A model generated the notes under the pieces. The model saw nothing but the letters and a program-made list of their open reading frames with translations. It made no database searches and was not told the origin of the DNA. From Spirochaetes bacterium GWB1_60_80 (GTDB lineage: Bacteria; Spirochaetota; Spirochaetia; Treponematales; UBA12059): a DNA stretch of 64,000 nt. The stretch covers positions 1 to 64,000 of the forward strand of contig MIAR01000029.1 in assembly GCA_001829185.1 (NCBI GenBank), given 5' to 3'. Below, piece after piece: positions 1 through 64,000 of this stretch (position 1 is its first letter; the number at the start of each line of letters is the position of its first letter). Both the position numbers and the translations under genes were made by a program.

Positions 1-10
1 CCAGGAAACT

Positions 11-90
11 CTAGTCCAAGCTTATCCTTGGACTAGAATTTGACTTATGAGGCAACCACCTCGTAGGACTAGATTTTATTATGAGGCAAC
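11..90. repeat. Hairpin plus two imperfect direct repeats upstream of trxA
   Basis: A perfect 10-bp stem (11-20 with 27-36, 6-nt loop) is followed by two imperfect direct repeats, 30-57 and 66-90. Both share GGACTAGA, a T-rich spacer and TATGAGGCAAC. No T-run follows the stem, so it is not a clear terminator. No gene is visible in 1-248. Whether this is the tail of an upstream feature or an operator is unknown. Confidence 0.5.
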
Positions 91-141
91 ACGGCGCCCA
101 ATCCAGGTGGGCCAATCAAACCCCGACAGCCCAATTACCAT

Positions 142-170
142 TTGACAGAACGGTCCACAAACGCTATTTT
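142..170 (+). promoter_or_regulatory. Sigma70-type promoter of trxA
   Basis: TTGACA (142-147), a 17-nt spacer and TATTTT (165-170). This would give a leader of about 70 nt before the trxA start. The trxA gene has its own Shine-Dalgarno AAGGAG at 236-241. Confidence 0.7.
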
Positions 171-248
171 AATAAGGTATTTCCAGCAGTTTCGGTGTGA
201 GCACCGAGTGACGGGCACCGGCCAGACTGCTTCCCAAGGAGCAACCTG

Positions 249-572
249 ATGAGCAACGCATTAGCAGTAACCAGCGCCAGTTTCGAAGCCGAAGTGGAAA
301 AATCGACGATTCCGGTGCTAGTCGATTTCTGGGCCGAGTGGTGCATGCCCTGCCGGGTCATCGGGCCCCACCTTGACGAACTGGCCAAGACCTATGCCGG
401 CAAAATCAAGGTTGTCAAGGTAAATGTCGACAACGAGCCCAACCTGGCTGGCCGCTTCGACATCATTTCCATCCCCACCCTGATTGTCTTCAAAAACGGC
501 CAACTCGCCCGTCAGAAGGTGGGCGGACTTCCCAAACACGAAATAGAAAATCTTTTTAAAGACCTCATCTAA
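249..572 (+). CDS. trxA: Thioredoxin with CMPC active site
   Basis: A 107-residue cytoplasmic thioredoxin, the usual length for the family. It reduces protein disulfides with electrons from thioredoxin reductase. The active-site motif reads WCMPC at about residues 31-35, where most thioredoxins have WCGPC. The Met replaces the Gly between the two redox cysteines and may shift the redox potential (inference). The cis-proline segment SIPT is present near residue 75. The start is ATG at 249 with AAGGAG 7 nt upstream and a good promoter at 142-170. It is convergent with the chemoreceptor gene downstream and appears monocistronic. Confidence 0.93.
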   Translation: MSNALAVTSASFEAEVEKSTIPVLVDFWAEWCMPCRVIGPHLDELAKTYAGKIKVVKVNVDNEPNLAGRFDIISIPTLIVFKNGQLARQKVGGLPKHEIENLFKDLI

Positions 573-596
573 ACCAGACAAAGCCGCCGTCTGAGT

Positions 597-642
597 AGCT
601 ACTAGCCGGTCAGGCTGTGGCTCTGGCGGCCGGCTAGTAGCT
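597..642. terminator. Inverted repeat between convergent genes
   Basis: A 13-bp perfect stem (597-609 with 630-642) around a 20-nt loop lies between trxA and the convergent chemoreceptor gene. There is no adjacent T-run on either strand, so a bidirectional terminator is an inference from position and stem strength. Confidence 0.4.
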
Positions 643-689
643 GCAGTGTCCCACCGCCGCGGCTAGCAGCCGCCAGCCGGGCGGCTGCC

Positions 690-2804
690 TTATGGGCAGG
701 CCCCCTCCTCCAGCTTGAAATTCTCCATGATGCAGGCCAGTTTAGCCGCTTCATCGGCCACGCTGTCCATATGGTCGTTGAAGGAATGCACCCGGTTGCT
801 CAGCTCATTCAGCTTGGCGCCTTGCTCGCCGATACTCCCGGCTACGACCTCGGTTTCCTGTTGCAGCGACATGATGGACTGGCGGATGCCGGTGGCCTCT
901 TCGTGTTGCTGATTTATCACCAATTTGAGTTCGGCATTGGCGTCGCGGATCAACTGCAAGGCCCTCAGAATCTCGTCGCCACCTTTGGCTTCCTCGGCCG
1001 TGGCGGCTGAAATCTCGCGGGACAGGCCGCCGTTTTCCTCGACGTCGACGATCATGCGGGCCAGATCGCCCTGCGCGGCGTTGGATGACTTGAGGCCGGC
1101 GGCGATGCTAAGGTTTATTTCGCCGATTAGCCGGCTGATCTCGGCCGATTCGGTATTGGCGGATTCCGCCAGCTTGCGGATCTCATCCGCGACCACGGCG
1201 AAGCCCTTACCGGTTTCGCCAGCGTGGGCCGCCTCAATGGCGGCATTCATGGCCAGCATATTGGTACGCTCGGCGATCTCGCCGATCACCTTCGTGAATT
1301 CGGCGATAGCTTCACTGCGCCGGCTAATATCCTGCATCACGCCAGCCAGCTCGTTTACGGCGTTGCCACCCTTCCGGGCTGAGTCATTCAGGCCAACTAC
1401 CAGATCCTGGCCCTTTTTGCCCAGGATAGCTACGTTATCCATGGTCCGGGAAATTTGGACCATGGCGGCGGCCGTTTGCTCGACCGAGGCCGACTGCGAC
1501 AACAGCTTTCCCTGCAAATTGCTGTATTGATCGAAAAACAGGTTGACACTGCGGCTGGTAACATCGAAATCAGTGGCCTCGTGGCGCACGGTGCTGATGA
1601 TGCCGTCCAAGGCCTGCACGGCCGTATCAAGGCCCTGGGCGACGCGGACCGAGGCGTCCCGGGTTTCGGCCGAGACGGCTTTCAGGTTATCGGACACCAC
1701 CATGGTCTGCCGAATCAGGGTGGCAAGATAATCGGTGAAGCTGTTGAAATGAAAGGCCAACTCGCCGATTTCGTCATGGCTGCGCACGTCCAGCTTTCTT
1801 TGCAGGTCGCCCCCGCCGCTGGCCACCATGGCCATGCCGGTAGCCACGTCGCGGATATAGCGCACCGGTACGGCCATCGCGAAGAATACCAATACCAAGG
1901 CCAGCAATCCAATGCCGATGGCAAAACCGATATTCAACCACCGTTTACTGGCCAGATCGCCGATGATATCGCTCAACTGGCCGAAAGAAACCAGTCGCCA
2001 GCCCAGGTCGGGGATGGCGATGGCCCCCACATACAAGCCCTGGTCGGCTAAAAACTCGACACTCAGGCTCGCTTCCATGAAGCGGGCTTGGTCCAGCTGG
2101 ATGGCAGTATCCTCAAAAAAGTCACCGGCCATCACTTTGGCCGCGTCGGTGTTGGTCACGTAGAGATTGTCGCTATTGATCAGGAAGGTTCGGGCGCTGG
2201 GCGTCGGCTGCAGCGCAGCGACCAGGTCGGTAACCGTGGTCATAAAGATATCGGCTCCCAAAACGCCAACCAAACGGCCGTCGCGCCGTATCGGGGTGGC
2301 CAAGGTGAAGACTAGCTGACCGGTATCGGCATCAACGTACGGCTCGTCGTAAATCAAGGCGCCCGTGGCGGCGGCGCGCGTGAACCAAGGTCGGCCGGTC
2401 CAGTCGTAATCGTCGCCCGGCACCCAACCGGAGCTATCCAGAAAAAAGCCGCCAGATTCACCGGGCTTGGCTACCGAGGCATAATAAATGCTATAGATTT
2501 CCGGATCGCGCTGGCCACGGGTAGTCACGGCAGCCAAAAAGACGTCCTTGGCGGTTTCATAATCGACATAGGCCAGACTGTCGCCGTAGGCTATCAAGGC
2601 ATCCGATTTGGCTGCCAACCAGACCCGAAAATCCATAACCCCGGCCTGGAGTCGAGCCTCGAGTTGGGCTTGTCCGCGTTGCAGCACGGCTTGCGACAGG
2701 AAGCGGGTGGAAAAAAGCGCAAAGGCCAGAATAATGACAAAAACAGTCAGCGTCACCAGCAGCATCAGCTTGAGCCTTATGGAAAAGCGCCTGTGAAAGT
2801 CCAT
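690..2804 (-). CDS. Methyl-accepting chemotaxis protein with Cache sensor
   Basis: A 704-residue transmembrane chemoreceptor. Residues about 12-36 form the first membrane segment. A periplasmic dCache-type sensor follows to about 290, then a second membrane helix near 290-315, a HAMP domain, and a long coiled-coil signalling domain. The hairpin tip is recognisable (NMLAMNAAIEAAHAGETGKG), where CheA and CheW dock. The start is ATG at 2804 with AGGGGG just upstream. The C-terminus lacks a CheR-tethering pentapeptide. The gene stands alone, away from the che cluster at the other end of the window. The ligand cannot be read from sequence. Confidence 0.9.
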   Translation of the reverse strand: MDFHRRFSIRLKLMLLVTLTVFVIILAFALFSTRFLSQAVLQRGQAQLEARLQAGVMDFRVWLAAKSDALIAYGDSLAYVDYETAKDVFLAAVTTRGQRDPEIYSIYYASVAKPGESGGFFLDSSGWVPGDDYDWTGRPWFTRAAATGALIYDEPYVDADTGQLVFTLATPIRRDGRLVGVLGADIFMTTVTDLVAALQPTPSARTFLINSDNLYVTNTDAAKVMAGDFFEDTAIQLDQARFMEASLSVEFLADQGLYVGAIAIPDLGWRLVSFGQLSDIIGDLASKRWLNIGFAIGIGLLALVLVFFAMAVPVRYIRDVATGMAMVASGGGDLQRKLDVRSHDEIGELAFHFNSFTDYLATLIRQTMVVSDNLKAVSAETRDASVRVAQGLDTAVQALDGIISTVRHEATDFDVTSRSVNLFFDQYSNLQGKLLSQSASVEQTAAAMVQISRTMDNVAILGKKGQDLVVGLNDSARKGGNAVNELAGVMQDISRRSEAIAEFTKVIGEIAERTNMLAMNAAIEAAHAGETGKGFAVVADEIRKLAESANTESAEISRLIGEINLSIAAGLKSSNAAQGDLARMIVDVEENGGLSREISAATAEEAKGGDEILRALQLIRDANAELKLVINQQHEEATGIRQSIMSLQQETEVVAGSIGEQGAKLNELSNRVHSFNDHMDSVADEAAKLACIMENFKLEEGACP

Positions 2805-2920
2805 TATGCCCCCTACGTGGTTGAAGCGCCGCCCGGGTGCCCGGTTTTACTAATCCGGAGTGGCAGGCTACCTTCAGGTAATCGTCGGCCATTTTTCAGC
2901 TGAAGGCAAGGCGCAGCCGC

Positions 2921-2949
2921 AAAAAAAGACCTCCGCCCATAAGCGGAGG
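2921..2949 (-). terminator. Rho-independent terminator after the 5'-nucleotidase gene
   Basis: On the minus strand CCTCCGC (2949-2943) pairs with GCGGAGG (2936-2930) and is followed by a run of seven T (2927-2921). It lies 78-106 nt beyond the nucleotidase stop codon. Confidence 0.8.
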
Positions 2950-2963
2950 CCACAGACGCCAGC

Positions 2964-3026
2964 CCGGAGGCCGGTGGCACCGGTCCGGAGGCCGGTGGCA
3001 CCGGTCCGAAGACCGGTGGCCTCAAA
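2964..3026. repeat. Three tandem 21-bp repeats
   Basis: Copies at 2964-2984 and 2985-3005 are identical (CCGGAGGCCGGTGGCACCGGT is the unit in two parts, CCGGAGGCCGG then TGGCACCGGT). A third diverged copy is at 3006-3026. They lie between the nucleotidase stop and its terminator and are rich in self-complementary CCGG/ACCGGT. No function is evident. Confidence 0.6.
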
Positions 3027-4577
3027 TCAGTAGGTACCAGTAACGATGCGGTTATCCATGACCGGATTGACCGGGCTGTTGGCGCGGATGAAGGCGGCCA
3101 GGATAGCGGTCAGGTCGCCCATATCGCGCTGGTAAGGTACGCCGGTGAACATGGCATAACCATCGCCGCCGACGGCCAGGAAGTCGATGGTGGCGACCAG
3201 GTACTTGCGGTTCAGGTCGAGCGGCTGGCCACCGACCAAGACGCGGGCCGGATTGATGCGGCTGCCGGCCGGGCGGGACGGGTCAAAGGTGAAGCGCAGG
3301 CCGGAAACGTGCAGGAAGCCGCCGTTCTGCTCGGGGAAGAGCCGGACGGAATGCTCGAGGGCGGCCAAGATCTGGGTACCGGTAAATTCGATGGTCACCA
3401 AGCGGTTACTGAACGGGAAAACGGCCATGACATGACCCATGGTGATGTCGCCGGGCTGAACGGAGGTGCGGATGCCGCCGCCGTTCTGGAGGGCGATTTC
3501 GGCGCCGGCCAGAGTACGGTAGGCGTCGGCGATAAAGTCGCCAAAGGCGGTTTCACGGGTACGGACGTTGGCGCGCTCGCCATCGAGCACCACGGCGGCG
3601 CTGCCGACCTTCTCGGCCAGCAAAGGAGCCTGGGCGGCGTTCAACTGGGCGATCAGGTCGGTGATGGCCTGGTCGGGAGCGATTTCCAGCCCTTGGGCCT
3701 TGGTGATGTAGCTGGCGTTGATGGACGTAATCTCGCCATTCTCGACCACGACCTCGACCACGCCGAGGTTCTTGTTGTACTCGTTGGCGGATACGATCAG
3801 GGTGGAACCGACCACCTCGCCGGTGGGCAGACTGGTATGGCTGTGGCCGTCGACGATGATGTCGATGCCTTCAACCTGGCGGGCCAGCTCGCGGCTATCG
3901 AAAGCGGCGCCGTAGCCAAGGTGGGACAAGGCGATGACGACGTCGGCCTTGCCGCGCAGCTCGGCGACCATGGCGCGGGCGGTTTCGACCGGGTTGGCGA
4001 AGGTCAGGCCACGGGAATTGTCCGGATGGCTCATGGTGACGGTTTCGGGGGTGGCCAGACCGAAAATGGCGATGGTCAAGCCACCGATCTCCTGGATCAG
4101 GTAGGGCGGCAACAGGGTCTCGCCGCTGGCGTCAACGGTGATGTTGGCGGCCAGGAAGGGGAAGTGGGCCAGGCCGGACAACTCAACCAGCCGCTGGTAG
4201 CCATAATTGAAATCATGGTTGCCGGGCACGAAGGCGTCATAACCGATGGCGTTGAGAACGCTGACCATGGCTTCGCCGCGGCTGAGCGTGGTGGTCGGCT
4301 GGCCGTGCAAGGCGTCGCCGGCATCCAGCATCAAGACAGTGCGGCCCTCGGCGCGGAAGCGGTTGGCCAGGGCGGAAACCCGATCCAGACCCATACCGTC
4401 CGAAGTGCCGGTGAGCAGGCGGCCGTGCATGTCGTTGGTATGCAACAAGGTAAAAGTCCCGGATCCGGGGACAAAGGGCTCTTCGGGCGGGGTGGTGACA
4501 CAGGCCAGCAGGCCAAAAGCCAGGGCCATCGTCAGGACGAGCGTCAGCAAGCTGCCGCGTTTCAGGAATGTTTTCAT
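3027..4577 (-). CDS. 5'-nucleotidase / metallophosphoesterase lipoprotein (UshA/YfkN family)
   Basis: A 516-residue putative lipoprotein. The N-terminus has a basic start, a hydrophobic stretch and a lipobox LLAC with Cys at about residue 26. The calcineurin-like metallophosphatase domain shows HTNDMHGRL, DAGDAL, GNHDF and DGHSHT metal-binding motifs. A 5'-nucleotidase C-terminal domain follows (ALQNGGGIR, DFLAVGGDGY). Members hydrolyse nucleoside 5'-phosphates or nucleotide sugars outside the inner membrane so that the nucleoside can be taken up. The start is ATG at 4577 with GGAGG 6 nt upstream. The gene has its own promoter and terminator and looks monocistronic. Confidence 0.9.
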   Translation of the reverse strand: MKTFLKRGSLLTLVLTMALAFGLLACVTTPPEEPFVPGSGTFTLLHTNDMHGRLLTGTSDGMGLDRVSALANRFRAEGRTVLMLDAGDALHGQPTTTLSRGEAMVSVLNAIGYDAFVPGNHDFNYGYQRLVELSGLAHFPFLAANITVDASGETLLPPYLIQEIGGLTIAIFGLATPETVTMSHPDNSRGLTFANPVETARAMVAELRGKADVVIALSHLGYGAAFDSRELARQVEGIDIIVDGHSHTSLPTGEVVGSTLIVSANEYNKNLGVVEVVVENGEITSINASYITKAQGLEIAPDQAITDLIAQLNAAQAPLLAEKVGSAAVVLDGERANVRTRETAFGDFIADAYRTLAGAEIALQNGGGIRTSVQPGDITMGHVMAVFPFSNRLVTIEFTGTQILAALEHSVRLFPEQNGGFLHVSGLRFTFDPSRPAGSRINPARVLVGGQPLDLNRKYLVATIDFLAVGGDGYAMFTGVPYQRDMGDLTAILAAFIRANSPVNPVMDNRIVTGTY

Positions 4578-4597
4578 AGAACCTCCATGGGGGACTT

Positions 4598-4626
4598 AGT
4601 ATACCATGCGACATTACGGCATACAA
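4598..4626 (-). promoter_or_regulatory. Promoter of the 5'-nucleotidase gene
   Basis: Minus-strand TTGTAT (4626-4621), 17-nt spacer and TATACT (4603-4598). The start codon is 20 nt downstream of the -10 box. Confidence 0.6.
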
Positions 4627-4668
4627 GTTTTATTTTAAAAAAAAGAAAGATAGCGGGTGCCGACTTAA

Positions 4669-4797
4669 CAGGTTGTTGAAAAAGCCGGTTGCTTTCTCAA
4701 CAACCTTAACAATTCCTCGCATAGCTTGCGCTATGCTGCGTAATTGTACCGGCTTTTGAAGTGTTGAAAAGCCGCATCCGCGTTTTTCAACACCCTG
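4669..4797 (+). mobile_element. 129-bp stop-codon MITE, copy A
   Basis: A full-length copy flanked by the perfect 4-bp duplication TTAA (4665-4668 and 4798-4801). It starts CAGGTTGTTGAAAAAG and ends in the inverted form CAACACCCTG. It folds as three hairpins. It lies between the divergent nucleotidase and diguanylate cyclase genes, and the cyclase promoter begins 3 nt beyond the right duplication. It is identical by eye to copies C and D. Confidence 0.9.
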
Positions 4798-4803
4798 TTA
4801 AGC

Positions 4804-4832
4804 TTGTCAGCCGACAACTTCACCACTATAAT
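4804..4832 (+). promoter_or_regulatory. Promoter giving a leaderless diguanylate cyclase mRNA
   Basis: TTGTCA (4804-4809), 17-nt spacer and TATAAT (4827-4832). The ATG is at 4841, only 8 nt beyond the -10 box, so transcription should start at or within a few nt of the start codon. No Shine-Dalgarno is present. Confidence 0.65.
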
Positions 4833-4840
4833 TGTAATTA

Positions 4841-6268
4841 ATGCCAGGCGAACCGGATTACTGTCGCGATTTGGATACCTTTTTCAAGAACGGCCAGATC
4901 CAGCAAGCCCTGTCGGCCTTGGGCCTGTTTGCGGTGGACTATGTCAACCGGCGAGCCTTGGCCAGCGTCATCTGGCAATCACTGGGCTATGGCGCCGAGG
5001 AGATGCTGCAACTCAAGATCCGGCAGCTAATCCATCCAGATGACAGGCTCCGCATCGTCGGACAGATCGACGCCATTCATGCTGGCCAGGCCGAGCGCTT
5101 CGACGAGACCTTCCGCATCCAAAGCGCCGATAGCCGCTGGGTCTGGATTCATTCCAGATTTTCGGTGCTGTACAAGGCGGAGGATGGTACCCCGCTCTTG
5201 CTGATCGGCCATGACCAAGACGTAACCAATACCAAACTGGCCGAAATCGAGAAACTGGAACGCTTGAACGAGATCGAGACCATCCGCCAAGTCAGCAATG
5301 ACTTAAGCATCAGCCTGGACCTCAACGAAACGGTTACCCTCATCCTGCATCACACCCGGCGGGTAATCGCCTACGATAAGGCCTCAGTCCAATTGCTGCA
5401 AGGCAACTGGCTGCAAGTCATCGGTTGCGTCGGCTTCAAGGATACGGCCGCCACGCTCAAACTACGCTTCAAGTACCCGACGCCGCGCAGTCCCAGCACC
5501 GTGGCCCTGCAATCGCGTAAACCGGTCATCTGCAATAACCTGGCCTTGGATTTCCCCGATTTCCTGCAGGCCGAAGGCGAAGATCCTATCCTGTCCTGGC
5601 TGGGCATTCCGCTGATCGCCAACAATGAGGTCGTCGGCCTGCTGGCCCTGGATTGCACCCGACCTGATTTCTATAGTCACCGCCACTTGCAGATGGCTGA
5701 GATGTTCGCCAGCCACGTGGCCATCGCCATCGAAAAGGCCTGCTTGTACCAGGACATGCAGACCATGGCCATCACCGACAGCCTGACCGGCGTCCGGAAC
5801 CGCCACAGCCTGCGCATCCACGGCAACTTCAGCTTCGAGAAGGCCAGGCGCAACGCCAAGGAACTGACCGTCTTGATGCTTGACCTCGACTTCTTCAAGC
5901 AGGTCAATGACGACTATGGACACGATACCGGCGACGTCGTCTTGGCCGAAACGGCCCGGCTGGTCTCCTCCTGCCTGCGGCCTAACGACCTCTTTATCCG
6001 CTATGGCGGCGAAGAATTCCTGGTGGTGCTGTACGATACCGGCCGGCGTATCGGCACCGATATCGCCGAGCGTATCCGCATGGCTATCTTCAATTGCAAA
6101 TTCCGCTCCATGAACCGCCCGCTCAGCATCAGCATTGGCGTCCATGGTGGCATTCCTGGCAGTGGCGACAGTTTTTCGGCCTTCATCAGTTCAGCCGACA
6201 AGGCCCTCTACGTGGCCAAGCAGTCCGGCCGCAACCGGGTGATCAACAGCGCGGACTGCCCAAGCTGA
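4841..6268 (+). CDS. PAS-GAF-GGDEF diguanylate cyclase
   Basis: A 475-residue soluble signalling protein. A PAS fold spans about residues 15-130, a GAF domain about 150-300 and a GGDEF domain about 310-470. The catalytic loop is RYGGEEF at about 387-393, which is an active signature. The RPND sequence just upstream matches the RxxD inhibitory site for product feedback. It makes c-di-GMP from two GTP. Possible c-di-GMP receptors in the window are the PilZ protein at 9583-9963 and the MshEN-like motifs of CheA. The start at 4841 is chosen because the promoter leads straight into it. The gene lies between two MITE copies. Confidence 0.9.
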   Translation: MPGEPDYCRDLDTFFKNGQIQQALSALGLFAVDYVNRRALASVIWQSLGYGAEEMLQLKIRQLIHPDDRLRIVGQIDAIHAGQAERFDETFRIQSADSRWVWIHSRFSVLYKAEDGTPLLLIGHDQDVTNTKLAEIEKLERLNEIETIRQVSNDLSISLDLNETVTLILHHTRRVIAYDKASVQLLQGNWLQVIGCVGFKDTAATLKLRFKYPTPRSPSTVALQSRKPVICNNLALDFPDFLQAEGEDPILSWLGIPLIANNEVVGLLALDCTRPDFYSHRHLQMAEMFASHVAIAIEKACLYQDMQTMAITDSLTGVRNRHSLRIHGNFSFEKARRNAKELTVLMLDLDFFKQVNDDYGHDTGDVVLAETARLVSSCLRPNDLFIRYGGEEFLVVLYDTGRRIGTDIAERIRMAIFNCKFRSMNRPLSISIGVHGGIPGSGDSFSAFISSADKALYVAKQSGRNRVINSADCPS

Positions 6269-6276
6269 GCCCATAG

Positions 6277-6405
6277 TAGGGTGTTGAAAAACGCGAATGC
6301 GGCTTTTCAACACTTCAACATCCAGTACAATTACGCAGCATAGCGCAAGCTATGCGAGAAATTGTTAAGGTTGTTGGAAAAGCAACCAGCTTTTCCAACA
6401 ACCTG
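6277..6405 (-). mobile_element. 129-bp stop-codon MITE, copy B (diverged, reverse)
   Basis: A full-length 129-bp copy in reverse orientation and the oldest by sequence. The flanks are ATAG (6273-6276) and TCAG (6406-6409), each one change from a YTAR target. The first hairpin keeps a perfect 15-bp stem through paired changes. Its right flank forms the TGA stop codon (6408-6406) of the minus-strand lipoprotein gene. It separates two convergent genes. Confidence 0.85.
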
Positions 6406-8211
6406 TCAGTCAGCTGGCCGACCAGCTGGCACCAGGCAACGGACGTCGCCGCCGATCAGCCCGGTCAGGCTGAATAGTTCCTGATTAAAACGCCTCGCAG
6501 TGGCCGTGAAGAAGTCTGGATTGGCGGCATAGAAGGCCTCGATCCGAGGACGCTGCTCCGGGTAAGCCAATAGCAGGCGGTCGCGCACCAGCGTATTGTA
6601 GTACCAGGCGTTGTGGATCTGCGGATACTGTAGCATATAAGCCTGCAATTCATTGACCATCAAGTATTCATCAGTCGTGGAATAGCTCAACATGTCCATG
6701 AACAGCTGCCAAAAGGAGCGCTGATCGGCGGTCATGGTTTCCGCCCAGTAGCGGCGGGCAAAATCGGCATGATAAGGCTCTTCGTAAAAGACGCCGTGCA
6801 TCGACTCGTGCGTCATCAACAGGTTGCGCAGGCCGGTGACGCTTGGCGCCTCGCGGCTGATGGACAGGATGCCGCCGGAGCCCGCCTGCCAGGCAGCGCT
6901 CGAGCCGCTGATGATGCCGGCCCGGACAGCCACCTGGCGCAGCAATTCTTCTTCCGGGTTCAGCTGAAACTGGCTGGCGTCGACCGCGTTAAAAAAAGCG
7001 GCTAAACCCTCGCCGTTATAATTGTGGGCATTGTAGCCATGGCGACCCTGCAATTGCTGGTTGCTGAGCAGACGACCCTGGAAGCCTTTTTTCTCGACAA
7101 AATAAGCCAGGCGCGATAGGAAGCGCCCCTGAATGGCGTAGTCGGCAAAATCGAAATACAAAATAGCCGGATACAGGCTCCAGGCGAATAATTCGTACTC
7201 GGCGTGGCGCCAGGCGCTGGGCGGATAATCGTAGAGCGTGCCCAAGTCGACCAGCAGGGGGCGCGGCGCGGAGCTGGTCGGACGGCTGGCCGCGGCGTTG
7301 GCCGGGACGGTTTCCCGGACTTGCCCGTCACTCCCGGCGACGCGCCGCAGACGCAGTTCAGGCGGCAAGCCGCTCAGGGTCAGGCTACTGAGCGCTGCCC
7401 CCAACACCGCAGTATGCAGGTAAAGGCGGTTACGCCCCGGCCGCAGCCGCAGCTGGTAATCAAGGTCTTGGCCGGCCAGCGTCCGTAGCTGCAAGGCCGC
7501 TACCAGCGGCTGGGGCGCAGCGTCCGCCGCAACGAAACTGGCTGGCAGCTCGTACTCGACCACCAGGCAGCCGCCATCGAGGTAGGCCGGCAACCGCTCC
7601 AGGACTTGGAGCGTGTAAGCGCCAGGCTGCTGCCGGAGGCGCAGGCCGGCCGGAAAGGCGACAGCATCCGCCTCCAGCCGTAATTCGGCGCCGGCCGGCC
7701 CGATGGCCAGAGTCGGTACGGGAAAGGGCTCTTCTTCCGCGCCAGCCACCGTAGCCAATAAGAATGAAGAAAGCGGTGCCATATCCGCCAAACTGATATC
7801 CAAGCGGTAGCTTTGGCCAGCCCCAGCCACAAGCGGCGTCTGACAACTACCCAGGCTATTGCCGGCTTCGTCCAGCAAGACCAGCAACAGCGGATAATCA
7901 ACCGGCGGGAAGGCTGCCGTCAGGGTGGTTGAACCACCGACCGGCAGCGGCTCCGGCAAGCGGTATTGCCGGAATACGAAAACGGCCGCTTCTGGCCAAG
8001 CCATGAGATCGCCTTGGGCTTGGGCGTTGCGTAGCTGCAGAGCCTCGATGAACTGCCCGTTAGACAAGGCTTCGGCCGGCCATACCGCCACGGCGCGGGC
8101 CAGGCTGCCGTCAGCTAGCCGCAGGTCAAGGGCTGGCCACGCCAGGCGACTGCACGACACCAGCACGGCCAGGAGGGAAAAGAGCGTGTATTTCCAACGT
8201 GGCCTGACCAT
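6406..8211 (-). CDS. Putative HExxH zinc-protease lipoprotein
   Basis: A 601-residue protein not matched to a named family. The N-terminus looks like a lipoprotein signal with lipobox LVSC at about residues 17-20. The middle is beta-rich and Leu/Ala-rich. Near the C-terminus there is HESMH at residues 468-472, matching the HExxH zinc motif. NELQAY at about 520-525 could give the third ligand, Glu521, as in gluzincins. It may therefore be a surface or periplasmic metallopeptidase (inference). It begins 11 nt after the glyS stop with AAGGG upstream, so it is the last gene of that operon. Its TGA stop lies in the flank of MITE copy B. Confidence 0.7.
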   Translation of the reverse strand: MVRPRWKYTLFSLLAVLVSCSRLAWPALDLRLADGSLARAVAVWPAEALSNGQFIEALQLRNAQAQGDLMAWPEAAVFVFRQYRLPEPLPVGGSTTLTAAFPPVDYPLLLVLLDEAGNSLGSCQTPLVAGAGQSYRLDISLADMAPLSSFLLATVAGAEEEPFPVPTLAIGPAGAELRLEADAVAFPAGLRLRQQPGAYTLQVLERLPAYLDGGCLVVEYELPASFVAADAAPQPLVAALQLRTLAGQDLDYQLRLRPGRNRLYLHTAVLGAALSSLTLSGLPPELRLRRVAGSDGQVRETVPANAAASRPTSSAPRPLLVDLGTLYDYPPSAWRHAEYELFAWSLYPAILYFDFADYAIQGRFLSRLAYFVEKKGFQGRLLSNQQLQGRHGYNAHNYNGEGLAAFFNAVDASQFQLNPEEELLRQVAVRAGIISGSSAAWQAGSGGILSISREAPSVTGLRNLLMTHESMHGVFYEEPYHADFARRYWAETMTADQRSFWQLFMDMLSYSTTDEYLMVNELQAYMLQYPQIHNAWYYNTLVRDRLLLAYPEQRPRIEAFYAANPDFFTATARRFNQELFSLTGLIGGDVRCLVPAGRPAD

Positions 8212-8222
8212 GTCGCCGACCC

Positions 8223-9620
8223 TTAGCGCTGGCGCGTGTAGGACTTGATCTTCTGGCGCAACCAGGTTTCCAGCTCAGCGATCGGCACCCGCACCTGCTC
8301 CATGCTGTCGCGCTCGCGGACCGTCACGGTCTGGTCTTCCTTGCTGTCGTAGTCCACGGTGACGCAGAACGGCGTGCCGGCCTCGTCCTGGCGGCGATAA
8401 CGGCGGCCGATGGCGCCGGCTTGGTCGTAGTCGGTGGCGAAATCGGCGGCCAGCTGGGTGCGGACAGCGCGAGCCAGCTCGGCCAAGCCGTCCTTCTTCA
8501 TCAGCGGCAACACGGCGACGGTGATCGGCGCCAGATCGGGGTGGAAGCGCATGACGGTGCGCCAGTCGTCCTCGTTGCCCTTGTCGGCCACTTTTTCCTC
8601 GGCGTAGGCGTCGCACAGCACCATCAACAGCTGCCGGGTCAGGCCGGCCGAGGTCTCGACGATGTACGGCACATAGCGCTCGTTGCCGTTTTCCTGGTCG
8701 ATGTACTGCAGGTCTTTGGTGGAGTATTCCTGGTGGCGCTTGAGGTCGAAGTCGGTGCGGTTGTGCACGCCTTCCAGTTCCTTCCAGCCCATCGGGAATT
8801 CGTACTCGATGTCGTAGGCGTCCTTGGCGTAGTGGGCCAGCTCGCCCGGGCCGTGCTGGTGCCAGCGCAGCTTGTCCATATTCACGCCCAGCTTGGTATA
8901 GTAGGCCCAACGCTGCTCGCGCCAGTAGTCGAAGGCCGCCACGTCATCGCCCGGCTTGACGAAGTATTGCATCTCCATCTGCTCGAATTCGCAGGTGCGG
9001 AAGATGAAGTTCTTGGTGACAATTTCATTACGGAAGGCCTTGCCGACCTGGGCGATGCCGAAGGGGATCTTCATGCGGTTGGACTGCACCACGTTCTTGT
9101 AGTTCACGTAGATGCCCTGGGCGGTCTCGGGCCGCAGGTAGATGAGGCCGGAACCGTCGTCGACCGGGCCGATGTTGGACTTGAACATCAGGTTGAATTT
9201 GCGGGTGTCGGTCAACTCGCCGCCGCATTCCGGGCAGACTTTGGCGGCCAACTTGGCCTCATCGAGCAGGTCGGCGCGAAAGCGCTGCTTGCACTTCTTG
9301 CAGTCGACCAGCGGATCGGTGAAGTTGGCCACGTGGCCGGAGGCTTCCCAGACGCGCGGGTGCATCAGGATGGCGGCGTCCAGGCCGACGATATTGTCGT
9401 GCAGCTGGGTCATTTCCTTCCACCAGAAGCGCTGGATGCGGTTCTTGAGCTCGATGCCGAGCGGGCCGTAATCCCAGGCGCCGGACTGGCCGCCGTAGAT
9501 CTCGGACGACTGGAAGACGAAGCCGCGCCGCTTGGCCAGCGAGGTGATCTTTTCCATGGTTACTTTTTCAGAACCGGCGGCTTCAGCTTTCGCCGCTTGA
9601 GCACTCGATGCAGGTGTCAT
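8223..9620 (-). CDS. glyS: Glycyl-tRNA synthetase, alpha2 type
   Basis: A 465-residue class II synthetase of the dimeric single-chain type that charges tRNA-Gly. The N-terminal core begins SLAKRRGFVFQSSEIYGG. A zinc-binding insertion CKKC...CPEC lies near residue 100, motif 2 follows (FRTCEFEQMEMQ) and the anticodon-binding domain is C-terminal. The ATG at 9620 is chosen because AAGGAG sits 6 nt upstream. An ATG two codons earlier (9626) directly abuts that Shine-Dalgarno and is unlikely. The start overlaps the end of the PilZ gene by 38 nt, which suggests coupling to the c-di-GMP and ATPase genes ahead. Confidence 0.95.
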   Translation of the reverse strand: MTPASSAQAAKAEAAGSEKVTMEKITSLAKRRGFVFQSSEIYGGQSGAWDYGPLGIELKNRIQRFWWKEMTQLHDNIVGLDAAILMHPRVWEASGHVANFTDPLVDCKKCKQRFRADLLDEAKLAAKVCPECGGELTDTRKFNLMFKSNIGPVDDGSGLIYLRPETAQGIYVNYKNVVQSNRMKIPFGIAQVGKAFRNEIVTKNFIFRTCEFEQMEMQYFVKPGDDVAAFDYWREQRWAYYTKLGVNMDKLRWHQHGPGELAHYAKDAYDIEYEFPMGWKELEGVHNRTDFDLKRHQEYSTKDLQYIDQENGNERYVPYIVETSAGLTRQLLMVLCDAYAEEKVADKGNEDDWRTVMRFHPDLAPITVAVLPLMKKDGLAELARAVRTQLAADFATDYDQAGAIGRRYRRQDEAGTPFCVTVDYDSKEDQTVTVRERDSMEQVRVPIAELETWLRQKIKSYTRQR

Positions 9621-9963
9621 TGCCATCTCCTTGGGTATAGGTAGCGAGAATCTTCTGCCAGTCCGCGGCGACCCGATCCGAATCGAAGCCGTCGATCATG
9701 CAGCCGAAGAGGCTGGAATTGTCTTCGCGCCGGGACCAGCAGACGGTGACGCGTAAAGCCGGCAGCAGAACGCCGATCTCCGCGAAATTTATGGTAACCA
9801 ACTCGGTGCCGGGAACGGCGCCGTCGTATGCCCCGGCGCTGCGCACCCGGAACCCGTTGCGCGAGGCGTCCGCCAGATAGCCGAGAAGCCCGCTGCCGGT
9901 AAACAACACCCGGGCGAAGGAGGCCAGCCGCGTACTGCCGCGCTGGTCGTTGCCGATACTCAT
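9583..9963 (-). CDS. PilZ-domain protein
   Basis: A 126-residue protein that is one PilZ-like domain. The c-di-GMP motifs are an RxxxR-type pair near residues 8-12 (RGSTR) and DASRNG at about 32-37, matching DxSxxG. The rest is the expected beta barrel. Such proteins change conformation on binding c-di-GMP and act on a partner. The start is ATG at 9963 with GGAGGT 6 nt upstream, overlapping the ATPase gene by 4 nt (ATGA). Its 3' end overlaps glyS by 38 nt. The partner is unknown, and the upstream GHKL protein is the obvious candidate. Confidence 0.75.
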   Translation of the reverse strand: MSIGNDQRGSTRLASFARVLFTGSGLLGYLADASRNGFRVRSAGAYDGAVPGTELVTINFAEIGVLLPALRVTVCWSRREDNSSLFGCMIDGFDSDRVAADWQKILATYTQGDGNDTCIECSSGES

Positions 9964-10532
9964 GAGGCCACCTCCACGTCCGCGACCTCGGTCGCCGCTT
10001 CGGCCGGCGGCTCCGGTTCCAGCGGTATCGGCAGCTCGACGACGGTGCCGACGATAAACTTGGATGGCCAGCGGCAGGGCTGCATGGCCTGATCGACGAA
10101 ATAAAGTCGGAAACCGGGAAATACGCGGCGCGTGGCCACCAAGCCCATGCCGAAGCGGCTATTGTCATAGCTGGCGCGGTAGGCGACGAAATTTTCGGAC
10201 ATCAGGTCGATATGGCTGACGTCCTCATCAAAACGGTAGGGAAGACGGGATAAGTCGAAACCGCCGCCCCGGTCAATGATCCGAATCAGCAGCTGACTGT
10301 CGGCGCCGCTAATTTCGACCAGTACCGGATCGGCCACCGCCTTCTCGCGATGGGCGCGCAAGGAGTTGGAAACCAGCTCCAGCACGGCAAAATTGATCTG
10401 CTCGGCGGGAACCGCTGTCGGCGGATATGCCAACTCGTTGATAGTACGCAGCACCACGCCGAAATTACCGTTCGGCGGAACCCTGAAACGAAGTGAGTTA
10501 AGTGTCCTGCCTCGAAAGCCGATTGCGCCCAC
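9960..10532 (-). CDS. GHKL ATPase, anti-sigma/serine-kinase-like
   Basis: A 190-residue protein with a histidine-kinase-type ATP-binding fold and no sensor or dimerisation domain. The N box is ELVSNSL at about residue 52. The G1 box is IDRGGGFD near 86 and the G2 region is RFGMGLVATRR near 123. This size and layout resemble RsbW/SpoIIAB-type anti-sigma kinases, though no sigma gene is adjacent. The C-terminal tail is acidic and Pro/Ala-rich. The start is taken as GTG at 10532 because a promoter -10 ends 6 nt before it and no Shine-Dalgarno exists, which implies a leaderless mRNA. It is the first gene of the ATPase-PilZ-glyS-lipoprotein operon. Confidence 0.65.
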   Translation of the reverse strand: MGAIGFRGRTLNSLRFRVPPNGNFGVVLRTINELAYPPTAVPAEQINFAVLELVSNSLRAHREKAVADPVLVEISGADSQLLIRIIDRGGGFDLSRLPYRFDEDVSHIDLMSENFVAYRASYDNSRFGMGLVATRRVFPGFRLYFVDQAMQPCRWPSKFIVGTVVELPIPLEPEPPAEAATEVADVEVAS

Positions 10533-10538
10533 TGCGCC

Positions 10539-10567
10539 AGTATGCTTTAAGTTGCCATAAAAATCAA
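10539..10567 (-). promoter_or_regulatory. Promoter giving a leaderless GHKL-ATPase mRNA
   Basis: Minus-strand TTGATT (10567-10562), 17-nt spacer and CATACT (10544-10539). Six nt then precede the GTG start at 10532. Confidence 0.55.
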
Positions 10568-10621
10568 CACGTAAGACGCCCCCTTGAAACCGCTGAACCT
10601 GGTCTGTAAATGTCAGCCGAA

Positions 10622-10650
10622 TTGACAGAGCGGCGCCAATAGGCTTTAAT
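10622..10650 (+). promoter_or_regulatory. Promoter of the membrane protein-CPBP-rsmG operon
   Basis: TTGACA (10622-10627), 17-nt spacer and TTTAAT (10645-10650), in the 183-bp divergent region ahead of the GTG start at 10716. Confidence 0.55.
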
Positions 10651-10715
10651 GGCTTTCCTGACTATGGCAGCTGGTGGCCGGCCATGGTTCCATTATCGAC
10701 CAACGAGGAGCCGAC

Positions 10716-11771
10716 GTGAAACGACAACGCTACACCCTGGGCAGTTTCCTGAACAGTACGCTGGGCTTCTGGCCACGCGCCTTAAAAAAAGCCTGGTTAC
10801 CCGCCCTAGCCTGCCTTTTGCCTTCAGCCGTCTTGATGGGTATCGGCTTTGCCCGGATGGGTCCGATGCTGGCCCTGTTCACCGAACCGGGTTTCGAATT
10901 CGGGGCTTGGATGATTGGTCGCATCGTTGAGCCGTACGCCTGGCTGGCCGCCGCCAACCTGGCGGCGGCGGTCGGCTACCTCAGCATCAATATAATTATA
11001 TCAAACCTGTGCTTCGCCACCCAGGACGGGCAGGACCCGGTAATGGCCCCCACTGTCAGGCAGCAACTGCGCCGCTCGTTCTGGCCTTTGCTCGGCCAGT
11101 CCATACTGCTCGGCTTGATCATGGGCGGCGGGCTACTGATCGCCACTGGCCTGATCATGCTGCTGGCCGTCGGCATCGGCCTGGCGACGGGCGTGGCCGG
11201 CGGCTCGGTGGCTGGCGTCTTGCTCATGATGCTGTTGACCATGACGCTCAGCCTGGGCTTGGTCGCCGTCCTGTACTGGTTTATGACCCGGGTCATCATC
11301 GCGCCCCAAGCCGTCATCCGTGAGGGAGTCAAGGCCTGGGCCGGGATCGTACGCAGCTTCCGCCTGACCAAAGGTAATTTCTGGCGGATCTTTGGCAACA
11401 ATTTCCTGCTGCAGCTGATGCTCGGCTTCGCCATTTCCATCGTCACCGGGCCGATCGTCTTCGTGACGGTACTGCCCGGCTATCTGAAATTCTTCAGCGC
11501 GGCCCTCAATAATCCCCAGGACAGCCTGGTCAGCCTGCAGATTCTGTCCGGGCTGTTTTCGTCGATGTCGTGGGGCATGGCCTTCAGCACGCTGCTTTCC
11601 GGCCTGGCCAGCTGGACCTTCCTGCCGATCTTCCACTGCCTGGTCTATACCGACCTGGCCGTCCGTCATGGCGAAGTAGCGCCCGACGAGCTGACGTCGG
11701 AGACACCGCCAACGGACGCTGCCTCCTCTATCCAAGCTGAGCCGGCCCCGCAAGGCAACGTCGATGTCTAA
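10716..11771 (+). CDS. Multi-pass membrane protein of unknown function
   Basis: A 351-residue integral membrane protein with about six hydrophobic segments and a short polar C-terminal tail rich in Glu, Pro and Ala. I do not recognise the family with certainty. The spacing of long paired helices is reminiscent of YciC/GPDPase-membrane-domain proteins. The start is GTG at 10716 with GAGGAG 5 nt upstream. An ATG 42 nt earlier has no ribosome-binding site. The last 8 nt overlap the CPBP protease gene, so the two are co-translated. Together they may act in envelope maintenance (inference). Confidence 0.75.
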   Translation: MKRQRYTLGSFLNSTLGFWPRALKKAWLPALACLLPSAVLMGIGFARMGPMLALFTEPGFEFGAWMIGRIVEPYAWLAAANLAAAVGYLSINIIISNLCFATQDGQDPVMAPTVRQQLRRSFWPLLGQSILLGLIMGGGLLIATGLIMLLAVGIGLATGVAGGSVAGVLLMMLLTMTLSLGLVAVLYWFMTRVIIAPQAVIREGVKAWAGIVRSFRLTKGNFWRIFGNNFLLQLMLGFAISIVTGPIVFVTVLPGYLKFFSAALNNPQDSLVSLQILSGLFSSMSWGMAFSTLLSGLASWTFLPIFHCLVYTDLAVRHGEVAPDELTSETPPTDAASSIQAEPAPQGNVDV

Positions 11772-12777
11772 CCAGCCTTTCTGGGAGCAACCCGGCCGCA
11801 ACCCGGTGGTGGCAGCCTTCGTGCTGTGCGCGCTGATCATGGCCGTCTATGGCTTCCTCGGCTCGACCGTCAGCGGCGGCCTAGTTTTTATCGACACCAT
11901 CGGCGATATTCTGCATGATTCAGGCGCCGTCGGTACTCCTGACGCCAAGGCCGGCGATATCCTGGAAATGATGGCCCAAGTCTACCGTCGCTACCAGGTC
12001 CCGATACTGGTCCTCACCACTCTGCTGCAATTCGCCGTATTCTTCGGTCTCACTGCCTTGGTATTCCGGGCCTGGCACGGCCGGCCGATTGGCGGTTACT
12101 TCCGCCTGGGTCGACCGCGACCGCTGGCCCTGCTGCTGGCTGGACTCGGCACGGTCTGCCTGCTGCCGGTGGCCATCTTCCTCGGCGAGTTGGCCAGCCG
12201 CGCGCTGCCCATCCTGCGCCAACTGGAGGGTATCGGCAACGCCTTGGTGGAGGCCGACTCGCCAGCCGAATGGGCGCTGGTGATCTTCGCCATCGGCGTC
12301 ACGCCGGCGCTGTGCGAGGAATTCCTCTTTCGCGGCTACTTTCAACGCACCTTGGATCGTGGCTTACGCCAACCCTGGTCCTATATCGTCTCCGGACTGT
12401 TCTTTGCCCTCATCCACCAGAATTACTTCGGCCTGGCCGCACTCAGCCTGGTGGGCATCTTTCTGGGCTTTGTTTTCGCGCGCTTCGGCAGCTTCTGGCC
12501 GGGCGTGGCGGTACACGGCCTGTATAACGGCGTTCAAGTGATCATGGCCAACCGGCCGGCCTGGTTTGGCTGGCTGTTCGACGCCAACGGCTTCGTGCGC
12601 CTGCCCCTGGCCGGCTTGGGGCTAGTCGGATTTCTGCTTGTCGCTTGGCTGATCATCCGGCTGACCAGGCCGGAGGGAACGCTGGCGGCCGCACCCGAGA
12701 CTGCGGCCAACGCGGCGCTTACCCGGCCCCCGGCGGCGGCGGCGTCAGTGGAAGCCACCACCGTTAATCATGACTGA
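11764..12777 (+). CDS. CPBP-family intramembrane metalloprotease
   Basis: A 337-residue multi-pass membrane protein. The conserved CPBP/CAAX-protease motifs are all present: EEFLFRG near residue 183, FALIHQN near 217 and HGLYNG near 258. They place catalytic Glu/Arg and zinc-binding His in the membrane. Members cleave prenylated or hydrophobic peptides, or handle bacteriocin immunity. The substrate here is unknown. The N-terminus begins with a cytosolic stretch and one long periplasmic loop. It overlaps its upstream neighbour by 8 nt and rsmG by 8 nt, so it sits inside a three-gene operon. Confidence 0.88.
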   Translation: MSNQPFWEQPGRNPVVAAFVLCALIMAVYGFLGSTVSGGLVFIDTIGDILHDSGAVGTPDAKAGDILEMMAQVYRRYQVPILVLTTLLQFAVFFGLTALVFRAWHGRPIGGYFRLGRPRPLALLLAGLGTVCLLPVAIFLGELASRALPILRQLEGIGNALVEADSPAEWALVIFAIGVTPALCEEFLFRGYFQRTLDRGLRQPWSYIVSGLFFALIHQNYFGLAALSLVGIFLGFVFARFGSFWPGVAVHGLYNGVQVIMANRPAWFGWLFDANGFVRLPLAGLGLVGFLLVAWLIIRLTRPEGTLAAAPETAANAALTRPPAAAASVEATTVNHD

Positions 12778-13444
12778 ACGGCCGCTACTCCTGTCTAGCC
12801 TAGCGGAACTCGGCCTGGACGGGCAAGCCGGGTTGGCGCTACAGCTATCGGCCTATCTAGAGTACATCGAACAATGGAACCCGGCCTGGGGATTGGTCGG
12901 CGCCGAGGGCGATGAATTGGTAACTAAGCACATCATCGACAGCCTGGCCGCCCTGCCGGCCATTGACCAGGCGCTGGCCGATTGGCGGGCCGCCCGGCCG
13001 GCCGGCGAGGAGCGCGCGCCGGAACTGGCCGACCTCGGCACCGGCGCCGGCCTACCCGGCATTCCCCTGGCCCTGGCCCGGCCGCAGCTGGCAGTCTGCC
13101 TGGTGGATCGCATGACCCGCCGCGTCAAGTTCCTGGAGCTGATGCGCCAACAACTGCCCTTGGACAACGTCCGCATCATCGAGCAACAGGTGGAGCATTG
13201 CAAAGGCGAGTTTGACTTCATCACCTTCCGGGCCTTTCGGCCCTTTGAACGCAAACTGTTCAAGAAGGTCTTCGGCCTCTGCCGGCCAGGTGGCCGCATT
13301 TTTGCCTACAAAGGCCGGCTGGACAAGGCGACCGCCGAACTCGAGGCCATCGCCGGCCTCTACGCCGACGTCGAAATCCGCCCGCTCAAGGTGCCGTTCC
13401 TGGACGACGAGCGTTGCCTGGTCATCCTGACCGCCAAGGCCTGA
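12770..13444 (+). CDS. rsmG: 16S rRNA m7G527 methyltransferase
   Basis: A 224-residue Rossmann methyltransferase of the GidB/RsmG family, which uses SAM to methylate N7 of G527 in 16S rRNA. The SAM-binding loop DLGTGAGLPGIPLAL is at about residues 85-99 and the acidic end of strand 2 is in LVDRMTRRVKFLE. The length is typical for the family. Loss of this enzyme gives low-level streptomycin resistance in other bacteria (known). It overlaps the CPBP gene by 8 nt. It is followed by MITE copy C and then a terminator. Confidence 0.93.
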   Translation: MTERPLLLSSLAELGLDGQAGLALQLSAYLEYIEQWNPAWGLVGAEGDELVTKHIIDSLAALPAIDQALADWRAARPAGEERAPELADLGTGAGLPGIPLALARPQLAVCLVDRMTRRVKFLELMRQQLPLDNVRIIEQQVEHCKGEFDFITFRAFRPFERKLFKKVFGLCRPGGRIFAYKGRLDKATAELEAIAGLYADVEIRPLKVPFLDDERCLVILTAKA

Positions 13445-13456
13445 GACAAGGCCTAA

Positions 13457-13585
13457 CAGGTTGTTGAAAAAGCCGGTTGCTTTCTCAACAACCTTAACAA
13501 TTCCTCGCATAGCTTGCGCTATGCTGCGTAATTGTACCGGCTTTTGAAGTGTTGAAAAGCCGCATCCGCGTTTTTCAACACCCTG
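13457..13585 (+). mobile_element. 129-bp stop-codon MITE, copy C
   Basis: Full-length forward copy with a perfect CTAA duplication (13453-13456 and 13586-13589). It begins 12 nt after the rsmG stop, between convergent rsmG and the M42 peptidase gene, and lies ahead of the operon's terminator. Confidence 0.9.
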
Positions 13586-13595
13586 CTAAAGCAAA

Positions 13596-13633
13596 GCCCC
13601 GGCTGGAAGCAACCAGTCAGGGCCATTTTTTTT
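13596..13633 (+). terminator. Rho-independent terminator of the rsmG operon
   Basis: GCCC (13596-13599) and CTGG pair with CCAG and GGGC (13620-13623) across a small internal loop, followed by CATTTTTTTT (T-run 13626-13633). MITE copy C now lies between this terminator and rsmG. Confidence 0.7.
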
Positions 13634-13658
13634 AATCGGCGGCCAAGCGGGCCATTCC

Positions 13659-14684
13659 TCAGGCTAGGTAGGCCGCCAGCAGCTTGAAGGTGTTCTCCAG
13701 GCCCTCGCGGTGCGTCCGCTCATAACCGTGCGAGGCCTGTACGCCCGGGCCGATCAGGCCGTGGCGCACGTCCTGGCCGGCGGCCAGCGCGGCGTCGGCA
13801 TCCGAGCCGTAGAACGGGTAGATGTCCACCGCGTACTTGAGGCCAGCCGCCTTGGCGCAGGCGATCAGCCGGTTGGTAACGTCGTAGTCGTAAGGGCCGC
13901 GCGAGTCCTTGGCGCAGATCGAGACGCAGAACTCGTTGGTGGACAAGTCGTCGCCGACCGCGCCCATGTCCACGGAGATGAACTCCTCGAGGCCGGCAGG
14001 CAGGCCTGATGAGCCGCCGTGCCCGACCTCCTCGTAGGTGGAAAACAGCAGCCAGACCTCGCGCTTGAGCGTAATTTTTTGGTCACGAATATATTCGGCC
14101 AAAGCCAGCAGGATGGCGGCGCTGGCCTTGTCGTCCAGGTGGCGGCTCTTGACGAAGCCGTTGGCGGTGACCACCGTGCGCGGGTCGAAGGACACAAAAT
14201 CACCGGCCGAGATGCCCAGCGCCTTAACCTCGTCGGCCTTGGTCACCTGTTCATCAAGAATCACCTTGACGGTGCTGTCGTCGCGCTTGGCGGTGGCGGC
14301 GTCCTTGTTGACGTGCACCGCCGGATTGTCCAACAGGAAGCGGCCGGAAAACACCTTACCCTCGCGGCTGTGCACCAGGCAATTTTCCTGCTCGATGTAG
14401 TTTTCCGGAAAAAAGCCGATCTTGCTGATCCGCAGCTCGCCCTTGGCGCCGATGCTGCGCACCATGGCGCCGAGCGTGTCGACGTGGGCGGACAGCAGCA
14501 AGGGCGCGCCGGAGCCGCCCAGCTTGACCCGCACCGAGCGCTTGGTCGAGTACTCGGCCGTATAGCCCAGGGCGGCCAGGGCGCTAAAAACGTATTCCTC
14601 GGCCTGGCGGGTGAAGCCGCTCGGGCTGGGGATGGCGCACAGCTCGACGATACGCTGCACGGCCTTGTCGACATACTGCTTCAT
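13659..14684 (-). CDS. M42-family aminopeptidase (FrvX-like)
   Basis: A 341-residue cytosolic di-metal peptidase. The metal ligands are visible in order: SAHVDTLG near residue 65, HLDDKAS near 180, YEEVGHG near 217 and a C-terminal GPGVQASHGYERTH segment. Family members are large self-compartmentalising aminopeptidases (glutamyl, lysyl or leucyl) that trim short peptides, or have been called endoglucanases in error. The exact specificity cannot be assigned. The start is ATG at 14684 with AGGAG 6 nt upstream. It follows glnS by 62 nt on the same strand and may be cotranscribed. Confidence 0.88.
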   Translation of the reverse strand: MKQYVDKAVQRIVELCAIPSPSGFTRQAEEYVFSALAALGYTAEYSTKRSVRVKLGGSGAPLLLSAHVDTLGAMVRSIGAKGELRISKIGFFPENYIEQENCLVHSREGKVFSGRFLLDNPAVHVNKDAATAKRDDSTVKVILDEQVTKADEVKALGISAGDFVSFDPRTVVTANGFVKSRHLDDKASAAILLALAEYIRDQKITLKREVWLLFSTYEEVGHGGSSGLPAGLEEFISVDMGAVGDDLSTNEFCVSICAKDSRGPYDYDVTNRLIACAKAAGLKYAVDIYPFYGSDADAALAAGQDVRHGLIGPGVQASHGYERTHREGLENTFKLLAAYLA

Positions 14685-14746
14685 GTCATACTCCTGTAAC
14701 TCTGGCTGGCTGCCAGCAAGGTTATCGGCTCACTGGAAGCCAGGCC

Positions 14747-16531
14747 TCAAGCTTGCTGCTTTTTCTCGATCTTGGCCCAGCTATCCTTGAGCGATACCGA
14801 GCGGTTGAAAACCGGCCGGCCGGCCGTCGTATCCGGGTCGCAGACAAAATAGCCGAGGCGCTCGAACTGGAAGGCCGCCCCTGGCTGGGCTACGGCCAGG
14901 CCAGGCTCGCCAAAGGCGCCGGCCAAAACCTGCCGGGAGGCCGGATTGACCGTCTTCAGCCAGTCGACGCCGGCCGGCACGTCCTGCGGGCGCTCGTTCT
15001 CGAACAGGTGGTCAAAGAGGCGGACTTCCAGCGGCACGGCCTGTGGCGCGCTCACCCAGTGGATAGTACCTTTAACCTTGCGGTTGTCCGGCGCGTTGCC
15101 GCCCCGGGTGGCCGGGTCATAGTCGCAATGCACCACGGTAACCTCGCCAGTGGCCGGGTCGAGTTCAACGCCGGTGCAGGTGATGATATAACCATAACGC
15201 AGGCGCACCGAGTTGCCGGGGAAGAGGCGGAAGTATTTGGGCGGCGGCGGATCCTGGAAATCGTCGCGCTCGATGTACAGCTCGCCACAGAACGGCAGTT
15301 GGCGGCTGCCGGCGGCCGGGTCTTCCGGATTGTTGACGGCCTCCAGCATCTCGACCTGTCCGGCCGGCCAGTTGTCGATGACCAGCTTGAGCGGCTTGAG
15401 CACGGCCATGGCGCGCGGCGCCTCGCGGTTGAGCTGCTCGCGCAGGCAGTACTCCAGCAGCTGGACATCGACCAGGCTGTTGGTCTTGGCGATGCCGATG
15501 CGCGACATGAATTCGCGGATCGATTCGGGGGTGTAGCCGCGGCGGCGCAGGCCGGCCAGGGTGGGCATGCGCGGGTCGTCCCAGCCGGAGACCACCCCGT
15601 CCTGCACCAGGCGCAGCAGCCAGCGCTTGGACAGCGCGGTGTGCGTGACGTTGAGGCGGGCGAACTCGATCTGGCGGCTGGGGAAGACCTCGCACTCGCG
15701 GATGAACCAGTCGTACAGCGGCCGGTGGATCTCGTACTCCAGCGAGCACAGCGAATGGGTAATGCCTTCCTTGGCGTCCGACAGGGGATGCTGGAAATCG
15801 TACATCGGGTAGATGCACCAGCTAGAACCGACCCGGTAATGCGGCTCGCGGCGGATGCGGTACAGCACCGGGTCGCGCATCACCAGGTTGGGATGGGCCA
15901 TGTCGATCTTGGCGCGCAGCGTCTTGGCGCCGTCGGCGAATTCGCCTGAGCGCATGCCGGCGAACAAGTCCAGGTTCTCGGCTACGCTCCGGTCGCGCCA
16001 GGGGCTGTTACGTCCCGGCGGCGTGAAGGTGATGTTGTTCTTGTCCGGCACGGCGGTGCCACGGTACTGGCGGGTTTCCTCGTCGGACAGATCATCGACG
16101 TAAGCTAATCCTTTTTTAATCAGTTTGACGGCCATGTCGAACAGATATTCGTAGTAATCAGAGGCGTAGAATTCGCGGTCGGCCCAGTCGTAGCCCAGCC
16201 AACGGATATCGCGCTTGATGGCCTCGACGTAGGCGATGTCTTCGGCCTCCGGATTGGTGTCGTCGAAGCGCAGGTTGCAGACGCCGCCAAAATCCTTGGC
16301 CACTTCAAAAACGATGCAGATAGCTTTGGCGTGGCCGATGTGCAGCCAGCCGTTCGGCTCGGGCGGGAAGCGGGTGCGCACGCCCTGGCTGCGGCCGCTG
16401 TCCAGGTCGGACCGGACGGCCTCGCGCACGAAGTCGAGGCCCTGTCCGCGCGTGGCGCTTTCGGGGACGGTGTCGGGCTTGGTACTGGCGGGGGTGGCTG
16501 TGCTGGCGGCCAGCTTGGCGGGATCGATCAT
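14747..16531 (-). CDS. glnS: Glutaminyl-tRNA synthetase
   Basis: A 594-residue class I synthetase that charges tRNA-Gln directly. The HIGH region is PPEPNGWLHIGHAKAI at about residues 57-72. The KMSKS-like loop is ALSKRWL near 296. The two-barrel anticodon domain follows. It is about 40 residues longer than the E. coli enzyme because of a Ser/Thr/Pro-rich N-terminal extension before the catalytic core. The presence of GlnRS next to a single GltX suggests GltX need not mischarge tRNA-Gln here (inference). The start is ATG at 16531 with AGGAG 7 nt upstream and a promoter at 16574-16602. Confidence 0.95.
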   Translation of the reverse strand: MIDPAKLAASTATPASTKPDTVPESATRGQGLDFVREAVRSDLDSGRSQGVRTRFPPEPNGWLHIGHAKAICIVFEVAKDFGGVCNLRFDDTNPEAEDIAYVEAIKRDIRWLGYDWADREFYASDYYEYLFDMAVKLIKKGLAYVDDLSDEETRQYRGTAVPDKNNITFTPPGRNSPWRDRSVAENLDLFAGMRSGEFADGAKTLRAKIDMAHPNLVMRDPVLYRIRREPHYRVGSSWCIYPMYDFQHPLSDAKEGITHSLCSLEYEIHRPLYDWFIRECEVFPSRQIEFARLNVTHTALSKRWLLRLVQDGVVSGWDDPRMPTLAGLRRRGYTPESIREFMSRIGIAKTNSLVDVQLLEYCLREQLNREAPRAMAVLKPLKLVIDNWPAGQVEMLEAVNNPEDPAAGSRQLPFCGELYIERDDFQDPPPPKYFRLFPGNSVRLRYGYIITCTGVELDPATGEVTVVHCDYDPATRGGNAPDNRKVKGTIHWVSAPQAVPLEVRLFDHLFENERPQDVPAGVDWLKTVNPASRQVLAGAFGEPGLAVAQPGAAFQFERLGYFVCDPDTTAGRPVFNRSVSLKDSWAKIEKKQQA

Positions 16532-16573
16532 ATTAATGCTCCTGACACTGCACTTCAGGGGTGCAGCTGAGGC

Positions 16574-16602
16574 AGTATAGCCTGCGCGATGTGGAAAAAC
16601 AA
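16574..16602 (-). promoter_or_regulatory. Promoter of glnS
   Basis: Minus-strand TTGTTT (16602-16597), 17-nt spacer and TATACT (16579-16574), leaving a leader of about 35 nt. Confidence 0.6.
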
Positions 16603-17048
16603 GCGGCGCGGGGGGAGCACATCCTAGTGGGCGGTCCGGTGCTGGAAGCCGCGCGGGGTTTCAGAACGGTGGCGGCGTATAAGAAAACAACGGCGAGGGG
16701 CTTGTTCAGAAGAGGCGCAGACGCGGGGCCTGGCGCTTTCACGCATGGCCCGGCTTATCGCCGGGTCATGCGTGGTCGCGCCACCCGCGGCGGCTGCGGC
16801 CTCCGTGAAAAAGCAAGTGCGTCGTTAATGGTTTTGCGCCGTGCCGTTCAGTGATGCACAGCGGCTTTCAGCGCCAGGCTGTGTGCCCATTAGGCGGTGT
16901 CCTTGGACCGGTGGGCGGCTCCCCCTTCGGCCGGGCTACCGGCGCCGCCTTTGGTGTGCCGGTGTGGTGGTCTTGCGTGGCAAGCCCGCCACTGCCAGGC
17001 GTTGGGTGCGGCGCCGGCGATCCCGGCCTACCCCCACTATTGGTGGCC
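16603..17048. other. Gene-poor 446-bp stretch with a strong palindrome
   Basis: No convincing gene is present. A very stable hairpin occupies 16740-16774, with CACGCATG pairing to CATGCGTG and CCCGGC to GCCGGG around a 5-nt loop. The following 280 bp (about 16775-17048) are GC-rich and contain several GGCGCC/CCGGC self-complementary blocks. Short open frames across the region have no ribosome-binding sites and low-complexity translations. It could be a decayed repeat, a structured RNA or old mobile DNA. I cannot decide between them. Confidence 0.4.
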
Positions 17049-17052
17049 TTAG

Positions 17053-17181
17053 CAGGTTGTTGAAAAAGCCGGTTGCTTTCTCAACAACCTTAACAATTCC
17101 TCGCATAGCTTGCGCTATGCTGCGTAATTGTACCGGCTTTTGAAGTGTTGAAAAGCCGCATCCGCGTTTTTCAACACCCTG
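17053..17181 (+). mobile_element. 129-bp stop-codon MITE, copy D
   Basis: Full-length forward copy with perfect TTAG duplication (17049-17052 and 17182-17185). It lies in the gene-poor region about 60 bp beyond the end of the fRMsr gene. Confidence 0.9.
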
Positions 17182-17242
17182 TTAGGCAGGCGCGGGATAG
17201 CCGGCTGCGCACGGCACAAGCAGTTTTAGCACGGTGGCAGGC

Positions 17243-17716
17243 TCAGCCCGGCGGCAGGCCGTCCAACAGGCCGAGGATACGCTGCAGCGGCGCCACGTCG
17301 TCCTGATCGAACATGGCCTTATCGGTCGAATCGATATCCAGCACCGCGATGACCGTGTCGCCCTGCCAGACCGGCAGAACGATCTCGCTTTGCGAGCGGG
17401 CATCGCAGGCGATGTGGCCGGGAAAGGCCTGCACGTCCGGCACCACCAGCGGAGAGCGATCCAGCACGGCCTGCCGGCAGACACCACGACCTTTCAGCAC
17501 CTGGCAGGCCACCGGTCCCTGGTAGGGACCGACGTGCAGTTCGTCCGCCGCGGCCACAAAATAGAAGCCGGTCCAGGAATGGTGGCGCAGCTTGGCGTGC
17601 AGCAAGGCGGCGATGGTGGCCATGCCGGCCAGCAGGTTGGGCGATTTTTGCTTTATCAGCGGCTCGAGTTGGGCATACAGTCGCTCATAGACGCCGGCGC
17701 GGCGGGCTTCCACCAT
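17243..17716 (-). CDS. msrC: Free methionine-(R)-sulfoxide reductase (GAF type)
   Basis: A 157-residue single GAF-domain enzyme that reduces free Met-R-sulfoxide, using thioredoxin for recycling. The three conserved cysteines are in place: VACQ, GRGVC and HIACD, matching Cys84, Cys94 and Cys118 of the E. coli enzyme. SEIVLPV follows as expected. The start is ATG at 17716 with GGGAGGAT just upstream. An open frame continues upstream inside gltX in another frame but is a shadow. It begins 71 nt after the gltX stop and may be cotranscribed. It links to trxA as an oxidative-stress function (inference). Confidence 0.88.
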   Translation of the reverse strand: MVEARRAGVYERLYAQLEPLIKQKSPNLLAGMATIAALLHAKLRHHSWTGFYFVAAADELHVGPYQGPVACQVLKGRGVCRQAVLDRSPLVVPDVQAFPGHIACDARSQSEIVLPVWQGDTVIAVLDIDSTDKAMFDQDDVAPLQRILGLLDGLPPG

Positions 17717-17787
17717 GGCTATCCTCCCTCGGCGACGAAAATCACCCGGGCGGACGACACAGCCCACCCGGGCGGAAAACAGAAAAC

Positions 17788-19290
17788 TCAAGCCCGCAGG
17801 GCCGCGATGGCTTTGTCGATACGCGGCAAGGCCTTGGCCACCCCAAGGACGTGGATGCTCTCGAAGAGCGGCGGACTGACCTTGGTTCCGGTCACGGCCA
17901 GACGCAGCGGCATCAGCAGGTCGCCCAACTTGCAGCCCAGCGCCTCGGCCTGGGCGCGGAAGGCGGCCTCGATGCGGTCGTGGTCGTCCACGCCAATGTC
18001 GACTAACAGCTGGCGGGCGGCGGCCAGGCCGGCGGCGGTGGCGGCGGCATCCAGCTTCTTGGGCAGCAGCTCGGCTACCGGCGGCAGGACCGGCTCGGTA
18101 AACAAAAAGCGCAGGGCCTCGGCCACGTCGGTCAGGTACTTGAGGCGCTCGCGTACCAGCGGCGTGGCCTGGTCGATGATGGCTCGCTGGGCGGCAGTCG
18201 GCGGGTCCTGCACCAGCCCGGCGGCGGCCAATAGCGGCGCCAGCAGTCCGGCCAGGGCAGCCGGCTCCAAGGCGCGAATGTACTGGCCGTTGAACCACTC
18301 CAGCTTAACGTAATCGAAGATAGCCGGCGCCTTGTTGATATGCTCCAGCTTGAACAGGCTGACCAGTTCGCTCAGGCTATAGAGGTCGCGGCCGTCCTGG
18401 TAGGAGCAGCCCAGCATGGCCACATAGTTGATGAGCGCGTCCTTGAGATAGCCCTTGGTCCGAAACTCGTCGACGGCGGTGGCGCCATGGCGCTTGGACA
18501 ATTTCTGGCCGTCCTGACCCAACACCATCGGCAGATGGCAGAGCTTGGGCGGCTGCCAGCCGAAGGCTTGGTACATCAGCAGATGTAGCGGCGCCGACGG
18601 AATCCACTCCTGGGCGCGCATGACGTGGCTGATCTGCATGGTATGGTCGTCGACCACGTTGGCCAGGTGATAGGTCGGAAAACCGTCGCTCTTGAGCAGC
18701 ACCGGATCAGGATTGACGTCGGCGTTCTTCCACTCGATCTCGCCCAACAGCAGGTCGGTGAAGCTGGTGGTGCCATCGAGCGGAATCTTGAGGCGGATGA
18801 CGTGCGGCTCGCCGGCCGCGACGCGGCGCTTGGCCTCGGCCGGGTCGATGCTGCGGCAGCGGCGGTTGTAGCCGTAGCCGGACTCGGCCTGGGCGGCCTC
18901 CTCGGCGTTGTCGTCAGCCTGGTCGGCCGCCTTGTTGGCTAACTTGTCGGCCGTCTTGGCGTCGCCGCAGAAACAATAATAAGCCTTGTCCATGTCGATC
19001 AGCCGCTGGGCGTATTCCTTGTACAGGGCGAAACGCTCCGACTGGACATACGGCCCGAAGGCTCCGCCAACGTCCGGTCCCTCGTCCCAGTAGAAGCCGA
19101 GCCACTTGAAGGTATCGTATAAATTCTGGACGTAGCGGTCGGCCGAGCGGCTGCGGTCGGTGTCTTCCAGGCGCAGAATGAAGCTGCCCCCCATCGAACG
19201 GGCGAATAGGTAGTTGAACAGGGCGGTGCGCACACCACCGATGTGCTGCAATCCGGTGGGTGAAGGTGCATAACGAACGCGTACCGACAT
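17788..19290 (-). CDS. gltX: Glutamyl-tRNA synthetase
   Basis: A 500-residue class I synthetase. The HIGH motif region is [11 protein letters not shown] near residues 8-18 and the KMSKS-type loop is KLSKRHGA near 265. The stem-contact and anticodon-binding helices follow. An insertion of about 30 residues rich in Ala, Asp and Gln interrupts the region after [11 protein letters not shown] and is hydrophilic. The start at 19290 has AAGGAG 5 nt upstream and begins [13 protein letters not shown], as expected. An in-frame ATG 54 nt earlier is rejected because it lacks a binding site. It is the first gene of a possible gltX-msrC pair. Confidence 0.95.
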
Positions 19291-19344
19291 AGTTGCTCCT
19301 TGGGCGGATTTCGGCCGGGAAAGCCGGCGGCTTGATGCGTTCAT

Positions 19345-19372
19345 TCTATACTGATTCAGATTGCCGACTCAA
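19345..19372 (-). promoter_or_regulatory. Promoter of gltX
   Basis: Minus-strand TTGAGT (19372-19367), 16-nt spacer and TATAGA (19350-19345). The -35 box overlaps the last codons of the upstream membrane-protein gene. Confidence 0.5.
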
Positions 19373-19742
19373 CACCCTCCAGCACATGCTGCAAACCGGA
19401 AAAGAAGAAAACCAAGCTCAAGCCAATGGCCGCGTCCAGGATGGTCACCAACAAGGCGATGATGGACAGTTTTTGGCGTGCCACCATGGCGACCAGGAAA
19501 CCCAGCAGGTACACGATCGCGGCCCCGACTTGGAAGGCCGCTACCCGGGTAACCAGGCTGGCCAGAAACAGCAGACTCTGATCGGCGAAGGGTTTGGCCG
19601 AGCCGACCGCGAACAGACCGGCGGCGTAGAGCGCCGCGGCCGTGGCCAGGCAAACCAGCCAGAAGAGAAAAGAACGCAGTACTTGTAGAAAGCGGGCCGC
19701 GGTGGAGGACGGGTGCAGCGCCTGGCCAGTCGGCCTGGTCAT
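19356..19742 (-). CDS. Small membrane protein coupled to lon
   Basis: A 128-residue protein with three or four hydrophobic helices and a short cytoplasmic N-terminus (about 20 residues). I do not recognise the family. Its ATG overlaps the lon stop codon by 4 nt (ATGA), so translation is coupled to lon. This suggests a role at the membrane with the proteolysis cluster, but only by position. The gltX promoter overlaps its 3' end. Confidence 0.7.
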   Translation of the reverse strand: MTRPTGQALHPSSTAARFLQVLRSFLFWLVCLATAAALYAAGLFAVGSAKPFADQSLLFLASLVTRVAAFQVGAAIVYLLGFLVAMVARQKLSIIALLVTILDAAIGLSLVFFFSGLQHVLEGVESAI

Positions 19743-22425
19743 TGGCCTTTTCCGGCTGGCCTTTTCCGGTCGGCGGAACCGGCCGGCCGCTTGCCGGATG
19801 AGTCTGAATCCACCTCGGGCCGGGGCTTGGCAACGCCGGGCTTTTTCGATTTGGCAGCTGGCTTGGCCACCGGCTTGAGGGCTGGCTTGGCGACGCCGGC
19901 GCGGCTAAAAATGCCCGGCAACAGGACCTGCAAGGCCGGTACGATCGATGCGCAGAAATGGCACTCCAAATCCCGGGCGACTTCGGCCGGCACGTCGTCC
20001 AGATCCTTGCGGTTGGATTCGGGTAGCACCAGACGGTACAGTTTATTGCGATGGGCGGCCAGCAGTTTTTCCTTGATGCCGCCCACCGCCAACAGTTTGC
20101 CAGTCAGCGAAATTTCGCCGGTCATGGCCCAGCCGGCCTCCAGCGGCGTGCCAGACAGCGCCGACAGGATGGCGACGGTCAGCGTCACGCCGGCCGAGGG
20201 GCCATCCTTGGGAATGGCGCCTTCCGGTACGTGGACATGGAGGCTGCGACCCTCAAAAGCCTTGCCGGTCAGGCCGAAATCCAGGGCGTGCGAGCGCAGG
20301 AAACTGAGGGCGGTGCGGGCGCTCTCCTTCATGACATCGCCCAAGTTGCCGGTCAGGATCAAGCCGTCGTCGCCGACGAACGAGGTCACCTCGACCGGCA
20401 GGACGGTGCCGCCTTGTTCGGTCCAGGCCAGGCCACAGGCCAAACCCGGCGTCAACTCGGTGAAGAGCAAGTCATTCTGGTGCCGGCGCTTGCCCAATAG
20501 CCGGGGGATGCTGGTACTGGCGATTATTTTCCGATAACTAGCGATGGGCTTGCTGTCCGGTGGCGGCGCCCCGCCAGCCCCGCCAGCCCCGCCAGCCTCA
20601 ACGGCCACAGCAGCCGGCACCGTTGGCGCGCCGACAGTCAGCGGCGGCGTTCCGGCACCAGCGGCCACCTCATCATCCACCGGCACGCTCAGGAGAACGG
20701 CGGCGGCGTAACCGGCCTCGACGGCCGCCTCGGCCGTCTTGCGGATCACCCGGGCAATCTCGCGCTCCAGCGAGCGCACGCCGGACTCCATGGTGTAGTG
20801 GCGGATGATCTCCAGGACGGCGTCGTCGCGGATGCGCACCCCGGACTCGCCCAGGCCATTCTCGCGCAGCTGCTTGGGTATAATGAAGCTGCGGGCGATG
20901 GCCAGTTTCTCGTACTCGCTGTAGCCGGGAATCTCGATAATTTCCATGCGGTCCAGCAAGGGGTACGGTATGGTATGGACGCTGTTGGCCGTGGTTACGA
21001 AGACCACGCCGGACAGGTCGTAGGCCAGCTCCAGGTAATGGTCGACGAAAGTCGAATTCTGCTCGGGGTCAAGCACTTCCAGCAAGGCGCTGGCCGGGTC
21101 GCCCCGAAAGTCGCTGGACAGCTTGTCGATCTCGTCGAGCAAAAACACCGGGTTGGTGGAACCGGCCTTGCGCATGGACTGCAGTATCTTGCCGGGCAGA
21201 GCGCCGACGTAGGTTTTGCGGTGGCCGCGAATCTCGGCCTCGTCGCGCACGCCTCCCAGGCTGACGCGCACGAAATCGCGGGCCAGCGCCCGGGCGATGG
21301 AGCGGCCCAGGCTGGTTTTGCCGGTGCCGGGCGGCCCGACCAGGCAGAGGATGGGCCCCTTGAGCGCCGGATTGAGCTGGCGCACGGCGATATACTCGAC
21401 GATGCGTTCCTTGGCCTTCTTCATGCCGTAATGGTCTTCGTTGAGGATGGCCCGCGCCTGGTTCAAGCCATGGCGTTCCAGTTGGCGGGGCGACCAGGGC
21501 AGGTCGACCAGCCATTCACAGTAGGCGCGCAGCACGCCGGATTCCGGCGACATCGGCTGCAGCTTGGCGATGCGGGCCAGCTCCTTGTTGAAGCGCTCCT
21601 GCACCTCGGCCGGCGGAGACTTGGCTTCCAACCGCTGCTGCAGCTCGGCGGCCTCGTTGTCGTCGCCCTCGCGCCCCAACTCGCGGTTGATTTCCTTGAT
21701 TTGCTCCTGAAGGAAGTACTCCTTCTGAGTCTTCTCCAGGCGCGAGCGCACTTTCTGTGATATTTTCTTCTGCAACGATAAAAGCTCGATTTCCTGCGCC
21801 AGCAAATTGGCCGTGGCCTCCAGCCGCTCGCGCGCCGGGATGGCGGCCAAGAGCTCGTACTTGCGCTCCACCTTGAGGCCCATGGCCGTGGCCACGATAT
21901 TGCACATCAGGTGCGGCTGAAGGGCGCGCTTGACGGCATGAATGGTTTCCGGTGGTATCTTGCGGGTCAGTTCGGCGTAGACGACAAAGTCCTTGCGGAT
22001 GAGCTGCTGGATGACGCTCAGCTCCTTGAGCTCGGCCTCGCTGCCGGTCAGGGTTTCGTCGTCGATGACTTCAAAACTGGCCGCCATGTATTCCTTGCGG
22101 TAGACGGTGCGGCGGACGCGCACCCGTTGGCGGCCCTCCACCAGCAGGCGGGTGGATCCGTCGCTCAGCTTGACGGCCTGGACAATGTGGACCAGGGTAC
22201 CGATCTCGTGGATGTCGATCTCGGTGGACTGTTCGACGCCGGTCTGGCGCAACAATCCCAGCACCACCTGTCGGTCGGCAGCCAGAGCCACCTCGGCGGC
22301 GGCGGTGCAAAACTTGGTGGCGGCGAGAACCGGCGACAGGGCATGGGGAAAGACCACCGCCTCGTGGACATAGACCAGCGGCAGCTCCTTCGCGTCATGC
22401 TTCATACGCAGGCTCTCCAGGATGC

Positions 22426-22429
<4 letters not shown>
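19739..22429 (-). CDS. lon: ATP-dependent protease Lon
   Basis: An 896-residue Lon. The N-terminal substrate domain runs to about residue 220, followed by a coiled coil. The AAA+ module has Walker A GPPGTGKT at 365-372 and Walker B FLLDEIDK. The protease domain has the Ser745-Lys788 dyad (PKDGPSAG and GGIKEK). Two oddities are visible. Residues about 583-628, between ATPase and protease domains, form a low-complexity Ala/Gly/Pro/Val insert containing three GGA units. The C-terminal 50 residues are Lys/Pro/Ala-rich and basic. The start overlaps the clpX stop by 4 nt. It degrades misfolded and regulatory proteins. Confidence 0.95.
20569..20595. repeat. Three tandem 9-bp repeats inside lon
   Basis: CCCCGCCAG occurs three times in a row and encodes GGA-GGA-GGA in the interdomain insert of Lon. 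The unit is a multiple of three, so copy-number change would keep the frame. Confidence 0.8.
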
Positions 22430-23659
<1,230 letters not shown>

Positions 23660-23679
<20 letters not shown>

Positions 23680-24277
23680 GCTTCCTCCGTTCCAGTACCG
23701 TATCGACCAGGCCGTAGGCAACCGCGTCCTGGGCGGACATGAAGAAATCGCGCTCCATGTCGGCGGCCACTAGCTCGGCGGTCTTGCCGGTGTGCAGGGC
23801 GAAATAATCGATAGTCATTTTCTTGAGGCGGGTTATCTCGCGGGCTTGGATGCTGATATCGCTCGATTGGCCCTGCACGCCGCCCCAGGGCTGGTGGATC
23901 AGGATGCGCGAGCTGGGCAGCGCGAAACGCTTGCCGGCGCTGCCGCCGGCCAACAGCATGGCGCCCATGCTGGCGGCCTGCCCCATGCAGATGGTCTTGA
24001 TCTCGGGGCGGATGTACTGCATGGTATCGTAGATGGCCAAGCCGGCGGTGACTGAGCCGCCCGGCGAATTGATGTACAGGTCGATTTCCTTCTCGGAGTC
24101 CTGCGACTCGAGGAACAACAACTGAGCCACCACTAGGTCGGCGGTCACGTCGTTGATCTCGCCGTCAATAAAAACGATGCGATCCTTGAGCAGGCGGGAA
24201 TAGATATCATAGGAACGCTCGCCAATGCCGGTCTGCTCGACCACCATCGGGACAAGATTATGCATTCGTTCGGTCAT
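23660..24277 (-). CDS. clpP: ATP-dependent Clp protease proteolytic subunit
   Basis: A 205-residue serine peptidase that forms the ClpP tetradecamer. The catalytic Ser is in [11 protein letters not shown] near residue 108. The catalytic His is in [11 protein letters not shown] near 133 and the Asp lies further on. It partners with ClpX immediately downstream and with ClpC at 45.6 kb. The start is ATG at 24277 with AGAGGTG 5 nt upstream. Order tig-clpP-clpX is conserved widely, and here lon follows directly. Confidence 0.96.
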
Positions 24278-24339
24278 GTTTCACCTCTGTGTGGGATGAG
24301 CGGGTCCTATCGGGGATAAAGCCGCCCTGCCCTGTCAAT

Positions 24340-25698
24340 TTACTTATTTTCCTTGACCAAGTCCACGAATGCCAGCTTCTTTCCTTTTTTTAGCTTGGTT
24401 TTTCCCATCAGGTCGGCCAACAGCTTGTCTTCCTTGATGCGATCGCGCAGATAATCGACCATCTTGCGGCGTTCGTATTCTTCCTTAACCTGCTCGACGG
24501 TCATACTGGAGCCTTCGGCCATCTTGGCGTACTCGACCGTCACGTCCTCGTCACTGGCGCCCAAGCCACTATCGCTTACCAGTTTATCCAGCATCAGCCG
24601 GGTCTTGATGGCCTTCTGTGCGTCCGGCCGCCATTCATTGAAGAGGTCGTCGGGGCTCTTGCCGCTCATGGTCAGAATCTGCTGGAACTGGGCGGCGTCC
24701 TTCATGCCCATGCGCTCCATCAGGTTACGCAGGCGCATCTCCAGCTCGGCCCGAACCATGGAAGCCGGCAGCTCTACCGTGGCCTTCTCGAGCAACTTCT
24801 CGATCAGGGCTTTTTCCTGGAGCGACTTGAGCTGGTCGGCCAGGCGTTTTTCCAGCTTAGCGCGGATGTCGGCCTTGAGGTCGTCGAGCGTCTTGAACTG
24901 TTCGGAAACGTCCTGGGCCAGATCGTCGTCCAGCTCGGGCAGCTTCTTTTCCTTGAGCTTGGTCAGCTTGACGTTCAGCTTCTTGGTGGTGCCGGCCAGT
25001 TCGTTGTATTCGTAATCGGCTGGGAAGGTTTTCTCGATGACCTTCTCGGCGCCGACCTTCAGGCCGACCAGGTCGTCGTCCAGTTTATAGAGATTATTGC
25101 CGGAGCCGATCTCGAAGACGAAATCCTGGCGCTTGGTGCCTTCGATCTCTTTGCCCTCAGCGTCGAGCTCGACGTAGTCGATGGTGGCAACGTCGGATTT
25201 GGCGGCCTTAGCGGTGGCTGCCTTGTCCATGACGATGGCGTTGCGTTCGCGAATCTCGGCCAACTCGCGCTCCTCGTCGGCCTTGGCGATGACGCAGACC
25301 GGGACTTCCAGCTCGGCGCCGCCGAGGTCGCCAACGGTTACGGCGGGGAAGACGTCGTAGGTAATGGCGAAACTGAAGGCCTCGCCGGGTTGGTAATCGG
25401 GCTGACCGTCCAGCTCCGGCTGGCTGTATTGCAGCGGCACTAGGCTCTCGCCTTCCAGGGCGGACTGGACGGCGTCGTCCATCAGGCGGCTCATGGCTTC
25501 GACCTTGAGCTGTTCGCCAAACTTGCGCTCCAACACGTTCGTCGGCACCTTGCCCTTGCGGAAACCGGGCAATTGCACGTTCTTGACGTAGTCTTTGATC
25601 ATTTCGCCATAGGATTTCTGTACTTCGTCCTTGGCCACGGTAACGGTCAACTTGACCGCGGAATTCGCCAGTTTATCAAATGTCTTGCTTACTGTCAC
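24340..25698 (-). CDS. tig: Trigger factor
   Basis: A 452-residue ribosome-associated chaperone and prolyl isomerase. The N-terminal ribosome-binding domain has GFRKGKVP (the GFRxGxxP signature) near residue 43. An FKBP-like domain and the long helical C-terminal cradle follow. The GTG at 25698 is chosen as start because AAGGGGA lies 7 nt upstream and the protein then begins MTVSKTFDKLANS. Earlier in-frame codons run into the tRNA-Gly terminator. It leads the tig-clpP-clpX-lon series, with 62 nt before clpP. Confidence 0.93.
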   Translation of the reverse strand: MTVSKTFDKLANSAVKLTVTVAKDEVQKSYGEMIKDYVKNVQLPGFRKGKVPTNVLERKFGEQLKVEAMSRLMDDAVQSALEGESLVPLQYSQPELDGQPDYQPGEAFSFAITYDVFPAVTVGDLGGAELEVPVCVIAKADEERELAEIRERNAIVMDKAATAKAAKSDVATIDYVELDAEGKEIEGTKRQDFVFEIGSGNNLYKLDDDLVGLKVGAEKVIEKTFPADYEYNELAGTTKKLNVKLTKLKEKKLPELDDDLAQDVSEQFKTLDDLKADIRAKLEKRLADQLKSLQEKALIEKLLEKATVELPASMVRAELEMRLRNLMERMGMKDAAQFQQILTMSGKSPDDLFNEWRPDAQKAIKTRLMLDKLVSDSGLGASDEDVTVEYAKMAEGSSMTVEQVKEEYERRKMVDYLRDRIKEDKLLADLMGKTKLKKGKKLAFVDLVKENK

Positions 25699-25748
25699 TG
25701 CTATCCCCTTGTATGGCGCGCGGCCGGAGGCCGGCGTGAAATAAAAAA

Positions 25749-25793
25749 CAAAAAAAAAGAAGGCGATCCGGGTTGTTCCAGACCGCCTTCTTG
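25749..25793 (-). terminator. Terminator after tRNA-Gly
   Basis: On the minus strand GAAGGCG pairs with CGCCTTC around a partly paired loop and is followed by a run of T residues. It closes the tRNA cluster just ahead of tig. Confidence 0.75.
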
Positions 25794-25796
25794 CCG

Positions 25797-25868
25797 AGCG
25801 GGAAACGGGAGTCGGACCCGCGACATCCACCTTGGCAAGGTGGCGCTCTACCACTGAGCTATTCCCGC
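25797..25868 (-). tRNA. trnG: tRNA-Gly (anticodon GCC)
   Basis: A complete 72-nt cloverleaf. Acceptor GCGGGAA pairs with TTCCCGC. The anticodon loop is TTGCCAA, with GCC reading GGC/GGU. The T arm has GGGTCCGACTCCC, and its C at position 55+1 differs from the usual TTCGA. CCA is not encoded. It is the last tRNA of a minus-strand cluster. Confidence 0.95.
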
Positions 25869-25903
25869 ATAAAATACTCGCATGCCGACCACGATAGTCG
25901 TTC

Positions 25904-25983
25904 TGCGAGAGGAGGGATTTGAACCCTCATGCCGAAGCACCAGATCCTAAGTCTGGCGTGTCTGCCAGTTTCACCACTCTCGC
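25904..25983 (-). tRNA. trnL: tRNA-Leu (anticodon TAG)
   Basis: An 80-nt class II tRNA with a variable arm. Acceptor GCGAGAG pairs with CTCTCGC. Anticodon stem CCAGA/TCTGG encloses CTTAGGA, giving anticodon UAG. CCA is not encoded. Confidence 0.95.
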
Positions 25984-26105
25984 CCGGAACCTCAGGTGAA
26001 ACGAACATACCGGAAACCGGCGCTGCTTGTCAATATCTTTTTCTCAGATATTTTCAAACCTTTTCATCACCTGTCAGGGGCTGTCCGGGACAGGACCTGA
26101 CATAG

Positions 26106-26178
26106 TGAGCCGTGCAGGGATCGAACCTGCGACCCGCAGATTAAGAGTCTGCTGCTCTACCAGCTGAGCTAACGGCCC
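26106..26178 (-). tRNA. trnK: tRNA-Lys (anticodon CTT)
   Basis: A 73-nt cloverleaf with acceptor GGGCCGT/ACGGCTC (one G-U pair), anticodon loop CTCTTAA and T loop TTCGATC. CCA is not encoded. Confidence 0.95.
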
Positions 26179-26208
26179 ATACAAAAACCAGAACCAAAAA
26201 CAAGTAAC

Positions 26209-26282
26209 TGCGTCCGGAGGGGCTCGAACCCCCGACCTACGGATTCGAAGTCCGTCGCTCTATCCAGCTGAGCTACGAACGC
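26209..26282 (-). tRNA. trnR: tRNA-Arg (anticodon TCG)
   Basis: A 74-nt cloverleaf with acceptor GCGTTCG/CGGACGC. Anticodon stem ACGGA/TCCGT encloses CTTCGAA, giving UCG. CCA is not encoded. Confidence 0.95.
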
Positions 26283-26346
26283 TCGCCGCCCGGCCCATCC
26301 ATGGCCCACCGGCTTGCGCCGTGGCCAGAATGTCCGAAGACTGAAG

Positions 26347-26419
26347 GGTGGATGACGGGGTTCGAACCCGCGACATCCAGAGCCACATTCTGGGACTCTA
26401 CCACTGAGCTACATCCACC
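26347..26419 (-). tRNA. trnH: tRNA-His (anticodon GTG)
   Basis: A 73-nt cloverleaf that includes the extra 5' G (G-1) paired to C73, the identity element of tRNA-His. Anticodon stem CCAGA/TCTGG encloses ATGTGGC, giving GUG. Position 32 is A, which is unusual. CCA is not encoded. It is the first tRNA of the cluster. Confidence 0.95.
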
Positions 26420-26435
26420 ATGAACAGCGAAATGA

Positions 26436-26464
26436 ACAATGCCAAAAGTCAGCCAAAATGTCAA
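26436..26464 (-). promoter_or_regulatory. Promoter of the tRNA cluster
   Basis: Minus-strand TTGACA (26464-26459), 17-nt spacer and CATTGT (26441-26436), placing the start about 12 nt before tRNA-His. Confidence 0.6.
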
Positions 26465-26580
26465 GTATTCAAACGGCCTTTTTACGGATTTTTTTCAGGA
26501 TGCTGAAAAACCCGAAAATCGGCCGCTGGGTAACCCTGCTAGCCGGACCTTCCAGGCGGGGCCGCTTACTGGCCCGAGGC

Positions 26581-27459
26581 TCAAATAGCGCTAGCCAGGT
26601 TGCCGCCATGGACATGGCGCAGCTGCCGGCCAGCCAGGCTGACCAGCGACTGCAGGCTGGCCAGTCGGGTCGGTGCTATTGTATAGCGATACATCGGCCG
26701 GTAAGCGCTCAGATGCCAGGGGATATCCGGATCGAGGCTGGCCAGCCAACGGGCGGCGGCTTCTATAGCAGCTGGATCGTCGGTCTTACCGGGTATAACC
26801 AGAGTGGTGACCTCGATATGAATCCTTTTCTGCACAGCCAGGGCAATGGAGGCCTTGACCGTGGCCAGGTCGCCGCCCAGCTCGCTAGCATACCAGTCGG
26901 TCCGCCAGCTTTTCAGGTCAATATTGATGGCATCGCAGTACTCGTAGACGGCCGCCATCACCGGCCCGTTGGCGTAGCCATTGCTGACCAGGATGTTCTT
27001 GAGGCCGGCCAGCCTGGCCAGCCTCATGGCCTCGATGACGAATTCGGCGTGGATCAGCGGTTCGGAATAGGTATGCGCCAGCGATGGGCAGCCCGACTCA
27101 ATCGCGGCCTGCACCAATTCGGCGGCCGACAGCCGCTGCGGCTGCACCGTGAATTCCTGCGATATATGGTAATTCTGGCAAAAGGGACAATGCAAGTTGC
27201 AGCCCAGATACCCAACCGAGAAGGCCTTAGTGCCCGGCAAAAAATGGTAGAGCGGCTTTTTTTCGATCGGGTCGACGGCCAAGGCCGAGACGGCGCCGGC
27301 AAAGGGCAGCTCCAACCGCCCGGCCTGGCTGCGGCGCACGCCGCAGAGCCCAACCTGCCCGTCAGCTAGATAACAAGCGTGCGGACAGAGCTGGCAACGC
27401 AGCCGACCGTCGGCCAGACGCTCGAAAAAGCGCGCCGCCGTCGGACCGCCGTCGCTCAA
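26581..27459 (-). CDS. AmrS-type radical SAM enzyme
   Basis: A 292-residue radical SAM protein of the AmmeMemoRadiSam family. An N-terminal cysteine cluster (CQLCPHAC...GLCGVR) precedes the 4Fe-4S motif CNLHCPFCQ, where SAM is cleaved to a 5'-deoxyadenosyl radical. Later motifs include HTYSEPLI, VSNGY and NIDLKSW. The family often sits with Memo and AMMECR1 genes, but neither is in this window. The reaction is not known to me with confidence. The start is taken as TTG at 27459, overlapping the upstream stop as TTGA. Longer upstream reading is possible, so the start is uncertain. Confidence 0.8.
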   Translation of the reverse strand: MSDGGPTAARFFERLADGRLRCQLCPHACYLADGQVGLCGVRRSQAGRLELPFAGAVSALAVDPIEKKPLYHFLPGTKAFSVGYLGCNLHCPFCQNYHISQEFTVQPQRLSAAELVQAAIESGCPSLAHTYSEPLIHAEFVIEAMRLARLAGLKNILVSNGYANGPVMAAVYEYCDAINIDLKSWRTDWYASELGGDLATVKASIALAVQKRIHIEVTTLVIPGKTDDPAAIEAAARWLASLDPDIPWHLSAYRPMYRYTIAPTRLASLQSLVSLAGRQLRHVHGGNLASAI

Positions 27460-27845
27460 TTCGGTTGCCGGGCCAGATGGTGATGCAACTTGAGCTTGTC
27501 CTGGCCGGCCGGTCCGCCGTGCATGAAGCGGAGCGGCTCGTCGACCTCGAACGGCTCGTAGCGGATGCCGACGGCCTTGCGGCGGACCCACAGACGTACT
27601 ACGCTGTAGCTCTCGCCGGCGGCGGTCACCGGGCTCGGCATATCCTGGGCTCCTAAGATGTCCTCGACCCGAAACTCGAAAATCGTGGAGGCGCCATCGG
27701 CGTCCTCGTTGACCAGGATGATCTTGCCGTCGTCGTAGGGATGCTTACGCGGCGAGCCGACGAAGCTGACGGCATCCTGGGGCGGATCGGCCCGGTAGGC
27801 TTGAATTTCAAAAAACGGTTCATCCAAATAATTCCTAATACTCAT
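27456..27845 (-). CDS. Hypothetical protein, 129 residues
   Basis: A soluble, acidic protein beginning MSIRNYLDEPFFEIQ, with no signal peptide or membrane segment. I do not recognise a domain. The C-terminus carries HHHLARQPN. The start is ATG at 27845 with GGGGAGG 4-5 nt upstream. The longer open frame runs across the coaD promoter and is rejected. The stop codon overlaps the proposed start of the radical SAM gene, which suggests an operon. It is divergent from coaD with a 123-bp spacer. Confidence 0.7.
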   Translation of the reverse strand: MSIRNYLDEPFFEIQAYRADPPQDAVSFVGSPRKHPYDDGKIILVNEDADGASTIFEFRVEDILGAQDMPSPVTAAGESYSVVRLWVRRKAVGIRYEPFEVDEPLRFMHGGPAGQDKLKLHHHLARQPN

Positions 27846-27933
27846 GCGCCCTCCCCTTGCGGACAGTATAGCGCCAAAATAGCCCGTTGGCAAATTTGAT
27901 ACTTCAAGGCGACCAGCTCCACCCGAAAACGGC

Positions 27934-27962
27934 TTGACCGCAATTGGCGGACGGGTTATGGT
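27934..27962 (+). promoter_or_regulatory. Promoter giving a leaderless coaD mRNA
   Basis: TTGACC (27934-27939), 17-nt spacer and TATGGT (27957-27962). Six nt later is the ATG at 27969, so the predicted start of transcription is at the ATG. No Shine-Dalgarno is visible. Confidence 0.65.
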
Positions 27963-27968
27963 AGCGGC

Positions 27969-28466
27969 ATGGTCAAAGCCGTTTTCCCGGGTTCCTTCGA
28001 CCCGCCAACCTACGGGCATGTCAACATCATCGAGCGCGCCCGCTCCATTTTCGAAGAGGTGCTGGTGGTGGTAGCCATCAACGCCGGCAAGCATTCGGTC
28101 TTCAGTCCGGACGAGCGACTGGCCTTCATGCGCGAGATCATCGCGCCCTGGCCGAATGTCTCACTGCATTGCTACGACTCGCTGATCGTCAATTTCGCCA
28201 AGGAACACCACTGCAAGGTCTTGTTGCGCGGCGTGCGCTCGGTTCAAGATTTTTCCTATGAGTTCGAGCTTTCGGTCATGAACAAGGGCTTGGATCCCGA
28301 TATCGAGACCTTCTTCATGCCGACCGATTCCAAATACTTCGTGCTGCGCTCCAGCGCCATCAAGGAATTAGCCAGTTTTGGCGGCGACGTCAGCAGCATG
28401 GTGCCACCGGTGGTGGCCAAGGCGCTGCGCCGTTTCCATCCCGACCAGCGCGGCCAGCCTGAGTAG
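27969..28466 (+). CDS. coaD: Phosphopantetheine adenylyltransferase
   Basis: A 165-residue nucleotidyltransferase that makes dephospho-CoA from 4'-phosphopantetheine and ATP, the fourth step of CoA synthesis. The [15 protein letters not shown] motif (TxGH type) is at residues 8-22. The ISSTxxR-like segment reads RSSAIKEL near 133. The length is typical. The product feeds acyl carrier protein maturation, and acpP lies 450 bp downstream. The start is set by the promoter that ends 6 nt before it. Confidence 0.94.
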
Positions 28467-28514
28467 CCGCCAGTGGTCAGCCTGGTCGCCTTGATGCAGT
28501 TACTCTAAATACGC

Positions 28515-28595
28515 TTGACACTCATTACATAAACTGTTAAATTGTCAAAGTGGTTCCGGGATCGTCTTGACAAAAGCCAGACATTCGGCTACCGT
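28515..28595 (+). promoter_or_regulatory. Two tandem promoters upstream of rpmF
   Basis: P1 is TTGACA (28515-28520), N17, TAAATT (28538-28543). P2 is TTGACA (28567-28572), N17, TACCGT (28590-28595). A third TTGACA at 28683-28688 lacks a good -10. They lie in the 250-bp gap between coaD and rpmF, which holds no gene I can see. Confidence 0.55.
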
Positions 28596-28716
28596 GTCCT
28601 TCGTCAAAGAGTATATAGGCTGCTTGCCAGCCATCCGGTGGCGTCGATCTTTCCAGGCCCGGATGTCAGGCAGATCCGAATTTTGACACGATACCGATTA
28701 GGAATGAGGTTATACC

Positions 28717-28905
28717 ATGGCAGTACCAAGAGCTAATACGTCGAAGGCCCGAACGCGCCGGCGCCGGTCCATAAACATGAAGCTAACCGCTCCGAGCGTA
28801 GTATCCTGCGGCAACTGCGGCAACCCCGTATTGTACCACCGGATCTGCGGGAAGTGCGGATTCTATCGTGGCCGGCAGGTCATGACTCCCAAAAGCAACG
28901 GTTAA
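28717..28905 (+). CDS. rpmF: 50S ribosomal protein L32
   Basis: A 62-residue basic ribosomal protein. It begins [18 protein letters not shown] and carries the zinc-ribbon pairs CGNCGN and CGKCGF, so it is the zinc-containing C+ form. The start is ATG at 28717 with TGAGGT 6 nt upstream. It is followed at 11 nt by acpP, the order also found with fatty-acid genes in many bacteria. Confidence 0.95.
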
Positions 28906-28916
28906 AGGAGACTCTA

Positions 28917-29150
28917 ATGGACGAACTTTTTGAACGCGTAAAGAAGATCATCGCCGACAAGCTGGAAGTTGAAGAAGGCAAGATCACCATGGATGCCAGC
29001 TTCCGCCAGGATCTCGGCGCTGACAGCCTCGACACCTACGAGCTGGTCTACGCCATCGAAGAAGAATTCAACATCAAGATCGAAGATGAGAAGGCCAACG
29101 AATTCGAGACCGTCAAAGACGCTTACGAATTCATCAAGTCTGCCCAGTAA
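28917..29150 (+). CDS. acpP: Acyl carrier protein
   Basis: A 77-residue acidic four-helix protein that carries acyl chains on phosphopantetheine in fatty-acid synthesis. The attachment serine is in GADSLD at about residue 38. The start is ATG at 28917 with AAAGGAG 7 nt upstream. A longer frame starting inside rpmF is rejected. It is followed by rnc at 34 nt. Confidence 0.96.
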
Positions 29151-29184
29151 TTCCGGCCAGATTTTCACATCAAAGGCCACCGAC

Positions 29185-29952
29185 ATGATCAGACGTGCCG
29201 AGCCCCAAGAGGCTGACCGTCTGGCCGCGTTGGCGGCCTTTCAGCATTCCATCGGTTTCAAGTTCCGGAATCCAACCCTGCTGGCCCGGGCTCTCACCCA
29301 CCGCTCCCGCCTGAACGAAGACAGCACCATCAACGGCAACAATGAGCGCCTCGAGTTCTTGGGCGATGCCGTCCTGGGGCTGGTAGCGGCCGCCGAACTA
29401 TTTACCAAGCTGGGCGACCGGGCGGAGGGCGACCTGGCGCGTATCAAGAGTATCGTCGTCTCGGAGGACACCTTGGCCGGCATAGCCCTGGCCATTGGCC
29501 TGGATAGCCTGTTGTTGATCGGTAAGGGTGAAGAGTTGTCCGGCGGCCGGCGCAAGAAGGCCTTGTTGGCCGATGCCCTGGAAGCCCTGTTCGGCGCGGC
29601 CTACATCGACGCCGGCTTTGAGAAAACCCGGCCACTGCTGCTCAAATACCTGATTCCGGAAATCGAAAAGGTCCTCACCGACCGTCACCGCCGCGATTAC
29701 AAGACCCTGATTCAAGAGTATGCCCAGAAATGGCATAAGACCCAGCCAGAGTACAGCCTGCAGGCCAAGAGCGGACCGGACCACGACCGCACCTACAGCA
29801 TCACCTGCAGCCTACTGGACACTGCCTACGGGCCGGCTGACGGAAAAACCAAGAAAGAAGCCGAGCAGCAGGCCGCCGCCCTGGCTTGGCAAGCCATCAT
29901 GACCGCCGGCGGCGTCGAGGCTGCCCGCCTGCTGGAAATAAAAAAACTCTAG
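29185..29952 (+). CDS. rnc: Ribonuclease III
   Basis: A 255-residue double-strand RNA endonuclease that processes rRNA precursors and some mRNAs. The catalytic signature NERLEFLGDAVLG is near residues 53-65. The C-terminal dsRNA-binding domain starts at about 180. The start is ATG at 29185 with AAAGG 8 nt upstream. The TAG stop (29950-29952) lies within the left CTAG flank of MITE copy E, and the identical right flank CTAG is at 30082-30085. The insertion therefore landed on the stop codon and preserved it. Confidence 0.95.
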   Translation: MIRRAEPQEADRLAALAAFQHSIGFKFRNPTLLARALTHRSRLNEDSTINGNNERLEFLGDAVLGLVAAAELFTKLGDRAEGDLARIKSIVVSEDTLAGIALAIGLDSLLLIGKGEELSGGRRKKALLADALEALFGAAYIDAGFEKTRPLLLKYLIPEIEKVLTDRHRRDYKTLIQEYAQKWHKTQPEYSLQAKSGPDHDRTYSITCSLLDTAYGPADGKTKKEAEQQAAALAWQAIMTAGGVEAARLLEIKKL

Positions 29953-30081
29953 CAGGCTGTTGAAAAAGCCGGTTGCTTTCTCAACAACCTTAACAATTCC
30001 TCGCATAGCTTGCGCTATGCTGCGTAATTGTACCGGCTTTTGAAGTGTTGAAAAGCCGCATCCGCGTTTTTCAACACCCTG
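29953..30081 (+). mobile_element. 129-bp stop-codon MITE, copy E
   Basis: Full-length forward copy with perfect CTAG duplication (29949-29952 and 30082-30085). The left CTAG contains the rnc stop codon. It differs from copy A by one base near the left end (CAGGC). It separates convergent rnc and cca. Confidence 0.92.
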
Positions 30082-30082
30082 C

Positions 30083-30101
30083 TAGGAGTCTGTCGGGCTG
30101 A
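30083..30101. repeat. Solo end of the 214-bp element family
   Basis: TAGGAGTCTGTCGGGCT abuts copy E and matches the terminal repeat of the element at 32843-33056 with two changes. The other end is absent. It is probably a decayed remnant. Confidence 0.45.
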
Positions 30102-30125
30102 ACCAGCTACCGTGGCCAAGACAGC

Positions 30126-31481
30126 TCAGGCTTGGTCCACCCCGTGCTTGGATTTCAATTTTTCGGCCACCAGACTCAGGCGCTCCACCGTGTTCATGGT
30201 CGGGTCATCCAGAACCAGTTCCAGCAACTCTTGCAACACCCGGCCCATGGCCGGTCCCTTTGGCCAACCCAGGCAGGACAAGACATGGCCATCGATAGCC
30301 AGATCCTTGACCGTAAAGGCATTGTCGGCCGCCACCAAGGCTTCCACCCGGTCCAGCATGGCCAACAGCGGCCGAGGATCAGCCTTGACGCCGCGCAGGC
30401 CGCTGGCGTCGGCTAGGCGCAACTGCAGCAGCGTTGGCAGGCTGGCCAGTCCCACCTTGGCCACGAAACGGCGCAGCGCCGCGTCGCTCCAATCCGGGCT
30501 GTAGTCGAACATGTGGTGACGCACCAGATGCGCCACGGCCTCCACGACGTGGTTGGGATACTTGAGCCGGCGCAGCACCGAACTAGCCAGGGTAGCCGAA
30601 ATCTGCTCGTGGCCGTAGAAATGGATGACGCCAGCCTGGTCGCGGCTGAAACTGGCCGGCTTGCCGATATCGTGCAGCAAGGCGGCCAGGCGCAACGTCA
30701 GGTCGAGCGGGGCGGCATCAACGGCCAGCAGACTGTGCTCGAAAACATCGAAGGCATGGTAGTCGCCCTGGGCCAGGCCGCGGCCCAAGCACAACTCCGG
30801 CAGGAATTCGCCGAGCAGGCCGCTCTGCTCCAGCAGCTGCAGGCCATGCGACGGTTGGTCGCAGAGCAGGGTGCGGGAAAACTCCTCGCGCACCCGCTCC
30901 AGGGCTACTTGGCGGAAACTGTCCAGGCAGCGCGGGATGGCGGCCAGGGTGGCCGGGTCGATGGTAAAGTGGAAGCGAGTGGCGAAGCGGATGGCCCGCA
31001 ACGGCCGCAACCCGTCCTCGCCGAAGCGGGCCAACGGGTCGCCGATGGCCCGGATGATGCCGGCCTTGAGGTCGGCCAGTCCGCCGAACAGGTCAATGAG
31101 CTGGCCGGAGCGAGGGTCGACCGCCATGCCGTTGACCGTGAAGTCGCGCCGCGACAGGTCGGCCGCTAGGTCATCCGAAAATTGCACGCTGGTTGGGCGG
31201 CGGCCATCGGCATAGTGCCCGTCGATGCGGAAGGTGGTGGTCTCGATCAGGGCATCTTGCCAGCGCACGCTGACGGTGCCGTGCTGGATGCCGGTGGGGA
31301 TGACCTTGCGGAACAGTTTCAGGACATCTTCCGGCCGGGCGTCGGTGGCGGCGTCCCAGTCGGCGGCCTTGCGGCCGAGCAACGAGTCGCGCACCGCGCC
31401 GCCCACGAAATAGCAGCAGAAGCCGGCGTCGAAAAATATCCTGGCAAAGGCCTGCAAGGGGCGAGGCACATCGATTCGCAT
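30126..31481 (-). CDS. cca: CCA tRNA nucleotidyltransferase with HD domain
   Basis: A 451-residue class II nucleotidyltransferase that adds or repairs the 3' CCA of tRNAs. GGAVRDSLLGR at residues 27-37 and the DxD in DWDAATDARP mark the active site. An RRDFTVNGMA motif follows. A C-terminal HD domain shows LLHDIGKP near residue 264 and may add phosphatase activity. None of the five tRNA genes in this window encodes CCA, so the enzyme should be essential for all of them. The start is ATG at 31481 with CAGGAG about 8 nt upstream. Confidence 0.93.
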   Translation of the reverse strand: MRIDVPRPLQAFARIFFDAGFCCYFVGGAVRDSLLGRKAADWDAATDARPEDVLKLFRKVIPTGIQHGTVSVRWQDALIETTTFRIDGHYADGRRPTSVQFSDDLAADLSRRDFTVNGMAVDPRSGQLIDLFGGLADLKAGIIRAIGDPLARFGEDGLRPLRAIRFATRFHFTIDPATLAAIPRCLDSFRQVALERVREEFSRTLLCDQPSHGLQLLEQSGLLGEFLPELCLGRGLAQGDYHAFDVFEHSLLAVDAAPLDLTLRLAALLHDIGKPASFSRDQAGVIHFYGHEQISATLASSVLRRLKYPNHVVEAVAHLVRHHMFDYSPDWSDAALRRFVAKVGLASLPTLLQLRLADASGLRGVKADPRPLLAMLDRVEALVAADNAFTVKDLAIDGHVLSCLGWPKGPAMGRVLQELLELVLDDPTMNTVERLSLVAEKLKSKHGVDQA

Positions 31482-31591
31482 GGCAAAAACTCCTGTTTCA
31501 AATTCTATCCGGCTAGCAGTGTACCAGGCAGCGGCCGGCGGCAGCCTTCATCGGCTAGCCGACCGGCAAGGCGCCGTGCTAGCATGGCGCC

Positions 31592-32230
31592 ATGTCCAAA
31601 GCGCTCCTAGTCTGCGGCGGCCTAGCCCCGCCCTACGCCGCCATCAAAGCCCTCGCCGCAACGTGCGCCTGCCTCTGCGCCGCCGATTCCGGTCTCGACA
31701 GCCTGCACGCCTGGGGCCTGAAGCCGGACCTCATCGTCGGCGACATGGATTCGCTGTCCAGTCGTAAGCTCTTGGACGGGTACCGCCGGGCCGGCGTGGA
31801 TATCCTGGAACAGGACACCTACAAGGACGACACCGACACCGAAACCGGCTTGCGTATTTTGCGCCAGCGCGGCCACGACTGGATAGCCATCGCCGGCGGC
31901 GGCGGCGGCCGGCTCGACCACCTCTTGGCCATCCGCGCCCTCTTCGAGCGGCCGGACGGTCCGGCCGAATGGTACACCGACCGGGAGCGGGTAATCAAGC
32001 TGGAGCGGGCGACCATTCTGAGACCGGGCAAGGGGCAACTGGTCTCGGTTTTTCCGCTGGGTGGCGCCGGCGCCTCGGGCATGGCCAGCCGTGGCCTGGA
32101 ATGGCCGTTGAACGGCCTAGTCTGGCCGGCCGGCGGCTTCGGCATCTCCAACCTGAGCACGGCCGACACGGTGTCGATCGATCCGGGGCCGCAACCCTTG
32201 TTGGTGATAGTGCCCTTAGCAGGGTGTTGA
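31592..32230 (+). CDS. Thiamine pyrophosphokinase
   Basis: A 212-residue enzyme that converts thiamine to thiamine diphosphate with ATP. The motif VGDMDSL is near residue 49, DTYKDDTDTE near 75 and GGGGRLDHLL near 101, all as in the family. No Shine-Dalgarno is visible. TAGCAT ends 6 nt before the ATG, as at other leaderless genes, but its -35 is poor. The last three residues (Ala-Gly-Cys) and the stop come from MITE copy F. Without the insertion the frame would have ended Val-Pro-Leu-Gly-Ala. Confidence 0.88.
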   Translation: MSKALLVCGGLAPPYAAIKALAATCACLCAADSGLDSLHAWGLKPDLIVGDMDSLSSRKLLDGYRRAGVDILEQDTYKDDTDTETGLRILRQRGHDWIAIAGGGGGRLDHLLAIRALFERPDGPAEWYTDRERVIKLERATILRPGKGQLVSVFPLGGAGASGMASRGLEWPLNGLVWPAGGFGISNLSTADTVSIDPGPQPLLVIVPLAGC

Positions 32231-32348
32231 AAAACGCGAATGCGGCTTTTCAACACTTCAAAAGCCGGTACAATTACGCAGCATAGCGCAAGCTATGCGA
32301 GGAATTGTTAAGGTTGTTGAGAAAGCAACCGGCTTTTTCAACAACCTG
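32220..32348 (-). mobile_element. 129-bp stop-codon MITE, copy F (reverse)
   Basis: Full-length reverse copy with perfect TTAG duplication (32216-32219 and 32349-32352). On the minus strand the right flank reads CTAA and supplies the TAA stop of the HIT gene. The left end supplies the new stop of the thiamine pyrophosphokinase gene. Confidence 0.92.
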
Positions 32349-32837
32349 TTAGGAGCCTGAGGCGGCAGCGAAGGCCGCTAGCAGGATGCGGTGGGTCTCG
32401 CGCACGTCCTGCACCAGGACCCGCTTACCGGCCAACAACTCGGCGATGCCGATCTCGCGCGGGTAACGCGGAATAATGTGCCAATGCAGATGGTCGATAC
32501 TGGCGCCGGCCACCAGCCCCATATTGCAGCCGATATTGTAGCCGCCTGGCCGGTGGGTGCCGTCCAGCACGTCGCAGCTCAGACGCGTCAGCCGGTCCAG
32601 CTCCAGGCGCTCGCCGGCCGTCAACTGGCGCAGATCGACCACATGCCGCCGGGGGAAGACGATCAAGTGGCCGGGATTGTAGGGGTACAGATTGAGCGAG
32701 ACGATAGCCAGTTCATTCTGGAAAACCACCAGGCAGGGGACGGCCGGATCGTCGGCCGCCACCAGGCAAAGGATGCAGCCTTCCGGCTTCTCGCCGCGCA
32801 GGTAGTCCAGCTTGTCGAAATTGAAGAAATAATCCAT
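32349..32837 (-). CDS. HIT-family nucleotide hydrolase
   Basis: A 162-residue histidine-triad protein. The HIT motif HLHWHIIPR is near residue 110. CILC near residue 21 may add a zinc site, as in the Fhit/Ap4A phosphorylase-like group. Members split dinucleoside polyphosphates or AMP-linked substrates. The ATG at 32837 gives MDYFFNFDKLDYL and is the natural start. Upstream in-frame codons lie in the 214-bp mobile element. That element touches the gene 3 nt before the start, so its native promoter and ribosome-binding site have been replaced. The TAA stop is part of MITE copy F's flank. Confidence 0.88.
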   Translation of the reverse strand: MDYFFNFDKLDYLRGEKPEGCILCLVAADDPAVPCLVVFQNELAIVSLNLYPYNPGHLIVFPRRHVVDLRQLTAGERLELDRLTRLSCDVLDGTHRPGGYNIGCNMGLVAGASIDHLHWHIIPRYPREIGIAELLAGKRVLVQDVRETHRILLAAFAAASGS

Positions 32838-32842
32838 GCCTA

Positions 32843-33056
32843 GGAGCCTGTCGGACTGAGGATTTTGATCGGGAAAAAATGATCTGCGAGTGAAAAATTG
32901 GCAAGGATTGAAGGCCATACTTCCTGTATGGCCCGATTGACGAGCCAATTTTGCGCCGCAGAGCATCGAGTCCGGTCAAAAAGCACTGGTTCGATCAGCA
33001 TTTCTCTCACTACTCTCCCAAAAACATCGTTTGCATTCATAAGTCCGACAGGCTCC
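32843..33056. mobile_element. 214-bp palindromic element with TA flanks
   Basis: A second repeat type. Perfect 15-bp terminal inverted repeats (GGAGCCTGTCGGACT and its complement) are flanked by TA (32841-32842 and 33057-33058), a 2-bp target duplication as used by IS630/mariner-type elements. An internal stem joins AAAATTGGC with GCCAATTTT and holds a smaller hairpin GGCCATAC/GTATGGCC. A 66-codon open frame on the minus strand crosses it, without a binding site. The right end supplies the stop codon of the next minus-strand gene. Confidence 0.75.
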
Positions 33057-33877
33057 TAAGGTTGGGACCCGTCGCGCGGCGGCAAGCCGGCCTCGATGGC
33101 CAGATAGTCGACCAGCGCCGGATACTGGGTAACGAGCTCGCCGTAACGGCGCAGGGTATCGATGCGTACCTGGTCGCTGACCGCCGCCGTCGAGGCCGTG
33201 ACTAAGGCCGGCTCGATCTGGGCCTGGTAGCTGGCCAGGTAGGCGGCGTAGAGCTGGCGGGCCTGGTTGTAGACAGCGATATCGGGCACCCGGGCCGACA
33301 GTACCGCCACCTCGAGCACCCGTAACTGCGGTCGGCTGGCCTCAACTAGGCTGACCAGCTCGCTGGACAGGCTGCCGTCGATCAAACGTTGTACTTTTTC
33401 GACATCGGCGGCGGCGTGCATGATGATGGCGCGGACCTCGTCGACCGCCCGGACCAGTTCGCTGGCCAGGTAGACGGCCATAGTCAGGTCGTCGACTACC
33501 CCGTACTGGCTGACCAAGGTGGGCAGAGCCTCCGCCCGGAAGGTGGCGGCCAAGCGCACGCTGGCTTCCCAGCTGAAATCCGGCTCGCCGGCCAGGAAAT
33601 CCTGGTACAGCTCCGCCGACGGCAGCAGGCCGGACAACTCGATTTTCCGCTCGACGCTTTGCGCCGAAAAACGGTGCAGCTCGATATTGGTAGGCAGCAA
33701 GGCGGCCGGCGTCCAGAAAAACGTACCGGGGGCGATGACCTGTTCGTGAATGCCGCCGGTTTTACTGGCCAGTACGGCATACAGGCCGGGGCGGATGCGC
33801 AACGGCAGCCAGCCAATAAAAAAGACGACCAGTCCCAAAAGCAGGAGCACGACCAGATTGGCGATCAGTTTTTTCAT
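33056..33877 (-). CDS. SPFH/band 7-like membrane-anchored protein
   Basis: A 273-residue protein with one N-terminal membrane helix (about residues 5-27) and the remainder outside. RPGLYAVLASKTGGIHEQVI and APGTFFWTP resemble the start of band 7/prohibitin domains, and the helical second half fits an SPFH tail. This match is by eye and only moderate. The start is taken as ATG at 33877 (MKKLIANLVV), with GGAGG 10-11 nt upstream. The TAG stop uses the TA flank of the 214-bp element. Family members scaffold membrane proteases or lipid domains. Confidence 0.6.
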   Translation of the reverse strand: MKKLIANLVVLLLLGLVVFFIGWLPLRIRPGLYAVLASKTGGIHEQVIAPGTFFWTPAALLPTNIELHRFSAQSVERKIELSGLLPSAELYQDFLAGEPDFSWEASVRLAATFRAEALPTLVSQYGVVDDLTMAVYLASELVRAVDEVRAIIMHAAADVEKVQRLIDGSLSSELVSLVEASRPQLRVLEVAVLSARVPDIAVYNQARQLYAAYLASYQAQIEPALVTASTAAVSDQVRIDTLRRYGELVTQYPALVDYLAIEAGLPPRDGSQP

Positions 33878-33893
33878 TGGGGACGCAACCTCC

Positions 33894-33933
33894 GTGCCGG
33901 GTAACCGGCGGATGTGCCGGGTAACCGGCGGAT
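33894..33933. repeat. Two tandem 20-bp repeats with tetraloop hairpins
   Basis: Two identical 20-bp units (33894-33913 and 33914-33933), each holding GCCGG-GTAA-CCGGC, a 5-bp stem with a GNRA-type loop. A partial third unit follows. They lie between the SPFH-like gene and xseA. Confidence 0.7.
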
Positions 33934-33986
33934 GCACCGGTTAATCTTAGTTATAACCTATCGAGGCGATTTTATCCAGCCTATTA

Positions 33987-34015
33987 TTGCCAAAGCCGGG
34001 CCGGCAGGGTATGGT
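33987..34015 (+). promoter_or_regulatory. Promoter giving a near-leaderless xseA mRNA
   Basis: TTGCCA (33987-33992), 17-nt spacer and TATGGT (34010-34015). The ATG is 9 nt beyond the -10 box. No Shine-Dalgarno is present. Confidence 0.55.
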
Positions 34016-34024
34016 ATATACCCT

Positions 34025-35227
34025 ATGCACGAAATACCGCTCCTGCAAGTATCCGAACTGACCGGCTTGATCAAGAACCTGCTGGAGGGAAGCCTGCCGG
34101 CGGTGCGCGTCGAAGGCGAACTGTCCAACTGGCGGCCAGCTCCCTCCGGCCATGTCTACTGCACGCTCAAGGACCGCGACGCCACCATCCAGGCCGTCAT
34201 GTTCAAGGGCAAGGCGCTGCGCCTAGCCTTCCGGCCACGTGACGGCATGCGGGTGCGGGCCAGCGGCGCCATCACCGTGTACGCGGCCCGCGGCCAGTAC
34301 CAGCTGGTGATCGAGTCGCTCGAGGCGGCCGGCGAGGGCGATCTGCAGGCCCTGCTCGATCAACGCAAGCAGCGCCTGGCCGCCGAGGGGCTCTTCGACC
34401 TGGACCGCAAGCAGCCGCTCCCCGAGCTGCCGGAACGAGTGGCCGTCATCACCTCCCCGACCGGCGCGGCCATCCGCGACATTCTGAACGTCCTGCGCCG
34501 CCGCAATGCCGGTATCCGCATCACCATCCTGCCGGCCGTGGTGCAAGGCGACGAGGCGCCGGCCGCCCTGGTGCGCCAACTGGCTACGGCTAACCGCTAC
34601 CGCTTGGGCGAGGTCATCATTATCGGCCGCGGCGGTGGTTCGCTGGAAGACCTCTTGGCCTTCTCCGACGAGGCGGTGGTGCGGGCGGTAGCCGCCTCGG
34701 CCATTCCGATCATCAGCGCCGTCGGCCATGAAACCGACTGGTGCCTAGTCGACTACGCCGCCGACCTGCGCGCGCCAACCCCCAGCGCCGCGGCCGAACT
34801 GGTATCGGCCAGTTCCGGCGACATCCGCCAACGTACCGCTACCGCCCGGCGCAACCTGGAACATGGCGTCAGCGCCCGACTCAGCCGGGCCAAGTACCTG
34901 TTGGGCAGCTTTTCCAGCCAGTCGCTGGCCCTGCAGTTCGAGCGCTTGGTCCAACCCTTCCGGCAGCGTGTCGATTACTCGCGCGAGGCGCTGGAATACG
35001 GCATCCGGGCGCGGGCGCTGGTTGACCGCAACCGCTTGGCCCGAGCCGACGTCCTGTTGCGGGCGGCCGACCCACAGGCCATCCTGGCCCGCGGCTTCGC
35101 GGTTATCCGCAAACAGGGCAGCCGCCAGGCCATCCGCGCCAGCGGCGAATTACGGGCTGACGACACTATCCAAATCACCCTGGCCACCGGTTCGGCCGGC
35201 GCCATCATCACGGAGACACGGGCATGA
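34025..35227 (+). CDS. xseA: Exodeoxyribonuclease VII large subunit
   Basis: A 400-residue catalytic subunit. The N-terminal OB fold begins MHEIPLLQVSELTGLIKNLLEG and includes GELSNW. The catalytic domain has VAVITSPTGAAIRDI near residue 135 and IIGRGGGSLEDL near 197, then SAVGHETDW. Together with XseB it degrades single-strand DNA to short oligonucleotides. The C-terminal helical region is somewhat shorter than in E. coli. The start at 34025 is supported by the promoter that ends 9 nt before it and by homology of the first residues. It overlaps xseB by 4 nt. Confidence 0.94.
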   Translation: MHEIPLLQVSELTGLIKNLLEGSLPAVRVEGELSNWRPAPSGHVYCTLKDRDATIQAVMFKGKALRLAFRPRDGMRVRASGAITVYAARGQYQLVIESLEAAGEGDLQALLDQRKQRLAAEGLFDLDRKQPLPELPERVAVITSPTGAAIRDILNVLRRRNAGIRITILPAVVQGDEAPAALVRQLATANRYRLGEVIIIGRGGGSLEDLLAFSDEAVVRAVAASAIPIISAVGHETDWCLVDYAADLRAPTPSAAAELVSASSGDIRQRTATARRNLEHGVSARLSRAKYLLGSFSSQSLALQFERLVQPFRQRVDYSREALEYGIRARALVDRNRLARADVLLRAADPQAILARGFAVIRKQGSRQAIRASGELRADDTIQITLATGSAGAIITETRA

Positions 35228-35457
35228 AGAATTTCGAGGAACGACTCAAGAAACTGGAAACTTTGGCGGAGCGCATCCGCGATGAGGACGTGCCGCTGGA
35301 GGACGCCGTCGGCATTTTCGAGGAAGGCATCAAACTGTCACGCGGATTGGAAAAAGACATGGAAAAGCTGGAAGGCCGGGTGGAGATACTACTCAACCAA
35401 CCACAGACCGCCGAGGACAAGCCGCAGCTTGGCCTGTTCGCCGACAGCGAGGATTGA
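35224..35457 (+). CDS. xseB: Exodeoxyribonuclease VII small subunit
   Basis: A 77-residue helical protein that coats the XseA helical stalk. The family pattern FEERLKKLETLAERI...LEDAVGIFEEGIKLS is clear. The ATG overlaps the xseA stop (ATGA), so the pair is translationally coupled. It is convergent with the MutT gene. Confidence 0.93.
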   Translation: MKNFEERLKKLETLAERIRDEDVPLEDAVGIFEEGIKLSRGLEKDMEKLEGRVEILLNQPQTAEDKPQLGLFADSED

Positions 35458-35482
35458 GGCCGCCGGCCGAGGTGGCAGGGAA

Positions 35483-35896
35483 TCAGCCGCCGGACGCGGC
35501 TGCTAGCCGCGCCATGAAAGCCTGAATGGCTGGGACCAGGCTGCGGTCGGAATCGGCCAGGTCGAGCGCCGCCAAGGCCGAGGCTGGCACCCAGGCCGTG
35601 GTGCTGTGCTCGGCCAGCTGTAAAGGCTGGTCGGCCAACTTTATTTCCCAAGCCGCCAGACTATAGGCCTGACCGTTATGCTGGAAGGCCGACTCGCCGA
35701 CCGGGCGGCCGACGTCGATGGTCAGCTTGAATTCTTCCAGGTATTCGCGCACTAGGGCGGCCTGGTCGCTCTCGCCGGCTTCGCGTTTGCCGCCGGGAAA
35801 CTCCCACTTGCCGCCGAGGTCGCCGCCGGGCAGGCGCTGCGCGACGAAGACCTGGCCGTCGCGGATGGCGATACCGGCTACCGAACGTTTTTCCAT
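35483..35896 (-). CDS. mutT: MutT-type Nudix hydrolase
   Basis: A 137-residue Nudix enzyme. The Nudix box reads GGKREAGESDQAALVREYLEE, matching GX5EX7REUXEEXG with Phe in place of the last Gly region. It begins EKRSVAGIAIRDGQVFVAQR as in 8-oxo-dGTP diphosphatases, which clean oxidised dGTP from the pool. The ATG at 35896 follows the upstream gene by 7 nt, so it is second in a two-gene operon. Confidence 0.9.
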   Translation of the reverse strand: MEKRSVAGIAIRDGQVFVAQRLPGGDLGGKWEFPGGKREAGESDQAALVREYLEEFKLTIDVGRPVGESAFQHNGQAYSLAAWEIKLADQPLQLAEHSTTAWVPASALAALDLADSDRSLVPAIQAFMARLAAASGG

Positions 35897-35903
35897 GCCC
35901 GGC

Positions 35904-36314
35904 CTACAGCAGGATGAGGCTGGGAAACAGGAAATGCAGGACGGCGATGACGATGCTGGCTATGCCGACCCAGCGGCTGTTGACGATGAAGATATGGTCG
36001 AGTTTTTCTAAAAGGTCGGTGGTGACGGTGGTATTGTTGCGGTAGAACTCCAGCAGCAGGGTAAAACCGGCCACCATGCCGACCACGGACGGCAGGAAAT
36101 CGCCGATGATGGCATAGTCGGGACGCATGACGGTCAACAGCTTAAGGAAGCCAATGGTGGCGCAAAGCACGCCCAGTATCAGGCGCAAGACCGGATCCTT
36201 GATTAATTCGACCAGGCCATCCAGCTTGATGCCTTTCGGCTCGCGCTTGGCCACCAGCAAGGCATACCCAGCCGTAAAATTGAAAACCACGCTCAGAAAA
36301 TAGAATTGCACCAT
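35904..36314 (-). CDS. Four-helix membrane protein upstream of mutT
   Basis: A 136-residue integral membrane protein with four predicted hydrophobic segments and no recognised domain. ATG at 36314 gives MVQFYFLSVVF with GGAGGG about 9 nt upstream. An ATG 9 nt earlier directly abuts that site and is less likely. It forms an operon with mutT. A strong promoter and an unusual leader hairpin precede it. Confidence 0.75.
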   Translation of the reverse strand: MVQFYFLSVVFNFTAGYALLVAKREPKGIKLDGLVELIKDPVLRLILGVLCATIGFLKLLTVMRPDYAIIGDFLPSVVGMVAGFTLLLEFYRNNTTVTTDLLEKLDHIFIVNSRWVGIASIVIAVLHFLFPSLILL

Positions 36315-36362
36315 GCTTGCCATCCCTCCGCGATCCAATCGCGCCGCTCCCCAGATTTCAGG

Positions 36363-36397
36363 AAAACTTGCCGAAAGCGAACCGGCCTTTCGGCAAG
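36363..36397 (-). promoter_or_regulatory. Leader hairpin with T-run, possible attenuator
   Basis: Minus-strand CTTGCCGAAAG (36397-36387) pairs perfectly with CTTTCGGCAAG (36377-36367) around 9 nt and is followed by TTTTCC. It lies inside the leader, between the promoter (-10 ends at 36428) and the start at 36314. It could act as an attenuator of the membrane protein-mutT operon. Confidence 0.5.
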
Positions 36398-36427
36398 CTG
36401 CCAAGAATCCGACAGACGCTGTCTCAA

Positions 36428-36456
36428 ACCATACAAGAAAGTCTGGCCGCGGTCAA
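36428..36456 (-). promoter_or_regulatory. Promoter of the membrane protein-mutT operon
   Basis: Minus-strand TTGACC (36456-36451), 17-nt spacer and TATGGT (36433-36428). Confidence 0.7.
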
Positions 36457-36511
36457 GAATAAAGAGCGCAAAGAGCTCGAAAACCGCCGACGGAGCGGGT
36501 TCAGCCCTGGA

Positions 36512-37042
36512 CTATTCTACCATGGCCACCAGCTTGACCTGCTGGTGGGCGCCGCTGACCAGAATCTGGACCGTTGCTGGCTTTTCGGCCAGCGGCAGCT
36601 GGATGGAAAACTGGTCATCGCCGGCCAGCCATTGTTGGGAGCGCGTTTCGGCGCCAGCCGTCAGTTCGAGGTCAAAGACCGCTTCCGGCGCTTGGCGGTT
36701 CCCGGCCGTCCGGTCCAGGTTCACATACAGCGAATGCTCGAAGTAGAAGGCTTTTAGGCGCAGTCGATAGCCGTCCAGGCTGGCCCGGTCGCGCCGGCTA
36801 ATGACGATGTCGAGCACGAACCCGAGCATCACGAAGAAAATCAACATCAGGAACAGCAGGCGCAGGCTGGGTGAACCGAGGAAATTCTTGATCAGGCCAC
36901 GCTTGTTGACGTTCCAGCGGCTGGCCGCGAAACGGGCATTGTCCGAGGCCTTGGCTAGGCGGACTTCCCGATTATAGTAGTAAACCACCTCGTCGCCGCC
37001 ACTGGTTTCCGGGACGCGGAACGGACTCTTTGTATCAGTCAT
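36512..37042 (-). CDS. Single-pass membrane protein of unknown function
   Basis: A 176-residue protein. The first 60 residues are cytoplasmic and polar. One membrane helix spans about residues 63-88 (LRLLFLMLIFFVMLGFVLDI). A C-terminal beta-rich domain is predicted outside, resembling a small extracytoplasmic fold, but I cannot name it. The start is ATG at 37042 with GGAG 6-7 nt upstream, overlapping the nnr stop by 8 nt. It ends the lipoprotein-nnr operon. Confidence 0.7.
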   Translation of the reverse strand: MTDTKSPFRVPETSGGDEVVYYYNREVRLAKASDNARFAASRWNVNKRGLIKNFLGSPSLRLLFLMLIFFVMLGFVLDIVISRRDRASLDGYRLRLKAFYFEHSLYVNLDRTAGNRQAPEAVFDLELTAGAETRSQQWLAGDDQFSIQLPLAEKPATVQILVSGAHQQVKLVAMVE

Positions 37043-38690
37043 GCCATACTCCATGATACAGGCAGCGGGCGGCCGGCGCCAGCAATTGCCCGGGGATAAT
37101 GAAACCATGCCGGGCGGCCATAGCCCGACCGGTCTCGCCATGAACCAGGACGGCCAGCGCCGCCGCCGACCAAGCATCGTAACCGGCGGCCGTTAAACCG
37201 GCCAGCAGGCCGGCCAGGACGTCGCCCGAGCCGCCGCAGGCCAGCGCCGGCACGCGGCCCTCGTAGACCAGCAAGCGGCCATCGGGATGCGCCAACCAGG
37301 TCAGCGAATTCTTGAGTACTATGATGGCGTTACAACGTGTGGCCAGGGCCGTCAGCAAGTCCGGCGGATTGTAGCGCGCCTGACGCAGGGCGGCGGCCGG
37401 ATCTGATGGGCCGAGGCCGCAGTCGGCCAGCAAGCGGACGTACTCACCGGCATGCGGCGTCAGTACGGTCTGGACCACTGACTGGCTGGTAGCCGCAGCC
37501 ACGTCCGCGCCTGGCGCGGCGCGGCTGGCCGTAGTTCGGGCCGGTAGCCGGCCAATCTGAGACAGGGCATCGGCGTCGAGCACCAGCGGACCGCCCTCCT
37601 GCCAGGCGGCGGCCACCAGATCAGCCGCCAGGGAGTCGCGCCCCAGGCCAGGGCCCAGCAGGCGGGCTGTCGCTTTCCGCCCGGGCCCGGAAGACAGCGG
37701 CCGGACCATGATGTTGTCCAGGCTACCAGCCAGCAGGGGGTAGAGTTCATCGCGCAGTAGCAGGGTTACCGTGCCGGCGCCGGCGGCAGCCGCTGCCCGG
37801 CTGCTAAGTGACGCCGCCCCGCTAGCGCCGACCGACCCGGCCGTTACCAGGAGGGCGCCACGGCTGCCCTTGTGGGCATCCGGATCCGGCCGCCGCCACA
37901 AGCGCGCCAGATCGTCCGGTTGCAAGCGCTGGATGGGGCTGTCCCGGCCGCTGTCGGCCGGAAAAACGCCTGGAATGCCGATGATGTCGCCGGCTAGCGG
38001 CCGGTTGCCCGGGAAATAGAGCTCGGCCTTGGCCGGCAGGACGGTCAGGGTTACATGGGCCGGCAGAGGTCGGTACCAGGCCGGCCGATCCGCTCCGTTC
38101 TCGGCGTTGGCCCCGTTCTCGGTGTTGGCCCCGCCGGGAGCGGGAACCAGGCCGGCCGGCAGAGCGGCCAGCCCGGAGGGAATATCGATCGCCACCACCG
38201 GCCGCTCTGGATGAGCTAGCAGGAAGCGGTGGCAGTGGTGCCAGAAGGCATCCGCTTCCCGCCCCGGCCGGAAGCCGGTGCCGCACAGGCCATCGAGTAT
38301 CAGCCCGGCGCCGCTCAGGGCGGCCAGCGCCTCGGGCGCGTCGTGCTGATACCAGACCAGGCCGGCCGCAATCGCCTCGTCCAGCCGAGCCTGGCAGACG
38401 GCGCTGCGTTGGCGCGGCACCAGGGCCACCACCGCGCTCAGGCCGGCAAACAAGGCCTGGCGCAACAGGGCTAGGCAATCGCCGCCGTTGTTGCCGCCGC
38501 CGCACAGGCCCACCAGGCTGACGGCCGGCTGGCCACTTCTCCCCCGCAAGCAGTCGCTATAGCGCGCCATCAGCGCCTGGAACATGCCAGCCGCCGCATT
38601 TTCCATCAGCCCTCTGGCGTCGAGCCGGCCACCTTCCTGGGTAGCTCGGTCGAGGGCGGCGGCCTGGGGGCAGGTCAGCAGCGGTTGCAT
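37035..38690 (-). CDS. nnr: Bifunctional NAD(P)H-hydrate epimerase/dehydratase
   Basis: A 551-residue repair enzyme for damaged NAD(P)H. The N-terminal YjeF_N epimerase domain has GGGNNGGDCLALLRQ near residue 63, where many family members have GNNGGDG. The C-terminal ribokinase-like ADP/ATP-dependent dehydratase has TPHAGEYVRLL and ACGGSGDVLAGLLAG. An Asn/Gly-rich tandem ENGANAENGA is seen near residue 195. The ATG overlaps the upstream TGA as TGATG, and the 3' end overlaps the next gene by 8 nt, so three genes are coupled. Confidence 0.9.
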   Translation of the reverse strand: MQPLLTCPQAAALDRATQEGGRLDARGLMENAAAGMFQALMARYSDCLRGRSGQPAVSLVGLCGGGNNGGDCLALLRQALFAGLSAVVALVPRQRSAVCQARLDEAIAAGLVWYQHDAPEALAALSGAGLILDGLCGTGFRPGREADAFWHHCHRFLLAHPERPVVAIDIPSGLAALPAGLVPAPGGANTENGANAENGADRPAWYRPLPAHVTLTVLPAKAELYFPGNRPLAGDIIGIPGVFPADSGRDSPIQRLQPDDLARLWRRPDPDAHKGSRGALLVTAGSVGASGAASLSSRAAAAAGAGTVTLLLRDELYPLLAGSLDNIMVRPLSSGPGRKATARLLGPGLGRDSLAADLVAAAWQEGGPLVLDADALSQIGRLPARTTASRAAPGADVAAATSQSVVQTVLTPHAGEYVRLLADCGLGPSDPAAALRQARYNPPDLLTALATRCNAIIVLKNSLTWLAHPDGRLLVYEGRVPALACGGSGDVLAGLLAGLTAAGYDAWSAAALAVLVHGETGRAMAARHGFIIPGQLLAPAARCLYHGVWHD

Positions 38691-39952
38691 CAGTTAAAGC
38701 CTCCGGTCTGCTGGTCGAAGCGCCACCAGACCACCCGCACCGCGCCGGTTGAACCGAGCAGGGCACAGAGTATCTTGTCGTTCGATACCATAAAATTCAT
38801 GTAGTTGATTTCATCGGCCCGGATTTCGATCGAAAAGCGCCGCACCTGGCGGGTCGCCTCGTCAAACAGCGCGTAGTAGGTCTGGCCGTCGCCGTCGGTA
38901 GCGGTAAAGAACAACCAGCCATCGGCGTTGCCGATTAGGCTCCAGCTGCGCGGGATGATATTCTCGTTATTGCGCCGGGCCAGTTCCGACTCGAAGGGGA
39001 TGATGTCGTAGCGCTCGCGGTAGCTGCCGTCGGCCGGATCCATCTTCCAGACTATAGTTTTGAAAAAGCGGATCTCGGCCGGCAGGTTGGTAGCCTGGTC
39101 GATTAATTCCTGGTAGTAGTCGACCTTGAGCAGGAGGCCGCTGCCGTCCTCGGCCACCTGGACCTCATCCAGGCTGGCTATCAGGTTGGCGGTTTCCTCC
39201 GGCAGGGGCGTGTTGGCGGCCGGTAGCTCCACCAAGTGGCGGACCATGCCGGCATTGTCAAACCAATAGACCAGCCAGGTGTCGACCAGCTGGCAGATCA
39301 CGACGCAATCGTCGCCTTCGGTAATCTGGAGGCGGCGTATAAAAGGAAAGGGCGTGCCGCCGATGCCTTCCTGCCCCAGATAGTCCAGATATTGGCCGGT
39401 AGCGGAAAAGCGCAGCACGACTTGGTCCAGCCAGGCGCCGCTGGCCTCGTCGTGGTAACGGCGCTCCAGGGGCAAGTGTTCCTCGATGTACAGGCGGCGG
39501 TCGGCATCGACCGCGATTTCGCCGGGGGCGTTGAAGGGATAGCTGGCCGCCAGCCGGCCATCGCTCTGCCGGCTAGTCGACAGGTCAAAGCTGTCGATTT
39601 TGGTCAGGCCGAAGGGTTCCGGATTGCGTTCCGGATTGTACAGCATGCCCAGCAGGTCGCCATACGAGGAGAAGGTCAGAACCTTGCCAGCATTGCCGTT
39701 GACCACGAAAAACAGGCCATCGCGCATCGCCAACCGGGTCTTCAAGGGCGGCGCGTTACCCGGCAGGTTGAACAGGTTGAGCTCGTCGGCGGCCAGTCCG
39801 TAGGGTAGCTCGAACAGTTCCTCGCGTTGCAGGAGCTGGGTGCCCCGTTCAACCCGGCAGGAAACGGCCAGGGCTAGTACGGCCAGAGTCAGGCTGACCA
39901 GTCCCCTCCGGCTGGCCGGCCGGTTGGCAGATGAATTGACGCCTCGCGGCAT
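38690..39952 (-). CDS. Putative lipoprotein, 420 residues
   Basis: An envelope lipoprotein of unknown function. The N-terminus is basic, then hydrophobic, with lipobox AVSC at about residue 32. The mature part has repeating beta motifs (GDLLGMLYNPERNPEPFGL, GEIAVDADRRLYIEE, GQYLDYLGQEGIGG) that suggest a beta-propeller. ATG at 39952 has GGGGGAG 5 nt upstream. It heads an operon with nnr and is divergent from secA with a 109-bp spacer. Confidence 0.7.
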   Translation of the reverse strand: MPRGVNSSANRPASRRGLVSLTLAVLALAVSCRVERGTQLLQREELFELPYGLAADELNLFNLPGNAPPLKTRLAMRDGLFFVVNGNAGKVLTFSSYGDLLGMLYNPERNPEPFGLTKIDSFDLSTSRQSDGRLAASYPFNAPGEIAVDADRRLYIEEHLPLERRYHDEASGAWLDQVVLRFSATGQYLDYLGQEGIGGTPFPFIRRLQITEGDDCVVICQLVDTWLVYWFDNAGMVRHLVELPAANTPLPEETANLIASLDEVQVAEDGSGLLLKVDYYQELIDQATNLPAEIRFFKTIVWKMDPADGSYRERYDIIPFESELARRNNENIIPRSWSLIGNADGWLFFTATDGDGQTYYALFDEATRQVRRFSIEIRADEINYMNFMVSNDKILCALLGSTGAVRVVWWRFDQQTGGFN

Positions 39953-40024
39953 GCTAGCTCCCCCTTCGATCGGTCTCGTGGATTCGCCTTTATCATACTT
40001 CTTTGTATCATACAACTTTTAGCC

Positions 40025-40052
40025 TTGACCGTATATCAGCAAAAGATATAGA
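40025..40052 (+). promoter_or_regulatory. Promoter giving a near-leaderless secA mRNA
   Basis: TTGACC (40025-40030), 16-nt spacer and TATAGA (40047-40052). The ATG is 9 nt beyond the -10 box and has no Shine-Dalgarno. Confidence 0.55.
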
Positions 40053-40061
40053 TTAACTGCC

Positions 40062-42827
<2,766 letters not shown>

Positions 42828-42891
42828 GCGGCGCCGCGTTTAGCCGGCGGCGCGCCTCGCCTAGGCGCCCTGCCATTGGCACGAGGTTGAC

Positions 42892-44319
42892 ATGTCGCTG
42901 AATTGGAAAGAAATCGATGCGGTGCTGACCGAGCTGGACCTGGTCGGCGCCCAGCTGCAGCGCATCGTTCAGCCGGCCTGGGACACCGTGGTGCTGTCCT
43001 TTTACCAGGCTAGCCACGGAGGCTCGGGCGGACGCGCTAGCCAGCTCTTGTGCTGCGTGGCGCACGGCGCTTGCCGTCTGCACGAAACCAGCTACGCCAT
43101 TCCCAAGACCGTCAAGCCGCAGCGCTTCACCGAGTTGCTGCGGGCCCACGTCCGCAATGCCCGGGTCAGCAGCCTGGTACAACTGGGCAGCGAGCGCATC
43201 GTGCGTATTGGCCTGGAGCAGGGCGACGGGGCCTACTGGCTGTATTTGCGCCTGTGGTCGGGCGCCGCCAACCTCATCCTGACCCGGCCGGACGGCTTGA
43301 TCGTCGATTGCCTGGCGCGCAAGCCGGCCCGCGGCGAAATTACCGGCGGCCTGTACCAGCCAGTGGCTGCCGCCGAGGCTCCCGCCAAGGACTTTGTCGT
43401 CCGCGATCTGCCGGGGGACGGCAACTTCAACCAGCGGGTCGACCAGTACTATGCCAGCCACGGCTCGGAGCTGTCGCGCGACGCCCTACTGGTCAAGGCG
43501 CGGGCCTGGCTGCAGACTCGCCAAGCCACCCTCGACGGCCGCCTGGCCAGCCTCCAGGCCAAGGCCAAGGCTTGGGCCGACCCGGAGCGCTTCCGCGAAC
43601 TGGGCGACATCCTGATGGCCAACCTGCACCAACAACCAGTGGCCAGGCTGAGCTGCGACGACTTCTACCGCGGCGGCAGCGTCGTCATCCCGCTCGATTT
43701 ATCCAAAAGCCTGGTCGACAACGCCAACCGCCTGTACGAACGGGCCAAGAAGGCGCGTTCCGGCAGCCGCGAGACGGCCGTTGAACTGGCGGCCCTGCAA
43801 ACCAGCCTGGACGAACTGGCCAGCCTGCGGCTGCGCATCGAGGCGGAGGCCAACCCGCACCAGATTCGGGCCCTGTTGCTCAAGTGGCGCCAGACCCAGG
43901 TCCAAGGCGAGCGGCGCTTCCCGGGCCTGTCGGTCGAACGCAACGGCTGGCTGATATTAATCGGGCGCAGTAGCGCAGAGAACGACCAGCTGCTGAGAGG
44001 CCACGTCCGCGGCAGCGACACCTGGCTGCACGCCCGCGACCATGCCGGCGCCTACGTCTTCATCAAGGCGCGCCGCGATAAAAGCATTCCTCTGGACATC
44101 CTGCTCGACGCCGGCAGCCTGGCGCTCTACTACTCGAAGGCCCGCAAAAACGGCCAGACCGACCTGTACTACACCCAGGTCAAGTACCTGCGCCGCGCCA
44201 AGAACGGCCCCAAGGGCTTGGTCATTCCCACCCAGGAGAAAAACCTGCACATCAAGCTGGAAGAACTACGGCTGCGCTCGCTGCGCCGGCAAATCGGCCA
44301 GGACGACGAGCCAGGCTGA
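42892..44319 (+). CDS. NFACT family protein, RqcH/Rqc2-like
   Basis: A 475-residue NFACT protein, shorter than the roughly 570 of Firmicute RqcH. The N-terminal NFACT-N domain, a coiled coil (about residues 270-330) and the NFACT-R domain (DTWLHARDHAGAYVFIK near 375) are present. RqcH binds stalled 50S subunits and adds Ala tails to nascent chains. In the conserved Asp-Arg pair needed for tRNA recruitment, this protein reads SERIVRI, so Glu replaces Asp. Activity may therefore differ (inference). The start is ATG at 42892 with GAGGT 4-5 nt upstream, 64 nt after secA. Confidence 0.85.
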   Translation: MSLNWKEIDAVLTELDLVGAQLQRIVQPAWDTVVLSFYQASHGGSGGRASQLLCCVAHGACRLHETSYAIPKTVKPQRFTELLRAHVRNARVSSLVQLGSERIVRIGLEQGDGAYWLYLRLWSGAANLILTRPDGLIVDCLARKPARGEITGGLYQPVAAAEAPAKDFVVRDLPGDGNFNQRVDQYYASHGSELSRDALLVKARAWLQTRQATLDGRLASLQAKAKAWADPERFRELGDILMANLHQQPVARLSCDDFYRGGSVVIPLDLSKSLVDNANRLYERAKKARSGSRETAVELAALQTSLDELASLRLRIEAEANPHQIRALLLKWRQTQVQGERRFPGLSVERNGWLILIGRSSAENDQLLRGHVRGSDTWLHARDHAGAYVFIKARRDKSIPLDILLDAGSLALYYSKARKNGQTDLYYTQVKYLRRAKNGPKGLVIPTQEKNLHIKLEELRLRSLRRQIGQDDEPG

Positions 44320-44394
44320 CCGGCGGCCGTCAGGACAGCCCGATCAAGGCCACCGAGGGCTGCCCGACGAGTCGCGCCGCCGCCCAACAGGCTG

Positions 44395-45561
44395 CTAGCG
44401 CTTTTCCACCAGGTACAGAAACTCGCTGACATGCAAATCCCGCCCGGCCAAGTTACGGCTGCCGCGAAAGGCGTTATATCTTATTTCCATTACCTCAACC
44501 CGGCCGACTGTTTCCAGTAACCTCAGCATCTCCGGTCGCTTGATGAAGCCGTCCGAGTTGAACGACACCAGCAGGTACTTGGCCGGCAGGTCGGCCACCA
44601 GCCGGGCCAGGGCCTGGCGAGAGGCCTGCGGCCGGTTGTAGTCCGAGCGCCGCCAGTCGTCCGGGATGCCCGACACCCGGCTGATGGTAGCCGGCCGCCG
44701 GTAGCTCGTCAGCAGGTTGAGCATGAAGTAGTTGGAGCCGTAGGGATGCTGATTGTAGGGCGGATCGAGGTAGGCCAGGTCCAGTTCCGGCAGGCTTGAG
44801 GCCAACTGGTTGGCATCGAGCTGGTGCAGCGACAGCGCACAGTCGTGGCGGCTGAAAAGCGGAAACGGCAGCTTGACGCGGCCGGTGATACGCCCCAGGG
44901 CGTCGCCCTGGGCGCCGCCGAACTGGCCGACGCCGGAGTGTTTATTCTTGTAAAAGCCCTTGAAAACGCCGGCGGTGTTGGCGTGGATCGAGGCCTCGGA
45001 CAACAGCGGCCCCAGGAAGAACGGCTGCAGCTCCGGCGACAGTTCGGCGATGTACTGCCGGGCGCTGTCCAGGAAGGCGGCATTCTCCACCGTGTAGAAC
45101 ACCCGCTCGCCGGCGATGATCGCCCGGTCATCGGCCGGCGCGTACAGCTCGCGGATGAAGCCGGGACGGCGGCTGTCGGCGGCCAGCCGCTCCAGCAGGC
45201 CGCGATGGGCGTCCGCCAGGCGGTTCAAGTCAAGGCTGCCGCGATTGGCCAGATAGCAGCGGTTGACGACCGCGGCGTAGTCTTCCAGGTCGTTGACCAC
45301 CAATAGCTCGGCGAAACGCTTGCAATAGCGGGAGACCGCGCCGGAACCCGAGAAAACGTCGGCCAGGCGCAACTTGGGTCTATTCAGACGCCTGGCCACC
45401 TTGTCCAGGGCCTGGCCGATGAACCCGAGCAGCCGCCGCTTGTTGCCAATATAAGTTATCAATTGTTGTGACAGGAAAGTATCGTCCTCGGCCGTGGATT
45501 CCGGAAAGAGGGCGGCGCCGGTGTCGGCCGCCGCCGTCCCAGGGTATTTTAGGCTGTCCAT
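44395..45561 (-). CDS. D12-class adenine-N6 DNA methyltransferase
   Basis: A 388-residue methyltransferase. The order is that of class alpha (Dam/D12) enzymes: YIGNKRRLLGFI, then the SAM site DVFSGSGAVS near residue 70, a target-recognition region, then catalytic DPPYNQHPYG near 266. No restriction endonuclease gene is adjacent, so it looks like an orphan or regulatory methylase. The recognition site cannot be read. It begins 21 nt after clpC on the same strand with a poor ribosome-binding site, so coupling to clpC is possible. Confidence 0.88.
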   Translation of the reverse strand: MDSLKYPGTAAADTGAALFPESTAEDDTFLSQQLITYIGNKRRLLGFIGQALDKVARRLNRPKLRLADVFSGSGAVSRYCKRFAELLVVNDLEDYAAVVNRCYLANRGSLDLNRLADAHRGLLERLAADSRRPGFIRELYAPADDRAIIAGERVFYTVENAAFLDSARQYIAELSPELQPFFLGPLLSEASIHANTAGVFKGFYKNKHSGVGQFGGAQGDALGRITGRVKLPFPLFSRHDCALSLHQLDANQLASSLPELDLAYLDPPYNQHPYGSNYFMLNLLTSYRRPATISRVSGIPDDWRRSDYNRPQASRQALARLVADLPAKYLLVSFNSDGFIKRPEMLRLLETVGRVEVMEIRYNAFRGSRNLAGRDLHVSEFLYLVEKR

Positions 45562-45582
45562 CCGGCGCGCTTCGACGGCGGC

Positions 45583-48093
45583 TCAGCCGCCTCTGGCTCC
45601 GGCCACGGCTTCCGGCTTGAGCCGGCTCGGCAATTGCACCTTGAGTTGCAGCTCTTCGGCCTTGCAGCGGATGCGTACCACCGCTCCGGCCGGGCACTCG
45701 CCGTTGATGATACTGATGGCCACCGGATCCTCGATGGACCGGGTGATCAGGCGGCGCAGCGGGCGGGCGCCATAGACCGTGTCGTAGCCATGCTCCACCA
45801 GCCAGTCGATGGCCTTGGCATCCAGGTCCAGCGAAATGCCCTTCTCCGCCAGGCGCAGGCGTAGCCCGTCCAGTTCCAGGTCCAGGATGGCCGTTACCTG
45901 CTTACGGTCCAGGGGATGAAAAACCACCACCTCGTCCACCCGGTTGATGAACTCGGGATTGAACAGTCGCTTGAGCTCGGCCAAAGCGGCGGCCTCGATC
46001 GTCTTGAAATCGAAACGCTGGTCGCCGGAGGTAAAGCCCAGACGGTTGCCGCGGGCGATGTCACGCGTGCCGGCGTTGCTGGTCATGATGATGACGCAAT
46101 TGCGGAACGATACGGTATGCCCAAGGTTGTCGCGCAGTTCGCCTTCCTCGAGTAGCTGCAAAAGCAGGTTGAAGACGTCGGGATGGGCCTTCTCGATCTC
46201 GTCGAACAACACCACGCTATATGGCTTGCGGCGGATGCGTTCGGTCAGCATGCCGCCTTGGTCGTAGCCGACGTAGCCGGGCGGAGCGCCGACCAGCCGG
46301 GCGGCGTTGTGCTTTTCCATGAAATCGCTCATGTCGATGCGGAACAGGGCATCCTGGCTGCCGAAGAGATTCTCGGCCAGGGTCTTGGCCAGGAGGGTCT
46401 TGCCGACGCCGGTCGGTCCCAGGAAAATGAAGGACCCCAGCGGCCGGCGCGGGTCGGCGATGCCGGCGCGCGAGCGGCGGACCGCCGAAGCCAGGCGGGC
46501 GATGGCCACGTCCTGCCCGACCACCCGCTTGTGCAGGGCCAACTCCAGGTTGACCAGCCGGTTGGTTTCACCCTCGTCAACGCGGTCCAGCGGGATGCCG
46601 GTAATCTCGGATACTACCGCCCGCACATCTTCGTAACCGACCACGGCCGCACCCTTGCCGGCGTCGGCCAGCTGACGTTGGCGCAGGCTTTCCAGCTCGC
46701 CGCGCAGGGTGCGCACCCGGTCGCGCACGTCGGCCGCCCGCTCGTAATTCTGGCTGGACACCAGCGACAACTTCTCTTCGGTCAGGCGGCGAATCTCATC
46801 CTCGATGACGCTCAGCTCCGGCACCAGGGCCACCTGGGCGATCTTCTTGCGGGCGCCGGCTTCGTCGAGCACGTCGATGGCCTTGTCGGGCATGGCGCGC
46901 TCGCTGATGTAGCGCTGGGCGTACACCGCGCAGGCCCGGACGGCCTCGGCCGAATACTGCACGCCGTGGTATTTCTGGTAGCGATCCTTGATGCCATTGA
47001 GGATGGTGATGGTCTCGGCCAGGTCCGGCTCTTCCACCAGGACGGTCTGGAAGCGGCGTTCCAGCGCCGTGTCCTTCTCAAAGAAGCGCCGGTACTCGTC
47101 CAGGGTGGTAGCGCCGATGCACTGCAGCTCGCCGCGCGACAAGGCCGGCTTGAGCATGTTCGAGGCGTCAATGGTGCCCTCGGCGCTGCCGGCGCCGATC
47201 AGGGTGTGCAGCTCGTCGATAAACAGGATGATATTGCCGGCGTGCTGGATTTCCTTCATGATGCGCTTCAGACGCTCTTCAAACTCGCCGCGGTACTTGG
47301 TGCCGGCCACGATCGAGGCCATGTCCAGGGTCACCAGGCGCTTGTTCTGCAAGCCTTCGGGAACGTCGGCCCGGGCGATGCGCAGGGCCAGACCCTCGAC
47401 GATGGCCGTCTTGCCGACACCCGGATCGCCGATCAGTACCGGGTTGTTCTTGGTGCGGCGCGACAGCACCCGTACCAGGCGGGAGGTTTCGCGCTCGCGG
47501 CCCAGTACCGGATCGAGCTTGTCCTCCCGGGCGCGCGCCGTCAGGTCGCGGGAATGCTCGTCCAGCATCGGCGTGCTGACCGACGCCGATGCCTTGCGCG
47601 CGCTCGGCGCCGCCTCGGCGGCCGACCGGTGCTGAACGGTCTTGCTGCCGGGTTGGGGAGCGATTACCATGCGCAGGGCGGCGCACAGATGGTCGTAGTT
47701 GATATTGTAGCGGCCCAGGAAACTCTCGAAGACCGACGTCGCCTCGCGGGCAGCCGCCAACAGCAGATGCTCCGTGCCGATGTATTCGCCGTTCATGAGG
47801 CGGGCTTCCTCGGCCGCCGTCTCCAGCATGCTCTTCAGCCGCCGCGACAAGGGCGCGTCGCCGAGCAGGAAACCGCTCTTCCGGCCCATGGCGGCGCGTT
47901 CCAGCTCGATCTTGAGCTCGGCCAGGTCCATCTTGAGCGATTGCATCAAATTGAAGCCATTGCCCTCGGCCGCCCGCAATAAGGCCAAAAGGACGTGCTC
48001 CGGGTTCAATTCGCTGGAATGAAACTGACGGGCTTCTTCCTGGGCCAACGTGGTGAGGATGTATTGGGCCCGCTTGGTCAATCCTTTAAACAT
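45583..48093 (-). CDS. clpC: ATP-dependent Clp protease ATPase subunit ClpC
   Basis: An 836-residue Hsp100 unfoldase. Double Clp_N repeats cover about residues 1-145. AAA-1 Walker A is [13 protein letters not shown] near 213. A middle UVR motif ([15 protein letters not shown]) identifies ClpC over ClpA or ClpB. AAA-2 Walker A is [15 protein letters not shown] near 550. It unfolds substrates, including arginine-phosphorylated ones, for ClpP. The start is ATG at 48093 with GAGGG upstream. It overlaps the mcsB stop by 8 nt, giving mcsA-mcsB-clpC coupling. Confidence 0.95.
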
Positions 48094-49123
48094 CGGCTTC
48101 CCTCTCTGTAAAAACCAGGCTGGCCGTCCGCCGGCGCAGCAGCTCGGCGCGCGCCGCGTAATCCGGTCGGCGCTCGTCGCCCACCGCCCGCCGGACACTG
48201 TACCACAGTTCGGTGACGGCTGCCAAATCCAGGCCGGCCAGGACGCCGGTGGCCACGCCCAGCCGGATGCCGGATACGATGTCGGCCGACTCGTCCCAAC
48301 TGACGGTATGGGCCATCCGCGCCTTGCCGGCGGCTCGGCCGATGACGTCGAGAATTTCCCAGGGGCTGCGCTCCAGCAATTCCTGGCGGCTGGAGCGCTC
48401 GTAGGCGGCCAAAGCGCCAGCCGCACGCCGCAGCCGCTCCAGGGCGGTGGCCTCCGATTCGCCAAACAGCGGCGGCAGCGACAGCTCGTAGAGCGAACCA
48501 GCTGGTCCCCGCCCGCCGCCGTATAGCCCGCCCAGCCGGAACCCGGCGTCCATGGCCTGCTTGAGCGCCACCTCGATGAAACCGCCCAGCTCCAAGGCCG
48601 GCAGGTGTAGCGCCAGCGAAGCGCTCAAGCCGCTGCCCAGATGATCCACCCGGCTGCTCAAGTAGCCGAAATCGTGGTCGAAGGCCCAAGGCGCCAAGCT
48701 GTTCATGGCATCGTCAATGGCAAACAGTAGCGCGCAGCCTTCCGTCAGGGCCAAACCATGGTATTGAGCCATCAGGCTAATGTGCTCATGCTGCATAAAA
48801 AGAGCCCAGACCGGCTTGTCGGCGTGCAGCGCCAGGTAACGATCTTCGTCCACCAAATAGGCGCGCGGCACCAATTCCCGGTCGACCAGGGCGGCCCGCC
48901 GTTCCGGCGGCAGTTCGCCTACCCGCCACGGCTGCAGGCCGCCAGCCAGCAAGGCCGGCTCCAGCGCGGTCTGCGCGGCGGCTCGGTCAGCGTCCGACAA
49001 GCGGCCAGGGTACGGGAAGGCCGCCAGATTGCGCTCCAGTGCCACCCTGGAGCGAACCACGACATCGAAATCCGGATTCCGGCAAGCCTGGAGGGGCTGG
49101 CCGGCCGCGCCTTCAGCGCTCAT
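48086..49123 (-). CDS. mcsB: Protein arginine kinase McsB
   Basis: A 345-residue member of the ATP:guanido phosphotransferase family that phosphorylates protein arginine and marks proteins for ClpC-ClpP. SRVALERNLAAFPYP at about residues 25-39 is the family start pattern, and later blocks include MQHEHISL and GGRGPAGSLYEL. The ATG overlaps the mcsA stop (ATGA). No YwlE-type arginine phosphatase is seen in the window. Confidence 0.9.
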   Translation of the reverse strand: MSAEGAAGQPLQACRNPDFDVVVRSRVALERNLAAFPYPGRLSDADRAAAQTALEPALLAGGLQPWRVGELPPERRAALVDRELVPRAYLVDEDRYLALHADKPVWALFMQHEHISLMAQYHGLALTEGCALLFAIDDAMNSLAPWAFDHDFGYLSSRVDHLGSGLSASLALHLPALELGGFIEVALKQAMDAGFRLGGLYGGGRGPAGSLYELSLPPLFGESEATALERLRRAAGALAAYERSSRQELLERSPWEILDVIGRAAGKARMAHTVSWDESADIVSGIRLGVATGVLAGLDLAAVTELWYSVRRAVGDERRPDYAARAELLRRRTASLVFTEREADV

Positions 49124-49416
49124 CGCCCTCTCCCGTCCGCGGCCAACTTGAGTTGTTCGCGGATCTTGATGGCGGCCTCGAAATCATCGCGCGCCAGGGC
49201 CGCGGCCAGGGCCTGGTACTGCCCAGCCTGATCCGCCAGGCCGCCGGCGGCCGGGGTGCGACCGGCGTACAAGCCGCGTCGTCCGAGTCGGCGCTGCATC
49301 AGGAAGAGTTCTGTCCTGAAGCTAGCGACGCAGGCCGCGCACCCCAAAGTACCGGTCCGGCGTAAATCCTCTATTGTCATGCCGCAGCGTGAACACTGCG
49401 CGGCGCCTTTGAACAT
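49120..49416 (-). CDS. mcsA: McsA-like activator with UVR motif
   Basis: A 98-residue protein with two CxxC pairs (CSRCG and CAACV) for zinc and a C-terminal UVR motif (DDFEAAIKIREQL). It is shorter than the roughly 180 residues of Bacillus McsA and lacks the second zinc-finger pair. It should activate McsB. The start is ATG at 49416 with GGGGAG just upstream. A longer frame is rejected. No CtsR gene or CtsR/CIRCE box was found upstream. Confidence 0.8.
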   Translation of the reverse strand: MFKGAAQCSRCGMTIEDLRRTGTLGCAACVASFRTELFLMQRRLGRRGLYAGRTPAAGGLADQAGQYQALAAALARDDFEAAIKIREQLKLAADGRGR

Positions 49417-49615
49417 CGCTCCCCCGCGGGAATGGTCGCCCTGCCATCGCTTAAAGCCTAAAAACCATCCGTTTTCAGTATAACGCTTTTCCGTCAATTG
49501 TAAAAGCCACAGGTCCAAGTGAAGATACGGTAGTTTATTAAATATAATTTGATCGAATAAACCCAGCCACGCCCTTGCCGGCCGACCCAACAATCTGTTA
49601 TTTTATAGCGACTAG

Positions 49616-49643
49616 CCGGAGACCGGTAACCTGTAGTCTCCGG
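49616..49643 (+). promoter_or_regulatory. Leader hairpin ahead of the ABC transporter operon
   Basis: CCGGAGAC (49616-49623) pairs with GTCTCCGG (49636-49643) around 12 nt, in the leader of the binding-protein gene. It does not match a TPP or other riboswitch I know. A likely promoter is TTGCCG (49575-49580), N17, TTATTT (49598-49603). The remaining 49417-49574 is AT-rich and holds the mcsA promoter region. Confidence 0.45.
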
Positions 49644-49667
49644 TCCAGCCCGCTGAAAGGACTCCCC

Positions 49668-50675
49668 ATGAAACGATGTTTTGTCATCCTGGCCTGCCTG
49701 GCGCTTGGCACCAGCGCCCTGACCGCCTTTGGCGATAAAGCCCCCAGCCAGACGCTTCTACCCGAGACCGAAGCCAGCCTGCCGCGGCGCCAGATTCAGG
49801 TTGGCGCCCTCAAAGGCCCCACCGGCCTGGGGATGATTTACCTGTTTGAGGAGCAGCCGCTGCTGGCTGCCAATACCAGCGCGGTCTATCAGGCCGTGGC
49901 CGCGGCCGACATCATGACCGCCAAGCTGCTGTCCGGCGAGCTCGACGTGGCGGTGCTGCCGGTCAACCTGGCCGCCAAACTCTACAACAGCGGCCTGGAT
50001 TACCAGGCGGTGGCCGTGGTCGGCAACGGCATGGTTCAGGTGCTGACCCTAGATCCCGCCATCGGCAGCCTGGCCGACCTGGCGGGCAAAACCGTCTATG
50101 TGGCCGGCCAGTCGGCTACGCCCGATTTCCTGATGCGCAGCCTGATCCGGCATTACGCGCTGGAAGGCATCAACTTGAGCTACCAGTTGCCCATTCCGGA
50201 GATCGCCGCCAGCCTGGTGGCCGGCCGCATCGAGCACGCCGTCCTGCCGGAGCCCTTCGTCACCATGGCCCTGAACGGAAACCCCAGCCTGCGCGTCGCC
50301 TTCGACCTGGGGCGGCTGTGGACCGAATTCAGCGGCATGGCCGACTACCCGATGAGCGTCCTGGTTATCCGGCGCAGCCTGCTGACCGAGCGGCCGGCCG
50401 CGATGCAGGCCCTGGTGGCGGCCTACCGCCGCTCCATCGAGCGGGCCCGCGCCAACCCGGCCGAGGCCGGCGCTTTAGTCCAGAAACATGAACTGGGCCT
50501 GACGGCCGCCGTGGCCAGCGCCGCCATCCCGCGCAGTCAATTAGTCTTCATTGACGCCCAGGCGGCCCGACCGCAGATCGAGAGCCTGCTCCGCCTCTTC
50601 CTGGAGGCCGCGCCGGCCTCCATCGGCGGCGCCCTGCCCAACGACGGCTTCTACGCGCCGCCGGCCACGCCCTGA
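49668..50675 (+). CDS. ABC transporter substrate-binding protein (NMT1/SsuA type)
   Basis: A 335-residue periplasmic binding protein. An N-terminal signal (MKRCFVILACLALGTSALTAFG) is followed by an NMT1/THI5-like fold. GALKGPTGLGMIYL, ADIMTAKLLSGELDVAVLP and LAGKTVYVAGQSATPDFL are the conserved blocks. Family substrates include sulfonates, nitrate, taurine and pyrimidine precursors of thiamine. The one here cannot be told. The start is ATG at 49668 with AAAGGA 7 nt upstream. It is first of three genes, 3 nt before the permease. Confidence 0.85.
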   Translation: MKRCFVILACLALGTSALTAFGDKAPSQTLLPETEASLPRRQIQVGALKGPTGLGMIYLFEEQPLLAANTSAVYQAVAAADIMTAKLLSGELDVAVLPVNLAAKLYNSGLDYQAVAVVGNGMVQVLTLDPAIGSLADLAGKTVYVAGQSATPDFLMRSLIRHYALEGINLSYQLPIPEIAASLVAGRIEHAVLPEPFVTMALNGNPSLRVAFDLGRLWTEFSGMADYPMSVLVIRRSLLTERPAAMQALVAAYRRSIERARANPAEAGALVQKHELGLTAAVASAAIPRSQLVFIDAQAARPQIESLLRLFLEAAPASIGGALPNDGFYAPPATP

Positions 50676-50678
50676 GCG

Positions 50679-51488
50679 ATGGCGCTTGAAACCCAGCCGC
50701 CGGCCAGACAGTCAGTACCCGGCCGACGGCTGCCCGCCGCCGCCCGGCGGGCCGGCGACTTGATCCTGGCCTCGGCCGTCCTGTTAACACTCTGGAAGCT
50801 GGGTGCCCTGGCGGTTGGCAAGGCCATCATCTTGCCAGCGCCGGAACAGGTGGCGGCCAAATTCGGCGAGCTCTTAGGCGACGCCCGCTTCTACCGGGCC
50901 GTCGGCGCCACCGCCCTGCGGGGCCTGTCGGCCTTCGGCCTTGCCATGATCCTAGGTAGCCTTTCAGGCTTCCTGGCCGGCCTGTCGCGGCGCTTTGAAG
51001 GGCTGCTGGCGCCGGCCCTCTTGGTCATCCGGGCCACGCCGGTGCTGGCCATCATCCTGCTAGCCCTGATCTGGTTCCCGGCCGGCTTCGTGCCGGTCTT
51101 CTCGGCCGTGATCATGGCCGTCCCAATCGTCAGCGCCGAAGTCTCGGCCGCCGTCCGCTCGGTCGATCCCAAGCTGGTCGAGATGGCCCGGCTGTTTCGG
51201 GCCAGCCCGGCGCGCATCAACCTGGAAGTGCGGCTGCCGTCGGCCCTGCCCCATTTCTTGGCCGCCAGCCGCAACGCCCTGGGGCTGGCCTGGAAGGTGG
51301 TGGTGGCCGGCGAAGTCATGAGCCAGCCGCCGGAAGCCATCGGCAGCGGCATGCAAGCCGCCCGGGTGATGCTGGAAACCACCGAAGTCTTTGCCTGGGC
51401 GGCCGCCGGCATCCTGCTCTGCGCCCTCAGCGACGGGCTGTTCGACCTGATACTCCAAACCTACAACCGCCAGCGGAGGCCGGACTGA
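50679..51488 (+). CDS. ABC transporter permease (SsuC/TauC type)
   Basis: A 269-residue inner-membrane permease with about six helices. The EAA-type loop that contacts the ATPase reads EMARLFRASPARINLEVRLPSALPHFL. It starts 3 nt after the binding-protein stop. The last base overlaps the ATPase start (TGATG). Confidence 0.9.
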   Translation: MALETQPPARQSVPGRRLPAAARRAGDLILASAVLLTLWKLGALAVGKAIILPAPEQVAAKFGELLGDARFYRAVGATALRGLSAFGLAMILGSLSGFLAGLSRRFEGLLAPALLVIRATPVLAIILLALIWFPAGFVPVFSAVIMAVPIVSAEVSAAVRSVDPKLVEMARLFRASPARINLEVRLPSALPHFLAASRNALGLAWKVVVAGEVMSQPPEAIGSGMQAARVMLETTEVFAWAAAGILLCALSDGLFDLILQTYNRQRRPD

Positions 51489-52195
51489 TGTACCATATTG
51501 CGCAGCTAACCAAAAGCTACGGCCCACGGCTGGTCTTGGACGGTCTGAACCTGGCCATCGCCCCGCAAGCCATCAACGTCATACTAGGACCCTCCGGCTG
51601 CGGCAAAACGACCCTGCTCAACATCCTGGCCGGCCTGGACAATGATTACCAGGGAACGGTCGGCGCACTGAGCGCGCTGAGCGCCAGCTACGTCTTTCAG
51701 GAAGACCGCCTGCTGCCCTGGCGTAGCGCCCTCGACAACGTCGCCTTCGCCTTGCTGGCCTTCATGGAAGCGCCGGCCGCGCGAGCCAAGGCCACCGGAG
51801 CGCTGGAAGGCCTGGGCCTGGCCGCTTTCCAGCACCACTATCCGGCCACCCTATCCGGCGGCATGCGGCGGCGGGTCGCCCTGGCCAGAGCCTTCGCCTG
51901 TCCTGGCCAGCTGATGCTGCTCGACGAACCGTTCGGCGCCTTGGACCTAAAGACCCGGATCGCCGTCATGGACAGCTTCTTGGAACTCCATCAAGGCGAC
52001 TGCCGCACTACCGTACTGGTGACGCACGAGGTCCGCGAGGCGATTTATCTGGCTGATTCGGTGCTAACCTTATCGGGCGCGCCGGCCCAGGCACGCGACC
52101 GCTTCCCGGTTCAGCTGGATCGCGCCGGCCGCAGTTTTGCCAGTCCGCAGTCCGCCGCCCTGGAAGCGGCCCTCTACGCCTCGATCCTGGCTTGA
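51488..52195 (+). CDS. ABC transporter ATPase (SsuB/TauB type)
   Basis: A 235-residue ATPase. Walker A is GPSGCGKTT near residue 35, the ABC signature is LSGGMRRRVALARA near 122 and Walker B is LMLLDEPFGALD. It powers the importer with the two preceding genes. Its last 22 nt overlap the convergent kinase gene on the minus strand. Confidence 0.93.
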   Translation: MYHIAQLTKSYGPRLVLDGLNLAIAPQAINVILGPSGCGKTTLLNILAGLDNDYQGTVGALSALSASYVFQEDRLLPWRSALDNVAFALLAFMEAPAARAKATGALEGLGLAAFQHHYPATLSGGMRRRVALARAFACPGQLMLLDEPFGALDLKTRIAVMDSFLELHQGDCRTTVLVTHEVREAIYLADSVLTLSGAPAQARDRFPVQLDRAGRSFASPQSAALEAALYASILA

Positions 52196-53652
52196 GCCGA
52201 CACTAACGGCAAGTAGACCGTGAAGGTGCTGCCCTGGCCGGGGGTCGACGCCACGTCGATATAGCCGTGGGCGCTCTGCACGATGCCGATGACGGTGGAA
52301 AGGCCAAGGCCGGTTCCCTTGCCAACCGGTTTGGTGGTAAAGAAGGGATCAAAAATCTTAGGCAGGTTGACCGGTTGGATACCACTACCTTCGTCGGCCA
52401 CACTAATGAAAGCCCACTTCCCAGCCGGAATGTCTTGCACGATGGCGCGCTTGGGAGTCGGCATGATTTCCAGGCCGCTGGAGATACGCAGGGTTCCGCC
52501 CAAGGACATGGCGTCGCGGGCGTTCAGGCACAGGTTCAGCAGGGCTTGCTCGAGACGCAGCTTGTCGGCCAGTACCGTCATGGGCTCGTCCTGGTGGCGT
52601 GACTCGATCTTAATGCCCTTGCCGACCAGGCGGGACAGCAGCAGTTCCAGATCCTGGCAGACTGCGGCCGGGGCCAAGGCCTCGGCCTTGACCGGGTCGT
52701 TGCGGGCAAACATCAGCAATTGCTTGGTCAAACCAGTGGCGCGCTCGGTGGAGCGGATAATGCCCTCCAGTTCGGCCATGGCCTCGACCTGTCCCTCAAT
52801 CTCGGATTCCAGCATGCGCGCGAAGCCGAGAATGGCCGTCAGGATGTTGTTAAACTCGTGCGCCACCGAGCTGGCCAGTTTACCCAGCGCATCCATTTTC
52901 TGCGATTGCAGCAGCTTCTGGGCCAGTTCCTGCTTCTCGGTGATATCGAGCGCCTGGCACAAAAAGGCGCCGGCCTCGTATTCCAGGCTGAACGGCGCCA
53001 ACGACAACAATACCGTCCGCGTCTTGTTCTGATCGACCAGCAGCGACAACTCGACATTGCGCAGGGAGCCCCTGGTAGCCAAGGCGCGTTCCAGCAGCTG
53101 CCGGTCGGCTGGCAAGGCCAGTAAGGTTGGCAGGTCACCGTAGTACGCTTCGGCCGCGATCAGCTCCAAGAAGGCGGCATTGGTCTCCAGCACGGCGCCG
53201 GCAGCGTTGACGATGCATTGCGGCATCAGGCCGGCCGAGAACAGGCTGCGATAGCGTTGCTCGCTGCGTCGCAAGCGGCTTTCCATCGAGGCCCGGTACA
53301 AGGCCAGTTCAATGGCGGTGCGCAGCTCGCGATCATTGAAGGGTTTGAGCACATAAGCATACGGCTGGCTCTGCTTGGCTCGCTCGATGGTGGCATTGTC
53401 TGAATAGGCGGTTAACAGGATTACCGGAACGCCATACTGGCTATGCAGCAAGGCGGCGGCTTCCAGCCCGTCCATGCTACCCGCCAGGTGGATATCGAGC
53501 AGCACCAGGTCCGGCGGCTGCTTGGCCACGGCCAGCAACAAATCCTCGGCGCGGCTATACAAGCCGCTGACGGTATACTGGTTTCTGGTGAGAAAACGCT
53601 CAATATCAAGCGCGACAATCGTCTCGTCTTCGCAGACGGCTATGCGCTGCAA
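52174..53652 (-). CDS. Receiver-PAS-histidine kinase
   Basis: A 492-residue soluble kinase. The N-terminal receiver has phospho-acceptor Asp53 (VLLDIHL) and Lys103 (VLKPF). A PAS fold covers about 130-240. HisKA phosphorylates His265 in SSVAHEFNN. The ATPase has [15 protein letters not shown] and GKGTGLGLS. Since it has a receiver at the front and no membrane segment, it is likely controlled by an upstream phosphorelay. The start is a TTG at 53652, 21 nt after the receiver gene. Its 3' end overlaps the ABC ATPase gene on the other strand by 22 nt. Confidence 0.85.
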
Positions 53653-53673
53653 ACCAGTTTTCCCGGCATTGCT

Positions 53674-54087
53674 CTAGCTCTTGGTTCCCGGCAGGAGGCC
53701 GAATTTGGTCATCTCCGCTTTGATTTTCAGACGGTCGACCGGCTTGACGATGTAAGCGGTGGCGCCGCCCTTGAAATAAGCGCTGACCACATTGTGGGGA
53801 TCCTCCAGCACGGTGGTCATGACCACGCGCACTTCGCGCACCGGATCGACACCGGCCTCTTGTTCCAGCTTGCGGATCTGGCGCAAGGCTTCCTGCCCGT
53901 CCATGCGCGGCATCATGATGTCCATGAAGATTATATCGTACGGCTTCTGTTCCGATACGGCCAGGCTGTAGGCCTGGACCGCTTCCTCGCCGTCGACCAC
54001 CGCATCGACCGCTCCGTATTCCTCGAGCGTTTTCTGCATCATGCGACGGCTGCTAAAATCATCCTCCACAATCAAAATGCGTGTCAT
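53674..54087 (-). CDS. Stand-alone receiver (CheY-like)
   Basis: A 137-residue single receiver domain beginning MTRILIVEDD. The phospho-acceptor Asp is in IIFMDIMMP, the conserved Thr region in VVMTTV and the Lys in YIVKPV. It has no output domain. The start overlaps the hybrid-kinase stop by 4 nt (ATGA). It is placed between two kinases and may pass phosphate between them (inference). Confidence 0.85.
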   Translation of the reverse strand: MTRILIVEDDFSSRRMMQKTLEEYGAVDAVVDGEEAVQAYSLAVSEQKPYDIIFMDIMMPRMDGQEALRQIRKLEQEAGVDPVREVRVVMTTVLEDPHNVVSAYFKGGATAYIVKPVDRLKIKAEMTKFGLLPGTKS

Positions 54088-56027
54088 GAAGACCTCCCCG
54101 GCGCGTAGGTAATAAAATCTTTCTGCAAGAGTATCTGCAGCTCATGGATCCAGGGACCGGCGCCCTTGCGGGCATCCATCAGCAAGGTGAGCACGAAACG
54201 GGCCGCCGCGGCATACTGCCGAAGGCAAAAATCATCATAATGACGCTTCGCGGTCCGCTCGATCAAGCCAAGATCCTGGCTTTCGAAGGCCAGGCGCAGG
54301 TCGTGCCAGAGCAAAGTCAGCGTCTCAGACATCTGGGGCGTCATATCTAAGGCCGCCTCATCAAGCAAGCGGCCGTATACCGACGGCAGGGCACGGCCAT
54401 AATCCCCCCCCGCGTCGGGTTCGAAAAGTTCTGCCAGGCCATCAGGGGGGGAAACCGCCGCCGGCGTCGGCGCAGCCTGGCTTGAGCCGACCGGGTTGAC
54501 CGAACCAGCGTAGCGTAGCAAGTCCTCGTAGACCAAGCTGGGCTGCAGCGGGTACGGTCGCCTAAAAAAACTCTCCGACCGGCGGATATAGCACAGAGGG
54601 TCAGTCGGCGCCCCCAGGATCACCAGGCGGTCGGCCACGCAACCGACGGCCGCGTATAAACGGTTACGCAAGTCCTGGTTGGCCTTGGCCCAGGCGGCCA
54701 ACTCGATATAGATCAGCGCCCAATTGGCCGCGCCGGCCGGCTCCGGATCAAAAGTCCAGCAGGTCACGCCAAGAGGCGTCACCATCGCGGTCAAATCCTC
54801 GGCAATTGTCTCGGGTAGTCCGTACATGGCGACGCGAAGTCCGGCCAGCCGGTGATCCGGCAGGGAGCAGGCCGACTCCACCTGGGCCGGCAGGGGCAAG
54901 AAAAGGTCGACGCAGGTGCCGTGACGCTCGTCGAAACTGACCTTTAACTCGATATTCAGCAATTCAGTCAACTTTTTGACCAGACTGAGGCCAAGACCCA
55001 GCCCCTCATACAAGCGGGTATACGAGGCATCCCCCTGACTGAAGGGGGTAAACAGCTGGGCCAGCTTGTGCGGCGCGATGCCGGTCCCCGAATCGGAAAT
55101 CTGAATATGCAGATAACTCTGCCCCAGACGCTCGACACGGGTACCGCCGAGTCGGACATAGCCTCTGGTGGTAAACTTGACGGCATTCTCAACCAAATTT
55201 TTGAGGATGGTTGCAATCTTGGCGGCATCGCCGACCAGGCTGGCCGGCAGAGCCGGGTCGATATAGAGGCCGATGGCGAGCCCCTTCATGTAGGCATCGC
55301 CGGCATAGGGCTCCCAGGAGCGCATAAACAAGTCCTCGATGATGAACTCCGTGACCATCGGTACCAAGGCCTTGTTTTCCAGCTTAGTGTAATCGAGGAT
55401 GGTATTGATCGAGGCTTCCAGGCGGCGGGCACCGCGGCTGGCGAACAGCAGGTATTCGGTCAACTCGTCGTTTTCGGTTAGCTGCAGGGCCAGGTCGATG
55501 AAGCCGAGAATCGAATTCAGCGGTGTCTTCAGCTCGTGGCTGATGTTGGACAAAAAGCTGCTTTTTGCCCGGTTGCTTTCTTCCGCCAGGTTCTTGGCCT
55601 TTTCCAGCGATTTTTGGTAGCTGTACTTGGAGAGGGCCAACTCGATGGCGATCGCCATCTCCCGCTCATGGAACGGTTTGACAATGTAGCCGTAGGGACT
55701 GGTGGTGCGCACCCGGGCCAGGGTGGCGTCGTCGGTGAAAGCCGTCACGAAGATGATCGGCGGGCCATCGGCGGCATTGATGACGTTGGCGGCTTCGATG
55801 CCGTCGGCGTCGCCTTTGAGCTTGATGTCCATCAAGATCAGATCTGGCCGCAGATCGCGCGCCTTGTCGATGGCACCCTGCGCCGTGGCGGCAACATCGC
55901 ACACCTTGTATCCCAGGGACGCCAAACGGTGGCGCATGTCCAGGGCGACGATGGTCTCGTCCTCGACGATCAAGATACGGGCCTTATCCCTCCACCCCTC
56001 GGCGGTGGTTTCGCTCGACTCGATCAC
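54084..56027 (-). CDS. Receiver-histidine kinase with C-terminal extension
   Basis: A 647-residue soluble kinase. The receiver has Asp67 (LILMDIKL). HisKA has His164 (SNISHELKTPLNS). The ATPase has NLVENAVKF, ISDSGTGIAP and GLGLGLSLVKKL. After the ATPase comes a region of about 250 residues that includes a degenerate receiver-like part and a helical C-terminus that could be an HPt. It contains a G8 run on the coding strand (54414-54421) and a C7 run. The start is GTG at 56027 with a weak GGGGA site. It follows cheW by 41 nt. Confidence 0.8.
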   Translation of the reverse strand: MIESSETTAEGWRDKARILIVEDETIVALDMRHRLASLGYKVCDVAATAQGAIDKARDLRPDLILMDIKLKGDADGIEAANVINAADGPPIIFVTAFTDDATLARVRTTSPYGYIVKPFHEREMAIAIELALSKYSYQKSLEKAKNLAEESNRAKSSFLSNISHELKTPLNSILGFIDLALQLTENDELTEYLLFASRGARRLEASINTILDYTKLENKALVPMVTEFIIEDLFMRSWEPYAGDAYMKGLAIGLYIDPALPASLVGDAAKIATILKNLVENAVKFTTRGYVRLGGTRVERLGQSYLHIQISDSGTGIAPHKLAQLFTPFSQGDASYTRLYEGLGLGLSLVKKLTELLNIELKVSFDERHGTCVDLFLPLPAQVESACSLPDHRLAGLRVAMYGLPETIAEDLTAMVTPLGVTCWTFDPEPAGAANWALIYIELAAWAKANQDLRNRLYAAVGCVADRLVILGAPTDPLCYIRRSESFFRRPYPLQPSLVYEDLLRYAGSVNPVGSSQAAPTPAAVSPPDGLAELFEPDAGGDYGRALPSVYGRLLDEAALDMTPQMSETLTLLWHDLRLAFESQDLGLIERTAKRHYDDFCLRQYAAAARFVLTLLMDARKGAGPWIHELQILLQKDFITYAPGRSS

Positions 56028-56068
56028 GCTGGTCGTCCCCGTCCGGGATCGGGCTGCGGTGGACGCAT

Positions 56069-56545
56069 TCAGGCTGCCGCCTCGCGATACACGGCGTCCA
56101 TGTCCACAATAATGACAAAACCATCACTGACATGGGCGATGGCTTGGACGAATTTCTCGTTGCCGGCCTGGCCGGCGCTCGGCCGCGTGCCCAGATCGGG
56201 GATGGCCTCGATGACGCTGGCGTCCAGATCAATCACCTCGCGCACTCCGTCCGCCAACATGGCAAAGCTGGCCAACTCGCCGTCGCATTCCAGCTGGAGC
56301 ACGATAAGGGCGGCGACGGCCAGGTTCTGTTGCCCAGAACCTGAAAAGCTGACGGCCAGGTCGATGACCGGAACCACCGACCCCCGGTGATTGATGACAC
56401 CGCAGACGATGGGTTTGGCGTTCGGTACCCGGGTGATGGCCTGCATCTCCAATACCACCTCCACCTTGCCGACGGGGATGGCATAGACCGACTCGCCCAG
56501 CACGAAGGACAGATAACGGCTGGTAGCCCCCTGGTTGTCGCTCAT
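56069..56545 (-). CDS. cheW: CheW adaptor, second copy
   Basis: A 158-residue CheW-like SH3-pair domain. Conserved blocks are RYLSFVLGESVYAIPVGKVEVVL, GVINHRGSVVPVIDL and a C-terminal FVIIVDMDAVYRE. It links chemoreceptors to CheA. It starts 1 nt after cheY, so the two are coupled. Confidence 0.92.
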   Translation of the reverse strand: MSDNQGATSRYLSFVLGESVYAIPVGKVEVVLEMQAITRVPNAKPIVCGVINHRGSVVPVIDLAVSFSGSGQQNLAVAALIVLQLECDGELASFAMLADGVREVIDLDASVIEAIPDLGTRPSAGQAGNEKFVQAIAHVSDGFVIIVDMDAVYREAAA

Positions 56546-56546
56546 C

Positions 56547-56915
56547 TCATTCCACCACTTTTTTGACGACAGCCATCAGCTTGTCGGCGCTGAACGGCTT
56601 GACGATCCAACCCGTGGCGCCGGCCTCCTTGCCTTCGTTCATCTTGCTGCCCTGGGACTCGGTAGTCAGCACCAGTATGGGCGTGAACTTGAATTTCGGA
56701 TTCCCGCGCGCCTGGCGGATAAAGCCGATGCCATCCAGATTCGGCATGTTCACGTCGGTGATGACGCAATCGAAGCGTTCGGCGGCGGCCAGTTTGGCCA
56801 GTCCGTCCAGGCCATCGACCGCCTCAACCGTTTGAAAGCCTTCTTGGTTCAGTATAAAGGTAATGCTCTGGCGGATGGCCGCCGAATCATCGACTACCAG
56901 GATAAGCTTGGCCAT
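56547..56915 (-). CDS. cheY: Chemotaxis response regulator CheY
   Basis: A 122-residue receiver with Asp at VDDSA (acidic pocket), the phospho-acceptor in CVITDVNMPNLDG, Thr in LVLTTES and Lys in IVKPFS. Phospho-CheY controls the flagellar switch. ATG at 56915 with GAGGAGG upstream. Confidence 0.92.
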   Translation of the reverse strand: MAKLILVVDDSAAIRQSITFILNQEGFQTVEAVDGLDGLAKLAAAERFDCVITDVNMPNLDGIGFIRQARGNPKFKFTPILVLTTESQGSKMNEGKEAGATGWIVKPFSADKLMAVVKKVVE

Positions 56916-56941
56916 AGTTCCTCCTCATGATATGCCAATAA

Positions 56942-56980
56942 GCGGTTGAAAAACGCGGATGCGGCCTTTTCAACAACCTG
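56942..56980 (-). mobile_element. 39-bp MITE derivative, copy G
   Basis: A single-hairpin remnant that keeps both ends but lacks the middle. Flanks are ATAA (56938-56941) and TCAA (56981-56984), each one change from TTAA. The right flank forms the TGA stop of cheB (56983-56981). It sits between cheB and cheY in the operon. Confidence 0.75.
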
Positions 56981-58048
56981 TCAACGGGTAACTTTCAGTA
57001 CTTCGGCGGCGATCCGGGACAGGGGGCAAATCTGATCCACCCCGCCCAATTTGATCGCCTCGTTGGGCATCCCGAAAACCACGCAAGATTCCTCGTCCTG
57101 GGCGATGGTCCAAGCCCCGCTGTCGTGCATCTCTTTCATGCCGCGCGCGCCGTCGTCGCCCATGCCGGTCATGATCACCCCGAGGGCATTCTTGCCGGCA
57201 TAACGCGCCGCCGACCGGAACAGCACGTCCACGCTTGGCCGGTGCCGGCACACCAGGGGGCCTTCCTTGACCTCGACATAATAGCGGGCCCCCGAGCGCT
57301 TGAGCAAGGTATGCTTGTTACCCGGCGCGATCAAAGCTTGCCCCCGGAGAACCGTATCATTGTCGGCAGCCTCCTTAACGCTGACGCGGCAGAGCCCGTC
57401 CAGGCGCCGCGCGAAGGCCGCCGTAAAATGTTCCGGCATGTGCTGCACGATGACGATGCCAGGGCAATTTTCCGGCAGAGCCTCCAAAAATTCGCGCAAG
57501 GCCTCAGTACCGCCGGTGGAGGCGCCTACCATCACTATTTTCTCTGTCGTCTCTATTATGCTGTTGGAGACCGGTTTTGGCAACATGGCATCGGCGTTTA
57601 ATTTCGGCGTTACTTCGCGCAGCGCGGCCAGCGGCCGGTGCTTGTGCCGGCTGAGGTGGGCGGCCTTCACCGCGTCGCAAATGGAGACCCGTGATTCCTC
57701 GAGGAATTGCTTGGTGCCGAGTTTTGGCTTCTGGATGATGTCGACCGCGCCATATTCCATGGCCTTGATGGCGTTGTCGGAGCCATCATCGGCCTTGCTG
57801 GAGCAAATAACCACCGGGATGTCGCTAGTTTCGCGAATCTTGCGCAAGAAGGTCAAACCGTCCATTCGCGGCATCTCCAGGTCGGAGAGGATGACGTCCG
57901 GCCGCTCGATCTCCAGCTTCTTGAGGGCAAACAATGGGTCGGCGGCCACGGCGATGACGCGCAACTGAGAATCGGAATCGAGAATATCCTTCAAGGTCTG
58001 CCGCACCAGGGCAGAATCGTCAACTACCAGTACTTTTATCTTGTTCAC
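56981..58048 (-). CDS. cheB: Chemotaxis methylesterase CheB
   Basis: A 355-residue protein-glutamate methylesterase/deamidase. The receiver has Asp56 (VILSDLEMP). The catalytic triad is Ser177 (GASTGGTEA), His203 (VQHMPEHFT) and Asp299 (GMGDDGARG). It removes methyl groups from receptors, opposing CheR. Start is GTG at 58048. A run of ten G (58061-58052) lies 3 nt upstream and is the only purine-rich site. Length changes in this tract would alter translation. The stop is in MITE copy G's flank. Confidence 0.95.
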
Positions 58049-58051
58049 ACG

Positions 58052-58061
58052 CCCCCCCCCC
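58052..58061 (-). promoter_or_regulatory. G10 tract at the cheB ribosome-binding site
   Basis: Ten consecutive G on the minus strand, 3 nt before the GTG start of cheB. It probably serves as the Shine-Dalgarno. Homopolymers of this length are prone to slippage. Confidence 0.6.
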
Positions 58062-58108
58062 AGCCGGCAAGTTTTCGGACGGACCCGCGCTGCCGGCCTG
58101 GTCGTTTG

Positions 58109-58963
58109 TTACATTCGCTCATATACGGTTGGCGCCAACGAGTGCAACGGCAGATCCATCCCGGTCAAGGTCTCGGAATGTCCCAGCAAGAAGATGCCAC
58201 CTGGCTGCAGGTAGCGGCACATCCGTCCCAGGATCTTTTCCTGGGTAGGCCGGTCAAAATAAATGATGACATTGCGGCAGAACACTACCTGGAACGGCCC
58301 GTCGAAGGGATAGGATTGATCCATGAAATTAAGGCGCAGAAACTCGACCTTCTGACGCAATTCCGGTTTGATGCGCACCTCGTCCCGTCCGGCCTTACGG
58401 GAACGCAGTAAATATTTTTTTTTCATGGCCGGCGACAGCATGCTCACCCGCTCCGAGGCGTATACCGCGTTAACCGCCTTCTGCAAAGCCTGGCTGGAAA
58501 TGTCGGAAGCCGTAATGTGAAAATCAAAGCCCGGCTGCTTGGCCTGGAATTCGGCCAAGACCATGGCCAGGGTATAGGGCTCCTCGCCGGTCGAACAACC
58601 GGCTGACCAGAAGCTGAACAGGCCCCGCCCGGGTCGCCTTTGCAGCAATTGCGGCAGCAAGCGCCCGGTCAGCAACTCGAAATGGTCCGGTTCGCGAAAG
58701 AAATCGGTCTTGTTGGTAGTAATGGCATCGATCATGTGAATCAACTCATCACCTTCGTTCTTATTGGAAAAAACGAAATCGAGGTACTCCTCGTAGTTGG
58801 CGTAACCATGCAGGCGCAGGCGTTTATTTAGGCGGCTCTCCAGCATTATTTTCTTAGTTTCCGGCATGCGGATGCCTAGCTGCTCCTCAATGAAGGCCGC
58901 CAGGCGGTTGAAAGCCTTAACGGACAGTCCCTTAGGCTGGTCGTCCGGGAAAATGCCCGTCAC
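58109..58963 (-). CDS. cheR: Chemotaxis methyltransferase CheR
   Basis: A 284-residue SAM-dependent protein-glutamate methyltransferase. The helical N-terminal domain precedes the Rossmann core with SAGCSTGEEPYTLAMVLAE and, later, FCRNVIIYFD. It methylates receptor glutamates. The start overlaps the cheA stop by 4 nt (ATGA). Confidence 0.95.
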   Translation of the reverse strand: MTGIFPDDQPKGLSVKAFNRLAAFIEEQLGIRMPETKKIMLESRLNKRLRLHGYANYEEYLDFVFSNKNEGDELIHMIDAITTNKTDFFREPDHFELLTGRLLPQLLQRRPGRGLFSFWSAGCSTGEEPYTLAMVLAEFQAKQPGFDFHITASDISSQALQKAVNAVYASERVSMLSPAMKKKYLLRSRKAGRDEVRIKPELRQKVEFLRLNFMDQSYPFDGPFQVVFCRNVIIYFDRPTQEKILGRMCRYLQPGGIFLLGHSETLTGMDLPLHSLAPTVYERM

Positions 58964-61167
58964 AAACGCCCTCGCAGCGCTCCGGTCCGCACCTTGAGGG
59001 CGATGCGGCCGTGGTCGATGATCAAGGCGACGGTGCCGTTGCCCAAGATAGTGGCTCCGGACAGGCCTTCGACGCCGCGCAGCATGCGGCCGAGCGGCTT
59101 GATGACGGTCTGGTGGTCGCCGATGACCGTGTCCACCACCAGGCCGATGCGCTCGTTCTGGGAATTCACGACCACGACTTGCCGCACCAGCGGCGCCTCG
59201 CCGGGTACGCTGAAAAATTCGCGCAAGTCGACATAAGGCAACAGGTCGCCCCGATACTGCATCAAGCGCCCCTCGTTCGAGCCGGCAGCCTGACTGTCAA
59301 GTTCGACACAGGCTTCGACCGGCGCCAAGGGCAACACGTAATATTCCTGGCTGATGCGCACCAGCAGGCCTTCGATGATAGCCAGGGTCAGCGGTATCTT
59401 CAGAAAAATGGTTGACCCTTGTCCACGGCGCGATACGATGGAAACCGCGCCGCCCAGGGAGTCGATCTCCCGCTTGACCACGTCCATGCCGACGCCGCGC
59501 CCGGAAACGCTGCTGACATTCTTGGCCGTGCTGAAGCCCGGGCGGAAGACCAGCATGAAGGCTTCCTCCTCGGTCAGATTCTCGCCCGGGCCAATCAACC
59601 CCCGCTCCAGGGCCTTGGCTTGAATGGCGTCAACGTCCAGGCCATTGCCGTCATCGCTGACTGAAATGATGACGTGGGCGCCGGATTGCTCGGCGCGCAG
59701 GGTTAGGCTACCGCGGACAGCCTTGCCGGCCGCTTGGCGCACCTCTGGTCGCTCCAAGCCGTGATCCAAGGCATTGCGGATAATATGCACCAGCGGATCG
59801 TTCAGCCGTTCGATGACGGTCTTGTCCAGTTCGGTCTCGGCGCCTTCGGTCAGTAGATCGACATCCTTGCCCAACTCGGCCGAAAGATCGCGCACCACCC
59901 GCTTGAACTTATTAAAGGTCGAGCCGATGGGCAGCATCCGGATGCTCATGGCGTTGTCGCGCAGCTGCGATACCAGGCGTTCCAGCTGTTCGGAAATGGC
60001 CGAGAGTCCAGCGTCGGCCACTTCGGAGGAAGTCTGCGCCAGGCGGGCCTGCAGGGTCACCATTTCGCCGACCAGGTCGACCAGCAGATCCAGCTTTTCA
60101 CTGGCTACCCGAATGGAGGCCGAATTCTCGCTGGTTTTTTCCTGGGACTTGCGGACATGGGCCTGCTCGGCCAAGGCTGCGTCAAGTTCCGCCTGACTGA
60201 CCAGCCGGTTCTGGATAAGGACATCGCCCAGCCGACGTTGGGACTTCAAAGCATCGCCCAGGTCAGTGAGTTGAACCAGGCCGCGTTCCACCAGGATTTC
60301 GCCGAGCTTCTTGGTCTCGCCAGGCGTGCCTTCGTCCGGATTGGCGATCTTTTCGATTTTCAGCTCAACCGAACCTTCGACAAAAATGAAGACATCCTTG
60401 ATGGCATTGAGGCCCTGGGCGGTAACCAGAATCAGGTCCCAGGCCACATAGCAGAATTCTGGATTGATGTCCTCCAGATCCGGAATCTCGCGCAAGCGCG
60501 GAAAGGCCTGCAATTCGCCCAGGCTGGCTAACTCGGCCAGCAATTTGAAAACACGAGTACCGGTAAAAAAAATGCCCGCCGCCGGCTTGAGCATGAGCCG
60601 ATAGCTTTCCTGAGTAGCGTTGCCATGACTGACGGGCCTGGGCGGCTGGTTCGGCGCCGAGCCGCCGATTAAGGCCGCCCCCACTGGAACGGGCGACCCG
60701 CCTGGAGCGCTCGACCCAGCGGCGGATACGGCCGATTCATTGGCCCCGGGCGCCGGGGCGGAACCAGTCTGGACTGGCGCGGCGGCGCGGTGCTTGTCAA
60801 CCAGTTGTTTAAAAGCGCCGATTATTTCCAAGCCCTCGGCGCTGAACGGCGCGCTGTCGTCATCCTCGGCCAGCATTTCCTTGACGATGTCGCGCGCCCG
60901 CAGGAAGAGACCAACCACGCTGGAATCGGCCTGGAGGCGGCCGACGCGACACTCGTCCAGCAAGGATTCAAAATCATGCACGAAGCGGCTAATGCGCTCA
61001 AACCCGAACATGCCGGCCGAGCCCTTGATGGTATGTACAGCCCGGAAGGTGGCATTGAGGACATCCACGTCGGCCGGGTTCGTTTCTAGTTCCAGCAGTA
61101 AGCCTTCCAGCTGCACCAGCAGCTCGTCGGCTTCCTCGCGAAAGGCGTTTTTGAATTTGTCCATCAT
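58960..61167 (-). CDS. cheA: Chemotaxis kinase CheA with tandem MshEN-like motifs
   Basis: A 735-residue histidine kinase. P1/HPt has His45 (AVHTIKGSAGMFG). A Pro/Ala/Ser linker (about 128-182) and a P2-like CheY-docking domain (about 185-275) follow. Then two 24-residue motifs occur at residues 287-310 and 312-335 (KLGEILVERGLV... and RLGDVLIQNRLV...). P3 dimerisation, P4 ATPase (NALDHGLE, DDGNGLD, GRGVGMDVV) and P5 CheW-like domains complete it. The tandem motifs resemble the c-di-GMP-binding MshEN domain. ATG at 61167. Confidence 0.95.
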   Translation of the reverse strand: MMDKFKNAFREEADELLVQLEGLLLELETNPADVDVLNATFRAVHTIKGSAGMFGFERISRFVHDFESLLDECRVGRLQADSSVVGLFLRARDIVKEMLAEDDDSAPFSAEGLEIIGAFKQLVDKHRAAAPVQTGSAPAPGANESAVSAAGSSAPGGSPVPVGAALIGGSAPNQPPRPVSHGNATQESYRLMLKPAAGIFFTGTRVFKLLAELASLGELQAFPRLREIPDLEDINPEFCYVAWDLILVTAQGLNAIKDVFIFVEGSVELKIEKIANPDEGTPGETKKLGEILVERGLVQLTDLGDALKSQRRLGDVLIQNRLVSQAELDAALAEQAHVRKSQEKTSENSASIRVASEKLDLLVDLVGEMVTLQARLAQTSSEVADAGLSAISEQLERLVSQLRDNAMSIRMLPIGSTFNKFKRVVRDLSAELGKDVDLLTEGAETELDKTVIERLNDPLVHIIRNALDHGLERPEVRQAAGKAVRGSLTLRAEQSGAHVIISVSDDGNGLDVDAIQAKALERGLIGPGENLTEEEAFMLVFRPGFSTAKNVSSVSGRGVGMDVVKREIDSLGGAVSIVSRRGQGSTIFLKIPLTLAIIEGLLVRISQEYYVLPLAPVEACVELDSQAAGSNEGRLMQYRGDLLPYVDLREFFSVPGEAPLVRQVVVVNSQNERIGLVVDTVIGDHQTVIKPLGRMLRGVEGLSGATILGNGTVALIIDHGRIALKVRTGALRGRL

Positions 61168-61181
61168 GATGCTACTCCTGC

Positions 61182-61514
61182 TCAGGCGGCCGGAAAATCC
61201 GGCAGCAGCTTCTGCAATTGCTCGCCGCTAACCGGTATCTCAGTCAGGAAACCGGCCACCGGCAGACGTTTGCAGGCCGCAGCCTGCACCGTGCCAGAGA
61301 AGGCTAAGCGCTTGCCTTGCTTAGCAGCGCTCTTGGCGGCGGCATAGAAAAGCTGCAAGGCGGGTAAATCCAGGTCGGTGACGGCCGACAGGTCGAGCGT
61401 CAGGTTGCCAGGACCAGTCAAGGCGTCGCGTAAGCGTTTGGCCAAGCCGCTAGCCGTCTCGATGGTTAGAGCGCCTTCCAGTGCCACTATCATGGATGTT
61501 GTCGCTATTTTCAA
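61182..61514 (-). CDS. STAS-domain protein at the head of the che operon
   Basis: A 110-residue anti-anti-sigma-type STAS domain (LDLSAVTDLDLPALQLFYAAAKSA). The usual phospho-acceptor Ser position is occupied by Asp or Leu, so it is unlikely to be switched by Ser phosphorylation. The start is TTG at 61514, supported by a perfect GGAGGTG about 7 nt upstream. It precedes cheA by 14 nt. The GHKL ATPase at 10 kb is a formal candidate partner (inference). Confidence 0.82.
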   Translation of the reverse strand: MKIATTSMIVALEGALTIETASGLAKRLRDALTGPGNLTLDLSAVTDLDLPALQLFYAAAKSAAKQGKRLAFSGTVQAAACKRLPVAGFLTEIPVSGEQLQKLLPDFPAA

Positions 61515-61586
61515 CGAGTACCACCTCCGCCTAGTATCAAGCGCACCACCCCGGGTTCGATCCGCCAGGGATTTCGCCTTATTTCC

Positions 61587-61615
61587 AGTCTAGGTGAGCC
61601 ATACTGAAAAAGCAA
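61587..61615 (-). promoter_or_regulatory. Promoter of the STAS-cheA operon
   Basis: Minus-strand TTGCTT (61615-61610), 17-nt spacer and TAGACT (61592-61587). The leader to the TTG start is about 70 nt. Confidence 0.55.
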
Positions 61616-61660
61616 GCGTCGCCTGGCGAATTTGCCGCTTCCCGTCCTGCCGGGCGCACC

Positions 61661-61697
61661 AAAAAAAATCGGCCTGCCACCCTAGCGGCGACAAGCC
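61661..61697 (-). terminator. Terminator of the MCP-cheW transcript
   Basis: Minus-strand stem GCTTGTCGCC/GGTGGCAGGC, with several G-U pairs, is followed by CGATTTTTTTT (T-run 61668-61661). It separates MCP-cheW from STAS-cheA. Confidence 0.65.
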
Positions 61698-61730
61698 AAT
61701 TTTGCGGAACCCGTGCCGCGCGGCGTTTAG

Positions 61731-61775
61731 CATTTGAAGTGTTGAAAAGCCGCATTCGCGTTTTTCAACACCCTG
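61731..61775 (+). mobile_element. 45-bp MITE derivative, copy H
   Basis: An internally deleted copy that keeps the third hairpin and perfect TTAG flanks (61727-61730 and 61776-61779). On the minus strand the right flank reads CTAA and is the TAA stop of cheW. Confidence 0.85.
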
Positions 61776-62294
61776 TTAGGCCGACGGCGCGACGGAGGCT
61801 ACTGCGGCCGCCGCAGTCACCGTGGCCGCCGCGTCGAGCGCGCCGGCTTCGTCGCGGCTGAAAATACGGTCGACATCCAGGATGATTATGAAGCGGTCAT
61901 CCTTTTTACCGATGCACTTGATGAAATCGGCGTCGATCTTGCTACCAAAGCGGGGAGCCGGCTCAAGCTGATCCGGCTCCAGGTCAATCACTTCGTGTAC
62001 CTCGTCGGTCAAAGCGCCGATTACCAGTTGGTTGGCGCTGCCCTGGGCTATCTCGGTGACGATGATGGCCGTGTCGCGGCTGACTTCGGATTCGCTCAAG
62101 CCAAAGCGGATGCGCAGGTCCACCACCGGGATGCCGGAACCGCGCACATTGATGAGCCCCTTCAGCCAATCGGCGGTCTTGGGCAGTTTAACCGGCTTGA
62201 GGTATTCCAGCACTTCGCGCACCTTGCTGACGGGAATGGCGTAACTGTCGCCATCGATGCCGAAAGTCAGATATTGGTTGTCTTTTTGTTCCAT
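61776..62294 (-). CDS. cheW: CheW adaptor, first copy
   Basis: A 172-residue CheW. Conserved blocks are QYLTFGIDGDSYAIPVSKVREVLEY, GLINVRGSGIPVVDLR and FIIILDVDRIF. A low-complexity tail of about 20 Ala/Val/Thr residues ends the protein. It starts 2 nt after the MCP stop. The TAA stop is in the flank of MITE copy H. Confidence 0.93.
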   Translation of the reverse strand: MEQKDNQYLTFGIDGDSYAIPVSKVREVLEYLKPVKLPKTADWLKGLINVRGSGIPVVDLRIRFGLSESEVSRDTAIIVTEIAQGSANQLVIGALTDEVHEVIDLEPDQLEPAPRFGSKIDADFIKCIGKKDDRFIIILDVDRIFSRDEAGALDAAATVTAAAAVASVAPSA

Positions 62295-62296
62295 GG

Positions 62297-64000
62297 TTAG
62301 AACTCCTCAAAGTCGTCGTCGTTGGCCGGCTCCCGGCCTTTATCGGGACGGACCGTGATGGCCGTTCGGGACGAGGGTTTGGCCGAGTCGGCCGGCGGGG
62401 GGCTGGTTTTAGAAGCAGCCTGATCGGCGCTGTGAGCGATCTGGACATGGTGTCGGCTCGCTACTGGCGCGACGGTAGCCGCTGGCCGCGTCGACGGGGA
62501 CCGGGCTGCCGTCGGCGTGGCGTGGCTGCTAGCTTTACCGTTCTCAAGCTTGAAATAGGAGATGGCGTCGGCCAACTGCTCGGCCTGGCTGGACAGCTCC
62601 TCGGCCATGCTAGCCATTTCCTCGCTGGCGCTGGCATTCTGCTGGATAACGGTGTCCAGCTGGGTGACGGCCCGGGCAATCTGGTCGGCGCCGACGCTCT
62701 GCTCGCGACTGGCGGCGCTGATTTCCGATACCAGGTCGGCCGTCTTGCGGATATCCGGCACCACGGCGCCGATGCGGGTTCCGGCTTCCTCGGCCACGCT
62801 AACCGTGCTCTTGGACAGAGACATGATCTCGCCGGCCGCCGTTTGACTACGCTCGGCCAGTTTGCGCACTTCGCTGGCCACCACCGCGAAACCCTTGCCG
62901 GCCTCACCGGCCCGGGCGGCCTCGATGGCCGCGTTCAGGGCCAGCAAGTTGGTCTGGCGGGCGATTTCCTCAATTATGTTGATCTTGTCGGCGATCTGGT
63001 TCATGGCCACCACCGCCTTGTTGACGGCGGTAGCGCCTAACTCGGTGTCGCCGGCGGCCTTACGGGCCATACTCTCGGTAGCCTGGGCGTTGTCGGCGTT
63101 CTGCTTGATGGTGCTGGTCATTTCCTCGATGGACGAGGAGACTTCCTCGGCGCTGGTGGCCTGCTCGGTAGCGCCTTGGCTCATCTGTTGGGCGGTACTG
63201 GACATTTCCTGGCTGCCGGACGAAACGTTGGCACTGGAAGCCAGCACTGAGGCCACCAGGTCGCGCAAGGCCCGCATCATGCTTTGAATAGCCTTGGACA
63301 AGAGGCCGATCTCATCGACGCGCTTCAGGTAAAGCGGTGGCACCTCGTGCGTCAGGTCGCCATCCGCCACATAGGTGGTCAGCTTGACGGCCTCGCCCAG
63401 CGGCTTGGTGATGGATAGGGCAAGTAGGCTAGCCACAACCATGGCTACTACCAAAGCAAAGATGGCCACGATTATGCTGACCAAGACGGCCTGATTAGAG
63501 TACTCGTCGAATTGCGCGTCGGCGGCGTGTTGCTCTTCCTCCAACGATTGGGTGATGGCCGTCAAAGGAGTAATAAAAAGATCAATCAGGTTGTCGATTT
63601 CCCCATCCAGTTCCCGGATTTGAAGAGTAACTTCGGCAGACTGTTGCAAGGCCGGCATGAGCCGAGTCTCAACCAAGGCAACAATCTTCTCAAAGGCGTC
63701 GTCAACTTGTTCCATGAGGGCCACTTCGCGCTCGGTCTCTACCAGGGTATCCAAGCTAATGAGCTGCGCTAAAATTTCGGTCTTTTCAGCCTCCCAATCC
63801 CTTTGCGAAGTAGCAAGGTCACGATTGATGATGGCGTCGGCCACAATCTGATAGGCCTTAACCGGCGAGCTCATCATGTGGGCCAAAAAAACGGCATCCG
63901 TAGCGCGGGCGGCCCCTTCATCCTGCAGTGTTTTCAATCGAACCTGATACATAATGCCAATTACTACCAAGGCAATCATCAAGAGTACGACAAAGCCAAA
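62297..64000 (-). CDS. Methyl-accepting chemotaxis protein (5' end outside window)
   Basis: A chemoreceptor whose start lies beyond the right edge, since the frame remains open to 64000. The visible part begins inside the first membrane helix. A helical four-helix-bundle-type sensor follows, then a second membrane segment near position 63470-63400. HAMP and the signalling coiled coil with [20 protein letters not shown] complete the core. The C-terminal linker is long and Pro/Ser-rich and ends DDDFEEF, which resembles the CheR/CheB-tethering pentapeptide (xWxxF). It is coupled to cheW. Confidence 0.9.

Follow-up and report, generated by a model that had tools for sequence, protein, structure and literature searches.

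The CheA kinase encoded in the window, the whole 64,000-nucleotide stretch of Spirochaetes bacterium GWB1_60_80 DNA analyzed here, carries between its P2-like and P3 domains a compact region, residues 287–335, that is almost certainly homologous to MshEN_N, judging from its sequence and its predicted fold. We favor, with a probability of about 0.55, the explanation that this region acts as a compact receptor for c-di-GMP and thereby tunes the kinase output of CheA. The initial annotation had described two 24-residue MshEN-like motifs at residues 287–310 and 312–335, which translation of the minus strand reproduced. It had also noted that fewer residues than usual separate the motifs and that the second has Arg where Gly is usual; R311 alone lies between them, compared with a literature value of five residues, and the substitution is Arg321.

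CheA of the window and its gene cluster

Pfam identified the P1 (HPt), P3, P4, and P5 domains in the protein, in agreement with its assignment as CheA as far as these domains are concerned. The Pfam scan of the protein gave no P2 match. The AF2 model of residues 186–414 consisted of a P2-like domain followed by four short helices and then the P3 hairpin, and the P2-like domain matched P2 of Thermotoga maritima CheA (1u0s) with a Z of 7.4 and 2.9 Å over 74 residues, although many other ferredoxin-like folds also matched. Pfam, AF2, and the structure matches thus agree with the earlier placement of the motifs between the P2-like and P3 domains.

The genes of the cluster are arranged in the order MCP-CheW-STAS-CheA-CheR-CheB-CheY-CheW, as judged by Pfam (Table 1). 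A STAS match was found beside cheA in 69 of 80 homologous loci from several phyla. Directly downstream of the cluster and on the same strand, positions 52174–56027 encode a receiver protein and two hybrid sensor kinases.

Table 1. Positions in the window of cheA, the domains of its product, and the neighboring chemotaxis genes
Feature	Position	Strand	Residues	Description	Basis
cheA	58960..61167	-	735 aa	P1(HPt)-P2-like-compact MshEN-P3-P4-P5	Pfam domains, translation
P1 HPt domain	60898..61149	-	7–90		Pfam PF01627, E 7.4e-16
P1 phospho-acceptor			His45	Within AVHTIKG	Residue read from sequence
P2-like domain	60346..60612	-	186–274	Beta-alpha-beta-beta-alpha-beta fold	AF2, pLDDT about 90
Compact MshEN_N domain	60163..60309	-	287–335	49 aa	NF053729.1, AF2, Foldseek
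Motif I	60238..60309	-	K287–Q310		Translation, motif regex
Spacer	60235..60237	-	R311	One residue	Alignment
Motif II	60163..60234	-	R312–Q335	R321 where Gly is usual	Translation, regex, alignment
P3 dimerization domain	59941..60120	-	350–409		Pfam PF02895
P4 HATPase	59386..59799	-	457–594		Pfam PF02518
P5 CheW-like	59002..59373	-	599–722		Pfam PF01584
STAS-domain protein	61182..61514	-		Upstream of cheA	
CheW	61776..62294	-			
MCP	62297..64000	-		Extends past window end	
CheR	58109..58963	-			
CheB	56981..58048	-			
CheY-like receiver	56547..56915	-			
Second CheW	56069..56545	-			

Tandem motifs in CheA

Motif I (KLGEILVERGLVQLTDLGDALKSQ) and motif II (RLGDVLIQNRLVSQAELDAALAEQ) retain all 12 ligand-contact positions, K287, L288, G289, L303, L307, and Q310 in the former and R312, L313, G314, L328, L332, and Q335 in the latter, with Lys in place of Arg at K287. 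The turn glycine is present in motif I (G296) and replaced by R321 in motif II. When a relaxed form of the motif was searched in six frames of the window, these two sites were the only matches. NF053729.1, the NCBIfam model of the MshE-type c-di-GMP motif with 53 positions and a curated cut-off of 38 bits, aligned over its positions 1–53 to residues 287–335 with 40.6 bits (E 1.6e-10), and a phmmer search of the PDB returned PilF (1.1e-7) and MshE (5HTL; 1.3e-4). The motif is short and rich in leucine, and two leucine-rich helical stretches might resemble it by chance. This explanation can practically be dismissed: among 20,000 shuffles of the CheA protein, a single motif arose once and a tandem never, the NF053729.1 score lies above the cut-off, and the conservation of both motifs in 98 homologues (see below) already refutes it. 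Typical MshEN_N domains have 53 residues and a five-residue spacer, in contrast to the 49 residues and one-residue spacer found here, and because of this difference in length residues 287–335 are, by their sequence, a short-spacer variant of MshEN_N rather than a typical member.

Predicted fold of the compact domain

Modeling with AlphaFold had been suggested together with the initial annotation. AF2 predicted the isolated domain (residues 280–346) to be a four-helix bundle with a mean pLDDT of 89.7 and block means of 94–98 through the bundle, including the loop at 308–312. The predicted helices span residues 288–294, 300–307, 313–319, and 325–345 or beyond; the last, alpha4 of MshEN, extends over 325–349 and ends just before P3. 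The short spacer had at first suggested domain swapping through an unbroken alpha2-alpha3 helix, but AF2 predicted otherwise and this idea was discarded. Helix alpha2 (300–307) is short in the model, so that Q310 falls in a loop; in c-di-GMP-bound MshE, alpha2 is two turns longer than in the non-binding XpsE (Wang et al., PMC5013675).

The best PDB matches of the isolated-domain model were c-di-GMP-bound MshE and PilF GSPII-B, and both the match to the NCBIfam model and these structural matches argue for the MshEN-type domain proposed earlier. Superposition on MshE (5HTL) gave a Foldseek probability of 1.00 and 1.0 Å, and VIA gave a Z of 9.2 and 2.1 Å over 56 residues. A VIA Z of about 9 is modest by itself for a small helical bundle, but the MshEN relatives outscored unrelated entries, which reached about 5 at most, and the sequence evidence points the same way. 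The P2–P3 model matched PilF GSPII-B (8pfa) with 1.3 Å over 53 residues. Ferredoxin-like and HPPK matches dominated the Foldseek results for the P2-MshEN-P3 model, a problem that was solved by using the isolated domain.

Coverage of the domain by Pfam

A Pfam MshEN profile search, another check suggested at the outset, gave no match: PF05157 did not score above its gathering cut-off in the window CheA or in any of 92 homologous segments. NF053729.1 matched 91 of these 92 segments. In two Spirochaetota pilus-type ATPases, the PF05157 alignment begins past the motifs (residue 66 or 69), and in the one pilus-type ATPase scanned with NF053729, the match lies at residues 11–63. According to these alignments, PF05157 is a model of the C-terminal MshEN subdomain and not of the motif-bearing part, which is the only reason that it misses the window CheA. 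Since the model reports the other subdomain, it would have been wrong to take its silence as evidence against the idea. PF05157 was accordingly abandoned as a test of MshEN, as it also missed both canonical-spacer CheAs scanned. The C-terminal subdomain is dispensable for binding, as isolated MshEN_N (MshE 1–62) binds c-di-GMP at 0.35 µM (PMC5013675). Weak matches of Pfam DUF4388 (PF14332) below its cut-off were seen in 76 of the 92 MshEN segments (positions 60130–60330 in the window), which hints at a relation.

Conservation and phylogeny of the compact class

CheA homologues were gathered from the order of the host, its phylum, and a named genome collection, yielding 98 non-redundant proteins from at least six phyla with the domain between P2 and P3. 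Named sources include Spirochaetota, Nitrospirota, Deferribacterota, Planctomycetota (Kuenenia), a Myxococcota MAG, a SAR324 MAG, and, in Thermodesulfobacteriota, Geomonas, Geotalea, Desulfonema, and Desulfoluna. The domain has 49 residues in 93 of them and 48 in the other 5, which have one residue less within a motif. The spacer is a single residue throughout and is Lys or Arg in 90/98.

No homologue departs from Gly3 in either motif or from Gln24 in motif II, and R/K1 of motif I (96/98) and L21 of motif II (97/98) are nearly as constant, although the search patterns favored conserved motif I and the P2 end and the conservation of motif I may therefore be overstated. The mean entropy was 0.96 bits at the contact positions and 1.96 bits elsewhere in the domain. 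The residues flanking the spacer are often lost: Q24 of motif I is kept in 74/98 and R/K1 of motif II in 69/98, and the two are lost together more often than expected (Fisher p 7e-4, uncorrected for relatedness). The contact set is complete in 58/98, leaving about 40% incomplete, and Gly occupies the position of R321 in 48/98. Because the spacer-flanking Q24 and R/K1 vary and tend to vanish together, the class probably contains both c-di-GMP binders and non-binders.

In the window CheA, c-di-GMP binding is somewhat favored by analogy with known MshEN domains; the spacer that is four residues short, the shortened alpha2, and Arg321 in place of the turn Gly count against it, as do the incomplete contact sets in the class and the degenerate paralogues. 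The same shortened spacer and helix, together with the incomplete residue sets in the class and the degenerate paralogues of the host, would suit a domain that retained the MshEN fold, lost c-di-GMP binding in its compact form, and either has a structural role as a spacer in CheA or docks another protein there. The MshEN-like domain of Xanthomonas citri PilB, a docking site for PilZ without the c-di-GMP motifs, provides a precedent (PMC8389850). We consider this less likely, as the two Gly3 residues and Gln24 are invariant across phyla, the contact set is complete in the window CheA and most of its near orthologues, and X. citri PilB came below both c-di-GMP-bound MshE and PilF in the Foldseek ranking. 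The asymmetric conservation, in which R/K1 of motif I and Q24 of motif II are kept while the junction residues vary, could also point to a nucleotide ligand with another specificity or occupancy, such as a different cyclic dinucleotide or one bound mainly by one half-site. This is improbable for the window CheA, in which both half-sites are complete.

In a tree of the P3–P5 kinase core, from which the domain was excluded, 42 of 43 short-spacer sequences grouped together with support of 97/97, and the remaining one (L197) has a very long branch. Fourteen canonical-spacer CheAs of Spirochaetota (L180–L189, L192–L194, and L198) formed a separate clade (100/100). The survey of spirochaete CheAs proposed earlier thus showed that the domain recurs, in compact and in canonical-spacer form.

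Other MshEN and c-di-GMP genes

Three of the five CheA matches in the host genome carry the compact domain. In the paralogues at C18:60723-62801 (L034) and C25:11606-13291 (L033), it is degenerate, and the contact sets appear incomplete. CheAs without MshEN, common to most genomes of the order (the L027–L030 type; on C35 in this genome), are probably the flagellar CheA, in which case the MshEN-type CheA would serve additional chemosensory systems.

The host genome has 31 GGDEF and 7 PilZ matches. GGDEF was present in all 161 Spirochaetota genomes that matched the A1 profile, and the 22 genomes lacking GGDEF gave no match to it, a co-occurrence that is confounded by relatedness and by matches of A1 to some non-CheA MshEN. 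The initial annotation had cited a diguanylate cyclase and a PilZ protein nearby; the GGDEF gene (5768–6238) and the PilZ gene (9679–9942) of the window do not belong to the che cluster and are separated from cheA by about 50 kb, and at this distance their proximity was dropped as support for c-di-GMP control.

A stand-alone, single-domain MshEN protein of about 54–88 aa (L031:1498-1764, minus strand; C12:42861-43016) is the top c-di-GMP-motif match of the genome with 66 bits. Many Spirochaetota genomes contain similar open frames of 53–110 aa with little beyond the c-di-GMP motif.

Discussion

We propose that two 24-residue half-sites joined by a one-residue spacer form a compact MshEN_N bundle inserted in the P2–P3 linker of CheA, and that each domain would bind one c-di-GMP, with one guanine in each half-site. 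Because the last MshEN helix ends just before P3, a bound ligand would make the tether that joins P1/P2 to the dimeric P3–P4 core more rigid or alter its orientation. This may change the access of P1 to P4 and tune CheA autophosphorylation to the level of c-di-GMP, and the output through CheY and CheB would follow. Gating of the kinase, in whichever direction, is suggested by the position of the domain between the P1/P2 arm and the P3–P4 core, and we give it slightly less than even odds. Lys at position 1 of motif I would suit high affinity, since wild-type PilF GSPII-B binds at 6 nM and its K167R variant at 150 nM (PMC11731258). In PilF constructs, ligand binding orders the isolated N-terminal bundle (PMC12002112), a behavior that would suit a switch in CheA. 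That a CheA clade spanning at least six phyla senses c-di-GMP directly through the 49-residue domain and gates its kinase in this way is a tentative generalization, with the odds somewhat against it.

Elsewhere, c-di-GMP is linked to chemotaxis by PilZ proteins that act on the motor or on CheR. A PilZ chemoreceptor is another such link (PMC6454048). If the proposal is true, c-di-GMP would enter at the kinase, the center of the array, rather than at receptors, methylation, or the motor, and the MshEN pocket would tolerate a four-residue deletion, which widens the motif to be searched. The domain is common in Spirochaetota, Geobacteraceae, other Desulfobacterota, and Nitrospirota, so that a single binding assay would be informative for many systems. 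The pairing of MshEN with CheA was named by Wang et al. in 2016, in one clause that cites a supplementary table (PMC5013675). The literature searched, which included few subscription papers and no supplementary files, yielded that clause as the one relevant statement, no functional study of MshEN-CheA, and no description of the compact spacer class or its clade distribution.

Among known systems, MshEN_N of Vibrio cholerae MshE (5HTL) shares with the CheA domain the two 24-residue motifs, all contact positions, and the four-helix bundle, which is predicted in CheA, with 41% identity over 56 aligned residues. CheA differs in having one spacer residue instead of five, 49 aa instead of 53, and Arg321 in place of Gly47, in lacking the C-terminal MshEN subdomain, and in being a chemotaxis kinase. 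GSPII-B of Thermus thermophilus PilF (8PDK/8PFA), the top structural match of the P2–P3 model (1.3–1.4 Å over 53 residues), likewise has Lys at position 1 of motif I, whereas its spacer is longer, its C-terminal subdomain is present, and its host protein is a traffic ATPase. X. citri PilB (7LKO) has at its N-terminus a domain of the same fold family, but, unlike that of the window CheA, it is the motif-less, PilZ-docking form described above. The canonical-spacer MshEN-CheAs of Spirochaetota have the same domain order as the window CheA and score 53–59 bits with NF053729 (two scanned), but they have a spacer of about five residues and form a separate clade in the kinase-core tree.
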